From positions 5,324,501 to 5,388,500 of the forward strand of contig NZ_CP097267.1 in NCBI RefSeq assembly GCF_028473605.1: a stretch of 64,000 nt of DNA, given 5' to 3'. The stretch is from Acidovorax sp. NCPPB 3576. Lineage in GTDB: Bacteria > Pseudomonadota > Gammaproteobacteria > Burkholderiales > Burkholderiaceae_C. Below, in pieces: positions 1 through 64,000 of this stretch. The position numbers were made by a program, and so were the translations under genes. Numbering within the stretch: position 1 is the stretch's first letter; each line of letters opens with the position of its first letter. The notes under the pieces are model-generated. The model had not been told where the DNA came from. It did not search any database and worked only from the letters and a program-made list of their open reading frames with translations.

Positions 1-368
1 AAGCGCTGGTGTCGGTGGCGCGTGCGCTGCGGGCCGAGCTGCGGCTGGGCGATCTGGTGGGCCGCTTCGGTGGCGAAGAATTCGTCGTGCTGCTGAGCCA
101 CTGCGACCCGGCGCACGGCGTGCGGCTGGCCGAGCGGCTGCGCGAGGTGGTGGCCAGCCTGCAGTTGCTGCTGCCTTCCTCGCCCGAGCCGCTGCGCGTG
201 ACGGCGAGCTTCGGCGTGGCCGATTCCGGCCGCCACGGCCTGGTGCTGGACCAGCTGCTGTCGGAGGCCGACGCGGCCATGTACCGTGCCAAGGAAACGG
301 GCCGCAACCGCGTGGTTCTGGCCGAGCCGCGGGTGGACACGGGCTCCGGGGAGCTGATCATTCTCTGA
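1..368 (+). CDS. GGDEF-domain protein, C-terminal part (partial at window start)
   Basis: This is the end of a diguanylate cyclase-type domain whose beginning lies before the window; the reading frame is already open at base 3. The signature GGEEF is visible, and an RxxD inhibitory-site motif (RLGD) lies exactly five residues before it, so the fragment looks able to make cyclic di-GMP and to be feedback inhibited. The later ASFGVA and EADAAMYRAKETGRNRV segments are standard for the C-terminal half of the GGDEF fold. Sensor domains and true start cannot be seen. A second GGDEF gene lies at 60148-61338, but there is nothing here to show the two act together. Confidence 0.9.
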   Translation, partial: ALVSVARALRAELRLGDLVGRFGGEEFVVLLSHCDPAHGVRLAERLREVVASLQLLLPSSPEPLRVTASFGVADSGRHGLVLDQLLSEADAAMYRAKETGRNRVVLAEPRVDTGSGELIIL

Positions 369-383
369 TGCTGCGGAGTGTGT

Positions 384-438
384 GCTATTGAATTAATAGC
401 AATGTGCCCTAGTGGATATTGCAGCGGAGGCCCTTTTG
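384..438 (+). repeat. dispersed palindromic repeat, copy 1
   Basis: The copy starts with an inverted repeat built on GCTATT and AATAGC, continues with a CCCTAGTG box and ends with a purine-rich GCGGAGGCC tail. The same order is seen at 17868, 32349, 54271 (reverse) and 62175. It fills most of the gap between the GGDEF gene and ribE. No coding capacity is apparent. Similar short elements are, to my knowledge, scattered through Acidovorax-type genomes; their function is unknown to me. Confidence 0.85.
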
Positions 439-517
439 ACCCATGGCCGCTTTTGACCCGTTCCAAGCGGGTCGAACGCCAGGCTCGCTGACCCCTGGCG
501 CAGCACCGGATCGGTGT

Positions 518-1222
518 TCAGCGCGGCAGCACGGGCGGCTGCACGAAGTCTTCGAGCGACAAGCCCTTGTCCCGCAGCAGCGCCTCCAGCACCGGCTGCA
601 GGGCCCCCAGGCTTTCCTGCACCGCCTCGCGCACGGTGTCCACCACCACCTGCGTGCTGCGCTCGATCTCGATGTTGAGGCGGTCGCCCGCCTGCTTGTG
701 CTCGAACACCGTGGCGCGGCGCGTCTCGGGGATCAGCCACACCTCGAACCAGCCCTCGGCGCGGTTCACCTCGGAGACCGTCAGGCTCGCGCCGTGGATG
801 GCGATGTAGCCCTTGGCGAAGATGTACTTGCGAAAGGCGGGCGGGATGTCCACGCGCCACACGCGGTTGTTGTCCGACTCGCGCACGCCCTGCAGCGTGG
901 TGGCGAAGTCGATGTGGCCCGACAGCGGGTGCCCGCCGATCTCGGCGCCGTCCTTGGCCGCGCGCTCCACGTTCACCCGGTCACCCACGGCGTAGCTGCC
1001 CAGGGTGGTCACGTTCAGGCTCTGCAGCACCACGTCGAACGCCGCCGCGTTGGGCGGCAGCAGCTCGGTCACCGTGAGGCACACGCCATCCACCGCCACG
1101 CTCGCGCCCACGGCGAGGTCCTGGCAGAAGCCGGGCGGAAAATCGATGATGAAGGTCCGCAGGCCTTCGCGGTCATGGATGGCGGCGAGGGCCGCCGTGG
1201 CTTGGACGATGCCAGTGAACAT
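518..1222 (-). CDS. ribE: riboflavin synthase, alpha chain
   Basis: Riboflavin synthase dismutates two 6,7-dimethyl-8-ribityllumazine molecules into riboflavin and the pyrimidinedione precursor, the last step of vitamin B2 synthesis. The 234-residue protein begins with the family hallmark MFTGIVQ and has the expected two lumazine-binding repeats: SVAVDGVCLTVTE at about residues 41-53 and YIAIHGASLTVSE at about 139-151. A C-terminal helix of about 40 residues (190-234) is slightly long. The gene stands alone rather than beside ribD, ribBA or ribH, and I could not find FMN-riboswitch sequence in the 115 bases upstream. Start is the only one that gives MFTGIV. Confidence 0.96.
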   Translation of the reverse strand: MFTGIVQATAALAAIHDREGLRTFIIDFPPGFCQDLAVGASVAVDGVCLTVTELLPPNAAAFDVVLQSLNVTTLGSYAVGDRVNVERAAKDGAEIGGHPLSGHIDFATTLQGVRESDNNRVWRVDIPPAFRKYIFAKGYIAIHGASLTVSEVNRAEGWFEVWLIPETRRATVFEHKQAGDRLNIEIERSTQVVVDTVREAVQESLGALQPVLEALLRDKGLSLEDFVQPPVLPR

Positions 1223-1337
1223 GCGTGTGGATTCCCGGTGCGTGGAAAAAGGCCGCCGGGGGCAGCGCCGCGCAACCGGGTGCCCCGAGGGTGCGGCGAT
1301 TTTGCCACCCGGGTCGCGGCCCGCCGCCGGCAGGGTT

Positions 1338-2686
1338 TCAGCGCGCGCGCAGCAGCTCGCCCACTTCCAGCAGCACCAGCTCGTTGTCGTCGGCCTGGTT
1401 GGGCTCGCGGCTGGAGCTGAACGGCAGGTTGTTGTCGTTGCCCACCACGATGTGCGTGGCGTCCACCACGTCCACGTTCTCGATGGTGAAGAACGGGAAG
1501 GCGAGCACGCCGTTGCTCAAAGGCTTCTTCGCCAGGCGCTGCGGGTCCTGGATGTTCAGCAGGTCGATGTAGCCCACCTTGCGCAGTTCGGCGCCCGCGT
1601 TGGCTTCGGTCAGCTCCACCTTGTACACGCGCTTGAACTTCGCCAGGTCGTGGAAGCAGTCCGTGCGCTTCTGGCCCTCGGGACAGGCCTTGTCGGCCGT
1701 GCCCTCGCCGTTGTCGCGCTCGATGATCAGGCCGGTGTTCTCGTCGATCATGTTGAAGTCGCCGATGGCATGGTGGTTGGCCTCCAGCACGTACTTCCAG
1801 TGGCGGCCCGTCCACTTTTCGGCGCGCACGTCGAACTCCAGCACGCGCAGGTATTGTTTGCCGCCTTCCACCGATTCATAGGCCTTGGCCGATTCGTTCC
1901 ACACCGGGCCTTCCAGCAGCGCGTAGAGCTTGCTGCCGTCCCTGGACGACGCCATGCCCTCGAAGCCCTTGGAGCGCTTGATCTCGAAGGCCGGCGCCTT
2001 GGCGTCGGGCGCGCCCGCGGCGGTGATGGCCGGGTGGTCGGGCGAGCGCACGACCTTGCCGTCCACCTGCGTCTCGAACACGGCCAGCACGCGGCCGGAC
2101 AGGTCGGCCTTGATGAGGTAGGGGCCGAACTCCTCGCCGATCCACAGCGCGCCGCCGGCGAACTGGAAGCTTTCGGGGTCGAAGTCCGAGCCGGTCAGGT
2201 AGCGTTCCTTCGTGCCCTCTTCGGCGATGCGGAACGGCACCTTCTTGTCCGGGTCGTGCAGGAACACCGTCTTCTGGCGCTTGAACTGGCCGCTTCGGAA
2301 GTCCACCGTGTAGTGGTTCAGGTACAGCATGAAGTCCGGCGAGTTGGCCTTGGCCCCCGCGCCGTTGTCGGTCAGGATCCAGAACGACCCGTCGGCCATG
2401 CGCTTGATGCCCGAATGGCCCTGCGCTGGCTGGCCCTGGAAGGGCAGCGACACGCCCGTGGGCCGGCCGGCGGAGGTGCCTTCCACGCTGCCCAGCTTGT
2501 CCGCGCGCTGCGGCGTGGTGAACTTGCCGCTGGTCTGCAGATCGGCCGGGGCATTCCTGGGCGCGGGAATGAAGGTCTGGGCGGGCAGCACCGCGTGGCC
2601 GGGAAGGCCTGCTGGGCGTGGGCGGGCAGCACGGCGGCGGCGCATGCAAGAAGGGCGAAGGGAGCGAGGCGGGAGAGGGGGAACAT
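1338..2686 (-). CDS. esterase-like activity of phytase family protein, apparent frameshift after signal peptide
   Basis: The main frame (residues reading from about LPGHAVLPAQTF to the end) matches the phytase-like esterase family: a secreted beta-propeller with SFWILTDNGAGAK and GGALWIGEEFGPYL blades. It has no sensible N-terminus in its own frame. A clear signal peptide (MFPLSRLAPFALLACAAAVL, then PAHAQQAFP) begins at 2686 in a neighbouring frame. Adding one G to the GGG run at 2601-2603 (plus strand) joins the two as AQQAFP-GHAVLPAQ. Either a sequencing indel or a real inactivating mutation is possible. The protein would be exported; phosphatase or esterase activity is inferred from the family name only. 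Confidence 0.8.
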
Positions 2687-2794
2687 GCGAGCGGCTTGTG
2701 TGGAACAAAAGCCGGACGATGCATAGGTTGCGTGACAGGCGAGTGACGCATGCTGTCGGAGAGGGCTGTGTGTACGCAGGCGCCGCTGGGTCCC

Positions 2795-2812
2795 AAAGGC
2801 CCGCGGGCCTTT
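2795..2812 (-). terminator. possible terminator palindrome after the small membrane protein gene
   Basis: A perfect 18-base palindrome (AAAGGCCCG and its complement) begins at the stop codon of the membrane-anchored protein gene. On the coding (minus) strand it is followed by GGG rather than a T-run, so termination would be weak. On the plus strand it is followed by TTTTATTTTT, but no plus-strand gene leads into it. Confidence 0.35.
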
Positions 2813-3171
2813 TATTTTTCAGTCCAGTGCAAGTACTTCAATTTTCCGTCCGTGGTCCATATCTCGGCCAGCCCGCCAGCCCGTAATAAGTACTCTTTTC
2901 CGTCGATGGTGGCCTTGAAGTAGCAAGGGAGCCACGTGTAGTCGTGCAGATTCATTTCCCAGATGGCCGTGGCCTCATTCAGCCCCTGATTGAACTGCTC
3001 CAGCGAGAGATTGAATGCTTCACACGCCATCGATGACGAGGGCGGAATATCCGGTTCGACGACTTTCTCGATACTGCTGGCTTTCAGTGTTGTCCAGGGC
3101 CTGTAAAAAAACATGCCATAGACCGCAAGGGCAAGTCCCACAGCGGCAAAAATGAAAACTTGGTTCTTCAC
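2812..3171 (-). CDS. small membrane-anchored periplasmic protein, candidate amidase immunity protein
   Basis: I do not recognise a named family. The 119-residue product has one hydrophobic segment at about residues 5-25 (VFIFAAVGLALAVYGMFF) followed by a roughly 90-residue soluble part, consistent with an inner-membrane anchor facing the periplasm. It begins 7 bases after the stop codon of the amidase gene upstream, so the two are surely co-transcribed. Base composition is lower in G+C than the genes around it. A cytoplasmic amidase without signal peptide followed by a periplasm-facing small protein is the layout of type VI secretion amidase effectors and their immunity proteins. The immunity role is an inference from this layout, not from sequence similarity. 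Confidence 0.7.
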   Translation of the reverse strand: MKNQVFIFAAVGLALAVYGMFFYRPWTTLKASSIEKVVEPDIPPSSSMACEAFNLSLEQFNQGLNEATAIWEMNLHDYTWLPCYFKATIDGKEYLLRAGGLAEIWTTDGKLKYLHWTEK

Positions 3172-3178
3172 TGAAATT

Positions 3179-3775
3179 TCAATACTCCACTTGTGCTGCT
3201 TCGGTCGCCAATTTGAAAGAGACGACCGGGTGTCGATAAATGGCCGTGCGTTTCAAATCGAGGTGGCTCAAAAGCGCACTGACAAGCCAGACGGATGCCG
3301 CATTTTGCGCTGCGGTCGGTGGCGAGTAGACCCGCTTTTCAGACACGCCAACCACTTCGATGCCGATGGAGTCCAAGTTACTGGGGTAACGCAAGTCCGC
3401 AGGCTTTTTCATTTCTAGTTGGTGCACCGCTAGCCTCTTTTCATCGGTCGTACCAGGGCCCGCCCAAATTGCTTTCAGCTTCTTTGTAGTGTCCGGCGAG
3501 CACGTCACCGTATCCTGACAAAGGGATCGAATCACCCCGACGTGATGGCAAACCCGGTCGATCCGCGCCGTCTGGTAGATCATGCCGCCCGGCGCGATCA
3601 GAAAGTGGGCGCCGACACTTCGCCAGTAGTAGGCCAGCAGCGTGGGAAAAGCGCTCCGGCTATTGGTCTGGTGAAGGATGATGCCGTTCACGCTCTGCAG
3701 CTCGCCATGCTCGAGATTCGGATAGCGGTTAGGCAGTATCCGCGTGCCGTGGATCATCCCATCGACGATTTTCAT
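3179..3775 (-). CDS. N-acetylmuramoyl-L-alanine amidase (Amidase_2 fold), type VI effector-like
   Basis: The 198-residue protein has the Amidase_2/peptidoglycan-recognition layout: His35 in IILHQTNS, GAHFLI at 56-61, IYQTA at 67-71, a His pair at 78-79, SIGIEVVG at 137-144 and RHPVVSFK at 181-188, where His182 and Lys188 have the same six-residue spacing as His122 and Lys128 of T7 lysozyme. It should cleave the amide between MurNAc and L-Ala. No signal peptide is present, so it is not a normal secreted autolysin; delivery by a type VI system or release by lysis is more likely. A strong GGAGG-type ribosome site lies just before the start. The downstream partner (2812-3171) is the candidate immunity protein. 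No VgrG, Hcp or PAAR gene is in the window. Confidence 0.88.
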   Translation of the reverse strand: MKIVDGMIHGTRILPNRYPNLEHGELQSVNGIILHQTNSRSAFPTLLAYYWRSVGAHFLIAPGGMIYQTARIDRVCHHVGVIRSLCQDTVTCSPDTTKKLKAIWAGPGTTDEKRLAVHQLEMKKPADLRYPSNLDSIGIEVVGVSEKRVYSPPTAAQNAASVWLVSALLSHLDLKRTAIYRHPVVSFKLATEAAQVEY

Positions 3776-3927
3776 TATTCCTCCCCCTCCAACGGCCGCT
3801 TTTTATTCGTGATGCCATCGGCTCGGCTGCGAGCGTTCCCTTGATCCGTGGCGGCCGAAGCATAACCGCGGAGAAAATCGATGTTCAGCCTTTCCTTTCC
3901 CGATGAATCATCCGCGCCGCCAACCGA

Positions 3928-4818
3928 TTACCGGCGCTGCGCGCCCAACGCCGCCCCCACGATCAGCGCCCCGCCAAGCCATTGCACCGGGCCCAGGCTT
4001 TCCCCCAGCCACAGCACTGCGAACAGCGCGCCCCAGGCGGGTTCGGTGCCCATCAGCAGCCCCACGCGGCTGGGCGCGGTGTGTTTCAGCGCCCAGTTCT
4101 GCGCGATGAAGGCGAACACCGTGCAGCCCAGCACAAGGTACAGGCTCGCGGCCCAGAAGGCGCCCTCGGCCGGCAGGGCGGGCAGACCGCCCGGCAGCGA
4201 CAGGGCCACCAGCAGGCAACCCAGCCCCACCATGGCGGACTGCACGGCGGTGAGCAGCAGCATGGGCGCCTGGGCATGCCGCCGGGTGAGGCGGCTGGTG
4301 GCGCACACGGTCACGGCGCGCAGCGCGGCGGCGGCCAGCATCAGTCCGTCGCCCAGGCCCCACTGCATCTGCAGGCCGCCGCCCGCCAGCAGCGCCGCGC
4401 CCAGCAGCGAAACGGCCGCAAAGCCGAACACGGCGCCGGACGGCCGCTGGCCCAGCATCCACCACTCGGCAAACGGGGTGAACACCACGCACAGGCTGAT
4501 GAGGAAGGCCGCCTGGCTGGCCTGCGTGTGCGCCACGCCATAGGTCTCGCACACGAAGATCGCCATCAGCAGCGCGCCCAGCGGCAGGCCGGCGCGCAGG
4601 GCGCCTTGCCATTGCGCCCGCGTGGCCCGCAGGCACGCCGGGGCCAGCAGCGCCGCCGTGAGCAGGAAGCGCACGGCCAGAAACCCCAGCACCGGGTAGA
4701 ACGCCAGCGCCCCCTTGGCCACGCCGTAGCTGGTGCCCCAGACGACCGCCACCAGCAGCAGGACGAGGTCGGCGCTGCGCAGCAGCGTGGCGGGGCGGGC
4801 AAGGGGCAGCGTGGTCAT
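3928..4818 (-). CDS. EamA/DMT family transporter
   Basis: This 296-residue integral membrane protein has about ten hydrophobic segments arranged as two EamA repeats (roughly residues 15-140 and 150-290), the usual size of drug/metabolite exporters in this superfamily. The first repeat carries AVVWGTSYGVAKGAL, a typical start of the domain. Substrate cannot be read from sequence. The LysR gene at 4884 is divergent with 65 bases between starts, so that regulator probably controls this transporter. Confidence 0.93.
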   Translation of the reverse strand: MTTLPLARPATLLRSADLVLLLVAVVWGTSYGVAKGALAFYPVLGFLAVRFLLTAALLAPACLRATRAQWQGALRAGLPLGALLMAIFVCETYGVAHTQASQAAFLISLCVVFTPFAEWWMLGQRPSGAVFGFAAVSLLGAALLAGGGLQMQWGLGDGLMLAAAALRAVTVCATSRLTRRHAQAPMLLLTAVQSAMVGLGCLLVALSLPGGLPALPAEGAFWAASLYLVLGCTVFAFIAQNWALKHTAPSRVGLLMGTEPAWGALFAVLWLGESLGPVQWLGGALIVGAALGAQRR

Positions 4819-4883
4819 GCGGCGATCGTAGATTCATGCCGTGCCATCGATAATGGCCGCTCAGAGAACAACATTGGTTCCCC

Positions 4884-5822
4884 ATGCGCACAAATGACGC
4901 CCTGGATTGCCTGCCCGACATGGCGGTGTTCGCCCGTGTGGCGGCGGCGGGCAGTTTTTCGGCGGCGGCGCGCGAGCTGGGTCTGACCCCGTCGGCCGTG
5001 AGCCGCCAGGTGGCGCGCCTGGAGGGCGTGCTGCGCGTGCGGCTGCTGGAGCGCACCACCCGGCGCCTGCGCCTGACCGAGGCGGGCCATGCGGCGTTCG
5101 CGCGCTGCCAGGGGCTGGAGTCGTGCGCGCGCGAGGTGCTGGCGCTGGCCGGCCACCATGCCGACGTGCCCAGCGGCCTGGTGTGCATGAGCGCGCCCAA
5201 GGCCTACGGGCGCCAGCGCCTGCACCCGCTGGTGCCGTCGTTCCTGGCCGCGCACCCGCAGGTGGACGTGCAGCTGGTCATCACCGACCGCACCGTGGAC
5301 CTGTTCACCGAGCACATCGACGTGGCGGTGCGCATCACCGACGCGCCGCCCCCGGGCCTGGCGGGCCGCCCGCTGGAGCCGGTGGAACACGTGGTGTGCG
5401 CCAGCCCGGCCTACCTGTCGCAGCGCGGCCTGCCGGAACACCCGCGCGACCTGGCGCAGCACGACTGCCTGCCCCTGGGCGAGGACGAGCGCGACCGGCA
5501 CTGGCGCTTCGAGCGGCCGGGTGGCGGGGGTGGCGCAGCGGAATCCGCCGTGGTGAAGGTGCGCGGCCGCTACGTGGCCAACCACAGCGAGGTGCGGTGC
5601 GAAGCCGCCCTGGGCGGCCTGGGCATCGCCTCGCTGCCGGGCTTCACGGCGCAGGCGGCCCTGGCGGCCGGCACGCTGGTGCGCGTGCTGCCCGGCTGGC
5701 GCCACACCACGGCGTATTCCGGCACGGCCTGGCTGCTGTACCCGCCCAACCGCTTTCTGCCGTCCCGCGTGCGGGCCTGGATCGACCATGTGGCGCAGGG
5801 GCTGGCCGCGCGGCCCGCATGA
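4884..5822 (+). CDS. LysR family transcriptional regulator
   Basis: The 312-residue protein has a LysR helix-turn-helix at about residues 12-70 (FSAAARELGLTPSAVSRQVA) and a C-terminal periplasmic-binding-like effector domain. Features such as LTEAGHAAF and VAVRITDAPPPGL place it in the large CrgA/DsdC-like subgroup that regulates adjacent exporters or oxidoreductases. It is divergently oriented from the DMT transporter, the classic layout in which a LysR protein controls both genes from the shared intergenic region. The effector is unknown. Confidence 0.93.
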   Translation: MRTNDALDCLPDMAVFARVAAAGSFSAAARELGLTPSAVSRQVARLEGVLRVRLLERTTRRLRLTEAGHAAFARCQGLESCAREVLALAGHHADVPSGLVCMSAPKAYGRQRLHPLVPSFLAAHPQVDVQLVITDRTVDLFTEHIDVAVRITDAPPPGLAGRPLEPVEHVVCASPAYLSQRGLPEHPRDLAQHDCLPLGEDERDRHWRFERPGGGGGAAESAVVKVRGRYVANHSEVRCEAALGGLGIASLPGFTAQAALAAGTLVRVLPGWRHTTAYSGTAWLLYPPNRFLPSRVRAWIDHVAQGLAARPA

Positions 5823-5855
5823 GGGGCCCGCGCGGCGCCTGCTGATCCCTGGCGG

Positions 5856-6737
5856 TCAGTCCTCGTGCGTGTCGTGCGTGGCCGCGCTGCCCCGGCGCCA
5901 GTAGCCCGAGGCCTTGACCCACTTGGGGTAGGCGCCGCGCTCGCCCACCAGGTGCGCGCGCAGGGCCTTGGCCACGGCCGATTCGCAGGCCACCCAGGCG
6001 TGGAAGTCGCCCGCGGGCAGGGTCTGCGCGCGCAAAGCCTGCAGCAGGCCCTCGGCGGTGCCGGCTTCGGCGCCCTGGCGATGCACCCAGACGATGCGGG
6101 CATCGGCGGCGGTGGGCAGGGGCTGCTCGTCGGCCGGGCCGTCCACCTCGGCCAGCACCAGCACGGGCGCGCCGGCGGGCAGTTCGGTGAGGCGGCGGGC
6201 GATGGCGGGCAGGGCCGTGTCGTCGCCGATCAGCACGTAGCCGTCGAACGCGGTGGGAATGACCATGGAGCCGCGCGGGCCGCCCACGCCCACCGTCTGC
6301 CCGGGCGCGGCCTGCAGCGCCCATTGCGTGGCCGGGCCCGCGTCGTGCAGCGCGAAGTCGATGGTGAGGGTGCGTGCAGCAATGTCGTGTTGGCGCGGCG
6401 TGTAGTCGCGCATGGTGGGCCGGGGCGAATCGGGCGCCAGGCCCCCGGTGTCCGCCGGCACGGGAAAGTCGATCCGGCCCGTGGCGGGGTCGGGCAGGAT
6501 GAGCTTCACGTGGTCGTCGAAGCCCGCGCTGTCGAAGCCCTCCAGGTCGGGGCCGGTGAGGACGATGCGCACGCAGTGCGGCGTGACGCGCTCGGCGCTT
6601 TGCACGGTGAGGATGCGCCGGCGCAGTTCGTGGCGCATGCGCTGGGGCGCGCGGGCCGCCAGGAGTTCGGCGGAAGGCTGCTGCGCTGCAGCGGCGGAGG
6701 GGACGGCCAGGGTGGTCGACGGGGACGGTGTGGTCAT
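5856..6737 (-). CDS. siderophore-interacting protein, NADPH-dependent ferric-chelate reductase
   Basis: The 293-residue flavoprotein belongs to the SIP/ViuB/YqjH family, which reduces ferric siderophore complexes in the cytoplasm to free iron. It has the FAD-binding motif RDYTPR at the expected place, a SIP N-terminal barrel (residues about 30-170) and the C-terminal signature KASGYWRRG. Translation is taken from the ATG at 6737 (MTTPSPSTT); an open frame runs further upstream but reads into the regulator region. The PadR gene upstream is the usual partner of this enzyme, as in the E. coli yqjH-yqjI pair. Confidence 0.93.
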   Translation of the reverse strand: MTTPSPSTTLAVPSAAAAQQPSAELLAARAPQRMRHELRRRILTVQSAERVTPHCVRIVLTGPDLEGFDSAGFDDHVKLILPDPATGRIDFPVPADTGGLAPDSPRPTMRDYTPRQHDIAARTLTIDFALHDAGPATQWALQAAPGQTVGVGGPRGSMVIPTAFDGYVLIGDDTALPAIARRLTELPAGAPVLVLAEVDGPADEQPLPTAADARIVWVHRQGAEAGTAEGLLQALRAQTLPAGDFHAWVACESAVAKALRAHLVGERGAYPKWVKASGYWRRGSAATHDTHED

Positions 6738-6867
6738 TTCAGGGCTTTCTGCCGGGGCGATGCCGGCGTTGCGGAGGGAGGCCAGGGCGTCGTGGGGCGC
6801 ACTCCGGGCAACGGGGGGGCCGGGGCGGTCGCTCTGGGGCGTCCTGCAGGCCGGCGGGGAACAGGTT

Positions 6868-7395
6868 TTAAAGGCGCTCGATCTGCCGCGCCGCGGCGTC
6901 CAGCGCATCGGCGATGGCATGGATCTGCGCCTCGGCCAGCGGCTCGCGCGCCAGGCGAAGGTGCAGCGCATGGCGCAGGTTGTGCACGGCGCGCTCGATG
7001 GGCGCCGGGCGCTCGCCATGCCCGCCGCCGCGCATCGGCAGGCCGCTGGCCATGCGGGCCAGCAGCGCGTCCACCTCGGTGCGGTGCTCGGCCAGGTGGT
7101 CGCGCCCCGCATCGGTCAGCGTGTGCAGCTTGCGGCCGCCATCGGCGGTGACGGTGACATGCCCCATCTCTTCCAGCAGGGTGAGCGTGGGGTAGATCAC
7201 GCCGGGGCTGGGGCTGTAGGCGCCGTTCAGCCGGTCTTCGATGGCCTTGATGAGCTCGTAGCCGTGGCGCGGCTTGTCGGCGATGAGCTGCAGCAGCACG
7301 AGGCGCAGGCCTCCGTGGCCGAACACGCGGCCGCCGCCACCGCGCCGCCCGCCGGGGCCGGCGCCGTGCAACTGGGAAATGTCAAGATCTTTCAT
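6868..7395 (-). CDS. PadR family transcriptional regulator, YqjI-like
   Basis: The 175-residue protein has a PadR winged helix (HGYELIKAIED and SPGVIYPTLTLLEEMGHV, about residues 43-80) after a glycine/arginine-rich N-terminal extension, and a C-terminal dimerisation helix. The extension replaces the His/Cys-rich metal-sensing arm of E. coli YqjI, with only His10 and His27 visible, so metal sensing is uncertain. The gene lies 130 bases before the ferric reductase gene on the same strand. A long AT-rich palindrome just upstream of its own start (7404-7432) is the likely operator, giving autoregulation and co-regulation of the reductase. Confidence 0.92.
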   Translation of the reverse strand: MKDLDISQLHGAGPGGRRGGGGRVFGHGGLRLVLLQLIADKPRHGYELIKAIEDRLNGAYSPSPGVIYPTLTLLEEMGHVTVTADGGRKLHTLTDAGRDHLAEHRTEVDALLARMASGLPMRGGGHGERPAPIERAVHNLRHALHLRLAREPLAEAQIHAIADALDAAARQIERL

Positions 7396-7403
7396 TGTTT
7401 TTC

Positions 7404-7432
7404 CGATATATCTTTTTCAATAAGATATATCG
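7404..7432. promoter_or_regulatory. palindromic operator upstream of padR
   Basis: Two perfect 10-base arms, CGATATATCT and AGATATATCG, are separated by nine bases and lie 9 bases upstream of the padR start codon, in otherwise GC-rich DNA. Size and position fit a PadR dimer or dimer-of-dimers binding site. Binding itself is inferred. Confidence 0.7.
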
Positions 7433-7483
7433 AAATACGAGGCGCAATCCAACGGTTGCGTAATGCCCCCGGCCGCAAAAGGG

Positions 7484-9154
7484 TCAGGCGAAGGCCGCCG
7501 CGTGCCCGCGCGTGAACGCCTCTTCGAACACCGAATAGCCCGACCAGTCCGCGTGCGCGAACGCCAGCCGCGCCGTGCCGGGCGTGGGCGGCACGGCCAC
7601 GCGCTCTCCATTCGATAGCTGGTAGCGCTTGCTGGATGGGCGCTGGGGGGCGATCCGGCCCAGGAACGCCTGGGTGCCGGGCACCGGGATCGACATGGCG
7701 TGGCCGTAGCGCGTGATCTCCATGCGCCGGGCGTGCCGGGCCAAGTCGGGGTGCGGCGCGGCCAGCCCCTGGAGGATGGCGTCGCGCCAGTGCGCCCAGG
7801 GTTGCTCCGCCAACTGCCGGCGGCCATCGGTCACGTCGCCCAGCGCCTGGTAGTAGGTGAGCACGGTGGCGGCCGGGCGCGGGTCCAGCCGCTGGTGGCC
7901 GGCGTTCACGTAGCCCAGGCCGCCGGGCGTGGGGTCGGCGTAGAGCACGTTGTCCCAGGCGGGGGCCGCGCCTTCGCGGTCGGCCAGGGGGGCATCGATG
8001 TGGATGTTGGCCACCAGCCAGGGCGCCCACGACAGGCGCTGCGCCGCCTGCTGCAGGAAGCCGGGCGGGTTGCGCACCACGCGCGCCGCGACGAAGACCG
8101 GCAGCGCCACGATGCAGCGGCGCGCCTGCCAGCGCTCCACGCTCTCGCTGGCGTGGTGGAACACGTCCACCTCCACGCCCTGGCGCGTTTCCTCGATGCG
8201 CAGCACCGAGCTGCCCGTGCGCAGCTGCCCGCCGGCCTGCAGCGGCGCGGCCAGGCGCTGGGTGAGCCAGCCGTTGCCTTCGGGCCAGGTGAGCACGCCC
8301 TCGCGGTCTTCGGTGGCCGCATCGCCGGGGGCATGGAAGCCGTGGCGGCTGGCGAAGTAGTGGATGCCCGCCCAGGCCGACACGCGCCCCGTGCCGGCGC
8401 CGTAGTCGTCGCGGCAGCAGTAGTCCAGGTACCAGCGCAGGTGCGTGTCGTCAAAACCCTCCTGCTCCAGCCATGCTATGAAAGTAATAGCATCAAGCCC
8501 TAGATGAATCTGCGCCAGGGGCTGATTGGGCTTCCATCCTTTGAGCGCCGGCATGGTGAAGGGCGCTGCGCGGCCCAGTTCGGCCACGCGGGCGGAAAAG
8601 CGCCGGTACTGCGCCAGCGTCTCGGCGCCCACGCCCTGCACGGGCAGCAGCCCGTCCTGCCACTGGCCCTGGAAGAACAGGCGCTCCTGCGGGCTGTGGC
8701 ACAGGTGGCGCTCGTCGTAGCGCCAGCGCCCGGCCACGCGCTGGCGCAGGCCCAGCTCTTCCAGCAGGTCCTGCACCTCGCGCGCGCTGTCGCCCGGCAC
8801 GGGCAGGTAGTGCGCGCCCAGCGGGCAGGCCATGCCGGCCACGCTGCCGGCGCGGCTGTTGCCGCCGGCGGAGTCTTCCAGCTCCAGCACCACGAAGTCG
8901 TCGGTGCCGGCCAGCCGCAGCGAGCGCGCAGCGGCCAGGCCGGCCACGCCCCCGCCCGCGATCACCACCTGGGTGCGCCGGACGATGTCGGGCTCGATCG
9001 GCCCGCCCTTCTGGAGCCGGTCGCGCAGCGCATGGCCGCGCGCCATGTCGATTCCGGCGAAGCCGCCCTCCAGTTCGGGCGGTGCGCCGCACCCGGCAAG
9101 GGCGGCAGCAGCGGCCGAGGTGGCCGAGGCGGCGAGGAATTGGCGGCGTTGCAT
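7484..9154 (-). CDS. FAD-dependent amine-oxidase-like protein with lipoprotein/Tat-like signal
   Basis: The 556-residue protein starts with RRQFLAASATSAAAAALAGC, a twin-arginine-like signal ending in a lipobox Cys, so it is probably an outer- or inner-membrane-attached periplasmic lipoprotein. A dinucleotide-binding motif follows (VVIAGGGVAGLAAARSL, about residues 67-84) and the rest resembles flavin amine oxidases that act on polyamines. The gene starts 31 bases after the aminopropyltransferase gene, so the pair are probably one unit in which polyamine is made and oxidised. A copy of the dispersed palindromic repeat (8475-8520) lies inside the frame and codes for LAQIHLGLDAITFIAW without breaking it. 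Confidence 0.88.
   Translation of the reverse strand: MQRRQFLAASATSAAAAALAGCGAPPELEGGFAGIDMARGHALRDRLQKGGPIEPDIVRRTQVVIAGGGVAGLAAARSLRLAGTDDFVVLELEDSAGGNSRAGSVAGMACPLGAHYLPVPGDSAREVQDLLEELGLRQRVAGRWRYDERHLCHSPQERLFFQGQWQDGLLPVQGVGAETLAQYRRFSARVAELGRAAPFTMPALKGWKPNQPLAQIHLGLDAITFIAWLEQEGFDDTHLRWYLDYCCRDDYGAGTGRVSAWAGIHYFASRHGFHAPGDAATEDREGVLTWPEGNGWLTQRLAAPLQAGGQLRTGSSVLRIEETRQGVEVDVFHHASESVERWQARRCIVALPVFVAARVVRNPPGFLQQAAQRLSWAPWLVANIHIDAPLADREGAAPAWDNVLYADPTPGGLGYVNAGHQRLDPRPAATVLTYYQALGDVTDGRRQLAEQPWAHWRDAILQGLAAPHPDLARHARRMEITRYGHAMSIPVPGTQAFLGRIAPQRPSSKRYQLSNGERVAVPPTPGTARLAFAHADWSGYSVFEEAFTRGHAAAFA
8475..8520 (+). repeat. dispersed palindromic repeat, copy 2, inside a coding sequence
   Basis: GCTATGAAAGTAATAGC followed after the usual five bases by GCCCTAG matches the intergenic copies in order and spacing, but lies wholly within the flavin oxidoreductase gene and keeps its frame. 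The resemblance is partial at the 3' end (CTGCGCCAGGGG), so ancient capture or chance are both open. Confidence 0.6.
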
Positions 9155-9185
9155 GGTGGGCGATGCGGCCGGGCGGCCAGCGCGG

Positions 9186-10856
9186 TCAGTGGGCCGCCAC
9201 CTTACCCCACTCCTGTTCGTAGGTGTGCACCAGCACCTGGTTGGACAGGCGGTTGACCTCGGCCGGCACGCGCGCCATGTCGCGCGGAAAGTCGAACAGC
9301 AGCGCCAGCGTGGGCACCGACAGGAAGCGCAGCCCCTCGGGCAGCGCCTGCGGCAGGTGCCAGGGACGGCGGCTGGCGATCACGAAGCCCCATTCCCCGA
9401 AGCTGGGCACGTGGGCGTGGTACGGCGCCGTGCGCAGCCCCAGCGATTCGATGGTCTGCACCACCGTCCAGAAGCTCTGGCGCGCCACCAGCGGCGAGGT
9501 GGTCTGCACCACGGCATAGCCGCTGGCGGACAGGCGCTGCGCCAGCAGGGCGTAGAAGCTGTTGGTGTAGAGCTTGCCGATGGCGAAGTTGGTCGGGTCG
9601 GGAAAATCCACCACGATCACGTCGAAAAAGTCTTGCGCTCCCACGCTCCCCGCTGCGCGTGGTTCGCTGCCCCCCGAGGGGGCCTCCGCGCGTTGGGGCG
9701 GCCCGGCGGCGCTGGAGTCCTGCGCCCCCACGTTCCCCTGCTGCAGCCACTGGAACGCGTCGGTGTTCACGACATGCACCTTGGGGTCGGACAGCGCCCC
9801 GCCGTTCAGCCGCGCGAGCGTGGGGTCGTCGGTGAACAGGCGCGTCATCGCCGGGTCCAGCTCGACCAGCGTGACCGATTCGACCGAGGGGTACTTGAGG
9901 ATCTCGCGCACCGCCATGCCGTCGCCGCCGCCCAGCACCGCCACGCGCCGCGGCCCGGCGCCGCCCGAGGCGAACGCCGCCATCGCCGGGTGCACCAGGG
10001 CCTCGTGGTAGCGGTACTCGTCGCGCTCGGCGAACTGCAGGTTGCCGTTGAGGTACAGCCGGTGCCCTGCCTTGCCCTCGGTGACCACGATGCGCTGGTA
10101 GGGCGTCGCGCGGCTCACCACGATGCGGTCCTGGTAGAACTTGTCCTCGGCAAAGCGCGTGATGTGCTCCGCGCCCACCAGCCCCGCCAGCAGCACGCCG
10201 AATACCGCCACGCAGGCCAGCACGTGCGCCCGCAGGCGCCGCAGCTCGTGGCGAAACAGCCAGACCGCCCACAGCGCCACCGCCGCGTTCATCAGGCCGA
10301 ACAGCAGCCCGGTGCGGATCAGCCCCAGGTGCGGCACCAGCAGCAGCGGGAAGGCCAGCGACACGGCCAGCGCACCCAGATAGTCGAACGTGAGCACCTG
10401 CGAGACCAGGTCTTTCAGCACCGCGTTGCGCTTCAGGATGCGCATCACCAGCGGAATCTCCAGCCCCACCAGCGTGCCCACCAGCAGCACCATGCCGTAC
10501 AGCAGCACGCGGAACGCGCCCGGCGCATAGGCATTGGCGAGGAACAGCGTGGCCGGCAGCGCGCCGCCCACCAGCGCCACCAGCAGCTCGATGCGCAGGA
10601 AGTGCGCGGGCAACTGGCGCTCGAAGTAGCGCGACAGCCACGATCCCACGCCCATCGCGAAGAGGTAGGTGCCGATGATGGTGGAGAACTGCAGCACCGA
10701 ATCGCCCAGCACGTACGAGGCGAGCGCGCCGGCCGCCAGCTCGTAGAGCAGGCCGCAGGCGGCGACCACGAAGACGCTGGCGAGCAGCGCGATGTCGATG
10801 GGGCGCGGCGCGGGCGCGGCGGTGGCTGTGGTGGAGGGCAAGGAAGCGTCCGGCAT
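9186..10856 (-). CDS. membrane-bound polyamine aminopropyltransferase (spermidine synthase-like)
   Basis: The 556-residue protein has about six to seven membrane segments in residues 20-225, then a spermidine synthase domain (LNGNLQFAERDEYRYHE; VAVLGGGDGMAVREILK; VTLVELDP). It should move an aminopropyl group from decarboxylated SAM to putrescine or a related amine. Translation most likely starts at 10856: GGGAG sits five bases before that ATG, which overlaps the upstream stop as TGATG. A 29-codon insert between VGAQD (residue about 390) and a second VGAQD corresponds to a repeat element at 9630-9738. No SAM decarboxylase gene is nearby. It belongs to the SPFH/DUF4178/DUF350 locus. Confidence 0.92.
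   Translation of the reverse strand: MPDASLPSTTATAAPAPRPIDIALLASVFVVAACGLLYELAAGALASYVLGDSVLQFSTIIGTYLFAMGVGSWLSRYFERQLPAHFLRIELLVALVGGALPATLFLANAYAPGAFRVLLYGMVLLVGTLVGLEIPLVMRILKRNAVLKDLVSQVLTFDYLGALAVSLAFPLLLVPHLGLIRTGLLFGLMNAAVALWAVWLFRHELRRLRAHVLACVAVFGVLLAGLVGAEHITRFAEDKFYQDRIVVSRATPYQRIVVTEGKAGHRLYLNGNLQFAERDEYRYHEALVHPAMAAFASGGAGPRRVAVLGGGDGMAVREILKYPSVESVTLVELDPAMTRLFTDDPTLARLNGGALSDPKVHVVNTDAFQWLQQGNVGAQDSSAAGPPQRAEAPSGGSEPRAAGSVGAQDFFDVIVVDFPDPTNFAIGKLYTNSFYALLAQRLSASGYAVVQTTSPLVARQSFWTVVQTIESLGLRTAPYHAHVPSFGEWGFVIASRRPWHLPQALPEGLRFLSVPTLALLFDFPRDMARVPAEVNRLSNQVLVHTYEQEWGKVAAH
9630..9738. repeat. GC-rich palindromic repeat inserted in frame in the aminopropyltransferase gene
   Basis: Two 22-base near-identical direct copies, 9630-9651 and 9717-9738 (three mismatches, GTCYTGCGCYCCCACG...), flank a core with the hairpin GCCCCCCGAGGGGGC at about 9669-9683 and the run CGGCCCGGCGGCG. 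The distance between copies is 87 bases, exactly 29 codons, so the frame is kept. The core resembles a repeat that I recall as common between genes in Comamonadaceae; here it lies within an enzyme. Confidence 0.75.
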
Positions 10857-11005
10857 CACTGCTCCCATGCTTCGCCCAGCGCTTCGGCTTGCTGCAGCAC
10901 CAGTTCGACGGCGCTGTCGGCTTTGTCGGGCGGGTATTTGTACTTGCGCAGGATGCGCTTGACCATCAGCCGCAGGCTGGCGCGAACGCTCTCGCGGCGG
11001 GTCAT
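10856..11005 (-). pseudogene. HsdR remnant: last 49 codons of a type I restriction subunit
   Basis: A 49-codon frame reads [20 protein letters not shown], then KYKYPPD and a [12 protein letters not shown] ending. This matches the extreme C-terminus of type I restriction endonuclease HsdR (the RESVRA..L...VKR.LRKY.YPPD signature). The helicase and nuclease domains are absent. Its ATG overlaps the fic stop as ATGA and its stop overlaps the aminopropyltransferase start as TGATG, so it would be translated as a coupled short peptide. In intact loci a fic gene often lies between hsdS and hsdR; the remnant suggests an internal deletion of such a locus. Confidence 0.75.
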
Positions 11006-12084
11006 GGCCGGGCCTCGTGCTGGCCCAGCAAGATGGTGCTCAATGCCTGGTTGACGTAGTAGTTGCCGCGCCCGATCTTTCGCTTTTGCACGAAGCCGCT
11101 GGCCGCCAGCGCATCCAGGTATTTGGTGGCGGTGAGCCGAGAGACCTGCAGATCCCGCTGCAAAAAATCGATCTTGGTGTAGGGGTGCGTGAACAGGTTG
11201 TTGATCAAGTCCTGGCTATAGAACTTGTGCTGCGCCCGGATGCGGTGTTTGTAGTCGAACAGTGCCGTCTTGATGGCATGGATGGTGACCAGGGTCTGGG
11301 CGGCGGTCTGCTCCACGGCGTCCAGCATGTAAAGCACCCAATCTTCCCAGGTGTCGTCGTCTCGCACCGTCTGCAGCAAGCGGTAGTAGTCGGCCTTGGT
11401 ACGCACGATGTGCTTGCTCAGGTACAGCACCGGAATATCGAGCAGCCCCTCCTTCACCAGATACAGCACGTTCACGATGCGCCCCGTGCGGCCATTGCCG
11501 TCGTAGAACGGGTGGATGCTTTCGAATTGGTGGTGCGCCAGCGCCATCTTGATCAGCGGGTCGGCTGCAAACAGGTCGGGATCGTTCAGAAACCGCTCCA
11601 ACCCCCCCATCAGCGCGACGATCTCGGTGGGGTCTTGCGGCGGCGTATAGACCGTCTGCCCGGTGCCGTCTTTCAGCGCCGTGCCAGGCAGCTTGCGAAA
11701 ACCCGCATTGTTGCGCTCCAGCTCGCCTTGGATCTGGATGATGTGGTTGGCCGTGAGCAGGCCACTGCTGCGTACCTGCTCAAATCCCACCCGCAGGGCT
11801 TGGCGGTAGCGCAGCACCTCTTTGGCCGCGGGATTGGCAAACGCTTCGGGCAGCACATCGTCCTTGAACAGCTCATCGTGCGTGGTGACGATGTTCTCTA
11901 TCTCCGAGCTGTCTTTGGCCTCCTGCAGGCCCAGCGTGTTGATCAGGATGCCCTGGTTGGGAATGGACGCGGCAATACCCTTGAGTTCAGCCAACCGGCG
12001 GCTGCTGCTGGCCAGCTTCTTGAGAATGGCGGGCGTGTCGAAACGGGTGGCGTCCAGCTGTTCGAGCGGGAGGAGGAAGGGCAT
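11002..12084 (-). CDS. fic: Fic family AMPylase-type protein with C-terminal winged helix
   Basis: The 360-residue protein has a full Fic motif, [12 protein letters not shown] (about residues 191-202), for transfer of AMP or another nucleotide group to a target hydroxyl. An N-terminal inhibitory motif SSEIEN at about 59-64 has the Glu that blocks ATP in class II Fic proteins, and the C-terminal 80 residues form a winged-helix ([21 protein letters not shown]). This is the stand-alone Fic/DUF4172-like type found in and near type I restriction loci. Two strong palindromes upstream suggest it represses itself. It interrupts an otherwise conserved membrane-stress/polyamine gene set and is followed by an HsdR remnant. 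Confidence 0.94.
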
Positions 12085-12106
12085 GGCGGGCGAGGCTGGT
12101 CTGAAA

Positions 12107-12133
12107 TGTATAGAAAAGCCGGTTTCCTATACA
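12107..12133. promoter_or_regulatory. fic operator-like palindrome 1
   Basis: A 27-base near-perfect palindrome with outer arms TGTATAGAAAA and TTTCCTATACA around a central GCCGG lies 22 bases before the fic start codon. It is nearly identical to a second element 41 bases upstream. The Fic protein carries its own winged helix and is the obvious candidate to bind. Confidence 0.7.
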
Positions 12134-12147
12134 TGTTAGCCAGCATC

Positions 12148-12174
12148 TGTATAGAAAAAGCCGCTTTTTATACA
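12148..12174. promoter_or_regulatory. fic operator-like palindrome 2
   Basis: The second 27-base palindrome has arms TGTATAGAAAAA and TTTTTATACA around GCCGC. Start-to-start spacing to the first element is 41 bases, close to four helical turns, so both would be bound on the same DNA face. The AT-rich arms may overlap the fic promoter. Confidence 0.7.
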
Positions 12175-12278
12175 TGTGATGGTTCGCCTGTACAGCCAAC
12201 AGCGGGTTTTGAATGGGCAGACGTTCAACGGCCGAAAGCCAAAGGTTTTCCTGGACAACCAGCGCTGCTGGAGCGCCC

Positions 12279-12503
12279 TCACCCCCCGTGGATCGCCGCC
12301 GCCACGATGATGCTGATGCCCAGGCACATGGCCGCCACCACCATGGCGAGGGCCTTGTTCTGCTTCTCGACGATCTCGGCCCACAGGTCGTAGGGCGTGA
12401 TCTTGTCGATGATGATGAAGCTCACCCAGAACACGAACACGCCGATCAGCGCGAACAGGATGGAGCCGAAAAACGCGGCGGGCCGCAGCCATTCAAGAGC
12501 CAT
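12279..12503 (-). CDS. DUF350 family small membrane protein
   Basis: The 74-residue protein has two hydrophobic helices (about residues 9-32 and 52-72) and the family-typical DKITPYDLWAEI between them. It is half the length of E. coli YjfL, which has two such repeats, so it probably works as a multimer. A clear GGAGG lies five bases before the start. It follows the DUF4178 gene and precedes the fic insertion. DUF350 proteins are repeatedly found beside polyamine or glutathionylspermidine enzymes; their biochemical role is not known to me. Confidence 0.88.
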   Translation of the reverse strand: MALEWLRPAAFFGSILFALIGVFVFWVSFIIIDKITPYDLWAEIVEKQNKALAMVVAAMCLGISIIVAAAIHGG

Positions 12504-12564
12504 GATGACCTCCGTCAGATGAAAAGGGGTTGCAACAAGGGAGCGCAGGGGCGTCGCGGTTCCG

Positions 12565-14061
12565 TCATTTGTGCCCGCCTCCGCTGGAATACCCGCCGAA
12601 GGAGCCGCCCGAGCTGCGGTAGCCGCCGCCCGACGATCCCGAGCAGTTGCTCATGAGCAGCAGGATGATGATGAGGATGACCGCGATGACGATGATGGTC
12701 ATGCAGCCCAGGCTGGTGGCACTGGCCAGCGGCGCGGCGTCCGCGCGTTTGAACAGGTCTTTCTGCCCGTCCAGCTTGAACGCCTGCGCCACCACGGCGC
12801 TGTCGATCTTGCTGCCGCTGGACCAGGTGATCTCGCGCGGGGTCTGCTCCATCGACAGCAGGCCGCGGCCGGTGCTGCTGGCGAAGTCGCGGTTGGCGCT
12901 TTTCTGGCCGCGCTCCACGGGCCAGTAGAACTCGCCGGCCACGTAGGTGGTCTCGGCGTCGTACTGGCTGGCCAGGCGGTAGGTGGTGCCCAGGTAGGTC
13001 GCGCTCTGGCCGCCGCCGGTCAGCTGCGGCGCGCCCGTGGTGGGGCGCACCAGGCTCCAGCCGTCGGTCGCGTCCACCAGGAAGGCGAAGCCGCGCTTTT
13101 GGTGGTAGAGCAGGTATTCATCCCAGCCGAAATGCTCGTCGTCGCCCGGCTCCACGCCCATGCGGTGCTGAAAGCCCACCACCTGCCAGTGCACGCCCTC
13201 CAGTTGCCCGATCTGGCCCAGCGGGATGAGCGGACTCACCGGCTCGTCCTGCACGGCGTGGCGCAGTTCGGCCCCCAGGCCGCTGGACAGGTCGATCAGG
13301 CTGTGGCACGACGGGCAGGTCAGGCTCTTGGTGCTGCCCAGCTTCACGGGCACCGGGGCGCCGCAGTTGGGGCAGTTGAACTGCCGGCCTTTTTCGTCCT
13401 TGGCGGAGGCGTCTTTGAGGCCCTGCAGCTTCAAATCGTCCAACTGCACGGCCCGGCCGCGGTCCACCTTTGGGGGCGTGCTGCCGTAGTCGATCGACAG
13501 CACCTCGCCGTCCGCGCTGCGCAGCTCCACCATGCTGAACGGCTGGCCCAGCGGCGGCAGCTTGGGCAGCTCGCCCTGGGCGGAGATGAGCTGCGCCTGC
13601 ACGTTGGCGGCCACGCTGTAGGGTTTGCCGGCCACCGCCGTGGTCATGCCGACGCGGAACTGCTCGGCCGCGGGCAGCTCGCGCCCCGCCGCGGCCGGCC
13701 GCGTGAACACGTAGGCGCCGTTGTCCTCGCCCAGCGTGGCGGTGCTGCCGTCTTCGAGGAAGGCGTTCCACTCGGTCCAGGTGCCGGCGTCGCCCTTGTA
13801 TTGCAGGCGCCCGATCAGCGTGAAGGGCAGGTCCTGCCCGTCCAGCACGATGCGGCCGCTTGCCATGAGCTGCAGGGGGCTGTGGTCGTCGAAGACCTCG
13901 GCCATCTTGCCCACGCGCGTGAGCACCTCGCCGCTGCGCACCACCGTGCTCTGGCAGTAGGGGCAGACGGCGTGCGTGGACTGCGCGCTCTTGAATTCGA
14001 CCGGCGCGCCGCAGCCGGGGCAGGGCGCGCGGTAGGTACGCTGGGTGCCGCTCTCGGCCAT
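12565..14061 (-). CDS. DUF4178 zinc-ribbon membrane protein
   Basis: The 498-residue protein has two zinc ribbons, CPGCGAP...CPYCQS at residues about 14-36 and CPNCGAP...CPSCHS at about 229-253. Each is followed by a DUF4178 beta-rich domain (about 60-200 and 290-430). Near the C-terminus is one long hydrophobic helix (CMTIIVIAVILIIILLLMS) followed by a short Ser/Gly-rich tail (GGGYRSSGGSFGGYSSGGG). The layout is like B. subtilis YdjG-type proteins that sit with SPFH proteins. It lies between the SPFH and DUF350 genes on one strand. Function is unknown; a membrane-bound sensor or scaffold is an inference. Confidence 0.88.
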   Translation of the reverse strand: MAESGTQRTYRAPCPGCGAPVEFKSAQSTHAVCPYCQSTVVRSGEVLTRVGKMAEVFDDHSPLQLMASGRIVLDGQDLPFTLIGRLQYKGDAGTWTEWNAFLEDGSTATLGEDNGAYVFTRPAAAGRELPAAEQFRVGMTTAVAGKPYSVAANVQAQLISAQGELPKLPPLGQPFSMVELRSADGEVLSIDYGSTPPKVDRGRAVQLDDLKLQGLKDASAKDEKGRQFNCPNCGAPVPVKLGSTKSLTCPSCHSLIDLSSGLGAELRHAVQDEPVSPLIPLGQIGQLEGVHWQVVGFQHRMGVEPGDDEHFGWDEYLLYHQKRGFAFLVDATDGWSLVRPTTGAPQLTGGGQSATYLGTTYRLASQYDAETTYVAGEFYWPVERGQKSANRDFASSTGRGLLSMEQTPREITWSSGSKIDSAVVAQAFKLDGQKDLFKRADAAPLASATSLGCMTIIVIAVILIIILLLMSNCSGSSGGGYRSSGGSFGGYSSGGGHK

Positions 14062-14083
14062 GTTTTTTGAGTGTTTTTGGCCT

Positions 14084-14127
14084 CCTGCCCTAGTAACGAT
14101 TGGGCAGGATGCTATTCAATCGGTAGC
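14084..14127 (-). repeat. dispersed palindromic repeat, copy 3, with inverted core
   Basis: On the minus strand the copy has the usual imperfect palindrome (GCTACC...GAATAGC) and ends in GGAGGCC like the other copies. The middle block with CCCTAGTA..CGATTG reads in the opposite direction, flanked by CCTGCCC and GGGCAGG arms that form a seven-pair stem. It fills the gap between the SPFH and DUF4178 genes. Confidence 0.65.
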
Positions 14128-14132
14128 GAAGC

Positions 14133-15188
14133 CTAGACCAGCTTCTTGAGCAGTTCGGCCTTCTTGGCGTCGAACTCCTCCTGCGTGAGAATGCCCTTGG
14201 CCTTGAGTTCGCCCAGCTTTTCCAGCGTGGCCATCACGTCCTCGGGCTTGACGCCCGCCGCGGGCGCGGCCGCCACGGCGGCGGCGGCCTGCTGGGCCGC
14301 GCCGGGGTTCTGCAGGCCCTGCTGCAGGTTCTGCGCCAGCACCTGGCCCAGCGCCACGCCGGCGCCCAGGCCCATGGCGTCGCCGGCAATGCCGCCCCCG
14401 CCGTTGCCCGAGCCTTCGGCGAACTTCGGGATCGCCTGCGCCGTCTGGTACTGCATGAACTTGCCCATGTCGTTGCCGACCATGCCCATGCCGATCTTCT
14501 GGTCCAGGACCTTCTGCAGCTCTTCGGGCAGCGAGACGTTCTGCACCGTCATGCCTTCCAGCAGCAGGCCGATCTTGGCGAACGCGGGCTGCAGCTCCTT
14601 GGCCAGGGCCTCGGCGAACATCACCTGGTTGGCCGCCAGGTCGAGGAACGGCAGGCCGCTGCCCGCGATGGCGTTGCTGATGTTCTGCAGCACCAGGCCG
14701 CGCAGCTGGCCGTCGATCTCGGAGACGGTGTACTCGGCGCGCGTGCCCGAGATCTCGGTGTGGAACAGCTTGGGGTCGGCCACGCGGAAGGCGTAGTTGC
14801 CGAACGCGCGCAGGCGCACGGCGCCGAAATCCTTGTCGCGGATGGTGATGGGCTGCGGCGTGCCCCACTTCTGGTCCACCTGCTGGCGCGTGCTGAAGAA
14901 GTACACGTCGCTCTTGAACGGGGACTCGAAGAGCTTGTCCCAGTTCTTCAGGTAGGTGAGCACCGGCAGCGTCTGCGTGGTCAGCTTGTAGGTGCCGGGG
15001 CCGAACACGTCGGCCACCTGGCCTTCGTTCACGAACACCGCCATCTGCGACTCGCGCACCACGAGCGTGCCGCCGTTCTGGATTTCCATGTCCCGCATCG
15101 GGAAGCGCCAGGCCAGGGTGCCGTCGCTGTCCTCGGTCCACTGGATGATGTCGATGAACTGTTTCTTGATGAAGTCCATGAGGGCCAT
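14133..15188 (-). CDS. SPFH domain protein (YdjI/virion-core-like) with SHOCT C-terminus
   Basis: The 351-residue protein has an SPFH/band-7 domain in residues about 20-230. Then comes a Gly/Ala-rich linker with a zinc-free tail, and a SHOCT motif at the end (KLGELKAKGILTQEEFDAKK). This is the family annotated as virion core protein-like or YdjI, a peripheral membrane scaffold linked with envelope stress. The start at 15188 (MALMDFIKKQFID) has GGGAG seven bases upstream and matches the family N-terminus; longer frames upstream are not supported. It heads the minus-strand locus that continues with DUF4178, DUF350 and polyamine enzymes. Confidence 0.92.
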   Translation of the reverse strand: MALMDFIKKQFIDIIQWTEDSDGTLAWRFPMRDMEIQNGGTLVVRESQMAVFVNEGQVADVFGPGTYKLTTQTLPVLTYLKNWDKLFESPFKSDVYFFSTRQQVDQKWGTPQPITIRDKDFGAVRLRAFGNYAFRVADPKLFHTEISGTRAEYTVSEIDGQLRGLVLQNISNAIAGSGLPFLDLAANQVMFAEALAKELQPAFAKIGLLLEGMTVQNVSLPEELQKVLDQKIGMGMVGNDMGKFMQYQTAQAIPKFAEGSGNGGGGIAGDAMGLGAGVALGQVLAQNLQQGLQNPGAAQQAAAAVAAAPAAGVKPEDVMATLEKLGELKAKGILTQEEFDAKKAELLKKLV

Positions 15189-15363
15189 GCGGTGCTCCCG
15201 TTCGAGGTGTGCGGAGGGGTTGGAAAGTGCGGCCATCATAGCGGCGCCCCGGGGCTTGGCTATCGCGGCGTTGGACACGATCAATTGGCGCTCGCCAATG
15301 CGAATCACTAGCATTCGTGCAGTCGTTCGTTCCCCATCCGAGATCGCCCCACAGGAGTCCGCC

Positions 15364-15615
15364 ATGTCCCGCATCCGCCAAGCCACGCTCCGCAACCTGC
15401 CCACCCTGATGAAGACGGGCAGCTACTACCTCATCCACATCTGCGTGGCGGCCCTGGTGGCCTACGCGGTCACCGGCAACCTGGTCGCCTCGATCACGCT
15501 GAGCCTGCTGGAGCCCACGGTGCAGGCGGTGGCGTTCTTCTTCCACGAAAAGGCCTGGGAGCGGGCGGCCCGCCGCCGCGCGGCAGCGGCCGGCGATGCG
15601 CCCCTGGCGGCTTGA
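15364..15615 (+). CDS. DUF2061 family small membrane protein
   Basis: The 83-residue protein has hydrophobic stretches at about residues 20-55 (YYLIHICVAALVAYAVTGNL; ITLSLLEPTVQAVAFFFHEKAWE), and the FFFHEKAWER motif is the hallmark of DUF2061. The family is a short chaperone-like or unknown-function membrane protein. The ATG at 15364 follows AGGAGTCC. It is divergent from the SPFH gene with 175 bases between starts. Confidence 0.88.
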   Translation: MSRIRQATLRNLPTLMKTGSYYLIHICVAALVAYAVTGNLVASITLSLLEPTVQAVAFFFHEKAWERAARRRAAAAGDAPLAA

Positions 15616-15805
15616 GGCACGGCCATGAATACCACCTCGGATTCGCGCCCCCGGCAGGCGGGCGGGCCGTTTCAGCACTGGCTGATCGAGCGGCTGGCCG
15701 GCCTGGCCGGCGCGCTGTGATGGTCTGAGAAAGAGGGGAAAGGGTGCCGCCGGGCTGCCGTCGGCCCGGGGCGGTCAGCGACGGGTGTGGGGCGTGTTCG
15801 GCGGT

Positions 15806-16111
15806 TCAGGCCCGGGTGTCGAGCAGCGAGCCCATCATGCGGTCTTCGGTGCGCAACACCTGCAGATTGGCCTTGAACGCATAGGTGGCCGAGATCTGAT
15901 CGACCGCATCGGCCTCGAGCGAGGCGCCTTCCTGCGCCGCGCGGCCCACGCGGGTGGTGGCCACGCCGCCTTGCGAGGCCACGGCCTCCTGGTCCACCGT
16001 CTGGCGCTTGAACCCGGGCGTGTTCATGTTGGCGACGTTGTTGGCGGAGACATCCATGCGCACCTGGGCGGCGCGCAGGCCGGAGGCGGCGATCGAGGAA
16101 ACAGAGGCCAT
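15806..16111 (-). CDS. orphan flagellar rod-like protein (FlgB/FlgC family)
   Basis: The 101-residue protein has the N-terminal rod signature ASGLRAAQVRMDVSANNVAN followed by MNTPGFKRQ, and a FlgC-type C-terminal helix (VLRTEDRMMGSLLDTR). Both terminal coiled-coil halves are there, so it is complete but shorter than FlgB or FlgC (about 135). No other flagellar gene is in the window. It may be an auxiliary rod subunit or a paralogue under separate control. Confidence 0.82.
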   Translation of the reverse strand: MASVSSIAASGLRAAQVRMDVSANNVANMNTPGFKRQTVDQEAVASQGGVATTRVGRAAQEGASLEADAVDQISATYAFKANLQVLRTEDRMMGSLLDTRA

Positions 16112-16621
16112 GGGAGTGCTCCGGTGGAGGGCGAGGAAGTGGCCGGATTATCCGCCGCAGGTGAAGGAATGACCAGCCCGGCCGTGATGACCAGCTTGGC
16201 CGGGCAAAGGGCCTGGAACGATCGGCAGGCCCATGCGCTGGCTTCGGCATGGCCCGAGGCGTTGGTTTTTTCACCACGGCACGCGGGGTCCGGTGGCGGC
16301 GCGAAACGCTAAAGCGTACACAAGTGTTTCGAAATGAAATGGCGTTGGCCGCACGGCCGGCTCGGCGTTCGGCTGCGCGCCGCAGCGCACGCCGGGCGCG
16401 GTATCGAGACAGGCGCCCCGCCAATGCCAGGGCGGCGGCGCGGCCGCGTTCCTTTTAAAACTGAACAAGTCAGTACACATATTGAAATCATCGGCCTGGC
16501 CGTTGATTCCAAGATGCCTCCAGGCGCTGGCGTGGCGCGCGGCGTCGGTTCTGGCCGCGCAGCCCGCCGCCGCCCGCCCGGCCTTGCCGGTCCACCATTC
16601 CAATCGCCTTCGGAGGTTTCC
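16112..16621. other. intergenic region, no gene recognised
   Basis: About 510 bases between the rod-like gene and the DUF5666 gene. I found no convincing coding frame, repeat copy or terminator. A weak 5+5 dyad, ACTGA-5-TCAGT, is at 16460-16474 in an AT-richer patch that could hold the promoter of the downstream lipoprotein gene. Confidence 0.5.
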
Positions 16622-17859
16622 ATGCAGTCCACCTTGCTCCCCGACGTCCAACCGTCATCCCCCGCTCGCCGCCGCCTGCTGGCCGGCGGCGCCGCTTCCG
16701 CCACCCTGGTGCTGTTCGGTTGCGGCGGAGGGGGCGGCGGCGGTGGCGATGTCTCCGGCGTCGGCAGCACGGCCGATGCGTCGTTCTCCAGCGGCCCCAT
16801 CAGCGGCTTCGGCTCCATCATCGTCAACAACCTGCGCTACGACGACACCGCCGCGCGCATCCTGGACGATGCCGGCCAGGCCGTCACCACCGCCGCCCTG
16901 CGGCTGGGCATGGTGGTGGAGGTGAACGGCTCGGGCATCGCGGTGGACGCCAGCGGGCTGCGCCGCTCCGTGGCCTCGACCATCAGCCTGCGCAGCGAGA
17001 TCGAGGGGCCCATCACCGCCATCGACACCGCCGCCCGCACCTTCGCCGTGCTGGGCCAGAGCGTGCAGTGGGCCGATGCCACGCTCTACAGCGACAACCT
17101 GCCCAATGGCGCGGCCAGCCTGGCGGTGGGCCAGGTGGTGCAGGTGTTCGGCCTGCGCAATCCCGACGGGCTGTACAGCGCCACGTTGGTGGTGCGCGAC
17201 GAGCCCGTGCCCACCCGCTACAAGCTGCGCGGCGTGGTTGCCGGGCTGGACGGCACGGCGCAGACCTTCCGCATCGGCGGCGCGGTGATCGCCTATGGCG
17301 CCGTCGCGTCGCAGGCCCCCGGCATCGCCAACGGGCAGTACGCCCGCGTGGAGCTGCAGACGGCGCCCGATGCATCCGGCCGCTGGGTGGCCTCGGCCCT
17401 GCGCGCCACCGCCAGCAGCGTGACGCTGCCCAGCGGCAACAACGTGGCGGTCGAACTCAAGGGCTACATCACCGCGTTTACCAGCAACACGGCCTTCAGC
17501 GTGAACGGCGTGCCGGTGAACGCCAGCGGGGTGGCCAACCCGCCTGCGGGCCTGGCGCTGGGCCGGCGCGTGGACGTGAAGGGCGTGTTCGTGAGCGGCC
17601 AGTTCAACGCGAGCGAGATCGCGCTGGAAGAGGCCGGCAGCCTGCCAGCCGCAGCTTCGACGTGAAGGGATCGATCCAGCGCGTGATCCCGGCGGCCTCG
17701 GTGATCGTCGTGCGCGGCGTGCCGGTCAACTACGCCAGCGCCCGCTTCGAGGGCGGCACCGCGTCCGACCTGGCCGAGAACCGCTCCGTGGAGATCCAGG
17801 CGCAGGTGGCCGCCGGCACCTTCGGCCTGGTGGCGCAGACCATCCGGTTCGTCGTTTGA
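16622..17859 (+). CDS. DUF5666 domain lipoprotein, apparent frameshift near 17646
   Basis: The product begins with a lipoprotein-like signal (RRRLLAGGAASATLVLFGC, Cys followed by a Gly run) and contains repeated small beta modules (GPISGFGSIIVNN; EIEGPITAIDTAARTFAVLG; LRGVVAGLDGTAQTFRIGG; ELKGYITAFTS) typical of DUF5666 proteins. The first frame stops at 17665. One more module (SFDVKGSIQRVIPAASVIVV...) continues in the next frame to a stop at 17859. One extra C in the CC pair at 17645-17646 would join them as GSLPSRSFDVKG. Role is unknown; it is presumably exposed in the periplasm or outer membrane. Confidence 0.8.
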
Positions 17860-17867
17860 TGACGGTT

Positions 17868-17916
17868 GCTATTGATTCAATAGCAGTATGCCCTAGTACC
17901 GATTGCGCTGGAGGCC
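17868..17916 (+). repeat. dispersed palindromic repeat, copy 4
   Basis: GCTATTGATTCAATAGC is a near-perfect palindrome and is followed by GCCCTAGTACCGATTGCGC and a GGAGGCC tail. It starts nine bases after the DUF5666 stop and lies between convergent genes, where its stem could also act as a weak terminator. Confidence 0.85.
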
Positions 17917-17987
17917 AATGGGGCTGACCATGGGCCGGCGCCGGCGCCTTTTGCCCCGAGCCGCCCGGGTCCGCTCCGCTCCGCCCT

Positions 17988-18680
17988 TCAGTCGGCGTTC
18001 ACGTATTCCGGATGGCGGGCGCAGATCTCGTCCACCTGGCTGAGCGTGCCCGACAGGTGCGTGCGCAGCGCCTCCTGGGCGCCGGGCGCGTCCCCCCGCG
18101 CGATGGCCTCGGCGATGCGGCGGTGGTCGGCCAGCACCGACGCGGCCTTGCCCGCGCTGGGCAGGTGCAGGTGGCGCAGCCGGTCCACGTGGCCGGAGTG
18201 GCTGCGCACCAGCTCCCACAGGCGCGGCACCTCGGCGGCCTCGTACATCAGGCGGTGGAACGCCAGGTCGGCCTGCGAGAACGCCTCGGGCTCCAGGGGA
18301 TCGGCCGCGGCCTGCATCACGCCGATCTGGGCTTGCAGGCGCAGGGCGACGGCCTCGCCGCCCTGCAGCGCCAGCGTGCGCACCACCTCCAGCTCGATCG
18401 AGCGGCGCAGGTAGTGCGCCTGCCGCGCGGCGGCCACATCGATGCGGCTCACCACCGTGGCGTGCTGCGGAAAGATGTCCACCAGCCCCTCCTCGCCCAG
18501 CCGCATCAGCGCATCGCGCACGGGCGTCTGGCTGATACCGAAGCGCTCGGCCAGTTCGGCGCGGGCCAGCACGGTGCCGGGGGTGAGGTCCAGCGACACG
18601 ATGGCCGCGCGCAGCTTTTCGAAGATCTGCGGCGCCGCGTGGCGCGACCGGTCGAGGCGGACTTTGTCTCTCACGTTCAT
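17988..18680 (-). CDS. GntR family regulator, FCD type
   Basis: The 230-residue protein has a GntR winged helix in residues about 18-85 (ELAERFGISQTPVRDALMRL) and an FCD effector domain with metal-binding-type His/Asp positions (DLAFHRLMYEAAE; DHRRIAEAI). It is divergently oriented from the dehydratase/RraA/Bug operon with 72 bases between starts. A perfect 16-base palindrome lies in that gap (18715-18730). The most likely role is substrate-inducible repression of that operon; the ligand is probably the sugar acid or a breakdown product. Confidence 0.93.
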   Translation of the reverse strand: MNVRDKVRLDRSRHAAPQIFEKLRAAIVSLDLTPGTVLARAELAERFGISQTPVRDALMRLGEEGLVDIFPQHATVVSRIDVAAARQAHYLRRSIELEVVRTLALQGGEAVALRLQAQIGVMQAAADPLEPEAFSQADLAFHRLMYEAAEVPRLWELVRSHSGHVDRLRHLHLPSAGKAASVLADHRRIAEAIARGDAPGAQEALRTHLSGTLSQVDEICARHPEYVNAD

Positions 18681-18714
18681 AAGCGGCGGATTGTGGCATC
18701 GCGCTGTTTTGACG

Positions 18715-18730
18715 CACTAATATATTAGTG
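18715..18730. promoter_or_regulatory. GntR operator-like palindrome
   Basis: CACTAATATATTAGTG is a perfect 16-base palindrome between the divergent GntR and dehydratase genes. AT-rich perfect dyads of this size are usual FCD-type GntR sites. It lies 22 bases before the dehydratase start, overlapping where a promoter is expected. Confidence 0.75.
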
Positions 18731-18752
18731 CTTTAATGCATCGAAACCTGTG

Positions 18753-20507
<1,755 letters not shown>

Positions 20508-20518
20508 CCCCTGGAGAC

Positions 20519-21235
20519 ATGCCCTTGAACCCCGCCACCCGCGACCGCCTCGCCCACGTCAGCACCGCCACGCTGTGCACCGCCCTCTTCAAGAAGGGGC
20601 TGCGCAACCAGTTCCTGCAGAACGTACACCCCTTGCGCACCGGCGGCGCCAACATGGTGGGCGAGGCCTTCACGCTGCGCTACATCCCGGCGCGCGAAGA
20701 CCTGAACACCATCGACGTGTTCAAGAACCCCGACCACCCGCAGCGCAAGGCCGTGGAAGACTGCCCGCCCGGCGCCGTGCTGGTCATCGACAGCCGCAAG
20801 GACGCGCGCGCCGCATCGGCCGGCTCCATCCTCGCCTCGCGCCTCATGAAGCGCGGCGTGGCCGGGCTGGTCACCGACGGCGGCTTTCGCGACACGCCCG
20901 AGATCGCCGCGCTCGACATGCCGGCCTACCACCAGCGCCCCTCGGCGCCCACCAACCTCACGCTGCACCAGGCCATCGACATCAACGGGCCCATCGCCTG
21001 CGGCGACGTGGCCGTGTTCCCCGGCGACGTGCTGGTGGGCGATGGCGAGGGCGTCATCGTCATCCCCGCGCACCTGGCCGACGAGATCGCCGCCGAGGCC
21101 ACCGAGATGACCGCCTTCGAAGACTTCGTGACCGAGAAGGTGCTGGAAGGCCGATCGATCATCGGCCTGTATCCGCCCACCGACCCGTCCGTGCACGGCG
21201 ACTTCGCTGCATGGCGCACCGCGAAAGGCCGCTGA
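20519..21235 (+). CDS. RraA-like / HMG aldolase family protein
   Basis: The 238-residue protein has the RraA-fold signature (VTDGGFRDTPEI with the metal- and substrate-binding Arg-Asp, and GDVLVGDGEGVIVIP). In catabolic operons this family includes class II pyruvate aldolases such as 4-carboxy-4-hydroxy-2-oxoadipate aldolase, not only RNase E inhibitors. Its place directly after a dehydratase suggests it cleaves or processes the keto-deoxy product. GGAGAC lies before the ATG at 20519, 11 bases after the dehydratase stop. Confidence 0.88.
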   Translation: MPLNPATRDRLAHVSTATLCTALFKKGLRNQFLQNVHPLRTGGANMVGEAFTLRYIPAREDLNTIDVFKNPDHPQRKAVEDCPPGAVLVIDSRKDARAASAGSILASRLMKRGVAGLVTDGGFRDTPEIAALDMPAYHQRPSAPTNLTLHQAIDINGPIACGDVAVFPGDVLVGDGEGVIVIPAHLADEIAAEATEMTAFEDFVTEKVLEGRSIIGLYPPTDPSVHGDFAAWRTAKGR

Positions 21236-21303
21236 TATCTGAACCTCGCCAGCTCCCCTTTTCCCGCATCGCAGCATCACAACGACACCCGGAGACAAAC
21301 CCC

Positions 21304-22281
21304 ATGCGATTCATCCGACACACCGCCCTGCTGGCCGCCCTGGCCCTGGCACCGTTTTTCGCCGGCGCCCAGGAGTGGCCCACCGCCAAGCCCATCACCT
21401 ACGTCGTGCCGTTCACGCCCGGCGGCTCCACCGACATCATCGGCCGCGTCCTCGCCAACAAGCTGGGCGAGGCGCTCAAGCAATCGGTGGTGGTGGTGGA
21501 CAACAAGCCCGGCCAGGCCGGCGGCATCGGCGCCTCGTACGCGGCCAAGGCCGCGCCGGACGGCTACACCCTCTTCGGCGGCACCATCAGCACGCACGCC
21601 ATCAACGCCAGCCTGTACAAGAACCTGTCGTACAACCCGGTCAAGGACTTCGAGCCCGTGGCCCTGGTGGCCACGCTGCCCAACGTGCTCATCGTCAACC
21701 CCGCGCTGGGCGTGAACTCGGTCAAGGAACTGATCGAGCTGCTTAAGAAAGACCCGTCCAAGCGCATGTTCGCGTCGTCGGGCGCCGGCACCTCCACCCA
21801 CTTGGCGGGCGAGATGTTCGGCGACCTGATCGGCGTGAAGCTCACCCACGTACCGTACAAGGGCACGCCGCCCGCCCTCACCGACGTGGCGGCCGGCCAG
21901 GTGTCGTTCATGTTCGACCAGATGACCGCCGCCCTGCCCCTGGCCAAGGCCGGCCGCGTGAAGCTGCTGGCCGTGACCACCGGCCAGCGCATCGCCCTCG
22001 CGCCCGAACTGCCCACCATGATCGAATCGGGCGTGGCCGGCTTCGAGATGTCGTCCTGGCAGGCCGTGTACGCCCCCAAGGGCACGCCCAAGGCCGTGGT
22101 GCAGCGGCTGAACGCCGAGATCGTCAAGGCGCTCAAGCAGCCCGACGTGGTGGACAAGCTGCACACGCAGCTGGGCATGGACATCGTGGGCAGCACGCCG
22201 GAAGCGCTCGCGGCGCACATGGCCAAGGAGATTCCGCGCTGGGCGGAGCTGGTGAAGAAGTCGGGGGCTTCGGCGGATTGA
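21304..22281 (+). CDS. Bug-family tripartite tricarboxylate transporter substrate-binding protein
   Basis: The 325-residue periplasmic protein has a signal peptide ending at about residue 22 (ALAPFFAGAQ) and the Bug signatures ITYVVPFTPGGSTDIIGR, PGQAGGIGASYAA and THVPYKGTPPAL. Bug proteins bind carboxylates and aromatic or sugar acids for TTT importers. The membrane subunits TctA and TctB are not here; orphan Bug receptors are frequent in Comamonadaceae and Bordetella. It probably delivers the substrate of the upstream dehydratase. Confidence 0.93.
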   Translation: MRFIRHTALLAALALAPFFAGAQEWPTAKPITYVVPFTPGGSTDIIGRVLANKLGEALKQSVVVVDNKPGQAGGIGASYAAKAAPDGYTLFGGTISTHAINASLYKNLSYNPVKDFEPVALVATLPNVLIVNPALGVNSVKELIELLKKDPSKRMFASSGAGTSTHLAGEMFGDLIGVKLTHVPYKGTPPALTDVAAGQVSFMFDQMTAALPLAKAGRVKLLAVTTGQRIALAPELPTMIESGVAGFEMSSWQAVYAPKGTPKAVVQRLNAEIVKALKQPDVVDKLHTQLGMDIVGSTPEALAAHMAKEIPRWAELVKKSGASAD

Positions 22282-22324
22282 CTGACGTTCCTGACCGTTC
22301 GCGGGCGCGATGAAGGCCCCCGCC

Positions 22325-22352
22325 CCGATGGCCCGCATTGGCGGGCCATCGG
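22325..22352 (+). terminator. stem-loop after the Bug receptor gene
   Basis: A perfect 12-pair stem (CCGATGGCCCGC / GCGGGCCATCGG) with loop ATTG lies 43 bases after the stop codon. The following CGTTTC is a poor U-tract, so it may be a terminator or an mRNA 3' protective hairpin. Confidence 0.6.
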
Positions 22353-22568
22353 CGTTTCAAAGGCCGCGTTGAACCTCCCCGGCCCGCGGGCCGGCGGCAA
22401 CCCGAACGCGCCCGCGCAGGTGCCGTGATGTTCTATGCGAGCAGGAAGTGTCTGTGCCTGGGCTGCATCCATCGATAATTCGCCGCGCAACGCCCGTTGC
22501 CCGGCAGGGCGGTCGCACCCCCTCGCGCACCATGGGTCTGCCTGTCCCGATATGAAAACGAAATACCG

Positions 22569-24386
22569 ATGCCTCGCTTAAAAAATGCTTCCGTTCAAAG
22601 CGTCGGCAAAAGTCTCTCCGGAAAGCCATTGCTGGCACTTTCTGCCTGCTTGACCGCTTTGTTCATCGTCTGGGTGGCTCTGTATGCTCGGCACGGCGTG
22701 GACTACACGGATGAAGGTTTTTATTTGAACTGGATTTCCAATCCGTTCCTGTATTCCGCTTCGATTTCCCAGTTCGGTTTTTTCTACCATCCGCTGTACC
22801 TGCTGGCGGACGGAAACATCGGCACGCTTCGGCAACTGAATTTCCTTTTCACGCTGTTGCTCGGAGGCACCGCCGCCTGGACGCTGCTGGGCAAGGCATT
22901 CGCAGAAAAAATCGACGTCGCGACCAAGTTGGTCGTCGCGTCGGGCCTCGCCTGCCTGACGCTTCTGTCCGCTGTGTTCGCAGGCATGTGGATTCCCACG
23001 CCCAGCTACAACGCATTGGCGTTCCAGGGGCTGCTGATCTCCGTGACAGGGCTGCTGATGGCCGCGACGAGACAGGAGCGCGCGAGCGCGCTGGGTTACG
23101 TGATCGTCGGGTTGGGCGGGTGGGTTGCCTTTCTGGGCAAACCGACTTCGGCCGCTGCGCTGGCCGTGCTGGTCGTGCTCTATCTGGTCTTCAGCGGCCA
23201 CTTTCGTTGGCAATCGGCCTGGATTCCAGCCGCCACTGCCGCCGCCGCTGCCTTGGTCACTGCGCTGGTGACGGATGGAGGCGTCCTGCCATTCATCCAC
23301 CGAAATACCGAGGGCCTGCGGCTGGCGGGATTGCTCGATGCAAATGCCGGGGGCATCGGCAAGATTTTCAGGATGGACGGACTGTCGGTGGACCTCGCCA
23401 CCGCCCTGGCGCTGCTCCTTGGTGCTGCCTTGTCCTTTGCCAGCCTGTGGGCCACGAAACCCTTGGAAGCACTTCCGAGGACCGGCCGCGCCGCCCTGCC
23501 GGTGGTGGCGCTTGTGGGCGTCGCTGGCCTGGGCTATTTCGCCCTCTCCAAAATCCAGGGTGAAAACCGCGCGTTGGTACTGTTCGCTTTGGCTGCCGGT
23601 GCGCTGTTGCCTGGATTTTTCTCCGCCTTGCGCTCGGGAGCTCGCCAAACCCTTCCCCTTTGCGTGTTGCTCGCCGCTTTGCCCTACGCCTACGCTTTCG
23701 GGTCGAGCAACAGCTACTGGGTTTCGATCAACGGCGCTGTTTTCTTCGTCGCGCTGGCCGCGGCCTGGTCGCTGAGGCCGCTGGTCTCGACGCCGCATTT
23801 CCCCCAGAAACTGGTGCTGTACACGCTTTTGCTTCAAATCGCACTGGCCGGCGTGGTCCAGGGGGCCTTCCTGTCCCCTTATCGGCAATTGCAACCGCTT
23901 TACAGTAGCGCGGAACGCGTGGATTTCGGTGGACCTGGCAAAACCCTGCTCCTCTCGTCTGCCGACAACGAATACGTAACGTCGTTCAACCGGTTGGCCC
24001 GGGACCACGGTTTTTCCGCCGGCACGCCGATGCTCGACCTGAGCGGGAATTCACCCGGAATCTTGTTCGCACTACAGGCCACCAGCATCGGCGTGCCATG
24101 GTCTCTGGGGGGTTATCCAGGCAGCCAAGGATATGTGCAGGAAGCCCTCAAGAAAGTCCCCTGTGATCAGCTGGTGGCCGCTTGGCTGGTTTCGGAGCCC
24201 AAGGGGGTCGGGACCCTTTCTCCTGAAATACTGAACGGCTTTGGTGCCGATCTGGAGCGTGATTACCAAGTGGTGGGCAGCACCGTCCACGCGGTCAGAA
24301 AAACAGTGCAATGGCTTCACCGGCCCCAACGGGATTCTGTTCAGGCCGTGAAGGCATGTGAATCCAATAGAAAGCGCGAGCAATGA
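22569..24386 (+). CDS. multi-pass membrane glycosyltransferase-like protein (ArnT/PMT-like)
   Basis: The 605-residue protein has about twelve hydrophobic segments across residues 22-430 and a soluble C-terminal part. An acidic motif right after the first helix ([16 protein letters not shown]) is like the catalytic DE or DYDE loop of GT-C fold enzymes that use polyprenyl-phosphate sugars. It starts an eight-gene, lower-GC cluster; its stop overlaps the next start as ATGA. It is the best candidate to move the sugar from lipid carrier to acceptor in the periplasm. No good ribosome site is visible, so the start is provisional. Confidence 0.78.
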
Positions 24387-25081
24387 AGAAGGTCGCCATT
24401 TTGCAATCGAACTATATTCCCTGGAAAGGGTATTTCGATATCATTGCCTCGGTCGATGAGCTGGTTATCTACGATGACATGCAATACACCCGGAGGGACT
24501 GGCGCAATCGCAATAAAATAAAAACCCCTCAGGGTGTCCAATGGCTGACCGTTCCGGTCATGGTCAAAGGCCGGTATCACCAGAAAATACGGGACACCCA
24601 AATCGACGGAGCCGACTGGGCACCGATGCATTGGAAGGCCTTGGAGCAAAATTACAAACGAGCTCCTTTCTTTGAAGAAATAGCAGCGTGGCTGCAGCCT
24701 CTGTATGCCAAAGCCGCTCATTCAAGCAACATTTCAGAATTGAATTGTTCGTTGATCGAGGCATGTTGTGATTATTTGGGTATCGCCACATCGATCACCA
24801 AATCTTGGGATTATGTTTTGCAAGACGATAAAGTCGAGCGCCTGGTCGATTTGTGCAAGCAATGCCATGGAGACATCTATGTCTCAGGTCCTGCCGCGAA
24901 AGACTATATCAATGAAAGCATTTTTTCGGCCAGTGGCGTCCAGGTATCTTGGTTCGATTACTCAGGGTATCCGCAATACCCTCAGCTGTGGGGCGATTTT
25001 GTGCATGAGGTCAGCGTGCTCGATCTCTTCTTCAATTGCGGAAAAGGGTCGCGAGACTACATGAAGAAGTCCGCCCCATGA
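24383..25081 (+). CDS. WbqC-like family protein
   Basis: The 232-residue protein has the WbqC opening [20 protein letters not shown] and the [15 protein letters not shown] segment characteristic of the family. WbqC proteins occur in O-antigen and flagellin-glycan loci and are thought to be involved in making or transferring an unusual sugar modification, but no reaction is established that I know of. The start overlaps the previous stop and its stop overlaps the next start (ATGA both times), showing tight translational coupling. Confidence 0.92.
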
Positions 25082-26007
25082 AGCTGTCCATCGTCACGAC
25101 CCTTTACCAGTCCGCTCCCTACATCACGGAGTTCCATCAGCGGGCCACCCAGGTGGCCATTGAACAGGCCGGCGGCGATTACGAAATCATCATGGTGAAC
25201 GACGGCTCACCCGATGAAAGCCTGGCATTGGCCGTCGGGCTGACGAAATCAGACCCCAAGGTGGTGGTGATCGACCTGTCGCGCAACTTCGGCCACCACA
25301 AGGCCATGATGACCGGGCTGGCCCATGCCAAGGGCGAGCATGTTTTTCTGATCGACAGCGATCTGGAAGAAGATCCGGAATATTTGCTTCCCTTTGCCGA
25401 GCAGATGGCGGCTGAAGACTGCGACGTCGTCTACGGAATGCAGGAAAAGCGAAAAGGCCGTTGGTTCGAACGATGGACGGGGCAATGGTTCTATTCCCTG
25501 TTCAGCCTTCTCACAGGCCTCACCCTGCCGCAAAACGTGCTGACGGCCCGGTTGATGACCCGGCGGTATGTGGAGGCATTGGTGCTCCACAGGGAACGGG
25601 AGATTTTCATCGCGGGCCTGTGGCACATCACCGGGTTCGACCAGCGAGCCCGGATCGTGAAAAAGCACAGCACCAGCGAGACGACCTACACGTTGCGGCG
25701 AAAAGTGGCCATCATGGCCAATTCCATTGCTTCTTTCAGCCAGGCGCCGCTGATGGGCATCTTTTATTTGGGCCTGATCATTTCCACCTTGGCGGCGTTT
25801 TATGCGGGGTATCTTGTTTTCCGGTGGGCCTTTTTGGTAAAGCCCTTGAGCGGCTGGACCTCCGTGATGGCCTCGATATGGTTGCTGGGGGGAATGATCA
25901 TCTCGTTCATTGGTGTGGTGGGAATTTACCTCTCCAAGATTTATTCCGAGAGCAAGCAGCGTCCCTATACCATCATCAGGAAAATCTATGCAAGCCAGTC
26001 CGAATAG
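25078..26007 (+). CDS. family 2 glycosyltransferase, polyprenol-phosphate type (GtrB/ArnC-like)
   Basis: The 309-residue protein has a GT2 nucleotide-sugar fold in residues 1-215 ([41 protein letters not shown]). Two C-terminal membrane helices follow at about 225-255 and 265-290, the layout of GtrB, ArnC and DPM1-like enzymes. It should load a nucleotide sugar onto undecaprenyl phosphate. The start at 25078 (MKLSIVTTL) overlaps the WbqC stop; a longer upstream frame is not needed. Confidence 0.93.
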
Positions 26008-26623
26008 TTTCATGAATGAGGTGGCGGAATACTATTCCGAAAAACTGGCGACGCACGGTGCCACGGCACGGGGCGTGGATTGGAATGGTGCCGAAAGCCA
26101 AAATATTCGGTTCGAGCAGTTGTGCCGCATCATCGATCGGCCTGGCCATTTTTCGTTGAATGATCTCGGCTGTGGTTACGCGGCCCTGCTGGATCATATG
26201 CTTGCGAAATATGAGGCGTTCGATTATTTCGGCGTCGATATTTCGAGCGAAATGCTGGCGGCTGCAAAAGAGCGACACGGGGACCGCCCGTTGGCCCAAT
26301 TCAGGCAAGCCTCTCAACCCGAGGATGTCTGTGATTTCAGCGTGGCCAGCGGTCTCTTCAATGTCAAACTGGGCGTGAGCGTGGAAGACTGGGTGCCCTA
26401 TTTCAAAAGCACGCTGGATGCCCTCGATCGGTCCAGCCGGATGGGATTTGCGTTCAACTGCCTGACATCTTATTCGGACGAAGATAAGAAACGCGATTAC
26501 CTCTATTATGCCGACCCTTGCTGGGTGTTTGATTTTTGCAAGACCCATTACTCGCGCCACGTATCGCTTTTGCATGACTACGGGCTTTATGAATTCACTA
26601 TTTTGGTGAGGAAATCGGTTTGA
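25988..26623 (+). CDS. class I SAM-dependent methyltransferase
   Basis: The 211-residue protein has a SAM-binding motif LNDLGCGYAALLDHML (about residues 57-72) and a second acidic motif FDYFGVDISSEML. It overlaps the glycosyltransferase end by 20 bases and the next gene by TTGA. In such clusters the enzyme typically methylates the sugar or its acyl group; the target here is unknown. ATG 26012 is an alternative shorter start. Confidence 0.88.
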   Translation: MQASPNSFMNEVAEYYSEKLATHGATARGVDWNGAESQNIRFEQLCRIIDRPGHFSLNDLGCGYAALLDHMLAKYEAFDYFGVDISSEMLAAAKERHGDRPLAQFRQASQPEDVCDFSVASGLFNVKLGVSVEDWVPYFKSTLDALDRSSRMGFAFNCLTSYSDEDKKRDYLYYADPCWVFDFCKTHYSRHVSLLHDYGLYEFTILVRKSV

Positions 26624-27285
26624 AAAAGCAACTCCTGATTTTCGGTGCGGGCGAAATCGCAGAACTTGCCCATTTCTATTTCCAGTCGGACTCCGCCTAT
26701 GACGTGGTGGCTTTCGTCGTGGATGCCGCCTATCGAACGAGCGACACGTTCTGCGGTCTTCCCGTCATCACGCTGGAAGAGGCCATGGCCCGATTTCCTC
26801 CAACGGCCTGCGATTTTTTCGTGGCGCTGAGCTACTCAGCGCTGAACGCCATCCGAAAGCAGAAATACCTGGACGCCAAAGCTGCGGGCTATTCCATCGC
26901 AAGCTATGTCAGTTCCCGCGCCAGTCTTTTGAATGAAGGGCGCGTGGGAGAGAACTGTTTCATCCTGGAGGACAACACGATCCAGCCCTTCGTCAGGATC
27001 GAAAACAACGTCACTTTGTGGAGTGGGAACCACATCGGGCACCACTCCGTGATCAAAAGCCACACCTTCATCGCCTCGCATGTCGTGGTGTCCGGCGGGG
27101 TGACCATCGGCGAGCAGTGCTTCATCGGCGTGAATGCCACACTGCGGGATCACATCACGATCGGCGATCGGTGTGTGATCGGTGCCGGGGCGCTCATTCT
27201 GTCGGACGCGGAACCCGACGGGCTGTATGTCGGCACGGCGACCGAACGGTCCAAGGTGCCCAGCCATCGCTTGAAGAAGATATGA
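26620..27285 (+). CDS. NeuD/PglD-like sugar acyltransferase, TTG start
   Basis: The 221-residue protein has an N-terminal Rossmann-like part (LLIFGAGEIAELAHFYF) and a left-handed beta-helix of hexapeptide repeats at about 105-205 (VGENCFILEDNTIQP, IGEQCFIGVNATLRD, IGDRCVIGAGALILS). PglD-type enzymes acylate the 4-amino group of UDP- or dTDP-sugars. A TTG start at 26620 overlaps the methyltransferase stop as TTGA and keeps the family N-terminus MKKQLLIFGAG. It would act on the product of the transaminase at 28587. Confidence 0.9.
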   Translation: MKKQLLIFGAGEIAELAHFYFQSDSAYDVVAFVVDAAYRTSDTFCGLPVITLEEAMARFPPTACDFFVALSYSALNAIRKQKYLDAKAAGYSIASYVSSRASLLNEGRVGENCFILEDNTIQPFVRIENNVTLWSGNHIGHHSVIKSHTFIASHVVVSGGVTIGEQCFIGVNATLRDHITIGDRCVIGAGALILSDAEPDGLYVGTATERSKVPSHRLKKI

Positions 27286-28193
27286 AGGCCTGGAAAAAAC
27301 GGGGGCTGGTCTTTTGCCCCGACCAGAATTTCGGCTGGATGCAGACCCATGCCGCCGTCCCCATCGCGGAGCGCATCGAGGGCGACCTCTACCGAATCTA
27401 TTTCAGTACGAGAGACGCAGCCAATCGGAGCCGGACCGGCTATGTGGTCATCGATATCCAAAAACCGCAAGCCATCCTGGAGCTTTCTGAAAACCCGGTT
27501 CTCGACATTGGGGCGCTAGGCACCTTTGACGACAGTGGTGCCATGGCCACCTGGTTGGCGGAATGGAACGGTCAGCGCTATCTGTATTACATCGGCTGGA
27601 ATCTGGGCGTGACCGTGCCCTTTCGAAATTCCATCGGCTTGGCAATGGGTTCGCCAACGCGCGACTTCGAGAAAATATACGAAGGCCCCATCGTGGACAG
27701 AACGGTGCGCGAGCCCCATTTCTGCGCCAGTTGCTGCGTGATTCCGGGGGCTGATGTTTGGCGCATGTGGTATTTGTCCTGCACCGGCTGGGAGGTCAGG
27801 GACGGCCGGCCTTCGCACCACTATCACATCAAATATGCCGAGTCCGACGATGGAGTGGATTGGCGCCGAACAGGCCAGGTCGCCATCGATTTTGAGGATT
27901 CGCAGGAATATGCCATTTCACGGCCCTCTGTCCTTTACGAGGGTGGACTTTGGCGCATGTGGTATTCCCACCGGGGCGCGGCTTACAGGATCGGCTATGC
28001 AGAATCCGAGAATGGCATCGATTGGAGCCGCCGCGATGCGCTCGCGGGCATTTCGGTGTCCGAGACAGGTTGGGATTCCGAAATGATCGAATACCCGCAC
28101 GTGTTCCAGCACGATGGCCAAACCTTCATGCTGTACAACGGGAATGGCTACGGGGCGACGGGCGTGGGCCTGGCGGTGCTGGAGTCGCAATGA
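27282..28193 (+). CDS. beta-propeller protein resembling glycoside hydrolase families 43/130
   Basis: The 303-residue protein contains repeated blade motifs (VWRMWYLSCTGWE and LWRMWYSHRGAAY; YAESDDGVDW and YAESENGIDW) like five-bladed GH43/GH130-type propellers. There is no signal peptide, so it is cytoplasmic. Proteins of this kind occur in glycan clusters beside WbqC and transaminases. Whether it hydrolyses, phosphorolyses or only binds a sugar cannot be judged here. Start and stop both overlap neighbours by ATGA. Confidence 0.82.
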   Translation: MKAWKKRGLVFCPDQNFGWMQTHAAVPIAERIEGDLYRIYFSTRDAANRSRTGYVVIDIQKPQAILELSENPVLDIGALGTFDDSGAMATWLAEWNGQRYLYYIGWNLGVTVPFRNSIGLAMGSPTRDFEKIYEGPIVDRTVREPHFCASCCVIPGADVWRMWYLSCTGWEVRDGRPSHHYHIKYAESDDGVDWRRTGQVAIDFEDSQEYAISRPSVLYEGGLWRMWYSHRGAAYRIGYAESENGIDWSRRDALAGISVSETGWDSEMIEYPHVFQHDGQTFMLYNGNGYGATGVGLAVLESQ

Positions 28194-28567
28194 ATATCAA
28201 GATGACCCATTATCTGTATCTGGCTGCCACCATATTTTTCACGGTGTATGGCCAGTTGGTGTTGAAGTGGCGGATGAATCAAATCTCCGGCATGCCTACC
28301 GAGTTCTTCGAAAAGATCAGGTTCCTGGTTTTCCTGATTTTCGACCCTTGGGTATTTTCTGGATTTTTTGCCGCTTTTCTGGCGTCCCTGGCATGGATGG
28401 CGGCGATTTCCAAGCTGGAATTGAGCCACGCGTATCCATTCATGAGCCTGAACTTCGTCATCGTGCTGGTTCTGAGCGGATGGATTTTGCACGAGCCGAT
28501 TACTTTTCAAAAATCGCTGGGCGTCGCTTTCATCGTGATCGGGACCATCATCGTGGCACGCGTTTAA
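28190..28567 (+). CDS. small EamA/SMR-type four-helix transporter, candidate lipid-linked sugar flippase
   Basis: The 125-residue protein has four hydrophobic helices and SMR-like sequence (TVYGQLVLKWRMNQ; PFMSLNFVIVLVLSGWILHE), as in EmrE and in ArnE/ArnF, which flip undecaprenyl-phosphate aminoarabinose. In this operon with a polyprenol-type glycosyltransferase and a membrane transferase, flipping of the lipid-linked sugar is the most economical role. That role is an inference from context. Confidence 0.88.
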   Translation: MNIKMTHYLYLAATIFFTVYGQLVLKWRMNQISGMPTEFFEKIRFLVFLIFDPWVFSGFFAAFLASLAWMAAISKLELSHAYPFMSLNFVIVLVLSGWILHEPITFQKSLGVAFIVIGTIIVARV

Positions 28568-28586
28568 CGGCTCCCTCGCCCAATGA

Positions 28587-29753
28587 ATGAATATGCAGAC
28601 CAAAGAGGCCGATTTGAACGCTGAGAAAATCCCCTTCAATCGCCCCTTCATGACGGGCAAGGAATTGCAATACATCGCGCAAGCCAATGGCCTGCATGCG
28701 CTGGCCGGCGATGGCACCTTCACCAAGAAATGCCATGGCTGGCTGGAGCACCAATGCGGTTGCAAAAAGGCTTTGTTGACGCATTCCTGCACGGCGGCTT
28801 TGGAAATGGCCGCGCTGCTGATCCATATCCAGCCGGGGGACGAAGTGATCATGCCCTCGTACACGTTCGTATCGACGGCGAATGCCTTCGTGCTGCGGGG
28901 TGCGGTTCCGGTGTTCGTCGATATCCGCGAAGACACGCTGAACATCGATGAAACGCTGATCGAAAGCGCCATCACCTCGCGCACGCGTGCGATCGTTCCC
29001 GTGCATTACGCGGGGGTGTCGTGCGAGATGGATGCCATCATGGCCATTGCACGCCGGCACGGAATCAAGGTCGTGGAGGATGCGGCCCAAGGGGTCATGT
29101 CTTTCTACAAAGGCCGAGCGTTGGGCAGCATTGGCGATCTGGGCGCGTTCAGCTTTCATGAAACCAAGAACGTCATTTCCGGCGAGGGCGGTGCGCTGAT
29201 CGTGAACGATCCCGACTTGGCGGTACTGGCCGAAGTGATTCGCGAAAAAGGCACCGATCGCAGCCGTTTCTTTCGCGGCGAGGTGGACAAATACACTTGG
29301 CAGGAAGTCGGGTCGTCGTTTCTCCCCGGGGAGTTGATTGCCGCGTTTCTATGGGCGCAACTGGAAGAGGCGCAGGCCATTACCGAACGCCGCCTGGCGA
29401 TATGGGATCAATACCATGCCCTGCTCGCGCCGATGGAGGCCCAGGGCCTGCTGCGCCGGCCCATCATTCCGGCGGAGTGCCAGCACAACGCGCACATGTA
29501 CTACGTCCTGCTGCCGGAGGATGCGAACCGTGCAGAGGTCATGGCTTCGTTGAAGCGGGATGGCATCAGTTCGGTTTTTCACTATGTGCCGTTGCACTCG
29601 GCCCCCGCAGGTTTGCGGTACGGCAAGTCCCATGGCCCGCTGGCGGTCACGCAACGGCAATCGGAGCGTTTGATTCGATTGCCACTGTGGGTGGGTCTCA
29701 CTGACGATCAGCAGTCCCGCATCGTGGACTCCCTGAACCGGGCACTTTCGTGA
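28587..29753 (+). CDS. rffA: dTDP-4-amino-4,6-dideoxygalactose transaminase-like (WecE/RffA)
   Basis: The 388-residue DegT/DnrJ/EryC1 aminotransferase has the PLP lysine at position 194 in SFHETKN, the THSCTAALEMAALL phosphate loop and VVEDAAQGV. These WecE features (THSCTAALE, HETKN, EGGAL) point to amination of dTDP-4-keto-6-deoxyglucose. Together with the acyltransferase upstream it would give a dTDP-4-acylamino-4,6-dideoxy sugar. The rmlA/rmlB genes for the precursor are not here. It is separated from the flippase gene by 19 bases and ends the cluster. Confidence 0.92.
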   Translation: MNMQTKEADLNAEKIPFNRPFMTGKELQYIAQANGLHALAGDGTFTKKCHGWLEHQCGCKKALLTHSCTAALEMAALLIHIQPGDEVIMPSYTFVSTANAFVLRGAVPVFVDIREDTLNIDETLIESAITSRTRAIVPVHYAGVSCEMDAIMAIARRHGIKVVEDAAQGVMSFYKGRALGSIGDLGAFSFHETKNVISGEGGALIVNDPDLAVLAEVIREKGTDRSRFFRGEVDKYTWQEVGSSFLPGELIAAFLWAQLEEAQAITERRLAIWDQYHALLAPMEAQGLLRRPIIPAECQHNAHMYYVLLPEDANRAEVMASLKRDGISSVFHYVPLHSAPAGLRYGKSHGPLAVTQRQSERLIRLPLWVGLTDDQQSRIVDSLNRALS

Positions 29754-29828
29754 CCGGATTCTGAGAGGCCCTGCGGCCAGCCACGCCGAGGCCGATGCCG
29801 CGAGGGGCTTCCCGGACGACCGCCTCTC

Positions 29829-30836
29829 TCAACGCCGGGCGTGCGCACCCACCAGACACCGCTGAAACGCCTGCGCCGCCCTCGGCGGCTCGGGCGAGCG
29901 CCGCAGCAGGCTCACGAACTGGCAGTCGTAGCGCAGCGCCTCGGGCCGCACGGCCTGCAGGCGGCCGCGGCGCTCGAAGGCTTCGGCGTAGTGATCGGGC
30001 AAAAATCCCAGGTAGCGGCCCGAGAGCACCAGCGTGGCGATGGATTCCTGGTCGAACCCCGTGGCCGCTCGCGTGAGGCGGGCCTGGTGGCTCAGTTCCA
30101 TGTTGGGCGAGTGGTAGCCCAGGCCGGCGAACGGGTGGGTGCGCACGGCGTCCCAGTCGAGCGCCGAGTGGTCTGCCCCGAACAGCGGGTGGCCCGCGCC
30201 GCAGTACAGCAGCATGGTCTCGCCGAACAGGTCGGTGTACAGCAGGCTTTGCGAAGCACGGTGGGCGGGAATGATGCCCACCTGGTAGGTGCCGTCGATC
30301 ACGCCGCGCTCGATGGCGTTGATCGAGCCCACGTGCATTTGCAGGTGCACGTCCGGCGCCTGGGCGGTGAAGGCGGCGATGGCCTCGCCGATGCGCGCGG
30401 CCGGGTTGCTGGCGGTCTTGTCGAAGACGGCCACGGCCAGTTGCCCGCCCATGCGCGAGTGGATGCCGTCCACGCTGTCGCGAAAGCCCTGCACGGCGGC
30501 CAGCAGGCGCAGGGTTTCGTCGTACACGCGCTGGCCTTCCGGGGTGAGCGCGAAGCCCGCGCGGCCTCGCCGGCACAGGGTCATGCCCAGACGGGTTTCG
30601 AGGTCCTTCACGTGCCGGCTGACCGTGCTGGTGCCGATGTTCAGCTCCAGTTCGGCCGCAGCCATGCCGCCGCAATCGACCACGCTCTTGAAGACCTGCA
30701 GCAGGCGCAGGTCCATGTCGCTCAGCTGGCCGAGCACGGCGCGTTCGCGCGCGGCCTGGGTCGTGGGCGGCAGCGAGGATGACGCAGGGGATGGGGGCAG
30801 GGAATCGCTGGGCACGGTGGGTGGCTTTACTTGCAT
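29829..30836 (-). CDS. LysR family regulator of the amino acid transaminase
   Basis: The 335-residue protein has an extra 40-residue Pro/Ser-rich N-terminal extension before the LysR helix-turn-helix (ELELNIGTSTVSRHVKDLE, about residues 61-79). The C-terminal effector domain is of normal length. It is divergent from the transaminase gene with 132 bases between starts, so it probably activates transaminase and dehydrogenase in response to beta-alanine or a related amine. Confidence 0.92.
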   Translation of the reverse strand: MQVKPPTVPSDSLPPSPASSSLPPTTQAARERAVLGQLSDMDLRLLQVFKSVVDCGGMAAAELELNIGTSTVSRHVKDLETRLGMTLCRRGRAGFALTPEGQRVYDETLRLLAAVQGFRDSVDGIHSRMGGQLAVAVFDKTASNPAARIGEAIAAFTAQAPDVHLQMHVGSINAIERGVIDGTYQVGIIPAHRASQSLLYTDLFGETMLLYCGAGHPLFGADHSALDWDAVRTHPFAGLGYHSPNMELSHQARLTRAATGFDQESIATLVLSGRYLGFLPDHYAEAFERRGRLQAVRPEALRYDCQFVSLLRRSPEPPRAAQAFQRCLVGAHARR

Positions 30837-30968
30837 GAATCGTCAAGTAAACATTGATATTTGTCCATTGGAGGGATTATCGGCCGCCGGAACAATGGGG
30901 CCACCTGCCCGCTGCGCTGGCCGCAGCGCCTCGCGCTCCTCCCCCTTTTTCTTGTGATTGGACCGACC

Positions 30969-32330
30969 ATGAGCTTCACCGTCCTCGACTCCGCCTCCGA
31001 AGCCACCGCGCCGCGCATGGACGCGGCCTGGCTGGATGCGCACTGGATGCCCTTCACCGCCAACCGGCAGTTCAAGGCCGCGCCGCGCATGATCGTCTCG
31101 GGCCAGGGGGCCTACTACACCGATTCCGAAGGCCGCAAGATCTTCGACGGCCTCTCGGGCCTGTGGTGCGCGGGGCTGGGCCATGGCCGCAAGGACATTG
31201 CCGAGGCGATCGGCAAGGCGGCCGCCACGCTCGACTACTCGCCGGCCTTCCAGTTCGGCCACCCGGCGTCGTTCGCGCTGGCCAACAAGATCAAGGAGCT
31301 CACGCCCGCGGGGCTCGACTACGTGTTCTTCACCGGCTCGGGCTCGGAGTCGGCCGACACGTCGCTCAAGATGGCGCGCGCGTATTGGCGCGCCAAGGGG
31401 CAGGGCAGCAAGACGCGCCTGATCGGCCGCGAGAAGGGCTACCACGGCGTGAACTTCGGCGGCATCTCGGTGGGCGGCATGGTGGGCAACCGCAAGACCT
31501 TCGGTCAGGGCGTGGAAGCGGATCACCTGCCGCACACGCAGCCGGCGATGGGCTCGTTCGTTCGTGGCATGGCCGAGGACGGCGGCCGGGCGCTGGCCGA
31601 CAAGCTGCTGGATGTGATCGCGCTGCACGACGCCTCCAACATCGCGGCGGTGATCATGGAGCCGTTCTCAGGTTCGGCCGGCGTGGTGATTCCGCCCAAG
31701 GGCTATCTGGAGCGCATCCGCGAGATCTGCACGCAGAACAACATCCTGCTGATCTTCGACGAGGTCATCACCGGCTTCGGCCGCTGCGGCGCCTGGACGG
31801 GCTCGGAAGCCTTCGGCGTGACGCCCGACATCCTCAACTTCGCCAAGCAGGTGACCAACGGCGCGCAGCCGCTGGGCGGCGTGGTGGCCAGCAAGGACAT
31901 CTACGACACTTTCATGGCGCAGGGCGGGCCCGAGTACATGCTCGAATTCCCGCACGGCTACACCTACTCGGCCCACCCCGTGGCTTGCGCGGCCGGCCTG
32001 GCGGTGCTGGACATTCTGCAGAAGGAAGACATGCCCGGCCGCGCCAAGGCGCTGGCGCCGTACTTCGAGCAGGCGGTGCACAGCCTCCAGGGCGCGCAGC
32101 ACGTGCTGGACATCCGCAACTACGGCCTGGCCGCGGGCTTCACCATCGCGCCGCTGCCGGGCGAGCCGGCCCGCCGGCCCTACGAGATCGCCATGAACTG
32201 CTGGAAGAAGGGCTTTTACGTGCGCTACGGCGGCGACACGATCCAGTTGGCGCCGCCGTTCATCAGCGAGCGCGCCGAGATCGACCGGCTGGTGAGCGCC
32301 CTGGGCGATGCGCTGGCCGAGACGGCTTGA
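30969..32330 (+). CDS. omega-amino acid (beta-alanine)--pyruvate aminotransferase
   Basis: The 453-residue class III aminotransferase has the expected motifs GLWCAGLGHGRKDIA, VFFTGSGSESADTSLKMAR, IFDEVITGFGR and the PLP lysine in NFAKQVTNGAQPLG. The early HWMPFTANRQFK segment is typical of omega-amino acid:pyruvate transaminases. It would convert beta-alanine to malonate semialdehyde, or similar omega-amino acids. The next gene, mmsA, takes such semialdehydes to acyl-CoA, so the pair form a short catabolic path. Confidence 0.93.
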   Translation: MSFTVLDSASEATAPRMDAAWLDAHWMPFTANRQFKAAPRMIVSGQGAYYTDSEGRKIFDGLSGLWCAGLGHGRKDIAEAIGKAAATLDYSPAFQFGHPASFALANKIKELTPAGLDYVFFTGSGSESADTSLKMARAYWRAKGQGSKTRLIGREKGYHGVNFGGISVGGMVGNRKTFGQGVEADHLPHTQPAMGSFVRGMAEDGGRALADKLLDVIALHDASNIAAVIMEPFSGSAGVVIPPKGYLERIREICTQNNILLIFDEVITGFGRCGAWTGSEAFGVTPDILNFAKQVTNGAQPLGGVVASKDIYDTFMAQGGPEYMLEFPHGYTYSAHPVACAAGLAVLDILQKEDMPGRAKALAPYFEQAVHSLQGAQHVLDIRNYGLAAGFTIAPLPGEPARRPYEIAMNCWKKGFYVRYGGDTIQLAPPFISERAEIDRLVSALGDALAETA

Positions 32331-32348
32331 GCCTCGTTGCCAGCGTTT

Positions 32349-32403
32349 GCTATTGATTTTGTAGCTGTATGCCCTAGTGGAATATGCACTGGGGGCACTT
32401 TTT
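32349..32403 (+). repeat. dispersed palindromic repeat, copy 5
   Basis: GCTATTGATTTTGTAGC, then GCCCTAGTG, then a GGGGGC tail, lying between the transaminase and mmsA genes. The stem could pause or stabilise the shared transcript. The copy ends 18 bases before the mmsA start. Confidence 0.85.
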
Positions 32404-32421
32404 ACCCTGAACTCCATTCCC

Positions 32422-33948
32422 ATGCACCAAGACCAGAACGTCACCGCCACCATCGGCCACCTGATCGACGGCCAGATCGTGGCCGACACCGCCCGCACGC
32501 AGCCCGTGTTCAACCCGGCCACGGGCCAGTCGTCCACCAGCGTGGCGCTGGCCTCGCAGGCCACGGTGGAGCGGGCCATCGCCTCGGCCGAAGCGGCCTT
32601 TCCGGCCTGGCGCAACACTCCGCCTTTGAAGCGCGCCCGCGTGATGTCCAGGCTCAAGGTGCTGCTGGAAGAGCACGCCGATGAAATCGCCGCCCTGATC
32701 ACCGCCGAGCACGGCAAGGTACTGAGCGATGCGCACGGCGAGCTGCAGCGCGGCATCGAGAACGTGGAATACGCCAGCTACGCGCCCGAGCTGCTCAAGG
32801 GCGAGCACAGCCGCAACGTGGGCCCGAACATCGACTCGTGGAGCGAGTTCCAGGCGCTGGGCGTCACCGCCGGTATCACGCCGTTCAACTTTCCGGCCAT
32901 GGTGCCGCTGTGGATGTGGCCCATGGCCATCGCCTGCGGCAACACCTTCGTGCTGAAACCGTCCGAGCGCGACCCGAGCAGCACGCTGTTCATCGCCCAG
33001 CTGGCGCTGCAAGCCGGCCTGCCGCCCGGCGTGCTGAACGTGGTCAACGGCGACAAGACGGCGGTGGACACGCTGCTGCGCGACCCGCGCGTGAAGGCGG
33101 TGAGCTTCGTCGGCTCCACGCCGATCGCGGAATACATCTATTCGGAAGGCTGCAAGCATGGCAAGCGCGTGCAGGCCCTGGGCGGTGCCAAGAACCATGC
33201 GGTGCTCATGCCCGATGCCGACGTGGACAACGCCGTGAGCGCCCTGATGGGCGCGGCGTATGGGTCGTGCGGCGAGCGATGCATGGCGATCCCGCTGCTG
33301 GTGGCGGTGGGCGATGCGGTGGGCGACGCGGTCATCGCCGGCCTGAAGACCGAGATCGCCAAGATGAAGGTCGGCCCCGGCACCCAGACCGACAACGGCG
33401 GCAACGACATGGGCCCGCTGGTCACGCAAGCGCACTTCGAGCGGGTGTTGGCCTATGTGGACAGCGGCGTGGCCGAAGGCGCCACGCTGGTGGTCGATGG
33501 CCGTGGCATGAAGGTGACGGGCCATGAGGCGGGCTACTTCCTGGGCGCCTGCCTGTTCGACCACGTGAAGCCCGGCATGAAGATCTACCAGGAAGAGATC
33601 TTCGGCCCCGTGCTGGGCGTGGTGCGCGTGAAGACGCTGCAGGAGGCCATGCAGTTCATCAACGACCACGAATACGGCAACGGCACCTGCATCTTCACGC
33701 GCGACGGCGAGGCGGCCCGCTATTTCACCGACCACATCCAGGTCGGCATGGTCGGCGTGAACGTGCCGCTGCCCGTGCCCGTGGCCTACCACTCGTTCGG
33801 CGGCTGGAAGCGCAGCCTGTTCGGCGACCTGCATGCCTACGGCCCCGACGCCGTGCGCTTTTACACCAAGCGCAAGACCATCACGCAGCGCTGGCCCTCG
33901 GCCGGCGTGCGCGAAGGCGCGGTGTTCGCCTTCCCGAGCAGCCGATGA
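32422..33948 (+). CDS. mmsA: CoA-acylating methylmalonate-semialdehyde dehydrogenase
   Basis: The 508-residue aldehyde dehydrogenase has the MmsA-specific motif [10 protein letters not shown] with catalytic Cys287, the [11 protein letters not shown] segment and the [17 protein letters not shown] pocket. It oxidises methylmalonate semialdehyde or malonate semialdehyde and forms propionyl- or acetyl-CoA using NAD and CoA. The start at 32422 ([17 protein letters not shown]) matches the family; the frame upstream runs through the repeat. Together with the transaminase it completes beta-alanine or valine-type degradation. Confidence 0.95.
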
Positions 33949-33959
33949 AGAAAACCGCA

Positions 33960-33991
33960 GCGGCCCGGGGCGCGCAAGGCGCCCGGGCCGC
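33960..33991. terminator. GC-rich hairpin between convergent genes
   Basis: GCGGCCCGGG(G)CGC pairs with GCGCCCGGGCCGC around a short GCAA loop, with one bulged G. It follows the mmsA stop by 12 bases and faces the convergent OmpA-like gene. There is no U-tract, so intrinsic termination is uncertain. Confidence 0.4.
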
Positions 33992-34054
33992 GGGGTGACC
34001 GACCTGCCGGGCGATCCCGGCTCAGGCAAAGGGTGTGCGCCGTAGCGCGCGCGA

Positions 34055-34522
34055 TCAGCGCGGCAGCACGGTCACCGCGTTGCGGGCCTGGTCGGTGCTG
34101 AACATCACGCGCAGGTTCTTCGCCGGCACGCCGCGCGACACCAGTTCCTTGCGCACGGCCAGGGCACGGGCCAGGGCGACCTCGCGGGCGTTCTTGGCGG
34201 TCTTGCGGTCGGCGTAGCCCTTGATCTCCCAGCGCTGGTTGCCGGCCTTGTCGGCGGTCAGGATATCGAGCAGCGCGGGCGTGTCGGCCGGCAGTTCGGT
34301 CTCCAGGCCCGAGAACTCGGCCACGGTGCCGTCTTCGGGAATGCGCAGCGGCTCGGGTTCGGGGGCTGGCGGGGGAGCGACAGGCGCCGGGGCAGGCGCT
34401 GCGGCCGCCTGGGCCGATGCGTCCGCAGCCGCCGTTTTGGCTTCGGTATTGGACGTGTTGGCGCAGCCGCCCAGGAGCGCGGCGCTGAAAAGAAGACCCA
34501 GAAGTTTGCTGTGAGAGGCCAT
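34055..34522 (-). CDS. OmpA-like lipoprotein
   Basis: The 155-residue protein has a lipoprotein signal (LLFSAALLGGC), a long Ala/Pro-rich linker and a C-terminal OmpA-like domain with IKGYADRKTAKNAREVALAR, resembling the peptidoglycan-binding core. It should link the outer membrane to the wall. AGGTG before the ATG at 34522 supports that start over the GTG at 34531. It lies downstream of the candidate hydrolase/partner pair on the same strand. Confidence 0.8.
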   Translation of the reverse strand: MASHSKLLGLLFSAALLGGCANTSNTEAKTAAADASAQAAAAPAPAPVAPPPAPEPEPLRIPEDGTVAEFSGLETELPADTPALLDILTADKAGNQRWEIKGYADRKTAKNAREVALARALAVRKELVSRGVPAKNLRVMFSTDQARNAVTVLPR

Positions 34523-34597
34523 GAAGATCACCTGTTGCTGTGAATGAAAAAACGGATCGGGGGGAAGGGCCGGGCGGGGTTGCTGGCGGCGAAGGGC

Positions 34598-35086
34598 TTA
34601 CTGCACCAGCTGCCAGAAGGTCACGTTCGCGAACTTGGCGTCGCTCGCCCAGGGGTCCCAGATGGTCTTGTCGCCCTTGCTGCGGGCGCCTTCCCAGTTG
34701 CCCAGCGAGGTGGACATCGCGGGCGGGTAGCTGCCGCGGGTGCGCAGCGTTTCGGTCTTGCCGCCGCGGGTGTAGGCATAGCCGCCGGCGGCCTTGTCGG
34801 GGCCGGGATAGACCACGATGACGTGGCCGTTGCCCGACTCTTTCTTGCCCCCGACGATGACCGCGCCGCCGCGTGCGAGGTCGCCCACCTGCGAGACGGG
34901 CACGGAGCGCCAGTGGCGCTGCCCCTGCACATGGTCCATCAGCGCGTTGGCGCTCATGTAGGGCTGGTCGGGCAGGTACTGCTTGATCACGTGCCAGACG
35001 GCGTGGCTGCAGGAGTTGGGATGCAGGTCGGCGGCCTGGTCGCAGGCCTGCTTCAGCTTGGCGACCGCGGTGGCGTCTACGGGCAT
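34598..35086 (-). CDS. signal-less Cys/His cell-wall hydrolase-like protein, candidate effector
   Basis: I recognise no exact family, but the 162-residue protein has the look of a papain-like wall peptidase/amidase. A Cys lies at the start of a helix (HPNSCSHAVWHVIKQYL, Cys26) and a His in a strand (GNGHVIVVYPG, His88) after a GDLARGGAVIVG turn, as in CHAP, NlpC/P60 and Tae-type enzymes. There is no export signal. It overlaps by 10 bases the upstream gene for a signal-peptide protein, which could be its periplasmic inhibitor. This combination suggests a type VI effector set; direct evidence is lacking. Confidence 0.72.
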   Translation of the reverse strand: MPVDATAVAKLKQACDQAADLHPNSCSHAVWHVIKQYLPDQPYMSANALMDHVQGQRHWRSVPVSQVGDLARGGAVIVGGKKESGNGHVIVVYPGPDKAAGGYAYTRGGKTETLRTRGSYPPAMSTSLGNWEGARSKGDKTIWDPWASDAKFANVTFWQLVQ

Positions 35087-35658
35087 GGGGTCTTGTCCTG
35101 GTCCGGGGGCGTTGCTGGCTTGGCCGAGGCAGGCCCGGAGGCTGCCGGCCGATACAGGCGGGTCTTGGCATCCCACCGCAGGGTGGGCAGGTGGTAGTCG
35201 CCGCCCACGGCGGGCGAGCGCACCTGGAGCTGGATCTCGTGCGGCACGCCGTCGCGCCAGCGGCCGGGGACCACGTCCAGTTCCTCGGGCGGGTCCGCGG
35301 GAAAGAGGTGGGGCAATTTGCCGACGCAGCGGCCGGTGTCGTCCATCAGCAGGGGCAGCGGAAAGCGCTCCCAGGGCGCATCGGGCGGCAGGCCGCGGTA
35401 GTGGGCGTCGGTGAACACGGCCAGCAGGCGCACCTTGGCGGCCTTGGCCGGCGCATTCCCGGCGGCGCCGCCCTGCACCAGCGGGCAGGAGCGCACCGCG
35501 TCGCGGTAGGGCTCCCAGGCCGCCGGCAGGGACAGGTCCGCGTCCGGGGGCTGGCACTGGGCGGGATCGACCGCCATGGGCGGTTTCGCCCCGGCGTGGA
35601 CCGCGGTGGACAGCATGGCGGCCGCCAGCCAGCCGGCCCACGGAAGAACTGCGTTCAT
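35077..35658 (-). CDS. secreted protein of unknown function, candidate periplasmic partner of the hydrolase
   Basis: The 193-residue product has a clear signal peptide (WAGWLAAAMLSTAVHAGA, cleavage about residue 23). The mature part has Cys at 35, 58 and 109 in the precursor, so a disulfide is possible. It has no family I recognise. It is the first gene of a two-gene unit and overlaps the hydrolase gene by 10 bases. If the hydrolase is an antibacterial effector, this is the natural immunity candidate, although immunity genes more often follow than precede the toxin. Confidence 0.72.
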   Translation of the reverse strand: MNAVLPWAGWLAAAMLSTAVHAGAKPPMAVDPAQCQPPDADLSLPAAWEPYRDAVRSCPLVQGGAAGNAPAKAAKVRLLAVFTDAHYRGLPPDAPWERFPLPLLMDDTGRCVGKLPHLFPADPPEELDVVPGRWRDGVPHEIQLQVRSPAVGGDYHLPTLRWDAKTRLYRPAASGPASAKPATPPDQDKTPCP

Positions 35659-35858
35659 GGGTGCATCAAAAAGAATGGAAATGGAATGTATCGAGTGCCT
35701 GGGCCGCGCGCCCTCCCGGTCGCTTGCGGCCTGCAGGCGCGAAGTGTCGCCGCGGAAGCCCGCAAATCGATGTCAAAGGTTCCAGAAGATACCAATTGAT
35801 TCAAAAATAACACGCCCCAACACCAACTTCTGGGGTTTTGGGGAGTCGCCTGCCCCGG

Positions 35859-36668
35859 TCAGCGGCTGCGCACGTGGGCGGAGCGGGGGCTGCGCAGCGT
35901 GTCGGCGTCCAGGATCAGGCGCCCCTGGATGCGGCCCTTCATGCGCTTGACGCTGCTGGCTGCATCCTGCATGTGCCGGGCCATCAGCCCTCGCACCTTC
36001 TCGGCATCCCGAGCGCGCGCCGCCTGCACGATCTCGCGGTGGAAGTTGGCGTTGGCCTCGCCGAAGCGACGGTGCTCCGACTTCGGGGTGCGGTTGCCGT
36101 ACACGATGAGCTGGCGCAGCATCTCGTTGATCAGCTCGCAGGTGAAGCGCAGGAAAGGATTGGGGTTGGCCGCGGCCAGGATGTCGTGGAAGTTGACGTC
36201 CTCGCGGCGCTGGCTCAGCAGGTCCTCGCTGCTGGAGTTGGGGTCGCAGCAGGCGATGCTGTGCTCCAGCGCCTCGAAGTCGGCCTCGGTCAGGTGGGGC
36301 ACGGCGCCGGCGGCCAGCTCGGGCTCCAGGAACTGGCGCACGGCGTAGATGTTGTCGATCGTCACGTCCTGGAAGAACAGGTAGTTCTGCAGGAACTGCA
36401 GCGTGCGGTCCAGCGACACCTCGGCGATGGTGCCGCCGCCCGAGGGGCCGGTGGAGATGGTCACCAGGCCCTGCACCTCCAGCGACTTGAGCGCCTCGCG
36501 GATGGTGCCCTTGCTCACTTCGAACTGCGACTGCAGCTCGCTCTCGCGCGGCAGGCGGTCGCCCGGGCTCAGGTTCTTTTCGGTGATGAGCCGCTTGATC
36601 TCCTGCGCCACCAGGTCGGGGCGCTTCAGGGGCTTGATCGGCTTGCCGGCGGGCGGTTTCGTGGCCAT
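35859..36668 (-). CDS. GntR/FadR-type regulator of the Liv-hydrolase operon
   Basis: The 269-residue protein has a GntR winged helix (SELQSQFEVSKGTIREALKSL, residues about 43-63, quoted in part) and an FCD domain (FHDILAAANPNPFL; NFHREIVQAARARDAEKVRGLM). It is divergent from the substrate-binding protein gene with 243 bases between starts, and a perfect 8+8 palindrome lies in that gap. It is most probably a repressor that is released by the transported N-substituted amino acid. Confidence 0.92.
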   Translation of the reverse strand: MATKPPAGKPIKPLKRPDLVAQEIKRLITEKNLSPGDRLPRESELQSQFEVSKGTIREALKSLEVQGLVTISTGPSGGGTIAEVSLDRTLQFLQNYLFFQDVTIDNIYAVRQFLEPELAAGAVPHLTEADFEALEHSIACCDPNSSSEDLLSQRREDVNFHDILAAANPNPFLRFTCELINEMLRQLIVYGNRTPKSEHRRFGEANANFHREIVQAARARDAEKVRGLMARHMQDAASSVKRMKGRIQGRLILDADTLRSPRSAHVRSR

Positions 36669-36805
36669 GGGTGCGTTGCTGGGTTGAAGACGGGGAAGGG
36701 CGCAGCGCGGTGCCTGGCACCCCGGCTGTCGCTCCCGTGGTGCAGTGTATGCACCAGTGCCGTGCAGCGGCGGAGCGGGCAGGGTTTACGTGCACGCGAT
36801 TTGTT

Positions 36806-36825
36806 CTATTTATCACTATAAATAG
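36806..36825. promoter_or_regulatory. GntR operator-like palindrome before the Liv operon
   Basis: Arms CTATTTAT and ATAAATAG are perfect complements around CACT in an AT-rich island within GC-rich DNA. It lies 86 bases before the receptor start and 137 bases before the GntR start, a good position for control of both. Confidence 0.72.
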
Positions 36826-36911
36826 GAAAAACACGTGGCACGCCGCGTGCTTTGCAAAAAGCCGTGCCTTGGCCAGCAGGCCGGCCGACCCAACCCCACA
36901 GGAGCCCCTTC

Positions 36912-38117
36912 ATGCACCGTCGTCAACTCTTGCAACTCTCCGCACTGGGCGCGCTGCCCGCATCGCTGGGCCTGGCGCGCAGCGCCTGGGCGCAGTCCGC
37001 CGGCGCCATCCAGTTCGGCTGCCCGGTGCCCATGTCGGGCGCCTTCGCCGCCAACGGAAAGTTCGCCGACCTGGGCATGAAGCTGGCCATCGAGCAATAC
37101 GGCTCGGCCCTCAAGCGCCCCCTGGCCTACACGGTGCTGGACACCGAGGGCAAGCCCGCCACGGCCGTGCGCAAGGTGCAGGAGTCGTCGCAGCAGCAGG
37201 GCACGCGCTTCTTCGCGGGCGGCATCCTGTCGTCCGAATCGCTGGCCATGGGCAAGGAGGCCGAGAAGGCGGGTGGCATCTTCATCACCACGGCCGGCGC
37301 CGACGAGATCACCGGCAAGGACTGCAACAGCGCCACGTTCCGCTGGTCGGTGCCGACCTTCGGCGCCATCGAGCAGACGGTGCGCCCGCTGGCCGAGGCG
37401 CTGCCGAAAGCCAAGCGCTGGTACACCATCACGCCGCAGTACGTGTTCGGCGACGGCCTGCTGTCGGCCGCCAAGAACGTCTTCAAGGAAAAGGGCCTGG
37501 AGCACGTGGGCAACAGCTACCACTCGCTGGCCGAGAAGGAGTTCAGCGGCTACCTGACCAACGCCATGGCCGCCAAGCCCGACGTGCTGCTTCTGCTGAA
37601 CTTCGGCTCGCAGTCGTCGGATGCGCTGCGCCAGGCGGTGAGCTTCGGCATGCACAAGAACATGACCATCCTGATTGCCTGGGCCTCGGGGCTGGAGCAG
37701 TTCGAGTCGCTGGGAGCGGACCTGTGCGAGGGCGTGTATTTCGGCGCGCAGTACTGGCACACCGCCGATGCCCCGCTGAACCTGGAGCTGGTCAAGCGCA
37801 GCAACGACAAGTTCAAGTCCAACCCCAACTACAGCCTGGCGGGCTCGTACATCTGCACCAAGCTGCTGATCGACGGCATCCTCAAGGCCGGCACGGTGGA
37901 CCAGAAGGCGGTGATCGCCGCGCTGGAGGGCATGAAGTACGCGGGCCTCACGGGCGAGGAGGAGATCCGCAAGGGCGACCACCAGGTGCTCAAGAACTAC
38001 TACCTGCTCAAGGGCAAGGCCAAGGCCAGGATGGCCAACAAGGACGACTACGTGGACGTGGTGAGTTCGGGCAAGTCGTTCCTGCCGCTCGAGCAGACCG
38101 GTTGCAAGCTGGGCTGA
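36912..38117 (+). CDS. branched-chain amino acid-type ABC transporter substrate-binding protein
   Basis: The 401-residue protein has a Tat-like or Sec signal (MHRRQLLQLSALGALPASLG...AWAQ) and a Leu/Ile/Val-binding-protein fold (FGCPVPMSGAFAANGKFADL; FFAGGILSSES; PDVLLLLNFGSQSSDALRQA). It is the periplasmic receptor of the Liv-type importer that follows. The later genes in the operon suggest that the ligand is an N-carbamoyl or other N-substituted amino acid or ureide rather than leucine. Confidence 0.93.
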   Translation: MHRRQLLQLSALGALPASLGLARSAWAQSAGAIQFGCPVPMSGAFAANGKFADLGMKLAIEQYGSALKRPLAYTVLDTEGKPATAVRKVQESSQQQGTRFFAGGILSSESLAMGKEAEKAGGIFITTAGADEITGKDCNSATFRWSVPTFGAIEQTVRPLAEALPKAKRWYTITPQYVFGDGLLSAAKNVFKEKGLEHVGNSYHSLAEKEFSGYLTNAMAAKPDVLLLLNFGSQSSDALRQAVSFGMHKNMTILIAWASGLEQFESLGADLCEGVYFGAQYWHTADAPLNLELVKRSNDKFKSNPNYSLAGSYICTKLLIDGILKAGTVDQKAVIAALEGMKYAGLTGEEEIRKGDHQVLKNYYLLKGKAKARMANKDDYVDVVSSGKSFLPLEQTGCKLG

Positions 38118-38216
38118 TCGCCCGCCCCCGCCTGTCTCGGGTCCTGCGTATTTGCGCATTGCCCTCCCCTGTCCGCCCCGCAGCCGCGGGGCTCAAGCCT
38201 TGACTGCCCCAACTCC

Positions 38217-39077
38217 ATGAGCATCTACCTGCTACAGGTCATCAACGGGATCGGCATCGGCATGCTGTATTTCCTGCTGGCCGTCGGCCTGTCCATCGTG
38301 TTCGGCCTGCTGCGCTTCGTGAACTTCGCGCATGGCGCGTTCTACCTGCTGGGCGCGTATTTCTGCTTCCAGATGACCCGCTGGGGCCTGAGCTTCTGGC
38401 TCGCGCTGGCCGTGGTGCCGCTCGCGGTGGGCGCGCTCGGCTGGCTGACCGAAAAGCTCGTGCTGCGCCATGTGTACGCCAAGCCGCACGAGTTCCACAT
38501 CCTGGTCACCGTGGGCCTGGCGCTGGCGATCCAGGAGCTGGTCATCCTGCAGTGGGGGCCGCTGGGCGACAGCGTGGCGGTGCCCGACCTGCTGCAGGGC
38601 GTGGTGATGTGGGGCAGCTTCGTCTATCCCCAATACCGCCTGTTCGTGATCGGCTTCACCGCCGTGCTGGCCGTGGGCCTGTGGTATGTGCTGGAAGGCA
38701 CGCGCCTGGGCAGCGCGGTGCGCGCAGGCAGCGAATCGACCGAGATGGTGTCGCTGCTCGGCATTAACGTGTTCCGCATCTTCAGCCTGGTGTTCGCGCT
38801 GGGCGCGGCCACCGCCGCCATCGCGGGCGTGCTGGCCGCGCCGATCCGCGGCGCCGAGCCCTTCATGGGCATCGAGGCGCTGGGCGTGGCCTTCGTGGTC
38901 GTGGTGGTGGGCGGCATGGGCAGCTTCGGCGGGGCGCTGGTCGGCGGCCTGCTGATCGGCATCGTGCAGAGCGTGATGAGCACGGTGTGGCCCGAGGGCG
39001 CGCGCCTGATGATCTACATCGCCATGGCGGCCGTGCTGCTGCTGCGCCCGCATGGCCTGCTGGGCCGCAAAGGATGA
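38217..39077 (+). CDS. livH: Liv-type ABC transporter permease LivH
   Basis: The 286-residue permease has about eight hydrophobic helices and the LivH hallmarks GLSIVFGLLRFVNFAHG near the N-terminus and the cytoplasmic loop VRAGSESTEMVSLLGIN. It forms the membrane channel with LivM. The stop overlaps the livM start as ATGA. Confidence 0.94.
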   Translation: MSIYLLQVINGIGIGMLYFLLAVGLSIVFGLLRFVNFAHGAFYLLGAYFCFQMTRWGLSFWLALAVVPLAVGALGWLTEKLVLRHVYAKPHEFHILVTVGLALAIQELVILQWGPLGDSVAVPDLLQGVVMWGSFVYPQYRLFVIGFTAVLAVGLWYVLEGTRLGSAVRAGSESTEMVSLLGINVFRIFSLVFALGAATAAIAGVLAAPIRGAEPFMGIEALGVAFVVVVVGGMGSFGGALVGGLLIGIVQSVMSTVWPEGARLMIYIAMAAVLLLRPHGLLGRKG

Positions 39078-40081
39078 ACACCGCCATGACGATCTTGCGC
39101 AAACACTTCCACCTGCTGCTGGCCCTGGGCTTCGTGCTGGCGATGCCGCTCACCATGCAGTCGGGCTCGCTTGCCAGCGAGGTGCTGATCTACGGCCTGG
39201 CGGCCATGGGCTGCAACCTGCTGCTGGGCCACACGGGGCTGCTGTCCTTCGGGCAGGGCATCTTCTTCGGGCTGGGCAGCTACACCATCGCCCTCACGCT
39301 CACTCGGTGGCCGCTGCCCATGCCGCTCGCGCTGGCGCTCGCCGTGGCGGCGGGCGCGCTGGGCGCGGCCCTGGTGGGCTGGGTCGCGATCCGCCAGCGC
39401 GGCACCTACTTCGTGATGCTGACGCTCGCGTTCGCGCAGATGTTCTATTTCCTGGCCTATTCCCTGCCCAGCCTCACGGGCGGGGACAACGGCCTGATGG
39501 ACATTCCGCGCCCATCGCTGGCCGTGGGCGGGTTCACGCTGTGGCCGCTGCAATCGCCCTGGCAGTACTACGGCTTCGTGGCGGTGGTGTTCTTGCTGGC
39601 CTTCTGGCTGCTGCAGAGGGTGTCGGCGTCGATCTTCGGGCGCACGCTGCTGGCCGTGCGCGACAACGAGGAGCGCGCGGGCGCCATCGGCTACAACCTG
39701 CGGCTGCTCAAGCTGCAGGCGTTCGTGATCTCGGGCGCGGTAACGGGACTGGCCGGCGCGCTGCACGCCATGATGACCGGCATCGCCCCGCTGGCGAGTG
39801 CCGAGTACCACACGAGCGAGATGATCCTGGTGATGACGGTGATCGGCGGCACCGGCAACCTGCTGGCCTCGCTGCTGGGATCGGCCTTCTACCTCATCGT
39901 GGGCGACTGGCTCTCCACCTTGTGGCCGCGCTGGCTGCTGCTGCTGGGCGTGGTGCTGATGGCGGTGAGCCTGGGCATGCAGCGCGGCCTTTGGGGCCTG
40001 CTGGAATCCGCATGGGGGCGCCTGCGCGGCCTTCAGGGCGGCGCGAACGCCACCGCCGCCGGCACGGGAGACAAAGCATGA
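39074..40081 (+). CDS. livM: Liv-type ABC transporter permease LivM
   Basis: The 335-residue permease has about ten helices and LivM motifs (NLLLGHTGLLSFGQGIFFGL; LLAVRDNEERAGAIGYN). Starts inside the livH stop and ends inside the livG start (ATGA both), so all Liv subunits are made from coupled translation. A C-terminal tail of about 20 residues is hydrophilic and probably dispensable. Confidence 0.94.
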   Translation: MNTAMTILRKHFHLLLALGFVLAMPLTMQSGSLASEVLIYGLAAMGCNLLLGHTGLLSFGQGIFFGLGSYTIALTLTRWPLPMPLALALAVAAGALGAALVGWVAIRQRGTYFVMLTLAFAQMFYFLAYSLPSLTGGDNGLMDIPRPSLAVGGFTLWPLQSPWQYYGFVAVVFLLAFWLLQRVSASIFGRTLLAVRDNEERAGAIGYNLRLLKLQAFVISGAVTGLAGALHAMMTGIAPLASAEYHTSEMILVMTVIGGTGNLLASLLGSAFYLIVGDWLSTLWPRWLLLLGVVLMAVSLGMQRGLWGLLESAWGRLRGLQGGANATAAGTGDKA

Positions 40082-40847
40082 CCGCCGCACCCATCCTGCT
40101 GGAAGCCATCGGCGTGGAAAAGCGCTACGACAAGTTCGCCGCGCTCTCGGGCGTGGATCTGAAGGTGCGCGCGAACACCGTGCATTCGGTGATCGGCCCC
40201 AACGGCGCGGGCAAGACCACGCTGTTCCACATGCTCACCGGCACCAAGGGCGTGAGCGGCGGGCGCATCGTGTTCGACGGCCACGACGTGACGCGCGAGC
40301 CCGACCACCGGCGCGTGCAGCGCGGCATGGCCCGCTCGTTCCAGGTCACCAGCCTGTTCCTCACCCTGCCGGTGCGCGAGAACCTGCGACTGGCTGCGCA
40401 GGGCACCGCGCCCACGCAGGCCCTGAACTGCTGGAGCGCGCCCGTGGGCGCCCGCTCCCGCGCCGACGTGGTGGCCAGCGTGCTGGCGCGCCTGGGCCTG
40501 GAGCGCCATGCGGACACGCCGGTCGGCAACCTCTCGCACGGCCAGCAGCGGCGGCTGGAGGTGGGCATGGCGCTGGCTGCGGGGCCGAAAGCCATCTTCC
40601 TGGACGAGCCCACCTCGGGCATGGGCATCGACGACCTGGACGACATGAAGCGGCTGATCCAGGGCCTCAAGGACGAGCACACCGTGGTGCTCATCGAGCA
40701 CAACATGAACATCGTGATGGACATCTCCGACACCGTCACCGTGATGCAGCAGGGCCGCGTGCTGGCCGAGGGGCACCCGCATGCCATCCGCAGCGACGAG
40801 CGGGTGCGCAGCGCCTATCTGGGCAACATGATCACCGGGGGCAAGGC

Positions 40848-40851
<4 letters not shown>
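40078..40851 (+). CDS. livG: Liv-type ABC transporter ATPase LivG
   Basis: The 257-residue ATPase has Walker A GPNGAGKTT, signature LSHGQQRRLEVGMAL (His instead of the more usual Gly after Ser) and Walker B AIFLDEPTSGM. It energises import with LivF. Overlaps both neighbours by ATGA. Confidence 0.95.
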
Positions 40852-41552
<701 letters not shown>

Positions 41553-41608
41553 GCCTCCTTGTTCGAAACCGGCTTTCTGCTTCTGCTTTCTCTTTCAGGA
41601 TCACCACC

Positions 41609-42868
41609 GTGGACATGAAGACCCTCTCCCCTGCCCTGCAGCCCCGCGTGAACGGCGCGCGCCTGTGGCAATCGCTCATGGACCTGGCGCGCATCGGCGC
41701 CACCCCCAAGGGCGGCGTGTGCCGGCTGGCGCTCACGGCGCTGGACGGCGAAGGCCGCGACCTCTTCGTGCGCTGGGCGCGCCAGGCGGGCTGCAGCGTG
41801 CGCATCGACGCCATCGGCAACCTCTTCGCGCGCCGCGCGGGCCGCAACGATGCCCTGCCCCCGGTGATGACCGGCAGCCACATCGACACGCAACCCACGG
41901 GCGGCAAGTTCGATGGCAACTACGGCGTGCTGGCCGGCCTGGAGGTGGTGCGCAGCCTCAACGATGCCGGCATCGCCACCGAGGCGCCGATCGAGGTGGC
42001 GGTGTGGACCAATGAGGAAGGCTCGCGCTTCGTGCCCGTGATGATGGGCTCGGGCGTGTTCGCCGGGGCCTTCACGCTCGAGCATGCACTGGCCCAGCGC
42101 GATGCGCAGGGCACCAGCGTGGCCGAGGCGCTGGCCGCGATCGGGTACGCCGGCACGGCAGGCCCCACGCCCGCGGTGGGCGCGTATTTCGAGGCGCACA
42201 TCGAGCAGGGACCGGTGCTGGAGGCCAACGACTGCGTGATCGGCGTGGTGCAGGGCGCGCTGGGTCAGCGCTGGTACGACGTGACCGTACAGGGCATGGA
42301 GGCCCACGCCGGCCCCACGCCGATGGAGCTGCGCCGCGACGCGCTGCTGGCGGCGAGCCGCCTGGTGGCCGAGGTCAACCGCATCGCCCTCGACCACGCC
42401 CCGCACGCGCGCGGCACGGTGGGCGTGCTGGAAGTCTTTCCCAGTTCGCGCAACGTCATCCCCGGCAGCGTGCGCATGACGGTGGACCTGCGCGCCGCCG
42501 ACGACGCGGTGCTGCTGCAGATGGATGCGGCCCTGCGCGCCGCCTGCGAGCGCATCGGCGCGGCCCACCGCACGCCGGTGGCCGTGGAGCAGGTCGTGTA
42601 CTTTCCGCCGCAGCCCTTCGCCCCGGCGCTGGTCGAAGGCGTGCGGGCCGACGCCCAGGCCCTGGGATACACCGCCATGGACGTGGTGAGCGGCGCCGGG
42701 CACGATGCCGTGTACCTGGCGCGCCTGGCGCCCACCGCCATGGTCTTCGTGCCGTGCGCGGACGGCATCAGCCACAACGAGATCGAAGACGCCCGGCCCG
42801 AACACCTGGAGGCCGGCTGCAACGTGCTGCTGCAGGCCATGCTGCGCAGCGCGGGGGTGGCGGCATGA
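41609..42868 (+). CDS. Zn-dependent hydrolase, N-carbamoyl-L-amino acid hydrolase/allantoate amidohydrolase family
   Basis: The 419-residue M20-type amidohydrolase has the metal ligands of the HyuC/AllC family: GSHIDTQPTGGKFDGNYG, WTNEEGSRF, FEAHIEQGPVLE and, near the end, GAGHDAVYLA with SHNEIED. It would cleave N-carbamoyl amino acids or ureides to the amino acid, CO2 and ammonia. GTG 41609 is chosen because AGGA lies eight bases upstream; ATG 41615 is two codons later. It is placed in the import operon, so it should act on the transported compound. Confidence 0.9.
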   Translation: MDMKTLSPALQPRVNGARLWQSLMDLARIGATPKGGVCRLALTALDGEGRDLFVRWARQAGCSVRIDAIGNLFARRAGRNDALPPVMTGSHIDTQPTGGKFDGNYGVLAGLEVVRSLNDAGIATEAPIEVAVWTNEEGSRFVPVMMGSGVFAGAFTLEHALAQRDAQGTSVAEALAAIGYAGTAGPTPAVGAYFEAHIEQGPVLEANDCVIGVVQGALGQRWYDVTVQGMEAHAGPTPMELRRDALLAASRLVAEVNRIALDHAPHARGTVGVLEVFPSSRNVIPGSVRMTVDLRAADDAVLLQMDAALRAACERIGAAHRTPVAVEQVVYFPPQPFAPALVEGVRADAQALGYTAMDVVSGAGHDAVYLARLAPTAMVFVPCADGISHNEIEDARPEHLEAGCNVLLQAMLRSAGVAA

Positions 42869-44334
42869 AGATCCTGATCGCGCGGCTCAACCACGAGACC
42901 AACACCTTCTCGCCCGTGCCCACGCCGCTGGAGGTCTTTTCGCCGGCCTATGGCGCGCAGGCGCTGCAGGAGAACGAGGGCATGCGCACGGCCATGGCGG
43001 CGTTCATCGACCTGGCCAAAGGGCTGGGCGCCACGCTGGTCACGCCCGTGTCGGCCATGGCCAACCCCAGCGGGCCGGTGCATGCCGCCGCCTACGACGA
43101 GCTGACCCGCTGCATCGTGGACGCCGCACCGGGCTGCGATGCCATCTTGCTGGACCTGCACGGCGCCATGGTGGCCGAGAACAGTCCCGACGGCGAAGGC
43201 GACCTGCTGGAGCGCGTGCGGGCCGCTGCGCCGGGCGTGCCCGTCGGCGTAGCGCTGGACCTGCACGGCAACATCACGCCCAAGATGGTCGCCAACGCCG
43301 ACGTGATGGTGGGCTTCAAGACCTACCCGCACATCGACATGTACGAAACCGGCGAACACGCCGGGCGCCTGCTGCTGGCCATGCTGCACGGCCAGGCGCG
43401 CTACACCGTGCGCTGGCACCCGCTTCCCATGATGGGCCACACGCTGCGCAGCACCACGCTGCAGGGCGCCATGCTGCGCGCGGTGGACGCGGCCCGCGCG
43501 GCCGAGGCCGGCGGCATTCCGGCGGTGACGGTGTTCGCCGGCTTTTCGCTCGCCGACATCGAGGCGCCGTGCATGAGCGTGGTGGTCACGGCCCATGCCG
43601 ACGATCCCGGGCCGGCCCAAGCCGCGGCCGAGCGCATCGCCTCCGCCATCTGGAGCGAGCGCGCCGAGTTCGTCTACGACAGCGAGCCGCTAGACCAGTC
43701 CCTGCAGCGCGCGCAGGCCCTGGTCGTGGGCGCGGACCGCCCTGTGCTGCTGCTGGACCACAGCGACAACTGCATGTCCGGCGGCACCTGCGATGCCATG
43801 GATGTGCTGCAGGCGGCGCTCGCCAACGGCCTGGAGGACATCGCCGTGGGCCCGCTGTGCGACCCCGAGGCGGTCGCAGAACTGGTGGCGGCCGGTGTCG
43901 GCGCGCGCGTCGCCGTGCGGCTGGGCAACAAGGTGCCGCTCACGCAGCTCGGCGTGGCCAAGGCGCCCGTGGTGGTCGAGGGCACGGTGGTGGCCGTCAG
44001 CGATGGCGAATACACGGTGACCGGCCCCATCTACACCGGCCAGCGCTGCGCCATGGGGCGCACGGTGTTGTTCGATACCGGCGCGGCGCGCATCGTGGTG
44101 ACCGAGCGCACGCACGAGCCGTGGGACCTGGGCGTGTTCTCCTGCGTGGGCCTGGACCCCACGGCCCACCGCTTCGTGCTGCTCAAATCGCGCATGTACT
44201 GCCGACCCGTGTTCGTGCCGCTGTCGCACGCGCTGGTCGAATGCGACAGCCCCACGGGGGTGACGAGCTCCAACTACGCGCTGTTCCCGTTCAGGAACTT
44301 GCGCCGGCCGGTGTTTCCGCTCGATCCGGCCTGA
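42865..44334 (+). CDS. M81 family metallopeptidase, MlrC-like
   Basis: The 489-residue protein has MlrC signatures: RLNHETNTFSPVPTP at the start, LDLHGAMVAENSPDGEGDLL, VALDLHGNIT and VGFKTYPHIDMYETG, with the Asp and His metal ligands in place. MlrC is best known from microcystin degradation, but the family is broad and usually lies, as here, beside amino acid or peptide importers and amidohydrolases. A general role in cleaving amide bonds of unusual small peptides is more likely than toxin breakdown. Overlaps the previous stop as ATGA. Confidence 0.9.
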   Translation: MKILIARLNHETNTFSPVPTPLEVFSPAYGAQALQENEGMRTAMAAFIDLAKGLGATLVTPVSAMANPSGPVHAAAYDELTRCIVDAAPGCDAILLDLHGAMVAENSPDGEGDLLERVRAAAPGVPVGVALDLHGNITPKMVANADVMVGFKTYPHIDMYETGEHAGRLLLAMLHGQARYTVRWHPLPMMGHTLRSTTLQGAMLRAVDAARAAEAGGIPAVTVFAGFSLADIEAPCMSVVVTAHADDPGPAQAAAERIASAIWSERAEFVYDSEPLDQSLQRAQALVVGADRPVLLLDHSDNCMSGGTCDAMDVLQAALANGLEDIAVGPLCDPEAVAELVAAGVGARVAVRLGNKVPLTQLGVAKAPVVVEGTVVAVSDGEYTVTGPIYTGQRCAMGRTVLFDTGAARIVVTERTHEPWDLGVFSCVGLDPTAHRFVLLKSRMYCRPVFVPLSHALVECDSPTGVTSSNYALFPFRNLRRPVFPLDPA

Positions 44335-44525
44335 GCGGCGCGTTTGCGTCCGGAGGGCGGGCGGCGGGGCGTCGCAGGTCACGGGTGTTTCACCCGGATT
44401 AAGCACAATTGCGTACCAGGGTTTGGATGGCGGGCTGACTACAATCGCACACCCTAAGAACCTACAACCGCCCCGAAGCGCCCTGGCGGCGCGGCCTGGC
44501 ACTCTTCCCAGAGCTGGAGACCTTG

Positions 44526-46838
<2,313 letters not shown>

Positions 46839-46887
46839 AGCGGTGATGACGTAGCGAGCGCTAACTTTTTGACGCGTTTGACCTTGA

Positions 46888-46925
46888 AAGCGCCTGCCCA
46901 TTTATTGGGCAGGCGCTTGCTTTTT
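46888..46925 (+). terminator. intrinsic terminator after maeB
   Basis: A 13-pair stem (AAGCGCCTGCCCA / TGGGCAGGCGCTT) with loop TTTAT is followed by GCTTTTT. It lies 49 bases after the maeB stop and separates it from the RNase gene. Confidence 0.9.
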
Positions 46926-46994
46926 GGGGGCGATTAAGTCAAACTAACGGCTCGAAATTTCGGGTAAACCCGTAGTTTCTGAAAGGTGTAGTTG

Positions 46995-47399
46995 ATGCTG
47001 AAGGCTATCGCCATCCAGGCGTACAAGATCGGTCTTTCGTGCGTACTGGGTGCCGCGTTCGTTCTGGTCCCGACCACGGGACAGGCCCGAAACCCCCCGT
47101 CTTCCGACGGAGTGACCACCATCGCACTGGCCGAGTTGCCCCCGCAAGGGCGGGCGACTTATGGACTCATCCGCGAAGGTGGACCCTTTCCTTACGACAA
47201 GGATGGTTCGGTGTTCGGTAATCGCGAGCGGCTGCTGCCCCAGGAGAAACGGGGCTACTACCGCGAATACACCGTCAGAACGCCGGGTGCGAAAAACCGT
47301 GGTGCCCGGCGCATCGTGTGCGGAGGCGTGCCCCGCGTGCCCGATGCCTGCTACTACACCGGCGACCACTACGCGAGCTTTCGAAAAATTGTTGAATGA
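46995..47399 (+). CDS. secreted barnase-type guanyl ribonuclease
   Basis: The 134-residue protein has a signal-like hydrophobic start (residues 12-31) and the microbial RNase N1/T1/barnase fold: YYREYTVRTPGAKNRGARRI with Glu91 as base and Arg106, and YYTGDHYASF with His125 as acid. It should be exported and cleave RNA after guanine. The start at 46995 has AAAGG eight bases upstream. Barstar is 137 bases downstream on the same strand and protects the cytoplasm. Confidence 0.93.
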   Translation: MLKAIAIQAYKIGLSCVLGAAFVLVPTTGQARNPPSSDGVTTIALAELPPQGRATYGLIREGGPFPYDKDGSVFGNRERLLPQEKRGYYREYTVRTPGAKNRGARRIVCGGVPRVPDACYYTGDHYASFRKIVE

Positions 47400-47536
47400 C
47401 GCTGGACGCCAAAAGCGCTCGCCGGCATTGCCGCGATCGGTTGCCCGCCTTTCGGCCCTTTGCCTTTGTGGCAGGCCGCTGGACCGAACTTCCGGATATT
47501 CCTCATTGGTGACTACATAAAGAAAGAGCAGCGGAG

Positions 47537-47962
47537 ATGGAAAAGCCACTTCGTAACGATCAGGAAAACCCATTGCGTGGCGTGCGCCCCAACATCGTGC
47601 AGTCTATTCGCGCTTTTCGCGTGCAAGACCTGCAAGAGTCGGCCAAGGCGCTCGGCCAACACTTCCTGTACGCCAACCTTGCACACGCACAAACCAAGCA
47701 GGACGTGCTGGACCTGATCGCAGGCCAGTTCATGTTCCCGGCGCATTTCGGAAAGAATTTCGATGCGCTGTACGACTGCATGACGGACCCTTTGCATAAA
47801 TCGGGCCCGCAACCGGGCTTCATCGTGGTGCTGGAGCAAATTCCGACCACGGTGAAGTTCGACAAGGAAGCGCGCGAGCAATTGCTCGACATCTTCCGGG
47901 AAGCGGCTGACTACTGGAGCGATCGAAAGATACCGTTCCGGTGTTTCTATTCTTTTCTGTAG
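47537..47962 (+). CDS. barstar family ribonuclease inhibitor
   Basis: The 141-residue protein matches barstar: KQDVLDLIAGQFMFPAHFGK and NFDALYDCMTDPLH form the helix that plugs the barnase active site, with acidic residues in place. It binds the RNase in the cytoplasm before export. It has its own upstream region of 137 bases, so it may be expressed apart from the RNase, as expected for the protective partner. An N-terminal extension of about 25 residues is unusual. Confidence 0.93.
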   Translation: MEKPLRNDQENPLRGVRPNIVQSIRAFRVQDLQESAKALGQHFLYANLAHAQTKQDVLDLIAGQFMFPAHFGKNFDALYDCMTDPLHKSGPQPGFIVVLEQIPTTVKFDKEAREQLLDIFREAADYWSDRKIPFRCFYSFL

Positions 47963-48153
47963 CCCGTTCTGCATCCACCAGCCAGGCAGAACGGGCGAAC
48001 GAGGCTAACGAGACCGCCACCGCGCAGCCCATTGAAATCGCAGTCGATCCCTCCGCAGAAAAAATGCCGACCGACAAGCTCGTCGACGTATCGCCCCTGG
48101 CGCTGCGCATGAGCAGCCCGTTCAACGCGGGTTATTGGCTCGCAGCCGCCTGA
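47941..48153 (+). CDS. possible small protein overlapping the barstar end
   Basis: A 70-codon GTG-started frame overlaps the last 22 bases of barstar. Its composition (QPIEIAVDPSAEKMPTDKLV; SPFNAGYWLA) looks like ordinary protein rather than random GC-rich shadow, but there is no ribosome site, no family and the start is doubtful. It could be a remnant of a longer gene. Confidence 0.25.
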   Translation: MFLFFSVARSASTSQAERANEANETATAQPIEIAVDPSAEKMPTDKLVDVSPLALRMSSPFNAGYWLAAA

Positions 48154-48274
48154 TCCCAGGCGGTGTGCAGGGTGGGCGCGGCCCCAGGCCGGTGCCTGCC
48201 ATGCTTGAATCTTTTCAGTGCAGGGCGGCCTTCCGTTGTCCGGATGCGCCGCCCTTGCATTGCACCGCCTGCGC

Positions 48275-49042
48275 TCAGGCAGGGTGCAGTGACTGTGCCA
48301 AGGCCACGTATTCGTGCACCGGCACTTCTTCGGCCCGGCGCTGGGTATCGAAGGTCCCAGGAAAGGCACGTGCTTCCAGCCAGCGGCCGAGCGTGTGCCG
48401 CAGCAGCTTGCGGCGTTGGCTGAAGGCCACCTGCACCAGCTCCGACAGCAGGGCCGGCGATACGGCAGGCGGCGCGGCGTGGGGCACCATGCGCACCACC
48501 GCGCTGTCCACGCGCGGGGGCGGGTCGAAGCTCTCCGGCGGCACGAACAGCACATCTTCCATCGCATAGCGCCACTGCAGCATGACCGACAGCCGCCCGT
48601 AGTCGCCCGTCGATGGCCTCGCCACCATGCGGTCGATCACTTCCTTTTGCAGCATGAAGTGCTGGTCTTCGATGACGTGGACCTGCTCCAGCAGGTGGAA
48701 CAGGATGGGCGTGGAGATGTTGTACGGCAGGTTGCCGACCACCCGCACCTTGGCCACGCCCAGCGTCTGCGCGACCTGTGTGAAGTCCACTTTGAGCACG
48801 TCGGATTCGATCACGTCCAGCTGGCTGTGCAGGCGCAGGCGCGCTGCCAGGTCGCGGTCGAGTTCGATCACGGTGAGGCGCCCCAGGCGCTCCACCAGCG
48901 GCTGCGTGAGGGCGGCCAGGCCCGGCCCGATCTCCACCATGGGCTGGCCCGGTTCCGGGCCGATGGCCTGCACGATGGCATCGATGATGCCGTGGTCCGA
49001 CAGGAAATGCTGGCCGAAGCGTTTGCGCGGGATGTGCTTCAT
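48275..49042 (-). CDS. rsmA: 16S rRNA (adenine1518-N6/adenine1519-N6)-dimethyltransferase
   Basis: The 255-residue protein has the KsgA/RsmA features: start [17 protein letters not shown] motif [18 protein letters not shown], and the catalytic NLPYNIS. It dimethylates two adjacent adenines in helix 45 of 16S rRNA late in 30S assembly. It starts 38 bases after the surA stop and is the last gene of an lptD-surA-rsmA unit; pdxA, often between surA and rsmA, is absent here. Confidence 0.96.
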
Positions 49043-49079
49043 GGCGCGGCGAGGCGAAGGGCCGTGGGCAAGCGGTTCG

Positions 49080-50504
49080 TCATTGCGGCGGATCGCGGTA
49101 TTCCACGTAGGCGCGTGCGCGGGCTTCCTGCGCCCAGGTGGTGTAGGCCTCGTCCAGCTTCTTTTCGCGCACCACGTCGCGCACCATGTCGCGTTGTTCC
49201 CGCTGGGTGAGCTTGGCCTCGCGGCGCTCCAGCAACTGGATCAAATGCACGCCGAACCGCGTGACGATGGGCTCGCTGATCTCTCCGGGCTTGAGCGCGT
49301 TGAGCGCTTCCTCGAACTCGGGCACGTAGCGGCCCGGGCTGGCCCAGCCGAGGTCGCCGCCCTGCTTGGAGCTGCCGTCCTGCGAGTTCTCGCGTGCGAG
49401 GGTGGCGAAGTCCGCCTGGCCCGCCAGGATGCGGCGGCGGTAGTCGGCCAGCCGTGCGGCGGCGGCGGTCTCGGTCAGCTGCGGATTGGCGCGCAGCAGG
49501 ATGTGCCGGGCATGGCTTTGCACGGCCACGGTGGGGGCGGCGGCGTTGGTCTTCTCCACCACCTTCAGCACGTGGAACCCGGCGGGCGAGCGCACGGGGC
49601 CGACGATGCCACCCACGGGCGTCTGCTGGGTCGAGCGCACGAAAAGGTCGGGGTAGCGATCGGACGGCCGCAGACCCAGCAATCCGCCCGTGGCGCCTTC
49701 GGCCGCGTCGGAGAACTCGCGTGCCACCTGGCCGAAATCGTCGCCGGCGCGCACCTTGTCGGCCGCCTGCTGCGCGCGCAGCCGGCGCTGCTCCACGACC
49801 TCGGGGCTGGCGTTCTCGGGCACCAGCACCAGGATGTGGCCCAGGTTCAGTTCCACCTTCGACGGATCGGACGCGGACTTCTGCTCTTGCAGGTATTGGT
49901 CCACTTCGAGATCGCTCACGCGCACGCGGGCTTCGACGTCGCGCTCGCGCAGGCGCTGCACCAGCAGTTGGTTGCGCAGTTCGTCGCGGAAGCGGTCCTT
50001 GCTGATGCCGTCGATCGCGAGGCGGCGGTGCATTTCCTCCAGGCTCACGTTGTTCTGGCGCGCCACCGACTGCTCGGCCTGGGAGACGGCGATGTCGTCC
50101 ACCTTGATGCCGCTCTCGTTGGCCATCTGCACCTGGATCTTCTCGTTGATCACGCGCTCGAGCACTTCGCGCGCCACCACGTCTCGGGGCGGGCGCTCGC
50201 CGCCCTGGGTGGCCAGCTGCTGCTCGATGCGGGCGATGCGGGCCTGCACCTCGTTGTTGGTGATGGGCGCCGTGTTGACCACGGCCACGATGTAGTCGGC
50301 CTGGCGGATGCCGCTGCGGTCGGTGGTGCCGCGGGCGTCCGGCACCGTGACGGCCGGCAGGGCGCGCGAGGACGACAGCCCGGTACCGCCCGTGCTGGCG
50401 GGAGCGCCCGAGGCGCGCAGCCCCTGCGCGGCGGCGCCCGCGGGCGCGAGGGAGGCCAGGGTGGCCAGGCACACGAGGCCCAGGGTGAAAGCGCGATGGT
50501 TCAT
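49080..50504 (-). CDS. surA: periplasmic chaperone and peptidyl-prolyl isomerase SurA
   Basis: The 474-residue protein has a signal peptide (about 27 residues), an N-terminal chaperone domain ([18 protein letters not shown]) and two parvulin domains ([15 protein letters not shown], about 220-320; [13 protein letters not shown], about 340-440). It escorts outer-membrane proteins such as LptD to the Bam complex. It lies 19 bases after lptD, which codes for a known SurA client. The N-terminal region has a 30-residue Ala/Ser/Thr-rich insertion after the signal. Confidence 0.95.
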
Positions 50505-50523
50505 GGGGTTGGCAGGTGTCGGG

Positions 50524-52992
50524 TTAGTCGTAATTGGTGAAGCGGCTGGGCGTGCTGGTCTGCTCGCGCAGGTACTGGTAGCGCGGAATGTTCTGCTTCA
50601 GGCTGGTGAGGGGATTGGAGCCGAGGGACAGGCGGGAAAAGCCCACGAACTCGATCTGGAACAGCAGCCGGGTGTTGGCGGTGGTCACGCTGCTTTGCAG
50701 GCGTTCCAGCACCACGCGGCCGACCCAGCAGCAACTGTCGTATTCGAAGCCCACCACGGTGTCCACCAGCTTGCGGTCCTGCATGCTGTAGTTCAGGCGG
50801 CCCACGGTGTACCAGCGGCCGGCGCCCTGCCCGCGGCCCGGGCCGAGGTCCTGGCCCTTGTCGCCCCACAGGTCGTTGATGGGCCACTGCCAGCCGACGT
50901 CAATCTGCTCGCTGGTGCCGCGCTGCAGGCGGTAGGCGGCGCTGATGACGCGGTAGTTGCTGGGGTTGTAGCGCGCGCCCACGGTGGAGCGGATCGAGCG
51001 GCCCGTCTTGGGGTTGTATTGCACCGTGGAGTCGAAGCCCCACTGCTGCGTCCAGTTCAGGCCCGCGCCCAGCAGTACGTCCGACAGCCGCTCGTTGACG
51101 GCGGATTCGCCGGGCAGCACGACCTTCTGGTCGGAAAACCGCACCCGCTGGGCGATGCCGAAGCGGGCGGCCTCGGCGCCGTTGTCCGGGTCCAGCAGCC
51201 GTGTCGTCACGCCCAGGGTGAGCAGGTTGTTGTCGGCCAGCCGGTCGTTGCCGCCATAGCCGTTCTCGGTGTAGATGGTGGCGAAGTTGAAGTCGTTCGC
51301 CGCCGTGTCGTACACCGGCAGCAGGCTCTGGTCGCGGTAGGGCGTGTAGGTGTAGAAGGCGCGCGGCTCCAGCGTCTGCAGGAAATTGCGGCCGAAGTAG
51401 CGCGCATCGCGCTCGAACACCAGGCCGCTGTCCAGGCTGAACGTGGGCAGCGTGCGCTGCGCGCTGCGCTGGCCGTTGGCCAGCGGGCTGTCGAACTGGT
51501 ATTGCGTGGCGTGCAGCTGCACGCGCGGCGTGATGAAGCCGGCCGGCGCGAGGAACGGCCGGCTGATCTGCGCCATGGCATAGCTGCGCTGGGCATTGGG
51601 CTGGCCGGTGAGGGCCCGGTCGGCGTGAAAGCTCGTGTAGTCGGCCTCGACGCTGGCATCGAACCCGTAGGGCAGCATGGTGGGGTTGTAGCCCCAGCGC
51701 AGTTGCGGCATGCGGTCGTAGGGCGGCACGATGGGCGCGCTCACGTCCTGCAGCGTTTGCCACTTGAGGGTGCGAAGGCTCAGCGACATGTCGTCCCTGC
51801 CCCAGGACAGCGTGGCGTCGCCGGGCAGCAGCCGCTGCGTGAGCTGGGTGAGGCCGGTCACGTTGCGCGTGAAGTCGCGCCAGTAGTTGTCGTCGCTGAC
51901 CCGGCTCACGTCCATGTTGAGGTTCAGCCCGCCCAGCGGCGTGTCGAACGTGCCGCTGTGCTTGAGGCCGTAGCCCCAGCGGTCGCGGTCGCGCAGCTTG
52001 TCGGCCGGCATGTAGTCGCCGCGCAGCTCGCCCCGGTAGGTGGGCTCCAGGTAGCGGAATTCGCCGCCCAGGTTCACGCCGCGCTTGGACATGACGGTGG
52101 GCGTGATCGTGGCGTCACGGTTGGGTGCGATGTTCCAGTAGTAGGGCTGCGCGTATTCGACGCCGCTCACGTTGTCGATGGCCACGGTGGGCGGCAGCAG
52201 TCCCGACTTGCGGCGGTCGGACAGCGGGAACGTGATGTGCGGGATGGGCAGGATGGGCAGGCCCTTGAACTCCAGCACCGCGCCGTCGGCCGTGCCCACC
52301 TGCTCTTCGTTGTCGATGCGGATCGACCGCGCGCGCAGCACCCAGTCGGGCTGCCAGGTGGCTTCGTCGTTCTTCTGGCAGGTCGTGTAGGTGGCGTTGT
52401 GAACCACCGAGCGGTCGCGGTCGATGAAGTCCACGCGGCTGGCCTCGCCGTGGGCGCCGTTCATCAGGAAGCGGTAGTTGGCCGCATCGAAGTAGCCCGA
52501 GAAGGCGTCCACTCGAAGCTCCAGCTCCGAGCCCTCGTACACGTTGCCCGCGCGGTTGATGCGCACCTGGCCGCGCGCCTTGGCGAGGTCGTCGGGCACC
52601 ACGTATTCCAGCCGGTCGGCGTGGATGATGGTGTCGCCGCGGCGCAGTTCGGCATTGCCTTCGACGATGGCGTTGATGTCCGGCTGGCCGGTCACGCTAT
52701 CGCCTTTCACGAAGATCGGCAATTGCGGGCGAACGGCCTCGGGGATCTTTTCCTGCAGCAGGGGGCTGGCGCGCAGGGCGGGCGCTGCCTCGGGCACGGC
52801 GGGTGCGCCGGGCTCGGCCTCCGACTGGGCGAGCGCTGCCAGGGGCGCGCCGCACAGCATCCAGGCGATCAGGCGGGCCACCGCGCGGCGCTCGAACGCA
52901 GGCGCCGAGGGACGGCGGGCCGCAGCGCCGCGGCGGGCGGGCAGGAAGGGGGGCGTCGGTCGGAACGGATCGGGCAAGGAAGGGATGTCCAT
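50524..52992 (-). CDS. lptD: LPS-assembly outer-membrane protein LptD
   Basis: The 822-residue protein has an N-terminal LptA-like jelly-roll ([20 protein letters not shown]) and a C-terminal beta-barrel with the conserved Cys pair [13 protein letters not shown] partner Cys is in [14 protein letters not shown], so the disulfides needed for maturation can form. It inserts LPS into the outer leaflet. The start at 52992 (MDIPSLPDP) gives a long basic N-region before the signal core ([16 protein letters not shown]); further upstream codons overlap the divergent kinase gene. Confidence 0.94.
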
Positions 52993-53074
52993 GGAATCAG
53001 CCGGTCGGCGGCGCGGAGCAGGCACCGCAGGCCACCCGGTCCGGGCAGGCCGGGTTTGTAAAATCGGATTATCC

Positions 53075-54214
53075 ATGAGCCACCCTCCTTCCCCCATCGT
53101 GGCCGATCCGGCCCCGGCCGGCGCCGCTGCTGCCGCCGCCTTTCCCGCCGTCGCCTGGCCCGCCGACGCCCGCCGCACCGCGTTCGAGGCCTGGCTCGCG
53201 CCGCTGGCCGCCATGCACGGGCTGCAGCCCGCCAGCCTGCGCCCCGCCTCGGCGGACGCGAGCTTTCGGCGCTACCTGCGCATCGACGCCGCCGACGGCA
53301 CCCCCCGCATCGTGATGGACGCCCCGCCGGACAAGGAGGACTGCCGCCCCTTCGCCCACGTGCAGCGCCTGATGGCCGACGCCGGCCTGCGCGTGCCCCA
53401 GGTGCTGGCCTGGGACGAACCCCACGGCTTCATGCTGCTGTCCGACCTGGGCGCGCAGACCGTCATCGAGCGGCTCGACCCCGCCGCGCCCGAGGCGGCG
53501 CACGCCTGGTACGTGCAGGCCAGCGACGTGCTGCTGCAGTGGCAGCAGGCCTCGCGCCCCGGCGTGCTGCCGCCCTACGACGAGGCCCTGCTGCGGCGCG
53601 AGCTGGCCCTGTTCCCCGACTGGTATCTGGCGCGCCACCGCGGCGTGGCGCTGACCGAGGCGCAGCAGGGCGTGCTCGCCAAGACCTTCGATGTGCTGGT
53701 CGCCAACAATCTGGAAGCCCCCAGCGTGTTCGTGCACCGCGACTTCATGATGCGCAACCTGATGGCGCCCCCGGCGGGCGGGCCGCTGGGCGTGCTGGAT
53801 TTTCAGGACGCCGTGTATGGGCCCATCACCTACGACATCGCCAGCCTGCTGCGCGATGCGTTCATCAGCTGGGAAGAGGATTTCGTCATCGACATTACCG
53901 TGCGTTACTGGGAAAAGGCGCGAAAGTCGGGATTGGTCGGTGCGGCGAGCGCCAGCGGCTGGGGCGCGGACTTCGGCGAGTTCTACCGCGCGGTCGAATG
54001 GATGGGCCTGCAGCGGCACCTGAAGGTGGCCGGCATCTTCGCGCGGATCACGCTGCGCGACGGCAAGCCCAGGTACCTGGCGGACACGCCGCGTTTCATC
54101 GGCTACATCCGCTCGACAGCCAGCCGCTACCGCGAACTCAAGCCGCTGCTGCGGCTGGTGGACGAGATCGAAGGCACGCAGGACGCCACCGGCTTCGCTT
54201 TCGGAAGAGTTTGA
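53075..54214 (+). CDS. aminoglycoside phosphotransferase-family kinase, AmgK-like
   Basis: The 379-residue protein has the phosphotransferase catalytic HRD-like loop VHRDFMMRNLM and the metal motif GVLDFQDAVYGPITYD. These match AmgK, the anomeric MurNAc/GlcNAc kinase of the peptidoglycan-recycling route of pseudomonads. It is divergent from lptD, as in that group, but murU, usually next, is not here. The N-terminus has a low-complexity Ala/Pro stretch of about 25 residues. The start at 53075 is 82 bases from the lptD start. Confidence 0.88.
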   Translation: MSHPPSPIVADPAPAGAAAAAAFPAVAWPADARRTAFEAWLAPLAAMHGLQPASLRPASADASFRRYLRIDAADGTPRIVMDAPPDKEDCRPFAHVQRLMADAGLRVPQVLAWDEPHGFMLLSDLGAQTVIERLDPAAPEAAHAWYVQASDVLLQWQQASRPGVLPPYDEALLRRELALFPDWYLARHRGVALTEAQQGVLAKTFDVLVANNLEAPSVFVHRDFMMRNLMAPPAGGPLGVLDFQDAVYGPITYDIASLLRDAFISWEEDFVIDITVRYWEKARKSGLVGAASASGWGADFGEFYRAVEWMGLQRHLKVAGIFARITLRDGKPRYLADTPRFIGYIRSTASRYRELKPLLRLVDEIEGTQDATGFAFGRV

Positions 54215-54272
54215 GTCAAAACCGCTACCGCCGCAATCAACACTAGGGCGTGTAGCTATAAAAATAGTAGCA
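54213..54272 (-). repeat. dispersed palindromic repeat, copy 6
   Basis: On the minus strand: GCTACTATTTTTATAGC, then CACGCCCTAGTG and a TTGCGGCGG tail. The copy begins in the stop codon of the kinase gene and ends two bases before the rsmE start codon, so it forms the whole gap between the two genes. Confidence 0.85.
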
Positions 54273-54273
54273 A

Positions 54274-55008
54274 ATGCCCCGTTTCCATTGCCCCTTGCCC
54301 CTGGCGGGCGGCGCCGCGCTGGCGCTGCCGCCCTCGGCCGCGCGCCACGTGCAGGTGCTGCGCCTGCAGCCCGGCGACGCGATCACGCTGTTCGACGGGC
54401 GCGGGGGCGAATACGCCGCCACCATCACCCGCATGGGCCGCTCCGATGTCGATGTGCAGGTCGGCGCGCACGACCCCGTGGAGCGCGAGGCCGCGCGCGC
54501 CGTGCACCTGGTGGTGGGCATGCCGGCCAACGAGCGCATGGACTGGCTCGTGGAGAAAGCCGCCGAACTGGGCGCGGCCAGCATCCAGCCCGTGGCCGCT
54601 GCGCGCAGCGTGCTGAAGCTGTCGGGCGAGCGCGCGCAAAAGCGCCAGGCCCACTGGCAGGCGATCGCCGTGGCGGCCTGCGAGCAGTGCGGGCGCAACC
54701 GGGTGCCCGAGGTGCATGCCCCGCTGGCCCTGGCCGACTGGCTGCGCGCGCAGGCGGCCGACGCCCACGCGGCGGAGGGCGGCCTGGTGCGCCTCGTGCT
54801 GTCGCTGCAGGGTGGCTCCCGCCCGCTGCGCGAGGCGGTCGGCAGCGCCGGCCGCGTGCAGGTGCTGCACGGCCCCGAAGGGGGCTTGACCGCGCAGGAG
54901 GAAGACCTGGCGCTGGCCCATGGCTTCGCGCCGGCCAGCCTGGGCGCGCGCGTGCTGCGGGCCGAGACCGCTTCGGTCGCCGCGCTGGCGCAACTGGCCT
55001 TCGAATGA
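54274..55008 (+). CDS. rsmE: 16S rRNA (uracil1498-N3)-methyltransferase
   Basis: The 244-residue SPOUT methyltransferase has the N-terminal PUA-like start MPRFHCPLPLAGG, the knot motif VLHGPEGGLTAQEEDLA and the LRAETA end. It methylates U1498 of 16S rRNA. The start fits the family, but the leader is the dispersed repeat and no ribosome site is visible. The SMC operon starts 24 bases after its stop and may share its transcript. Confidence 0.94.
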   Translation: MPRFHCPLPLAGGAALALPPSAARHVQVLRLQPGDAITLFDGRGGEYAATITRMGRSDVDVQVGAHDPVEREAARAVHLVVGMPANERMDWLVEKAAELGAASIQPVAAARSVLKLSGERAQKRQAHWQAIAVAACEQCGRNRVPEVHAPLALADWLRAQAADAHAAEGGLVRLVLSLQGGSRPLREAVGSAGRVQVLHGPEGGLTAQEEDLALAHGFAPASLGARVLRAETASVAALAQLAFE

Positions 55009-55032
55009 CGACGGAACACTGAACAGGACGGC

Positions 55033-56445
55033 ATGGAGAGCACTGTGTTGGCGGCCGAGGCGCCGTGGCCCCAGGGGGCGGAGAACGAGGGCGGGCTGTT
55101 CGACTTTTTCCGGGATGCCGATGCGGCGGGCGATTCGGCCCTGCTGTGGCGCATTGCGCGCGAGCAGGCCGTCACCCAGGCGCTGAGCGGGCTGTTCCAC
55201 GGCCCGGCGGCACTGGTGCAGCTGCGGCTGTGGGCTTTCTTGCAGCTGGCGCGCCAGGGCGAGGCCACGCTGGCGCGCGAGCGCATCGACGAGATCTTCC
55301 ACGCCCTGCGCCCCGAGGCGCTGGACACCGTGCTCAAGCGCTTTCGCGACGTGGGCCTGCTGGCCTGGGACGACAGCGCGCGCACCTATGCGCTGCCGCC
55401 GCTGGCGCAGCGCGTGGCCGGACTGCTGGCGCCCCTGGCCAGCGACGGCGGCGGGGACGAGGACGGCGGCGAGCTGGCTGCGCTGCTCGGCCAGGTGGTG
55501 GGCGCCAACCAGCTCGGCGCGCTCGATGCGGGCCAGGTGCAATTGCTGCAGGCGCAGCTCACGCGGTTGCACGGCGAGTTCGCCGACGCCATCGCCAGCG
55601 GGTCGGAATTCCGCCTGCGCGCCGCGCGCCAGCGCTACGACCGCGCGGCGGTGCTGATCGACCGCGCCTCCGAGGCCATCACCGCCATCATCGGCCACGC
55701 GCACGGCCACATCGCGCTGGAGCGCGCCGCGCGCGGGCTGGGGCAGGCCCAGTCGCGGCTGCTGGCCATGGCCAGCCAGTTCAACCGCGCGCTGCAGCAG
55801 GTGGACCGCCAGCGCGTGACCCTGGGGACCACCGGCATCACCAGCACCGACGTCAAGCGCTGGCTGCAGACCGTGCGCTCGCCCCATGCGCTGCTGGACG
55901 ATGCCCTGGGCGTGCCCGCGGGCCTGTCGGCCCTGGCCCCGCATGAATTGCTGGACGTGACCGAGGCCGAGTTCGAACGCGACCGCCCCGTCGCCGGCCC
56001 GGCCGAAGAACTGCCCGGCGCGCAGCCGGCGCCGGCGGGCAACCTCACCGCCGTGGCCCTGCCGCACGAGCTGGGCGACCTGTCGGCCCTGCTGCAGGCC
56101 TGGTCGATCGATGCGGCCGGCGATGCCGCGCCGCATGGCGTGGCCGCCGCGCTGCTGGGCGCCACGCCCGCCGATGCCCGCTACGCCCAGGTGGCCTACA
56201 AGGCCCAGTTGCTGCCCCTGCTGGGCGACCCCCAGGCCGGCGTGCTGCCGGGCGCCACGGGCGCGCTGGCGCGCCTGCCCTGGCGCGTGCAGTGGGAGGC
56301 CGCCACCGAGGCCATCGACCATCCCCAGGTGGAGCTGCTGAGCCAGGGCCGCATGGTGCCCGCCACCGCCGTGCCGGCCGACGCATCTGCCAAGGCCGCC
56401 ACCGCGCCCGATCCTTCGCCGAACCCCGGCCCCGACACCCTTTGA
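55033..56445 (+). CDS. kleisin subunit of an SMC complex (MksF/JetA-like)
   Basis: The 470-residue protein has an N-terminal winged-helix region (residues about 40-130, FHALRPEALDTVLKRFRDVG) and a long helical centre (about 155-280). A C-terminal acidic/Ala-rich part follows with a predicted second winged helix. Its size and place, first of three genes before a KITE-like and an SMC protein, fit MksF or JetA. It would bridge the SMC heads. Identification rests on operon order and fold appearance rather than on strong motifs. Confidence 0.75.
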   Translation: MESTVLAAEAPWPQGAENEGGLFDFFRDADAAGDSALLWRIAREQAVTQALSGLFHGPAALVQLRLWAFLQLARQGEATLARERIDEIFHALRPEALDTVLKRFRDVGLLAWDDSARTYALPPLAQRVAGLLAPLASDGGGDEDGGELAALLGQVVGANQLGALDAGQVQLLQAQLTRLHGEFADAIASGSEFRLRAARQRYDRAAVLIDRASEAITAIIGHAHGHIALERAARGLGQAQSRLLAMASQFNRALQQVDRQRVTLGTTGITSTDVKRWLQTVRSPHALLDDALGVPAGLSALAPHELLDVTEAEFERDRPVAGPAEELPGAQPAPAGNLTAVALPHELGDLSALLQAWSIDAAGDAAPHGVAAALLGATPADARYAQVAYKAQLLPLLGDPQAGVLPGATGALARLPWRVQWEAATEAIDHPQVELLSQGRMVPATAVPADASAKAATAPDPSPNPGPDTL

Positions 56446-56452
56446 AGACCCC

Positions 56453-57133
56453 ATGGACGATGCCGCCCTGCTGATTGCCGAACTCCTCACGCGCCGCTGG
56501 CTGCCGCGCAGCCACCCGCGCGTCAAGCGCGCGCTGGTCGATGCCGAACTCTTCGCCCTGGTCGAGCAGCGCCTGGCCCAGGCGGGCCTGCGCTTCATGG
56601 ACAGCATCTACGCCGACCACGTGAGCGTGGCCCTGCTGCCGCCCGCGCAGACGGCCGTGCTGGGCGAGGCCGGCGTCAACGCCAACAACAACCTGGACCT
56701 GCCGCGCGACGCGCAGGCGCTGCTGGTGGTGCTGTGGGCGCTGATCGTTCTACCGAAGCGCGAGCGCCAGACCAGCCGCGTGGAGCAGGCCGACGAGGGC
56801 CAGAACGACATGTTCCCCGGCGCCAAGCCGCTGCCGTCCGCGCGGCTGGTGAGCCCCGTGCTGTCGTACAAGACCCTGCTGGAGGACTACGGCAACCAGC
56901 TGGGCAAGAAGATGCGGCTCGATGCCAACCTCAAGCTGCTGGAGCGCCACGGCTTCATCCTGCGCCGCCAGGACGAGATCGCCGAAGGCCCGCTGCTGGA
57001 CGTGCTGCTCGACTACGACGTGATGGCCCCGCGCATCCTCGACGGCGCCCTGGCCGACGTGCTGGCGCGCGAGCGCAGCGAGGCCGCCGCCACCGTGCCC
57101 GCCACGGACCCCACCCCGGCGCCCGCCGCCTGA
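56453..57133 (+). CDS. KITE-type subunit of an SMC complex (MksE/JetB-like)
   Basis: The 226-residue protein is mostly helical with a winged-helix-like part (KTLLEDYGNQLGKKMRLDAN then LKLLERHGFI, about 140-170) and matches MksE or JetB in length and position. KITE dimers bind the kleisin centre. It starts seven bases after the kleisin stop. The C-terminal tail is Ala/Pro-rich. Confidence 0.75.
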   Translation: MDDAALLIAELLTRRWLPRSHPRVKRALVDAELFALVEQRLAQAGLRFMDSIYADHVSVALLPPAQTAVLGEAGVNANNNLDLPRDAQALLVVLWALIVLPKRERQTSRVEQADEGQNDMFPGAKPLPSARLVSPVLSYKTLLEDYGNQLGKKMRLDANLKLLERHGFILRRQDEIAEGPLLDVLLDYDVMAPRILDGALADVLARERSEAAATVPATDPTPAPAA

Positions 57134-57157
57134 CCGACGACGAATCCCCCGCGCCCC

Positions 57158-59992
57158 ATGTTCCACCTGCAAACCCTCGAACTCGTCCACTGGGACTACT
57201 GCCAGCGCGTGGCCCTGCCGCTCGATGCGTCCATCATCACCATCGCCGGGCCCAACGGATCGGGCAAGACCACGCTGCTCGATGCCATGCGCACCCTGCT
57301 GGGCCTGCGCTGCTCGGCCCCGCGCGACTACCGCACCTATGCGCGACATGCCGGTGCGCAGACCGCCTGGCTGCGCGCCGTGGTGGACAACCGGGCCCAG
57401 GGCCGCCAGACCTCCAGCCGGCCGTTCGCGCGGCGCCTGCTGTACAGCGACCAGGTCACGCTGGCCTGCCGCATCGACCGCAACGGCGGCGACTGGCAGC
57501 GCCGCTACTGCCTGCTCGACGGCGACGTCAGCATCGAACAGCTGCGCGACACGCCCGAGAAGGACCTCGGGTTCATGGGCGTGGAGGCCTGGGGCCGCGT
57601 ACTGGGCGCGGCGGGCCTGTCGCCCGCCATCGCCCGCGTGCTCTCGCTGGAGCAGGGCCAGACCGACCGCCTGTGCGAATTCAGCCCGCGCGAGCTGCTG
57701 CGCCTGGTGTTCGACGTGTTCGGCGACCAGCAGGTGCTCGATGCCTATGACCAGGCGCGCGAGCACCAGCAGCAGCTCGTGCGCGAAATGGCCCAGGCCG
57801 AGCGCGAGCTGGACCACGGCCGCGCGCAGCTGGCCGAGCTGCAAAACCGCGTGGCCAGCTACCAGAGCTGGCAAATGAAGGTCGCCGAGCGCGAGCGCCT
57901 GGCGACCGAAGTGCTGCCCGTGCTGGCCTGGCACGGCGAGCGCGAACATTTGACCAAACAGGCCCGCGAACTGCGCCGCCAAAAGACCCAGCACCGCAGC
58001 GCCCTGGCCGACCAGGCGGTGCAGAATAAGCGCCTGCTCACGCTGATCGAGGAAAGCGCCCGCGCCCAGTCCGACGCCACCCGGCTGCTGGCCGAGCGCG
58101 ACGAGGCCCGCGCCGCGCTGGACGACGCCACTCGCCACGAATCGCCGCTGGAGCAGCTCGCCAAGCGCGAACAGGAGCTGCTGGCGCTGGTGGACAAGGG
58201 CAGCAACGCCGACGAACTGCAGGCGCACCTGGCGCGGCTGCAGGCCGAAGAGGCCCAGGCGCAGGACGAGCGCTCCGCCCTGCAGCAGCGGCGCAAGCTC
58301 GCGCAGGAGGCCCTCAAGGCCCTGGAAGGCCAGCACCTGCCCCCGCTGCCGCACGAGGTGCAGCAGTTCCGCAAGCGCCTGGTGGCCCAGGGCATCGGCC
58401 ACCAGTTCGTGGCCGAGGTGGTCGAGGTGGCCGACGAGGAATGGCGCGCCGCCATCGAAGGCGTGCTGCGCGGCCACCGCTGGGTGGTGCTGCTGGACAA
58501 GGAGGCCGACCTGGCCGAGGCCTACGAGATCGGCGAGCGCGAGCGCTACCGCCACTACCTCGTCGGCCCGGGCGAGAAGGCCCTCAAGGGCGATCCCGGC
58601 ACGCTGCTGTCCCATGTGCGCTTCACCGCGCCCGTGCCGCGCTGGCTGGTGCAGCAGATGCAGCAACTGCGCTGCGTGGCCGATCCGCGCGAGGGCAAGC
58701 GCCTGGGCGGCACCTGGATCACGCCGCAGGCCTACATGCACGACGGGCGCGGCGCCCGGTCTATGTGGGTGGAGCCGCGCGAGCACCAGTTCGGCGCCGC
58801 CGCCGTGCACGCCCGCCGCAACGCCGCCGAGCGCGACGCGGCCCAGATCGATGCGCAGCTCGCGCCCGTGCTGGACCGCGTGCTGGCCTTGAAGCGCCAG
58901 ATCACCGACACGCGCCGCGCGCTCGAAGGCCACAGCGCCGCCGAAGAGCTGGCGCGCCGCAGCGACGAGTTCGCCCAGGCGCGCGAGGTGCTGCCCACCG
59001 CCAAGCAGGCGCGCATCGCCGCCGCCCAGCGCTGGCAGCGCCTGGACACCGAGGCCACCCGTGCCCACGACCGCCACCGCGCCTTCGCCGACGAACACCA
59101 GCGCCTGGAGCAGCAGCTCCAGCGCGCCCGCAGCGACAGCGACCGCGCCGCCCACGAATGGACCGCCCGCCGCCGCAGCCATGTGGCCACCACCGCGCAA
59201 AGCCAGCGCCAGCGCCACGGCTTTCCGCCGCGCTGGATCGCCCCGGCCACGCGCGAGGCGCTGGTGGACGAATACGTCAACGACACCCAGGCCCGCCTGC
59301 GGCTGCAGGCCGTGGAGCAGGAGCTGGAGCACAACACCTGGGAGCAGGACGCCACCGTCGAGGAGCGCCACCGCCGCATGGAGACCACCGTGCGCGAGCA
59401 GACCTTGAGCCTGTCGGACCACCAGGCCAAGAATGCCCAGGCCGGCACCGCCGTGCACAACGCGCGCGAGAGCTACATCGAGGTGCTGCGCAGCACCGTG
59501 CGCCGCTACCGCAAGAACATCCAGGAGCTGGGCGCCCTCGCCGGCGTGGAGGTGGCGGCCGACCTGCCGCTGCTGGAGAACGACGACACCGTGCTCGCGC
59601 AGGCGGGCCTCAAGGTGCACTTCGCGTTCGACGGCAAGGGCAGCATCGGCATGAACGACGGCGAGGCCTCGGGCGGCCAGCAGGTCATCAAGTCGCTCAT
59701 CCTGCTGGTGGGCCTGCTCAAGGACGAGGAAAGCGGCTCGGGCGGCTTCGTGTTCATCGACGAGCCCTTCGCCCACCTGGACGTGCGCAACATCCAGCTG
59801 GTCGGCCACTTTCTGCGCTCCACCCAGGCGCAGTACGTGCTGACCACGCCCATCACCCACAACCTGGAAGTCTTCGAGCCCGCCGAGATCACCCTGGTGA
59901 CCAGCAAGAAGCCCCAGGGCTCGCGCTGGGCCCCGCCCATCGCGGTGGCCAAGCGCCGCGGCGTGCCGGTGCTGGAGCCGGTGCCGGCGTAA
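57158..59992 (+). CDS. SMC-like ATPase (MksB/JetC-like), compact
   Basis: The 944-residue protein has a Walker A GPNGSGKTTLLDAM (residues 31-44). Coiled coils lie at about 190-390 and 560-800, around a hinge at about 395-560 (EVVEVADEEWRAAIEGVLRG). An ABC signature SGGQQVIKSLILL (about 837) and Walker B GFVFIDEPFAHLD (about 863-875) follow. It is shorter than MukB (about 1,480) and typical JetC proteins. With the two genes upstream it forms a three-gene loop-extruding complex, of chromosome-organising Mks or plasmid-restricting Wadjet type. No JetD-like nuclease gene follows. Confidence 0.88.
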   Translation: MFHLQTLELVHWDYCQRVALPLDASIITIAGPNGSGKTTLLDAMRTLLGLRCSAPRDYRTYARHAGAQTAWLRAVVDNRAQGRQTSSRPFARRLLYSDQVTLACRIDRNGGDWQRRYCLLDGDVSIEQLRDTPEKDLGFMGVEAWGRVLGAAGLSPAIARVLSLEQGQTDRLCEFSPRELLRLVFDVFGDQQVLDAYDQAREHQQQLVREMAQAERELDHGRAQLAELQNRVASYQSWQMKVAERERLATEVLPVLAWHGEREHLTKQARELRRQKTQHRSALADQAVQNKRLLTLIEESARAQSDATRLLAERDEARAALDDATRHESPLEQLAKREQELLALVDKGSNADELQAHLARLQAEEAQAQDERSALQQRRKLAQEALKALEGQHLPPLPHEVQQFRKRLVAQGIGHQFVAEVVEVADEEWRAAIEGVLRGHRWVVLLDKEADLAEAYEIGERERYRHYLVGPGEKALKGDPGTLLSHVRFTAPVPRWLVQQMQQLRCVADPREGKRLGGTWITPQAYMHDGRGARSMWVEPREHQFGAAAVHARRNAAERDAAQIDAQLAPVLDRVLALKRQITDTRRALEGHSAAEELARRSDEFAQAREVLPTAKQARIAAAQRWQRLDTEATRAHDRHRAFADEHQRLEQQLQRARSDSDRAAHEWTARRRSHVATTAQSQRQRHGFPPRWIAPATREALVDEYVNDTQARLRLQAVEQELEHNTWEQDATVEERHRRMETTVREQTLSLSDHQAKNAQAGTAVHNARESYIEVLRSTVRRYRKNIQELGALAGVEVAADLPLLENDDTVLAQAGLKVHFAFDGKGSIGMNDGEASGGQQVIKSLILLVGLLKDEESGSGGFVFIDEPFAHLDVRNIQLVGHFLRSTQAQYVLTTPITHNLEVFEPAEITLVTSKKPQGSRWAPPIAVAKRRGVPVLEPVPA

Positions 59993-60147
59993 GTGCCGGC
60001 GGGATGGGTGTAAACCCTCCCATGCCGGGTGGCCGCGCAGGCGACAGGACTCCTAGAATCCCGCAGGCACTATCGTTGTGCCCGACCGGCGCCGCTGCGG
60101 GCCGCCCGATGGCCGGCTTGGCCCGCGATCCATTCCAAGGAGACCCC

Positions 60148-61338
60148 TTGCCGCCACGGCTTGCGAGATGGCGCGACCGCGCCCTGTTCCATGCCCCGTC
60201 CCGCGCGCTCGACCGGCTGCTGGGCACGGAGCGGCGCCTGCGCGTGCGCACCGCCATGGCGGGGTTGGCGGGGCTGCTCATGCTGTGCTGCGTGGCGGCG
60301 ATGCACATCGTGGCGCGCGCGGGCATGGCGGATGTGCGGTGGGTCAACGGGTGGACGCTGTTTTGCGTCTCGGGGCTGATCGGCGTGTATGCGCTGATCC
60401 GCAGCGGGGTGTCGCGGCGCTTTCGAGATCCGTCGCTCACGCTGTTCCAGATGCTCTATGCCGTGGCCTGCAACGCGGCGGCCTTCGTGATCGCGGGGCC
60501 GGCGCGGGGGGTCACGCTGCCCATCCTGGCGGTGATCCTGATGTTCGGCATCTTCGGGCTGTCCACGCGGCAGATGGTGGGGGTGCTGTTCTATTCGCTG
60601 GCGGCGTTCGGGGCCGGGGGCGTGCTGGCGGAACTGCGCGACGACCTGTACCAGGGTCCGGCCATGGCGACGGCCTACGCGATCATGATTTTGGTGGTGC
60701 TGCTGGGCAGCACCTTCCTGACCACGCGGGTGCAGGCCACGCGCCAGCAACTGCGCCGGCAAAAGCACGAACTGGCCGAGGCGCTGGAGCACATCCGCGA
60801 GCTGGCCACGCACGATGAGCTGACCGGGCTGCTCAACCGCCGCCACATGGTCGAGCTGATGCGGCTGGAGCAGCGCCGCACGGCGCGCAGCGGGCATTCG
60901 CTGGTGCTGGTGCAACTGGACCTGGACCATTTCAAGGCCATCAACGACACCCACGGCCATGCGGCGGGCGACCGCGCGCTGCAGGCCTTCGCCCGCTCGG
61001 TGAAAGCCAGCGTGCGCGACTCCGACGTGCTGTCGCGCTGGGGCGGCGAGGAGTTCGTGCTGATGCTGTGCAACACCCAGCCGGCCGATGCCAGCGCGCT
61101 GCTGGAGCGGGTGCGCTGCACCGTCTCGGCGCTGCGGCTGGCGCACCCGGGTGCGGAGCCGATCCACCTGACCGTGTCCATCGGCCTGGCGCAGCACGTG
61201 GTGGGCGAGTCGATCGAGCAGACGCTGGAGCGGGCGGACCGCGCGCTCTACGCGGCCAAGGCGCAGGGGCGCGACCAGGCGGTGTGGGCACCCCTGTGCG
61301 AAGCGGTGGGCGAGGGCGCAGGTACGATCCCCGGATGA
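60148..61338 (+). CDS. membrane-bound diguanylate cyclase, TTG start
   Basis: The 396-residue protein has six hydrophobic helices in residues about 30-200, then a coiled linker (ATRQQLRRQKHELAEALEHI) and a GGDEF domain with WGGEEFVLML. An RxxD (RDSD) inhibitory site lies five residues before the GGEEF motif, so cyclic di-GMP synthesis with feedback control is expected. The TTG at 60148 is chosen because AAGGAG lies eight bases upstream; in-frame ATG codons upstream have no such site. The stop overlaps the next start as ATGA. Confidence 0.9.
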   Translation: MPPRLARWRDRALFHAPSRALDRLLGTERRLRVRTAMAGLAGLLMLCCVAAMHIVARAGMADVRWVNGWTLFCVSGLIGVYALIRSGVSRRFRDPSLTLFQMLYAVACNAAAFVIAGPARGVTLPILAVILMFGIFGLSTRQMVGVLFYSLAAFGAGGVLAELRDDLYQGPAMATAYAIMILVVLLGSTFLTTRVQATRQQLRRQKHELAEALEHIRELATHDELTGLLNRRHMVELMRLEQRRTARSGHSLVLVQLDLDHFKAINDTHGHAAGDRALQAFARSVKASVRDSDVLSRWGGEEFVLMLCNTQPADASALLERVRCTVSALRLAHPGAEPIHLTVSIGLAQHVVGESIEQTLERADRALYAAKAQGRDQAVWAPLCEAVGEGAGTIPG

Positions 61339-62147
61339 CCACGCGCTACGAGACCCTGCCCCTGCCCGAAACCTACCGCGAAGCCTTCGGCGTGGAGCCG
61401 CCCGAGGCGCGCGGCGAACGCTACGTGAAGCCCCGCAAGCCCGGCTTTTTCATCCGCGCCGTGGCGCCGCCGCCGGGCACGCCCGGTGTGCAGGAGGCCG
61501 ATGCCCCGCCCGGCGATGCCCCAGTGGCGCCCGATGCGCATGAAGAGCCCGGCGCCGATGCCGGCACGGCGCCCGATACCGCTGGCGAATCCCCCGATGC
61601 CGCGCCCCGGCTGGCCCGCGAACTGCTGCACGCCCAGTGGGGGCTGGTGCCGCACTGGGTGAAGTCCGCCTCCGACGGGCGGCTGCGCGCCCCCAAGCTG
61701 GTGAACGCGCGGTCGGAGACGGTCTCCACCGCCACGCCGTTTCGCGAGGCATGGCTCAAGGGCCAGCGCTGCATCGTGCCCATGGCGGCGTTTTTCGAGG
61801 ACGACTGGCGCAGCGGCAAGGCCGTGCCCACGCGCATCGCTCGCGTCGATGGCCAGCCGATGGGCGCGGCGGGGCTGTGGGCCCGCTGGACCGGCCCCGA
61901 TGGCGAAGAGCTGATCAGCTACACCGTGCTCACCGTGAACGCCAACAGCCATGCGCTGCTCCACCGCTACCAGCCGCCCGGCAGCGAAAAGCGCATGCCG
62001 GCCCTGCTCAACGAGGGGGCCTACGGCGCCTGGCTGTCGGCACGGCCCGAGAAGGCCCGGGAGTTCATGCGCCAGTACCCGGCCAACTGGCTGCTGGCCA
62101 ACCCGGTGGAAAGCAAGGCCGATAAGGGGCCTCCCGGCTTCCGGTGA
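61335..62147 (+). CDS. SRAP (YedK/HMCES-like) protein lacking Cys2
   Basis: The 270-residue protein has SRAP family segments: AQWGLVPHWVKSA, LVNARSETVSTATPF, GQRCIVPMAAFFEDDW with the catalytic-type Glu, and EKRMPALL. SRAP proteins crosslink to abasic sites in single-stranded DNA through a Cys right after the initiator Met. Here the start reads MTTRYETLP, with Thr at position 2, and no Cys is found in frame just upstream. A 45-residue Pro/Ala/Glu-rich insert lies at about 47-92. Whether it retains DNA-protein crosslinking is doubtful. Confidence 0.88.
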   Translation: MTTRYETLPLPETYREAFGVEPPEARGERYVKPRKPGFFIRAVAPPPGTPGVQEADAPPGDAPVAPDAHEEPGADAGTAPDTAGESPDAAPRLARELLHAQWGLVPHWVKSASDGRLRAPKLVNARSETVSTATPFREAWLKGQRCIVPMAAFFEDDWRSGKAVPTRIARVDGQPMGAAGLWARWTGPDGEELISYTVLTVNANSHALLHRYQPPGSEKRMPALLNEGAYGAWLSARPEKAREFMRQYPANWLLANPVESKADKGPPGFR

Positions 62148-62174
62148 TGCGGCATTGGGGTCTTGGCTTGGATT

Positions 62175-62233
62175 GCTATTGAATTAATAGCTACACGCCC
62201 TAGTGTTTATTGCGCTGGAGCCATTTTTGGCTC
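62175..62233 (+). repeat. dispersed palindromic repeat, copy 7
   Basis: GCTATTGAATTAATAGC, then CACGCCCTAGTG and TTGCGCTGGAGCC. The tail runs into the hydrolase gene on the other strand and supplies its stop codon and last eight or nine codons. Confidence 0.87.
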
Positions 62234-63103
62234 AGTGCCCATCGGGCGAGGGCAGCGGGCATCCAGCCACTGCCGCAGCGCGGCGAACACCGGCGCGGCG
62301 TGTTCGGGGGATTCATTGAACAGCTCGTGGTACGCCGATGCGAATTCCTGCGCCTGCACCACGCCCGCCGGCGCCGCGTTGGCGAAGGCCCGGCTGCCGG
62401 TGGGTTTCACCAGCCGGTCGGCGCCCGCCCACATCAGCAGCGTGGGCACGCGCCATTGCGCGGCATGGGCCACGACGGCCGGGCCGCCGTAGGCGATGAA
62501 GCGCGCCAGCCCGGAGCCGACGCGGTCGTGGCACCGGGGGTCGGCGCGGTAGGCCGCGACGACGGCGGGGTCGTGCGAGAGGTGGGCGGCGTCGATCCCC
62601 GTGCCCAGGCGCAGGTTGGGCAGCAGGCGGGGCAGGGTGGCCACCAGGAACCTCTGCGTCCAGTTCAGGCCCGGGTCCAGCGCGGGGGAGGAAAGCACCA
62701 GCGCCTCCACGGGGCGCAGCGCCTGCGCCACGAAGCTGGCGGCGACCAGCCCGCCCAGGCTGTGGCCCAGCAGCACCAGCGGCTGGCCGGGCGGCATGCG
62801 GGCGCGGGTCGCGTCGATGATGTCGGCCAGGTCCACCATCAGCCGGTTGCGGGGCGTGAGGGCGCCGCGCAGCCCGCCCGACTCGCCATGGCCGTACTGG
62901 TCGTAGCCGCGCACGGCGAAGCCCCAGGCGTTCAGCCGCCGGGCAAGCTGGTCGTAGCGGCCCACGTGCTCGCCCAGGCCGTGCACCAGCAGCACCGTGG
63001 CGCGCGCGTGGGCGTGGGGCAGGGGCCAGTCCTGCACGGCGAGGTTTTCGCCGTCGGCGGCGGTGAAGGGGCTGAGGGTGGACGGAGCGTCGGGATCGAC
63101 CAT
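62207..63103 (-). CDS. alpha/beta hydrolase, monoacylglycerol lipase-like
   Basis: The 298-residue enzyme has the serine-lipase fold: VLLVHGLGEHVGRYD (oxyanion region), LVLLGHSLGGLVA (nucleophile Ser), an Asp in WAGADRLVKP and a His near the end (SAYHELFNE). This set is typical of monoacylglycerol lipase/lysophospholipase-like enzymes. The start at 63103 (MVDPDAPST) avoids a GC-rich upstream stretch. The last residues (EPKMAPAQ) are encoded by the dispersed repeat. Confidence 0.92.
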   Translation of the reverse strand: MVDPDAPSTLSPFTAADGENLAVQDWPLPHAHARATVLLVHGLGEHVGRYDQLARRLNAWGFAVRGYDQYGHGESGGLRGALTPRNRLMVDLADIIDATRARMPPGQPLVLLGHSLGGLVAASFVAQALRPVEALVLSSPALDPGLNWTQRFLVATLPRLLPNLRLGTGIDAAHLSHDPAVVAAYRADPRCHDRVGSGLARFIAYGGPAVVAHAAQWRVPTLLMWAGADRLVKPTGSRAFANAAPAGVVQAQEFASAYHELFNESPEHAAPVFAALRQWLDARCPRPMGTEPKMAPAQ

Positions 63104-63257
63104 GCGAAGGGGGCTGGGGGCGTGTGGGTTGGGGCGGCCGCTGCATGCGCCGCGGGGTGAGGAAGGGGGCAGCGTCAGCCTGCGCGCCGCGCGCCCAGGC
63201 GCGGGGCGGTTGGCGGCGGCGGTCACGGGGGCTTTTTCAAGCCGTTTCCAAGCGGTT

Positions 63258-64000
63258 TCAGGCCGCGATGGCCTGCGCTGGCGCCGCGTCGGGCGCGCCG
63301 GCGGGCGGCAGGCTGGCGATGACCTGCGCCACGGCGGCGGTGAGCTTCTTGGCGTAGGGCACGTGCAGGAACTCGTTGGGGCCGTGCGCGTTGCTCTTGG
63401 GCCCCAGCACGCCGCAGACCATCATCTGCGCCTTCGGGAAGCCCTGGCTCAGCATGTTCATGAGCGGAATCGTGCCGCCCTGGCCGATGTAGCCGCACGG
63501 CGCGCCGAAGTGGGCCTGGCTGGCGGCATTGAGCGCGCCCTCGAACCACGGCGCGGTGTCCGGCGCGTTCCAGCCGCTGGCCGCGCCGCCGCCCTCGAAG
63601 GTGACCTTGGCCTGGTAGGGCGCGTTGTCCTCCAGCAGCGCCTTCATCTCCTGCACGCACTGCACGGCGTCCACCAGGGGCGGCAGGCGCAGGCTGAGCT
63701 TGAAGGCGGTGTAGGGGCGCAGCACGTTGCCCGCGTCCTTCAGGGCCGGAAAGCCCTCGGCGCCGGTCACGCTGAGCGTGGGCTCCCAGGTGCGCTTGAG
63801 CAGTGCCTGCACCGGGTCGGTGGTGGTGGGCAGCGCGAAGGTGGTGGAGCCGCCGCAGTCGTAGTGCGCCCAGGGAAAGCGCTTGTACACCTCCTCGCCC
63901 AGGATGCCGGCGGTGGCGCGGGCCTGCGCCAGGCGGTCGGTGGGCACGTCGCAGTGGAAGCTGGCGGGCAGCAGGCGGCCGGTGGCGCTGTCCTCGAGCC
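63258..64000 (-). CDS. M20 family metallopeptidase, C-terminal part (partial at window end)
   Basis: The frame is open to the end of the window, so the N-terminal catalytic part is missing. What remains is the dimerisation domain (LRPYTAFKLSLRLPPLVDAV) and the closing catalytic segment (GYIGQGGTIPLMNML; GPKSNAHGPNEFLHVPY, with the metal-binding His). This matches M20/ArgE-DapE-type di- or tripeptidases. The substrate cannot be deduced. Confidence 0.9.
   Translation of the reverse strand, partial: LEDSATGRLLPASFHCDVPTDRLAQARATAGILGEEVYKRFPWAHYDCGGSTTFALPTTTDPVQALLKRTWEPTLSVTGAEGFPALKDAGNVLRPYTAFKLSLRLPPLVDAVQCVQEMKALLEDNAPYQAKVTFEGGGAASGWNAPDTAPWFEGALNAASQAHFGAPCGYIGQGGTIPLMNMLSQGFPKAQMMVCGVLGPKSNAHGPNEFLHVPYAKKLTAAVAQVIASLPPAGAPDAAPAQAIAA

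Follow-up and report, generated by a model that had tools for sequence, protein, structure and literature searches.

The window, i.e. the whole 64,000-nt stretch of DNA analysed, carries a three-gene kleisin-KITE-SMC operon which we read, with a probability of roughly 0.6, as encoding a Wadjet-like complex whose nuclease has been lost repeatedly, and which survives as an SMC motor independent of cutting, alongside Smc-ScpAB. The direction of change and the present job of the complex are what we infer. The complex would be compact and would represent a branch of the Wadjet/Mks group not described before, with two SMC proteins plausibly closed by a kleisin carrying a KITE dimer. The ancestral form of this branch likely had four genes, the fourth coding for a Toprim nuclease, a diverged JetD. 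In the window's lineage, and in many others, this gene would have disappeared from its place between the SMC and GGDEF genes, with the three-gene motor kept. The motor most likely still binds DNA and sustains ATP-driven translocation, or possibly loop extrusion, without cutting. It may act as a second condensin-like complex on the chromosome beside Smc-ScpAB, or compact or tether other DNA. A relative of a plasmid-destroying defence machine is probably found here in a job which does not involve cutting, and its motor appears to be maintained.

Table 1. Features of the operon and its flanks (positions in the window)
Feature	Position	Strand	Remarks
rsmE, RsmE-type 16S rRNA methyltransferase	54274-55008	+	upstream neighbour; Pfam PF04452 1.6e-45
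Kleisin gene	55033-56445	+	470 aa; JetA/MksF/MukF-like
KITE gene	56453-57133	+	226 aa; JetB/MksE-like
SMC gene	57158-59992	+	944 aa; JetC-like, compact
Walker A GPNGSGKTT, SMC residue 31 on	57248-57274	+	from translation; second residue alone varies in alignment A2
ABC signature ASGGQQ, SMC residue 837 on	59666-59683	+	invariant in alignment A2
Walker B VFIDEP, SMC residue 865 on	59750-59767	+	invariant in alignment A2
Slot of JetD-type nuclease gene in relatives	59993-60069	+	intergenic sequence only in the window
GGDEF diguanylate cyclase	60070-61338 (start codon approximate)	+	right flank; PF00990 1.3e-44

The open reading frames agree with the gene order and protein sizes claimed in the preliminary description, gaps of 7 nt (kleisin-KITE) and 24 nt (KITE-SMC) included, and the diguanylate cyclase placed next to the operon was recognized by Pfam. 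In the genus of the window rsmE lies directly 5' of the operon in 16/16 operon-bearing genomes, and is the fixed left flank in some relatives as well; the GGDEF gene is found 3' of the operon in 14 of the same 16 genomes, with or without JetD. The wider family was followed in 87 loci, from which G371 and G108 were left out. The three genes are ordered kleisin-KITE-SMC in 84 of them, and in all the 84 loci with enough sequence the three genes are present in this same order, the kleisin being only partly fetched in 13.

The motifs reported as intact in the SMC, Walker A, signature and Walker B, are read in the window, and the three patterns occur together in 87/87 loci, window included. The shortness of the SMC, noted earlier, also holds, though as a family trait rather than as a peculiarity of the window. 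The matched SMC region spans 921-944 residues in 86/87 loci, window included, the incomplete one being left out; a truncation is ruled out, since the length is common to the family. Searches with Jet, Mks and Muk profiles, which had been proposed as a check, assigned the SMC, and gave no match for kleisin or KITE. The window SMC matched PADLOC JetC1 (8.8e-32), as did 17/17 family SMCs, and the best PDB match of the SMC profile was JetC (8dk2, 7.3e-9). By hhalign, JetC-type SMCs were aligned over 634 columns (prob 99.7, E 3.9e-25), and SMCs of operons with a PF21980-type KITE over 129 columns (4.9e-7). Similarly, the family's own SMC profile scored E 1e-7 to 9e-19 against ten JetC types of 1107-1180 aa, and 0.09-5 with SMCs of 917-943 aa from three PF21980-type operons. 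By these sequence comparisons the SMC is nearest to type I JetC.

The two upstream proteins are far more elusive. The window kleisin and KITE found no useful match among PADLOC, Pfam and NCBIfam profiles: neither was matched by the PADLOC JetA/JetB, the ScpA/ScpB or the Pfam MukE/MukF models. PF21980 (MksE), found in 22/229 genomes of the class and 2/14 controls, matched neither the window KITE nor anything else in the window genome. The 18 kleisin relatives searched matched neither kleisin nor JetA models, and gave weak matches to other models only (e.g. JukB in 3/18, best 6e-5); of 18 KITE relatives, five matched DUF4194 and one JetB1, all weakly. Single kleisin and KITE proteins retrieved nothing by sequence from the PDB, where the kleisin profile weakly matched a winged-helix regulator (5zhc, 0.0044) and the KITE profile an antitoxin at 0.093. 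Profile-profile comparisons of kleisin, KITE and JetD with a Wadjet/Mks set gave probabilities of 0.3-1.6, against 0.1-1.1 for decoys; the test is weak, since JetA-type and Mks-type kleisins likewise missed one another (0.5). Since sequence profiles gave no name, kleisin and KITE can be named by structure models only. The kleisin model has MukF as best match, the KITE model JetB of E. coli and PA14, and the two proteins match a MukF-type kleisin and a Wadjet JetB-like KITE, as far as predicted folds tell. The kleisin and KITE identities proposed in the preliminary description are thereby upheld at the level of predicted folds, not at that of sequence profiles. According to the available text of a review, JetB contacts JetD through an N-terminal IFDR motif (PMC10586767). 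This was seen in 0/108 KITE frame matches (some loci repeated), and also in 0/20 comparison KITEs, so that the count is without positive control.

The absence of a toprim-type nuclease near the operon, claimed from the sequence, was borne out. No JetD lies next to the operon in the window, and no JetD remnant was detected in the slot at E<=0.1 or at 0.05. The whole-genome search for a distant JetD, suggested at the same time, covered the one contig (5,414,205 bp) of the window genome: no JetD_C protein was found, the C. glutamicum control being positive, nor was the family's own diverged JetD, with 23 of 58 first-look candidates scored. Recruitment of a nuclease in trans, one of the options left by the preliminary description, finds no JetD-type enzyme in this genome to rely on.

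A broader version of that option is unlikely, though it fares best among the alternatives. The complex might be an anti-plasmid system independent of cutting, which recognizes circular or foreign DNA and compacts, silences or sequesters it, or delivers it in trans to some host nuclease unrelated to JetD. Kinship with Wadjet, by SMC and KITE model, is in line with such a function, and a compaction-based restriction, proposed for Smc5/6, is described in the same review (PMC10586767, available text). Moreover, six three-gene relatives (G067, G091, G112, G253, G283 and G303) encode a separate, strong JetD elsewhere. Neither type of JetD is found in the window genome, however, and many loci occupy fixed chromosomal sites, adjoining rsmE or obgE.

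Relatives of the operon carry a fourth gene. In 21/87 loci SMC is followed by a JetD-type Toprim nuclease gene of the same orientation, the distance from the SMC match being -82 to +87 nt. The gene is diverged, and mostly missed by Pfam JetD_C; a first count of only three relatives with JetD next to SMC, obtained with this model (G371, a fragment, and G230 left out), was wrong. With a profile built from the neighbours, 79 complete sets of SMC-bearing genome sequence were searched (G371, G230 and G108 left out), and the gene was found adjoining SMC in 18. Elsewhere its matches were partial only, being weak in G081 and G227, and in G166 the second piece of a copy divided between contigs. JetD-bearing loci are spread over seven coded families and one genome of another order. 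Five JetD-like proteins matched PADLOC JetD1 (1e-9 to 1e-21); the JetD-like profile retrieved no credible sequence from the PDB. All 20 full copies retain the E and first D of the Toprim region as well as the E-x-E near the C-terminus, and 19 of them the second D. Judging from order and spacing, these residues would equate to E236, D279 and E349/E351, named as catalytic in C. glutamicum MksG in the available text of PMC10123090. The branch is overlooked by the profiles tried, kleisin and KITE being without PADLOC match and the family JetD mostly missed by JetD_C. Across loci the JetD slot is variably occupied, or empty.

Three states of the locus coexist among 17 genomes of the window's genus: five four-gene loci, 11 three-gene loci (window included), and one empty site (G001), in which the whole operon is missing and rsmE adjoins the GGDEF gene. 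Both three- and four-gene states occur at the same rsmE-GGDEF site. In G026, of a related genus, JetD is a decayed, broken remnant. The nuclease-loss step becomes directly testable in this set. JetD remnants were found in one of the 66 nuclease-less loci, less than 1.6 kb of sequence being at hand in 15. Nuclease state changes number at least 11 on the SMC tree, and six on a 25-row tree from concatenated sequences. Old clades are made up of nuclease-less loci, one comprising 21 rows. AU tests rejected a strictly shared inheritance of JetD and SMC.

The reverse direction, in which a chromosomal condensin of three genes came first and acquired a JetD-type nuclease on several occasions in the same place, is quite unlikely. 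It would suit the excess of three-gene loci (66 vs 21, one of the 66 having a masked JetD state, being counted nuclease-less, and sitting inside a nuclease-less clade), the partial conflict between JetD and SMC trees, and the weak root of the latter. Yet every such addition would have involved one and the same diverged JetD, placed immediately behind SMC in the same orientation and within the spacing given above. Clades f1, f28 and f47 are monophyletic in the JetD tree, the out-of-order relative G795 also carries a JetD-type gene, and G026 represents decay, not gain. In evolutionary terms a Wadjet that lost JetD, the second option of the preliminary description, fits best. Relatives, some of them congeneric with the window, retain the fourth gene just behind SMC, which could not be seen from the window sequence. 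Whether the nuclease is easily shed throughout a Burkholderiales-centred Wadjet/Mks branch is a wider question, answered in the affirmative with rather less than even odds. About 18 losses would be needed if JetD is ancestral, several of them within one genus at one locus, the motor being kept under selection and a defence machine repeatedly turned into a chromosome-organising condensin. In the class-wide search at most two candidates were scored per genome, hence the distribution is at least as wide as the narrow one seen; other scorings with such a cap likewise give minimum values.

That the operon is a relic, its genes idle after JetD loss and slowly decaying, is very improbable, though the empty site in one genus member, the inconstant JetD slot and a KITE dN/dS up to 0.23 would be compatible with it. 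In four pairs from the window's nuclease-less clade dN/dS values were 0.065-0.105 for kleisin, 0.053-0.128 for SMC and 0.11-0.23 for KITE, all well below 1, and kleisin and SMC stayed below rsmE (0.145-0.235) in all four. Kleisin, KITE and SMC are under purifying selection despite the missing nuclease, and these data already largely refute the relic reading; against it stand also the gene order kept in 84/84 loci, the ATPase motifs in 87/87, and the retention of the genes in old nuclease-less clades.

The reading of a Wadjet-like complex devoid of its nuclease is best appreciated by comparison with known systems. With type I Wadjet the operon shares the jetA-B-C order, a KITE model best matching JetB and an SMC of the JetC family, which is shorter in the window (~940 aa). 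The fourth gene of relatives matches JetD1, while the window, like most family loci, is without nuclease, and because no JetD is found the operon was not filed as a Wadjet system. PF21980 is presumably the defining KITE family of Pseudomonas-type MksBEF, and the three PF21980-type operons compared are taken here as being of P. aeruginosa type. That the operon is an ordinary member of this known nuclease-less family is hardly credible. Gene order is shared, and one three-gene operon of PF21980 type has an SMC of nearly equal length (943 aa), but the KITE lacks PF21980, and in both profile comparisons with the PF21980-type set the SMC lies nearer to JetC. On present evidence the likeness, three genes without nuclease, is a parallel outcome, not a sign of the same lineage.

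According to the available text of the review (PMC10586767), MksBEF of P. aeruginosa, which probably equals JetABCD without JetD, takes part in organising the chromosome, and SMC and MksBEF are present together in this species (PMC7485682, available text), just as ScpA is encoded elsewhere in the window genome. Organising the chromosome, the remaining option of the preliminary description, is the likeliest present use of the complex, membership of the short-SMC PF21980-type Mks operons being dismissed. Loss of JetD from a Wadjet and a chromosome-organising role are not alternatives, because the former concerns evolutionary origin and the latter present use. C. glutamicum MksBEFG has the architecture of the four-gene relatives, with the MksG residues already mentioned; it differs from the window in having MksG, and an MksB of 1111 aa in the source text available. 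The likeness to MukBEF is one of fold only, from models: Pfam MukB scored a mere E 0.016 with the window SMC, below cut-off. From Smc-ScpAB the operon differs in its SMC, which reached 76.3 bits with NCBIfam SMC_prok (cut-off 567), as well as in its partner subunits. The operon lies about 32 kb from dnaA in the window genome; an origin-proximal condensin was discarded as evidence, the distance being at least 0.3 Mb in 12 of 19 genomes examined.

The operon most likely encodes a Wadjet-like complex, from an unlisted branch, whose nuclease has been lost in this genome and many times in others while the rest was retained as a motor. The three-gene anatomy reported in the preliminary description is borne out in coordinates and intergenic gaps.

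Genes of the operon in the window
Gene	Position	Strand	Spacing
kleisin	55033-56445	+	
KITE	56453-57133	+	7 bases after kleisin gene
SMC	57158-59992	+	24 bases after KITE gene

An rsmE-type methyltransferase gene precedes the operon, and a GGDEF gene follows it. The host genome is one contig of 5.41 Mb, where the operon (55033-59992 in the window) corresponds to G000:C1 5379533-5384492, and dnaA is found about 32 kb away. Six relatives with the operon at the rsmE locus, JetD present or absent, show a similar distance from dnaA (24-41 kb); in 12 other relatives it is at least 0.3 Mb. ScpA is also encoded in the window genome, and the operon is therefore a second SMC complex. The nearest protein matches of the kleisin include Acidovorax sp. 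SUPP3434 (98% identity) and Paracidovorax valerianellae (94%), which makes Paracidovorax/Acidovorax the probable genus.

Counting the window genome, SMC relatives have been identified in 25 of 60 genomes (one match is weak), across the order in 68 of 399 genomes (63 at E <1e-60, 5 weak), and in two of 369 class genomes at E 1e-20, at most two candidates per genome being scored in the class-wide search. The kleisin-KITE-SMC order is found on one strand in 84 of the 87 loci gathered, 13 of these 84 including only part of the kleisin sequence; the other three loci end too early to judge. All 87 loci carry the Walker A, Walker B and signature patterns. By eye, a 178-aa acetyltransferase-like frame is located between the KITE and SMC genes at L031:5390-5926, and KITE-SMC gaps are wide in loci L113 and L161 too.

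Among the options of the preliminary description, a Wadjet that has lost JetD is the most likely story. Kinship with the short-SMC, PF21980-type Mks operons compared is not supported. A profile search detected PF21980 MksE in 22 of 229 class genomes, and not in the window genome searched alongside. Of 20 loci around these matches, three encode SMCs of 917-943 aa, resembling nuclease-less MksBEF, and ten SMCs of 1107-1180 aa, of JetC type. The latter match the window SMC far better, both by profile (E 1.3e-7 to 8.9e-19 with the ten long SMCs, 0.09-5 with the three short ones) and by hhalign (probability 99.7, E 3.9e-25, 634 columns, versus 92.5, 4.9e-7, 129 columns). The common length of about 940 aa is thus no sign of kinship with these short SMCs.

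In several relatives a gene of 389-409 aa directly follows the SMC gene. PADLOC JetD1 matches five of the encoded proteins (best E 1.3e-9, 7.7e-11, 2.7e-11, 1.2e-11 and 1.2e-21), only one of which is detected by Pfam JetD_C. A family profile built from six such proteins was searched in 80 genomes, 79 of them with the SMC. JetD adjoins the SMC in 18 genomes, the G166 copy being split over two contigs; G081 and G227 have weak partial matches away from the operon. Adding named records and G795, a relative from another order, JetD-bearing loci are 21 of 87, and in these both matches share a strand, with the nuclease match at -82 to +87 nt from where the SMC match ends. The Toprim-region E, the first D and a C-terminal E-x-E pair are conserved in all 20 full copies, the second D in 19. 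By motif order and spacing, and not by structural alignment, the E, D and E-x-E residues may be equated to E236, D279 and E349/E351 of MksG, as given in PMC10123090. Of 8000 candidates scored in a protein search, 444 were relatives; named ones among the 120 listed are annotated as hypothetical or DUF2399 proteins, as in Thiobacter, Aquitalea and Gallionella. Away from the family operon, seven relatives (G067, G091, G112, G253, G283, G303, G365) encode a protein that matches JetD_C strongly (E <1e-40) and probably belongs to a separate Wadjet; six of them have the three-gene form.

In 16 of the 17 genomes of the window's genus, the window's included, the operon is present, always next to rsmE, with JetD in 5 and without it in 11. 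The remaining genome, G001, has an empty site, GGDEF directly following rsmE; the same adjacency is found in G019, from another genus. In G026, from a related genus, JetD has decayed into broken pieces recognized by the family profile. The slot between SMC and GGDEF consists in the window of 77 bases (59993-60069) and nothing else. Its content varies within the genus (loci L124, L117, L125 and L011): where it does not hold the JetD-like gene, G003 and G016 have, by eye, a frame resembling an acetyltransferase, G006 transposon-like sequence and G013 another ORF.

On the SMC tree, built quickly under LG+G4 and carrying long-branch warnings, the JetD state switches at least 11 times, and well-supported branches force 8 of these switches. 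A concatenated tree of 25 rows, made with care, shows 6 changes, and on it the label clusters no more than in shuffles. Presence in G795 suggests that JetD is ancestral, in which case 18 losses are needed. The JetD tree recovers f1, f28 and f47 as monophyletic clades, and 11 of 17 splits are common to the JetD and SMC trees, but JetD data reject the SMC topology, by a log-likelihood difference of 46.5 versus >3000 for five random trees. Loss is therefore the simplest reading, with some exchange inside clades conceivable. The nuclease gene would thus have been lost from a Wadjet-like operon in the window lineage, as in many others.

The three-gene remainder has most likely been retained as a motor, whose present job is an inference. 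One nuclease-less group of 21 rows in the SMC tree retains the operon. Across four pairs from the nuclease-less clade of the window, kleisin has a dN/dS of 0.065-0.105 and SMC one of 0.053-0.128, both lower in each pair than that of rsmE (0.145-0.235); KITE values (0.11-0.23) exceed those of rsmE in two of four. The GGDEF gene gives 0.26-0.36 in the three pairs possessing it. In JetD-bearing pairs, values are 0.04-0.14 for KITE and 0.16-0.26 for JetD.

Among open-licence papers, with absence from print not claimed, none linking Wadjet with Burkholderiales or DUF2399 with Wadjet was found; within the same set, JetABC or JetD-loss wording was found only in PMC10586767.

The obgE gene is located upstream, up to 1.5 kb off, in 20 of 66 nuclease-less loci, and in none of the 20 JetD-bearing loci whose upstream sequence extends to some 1.1 kb or beyond. 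The operons downstream of obgE (L029, L030, L031, L102, L103, L114 and others) often have YjbR-like and RlmL-like genes, or proB, on their other side.
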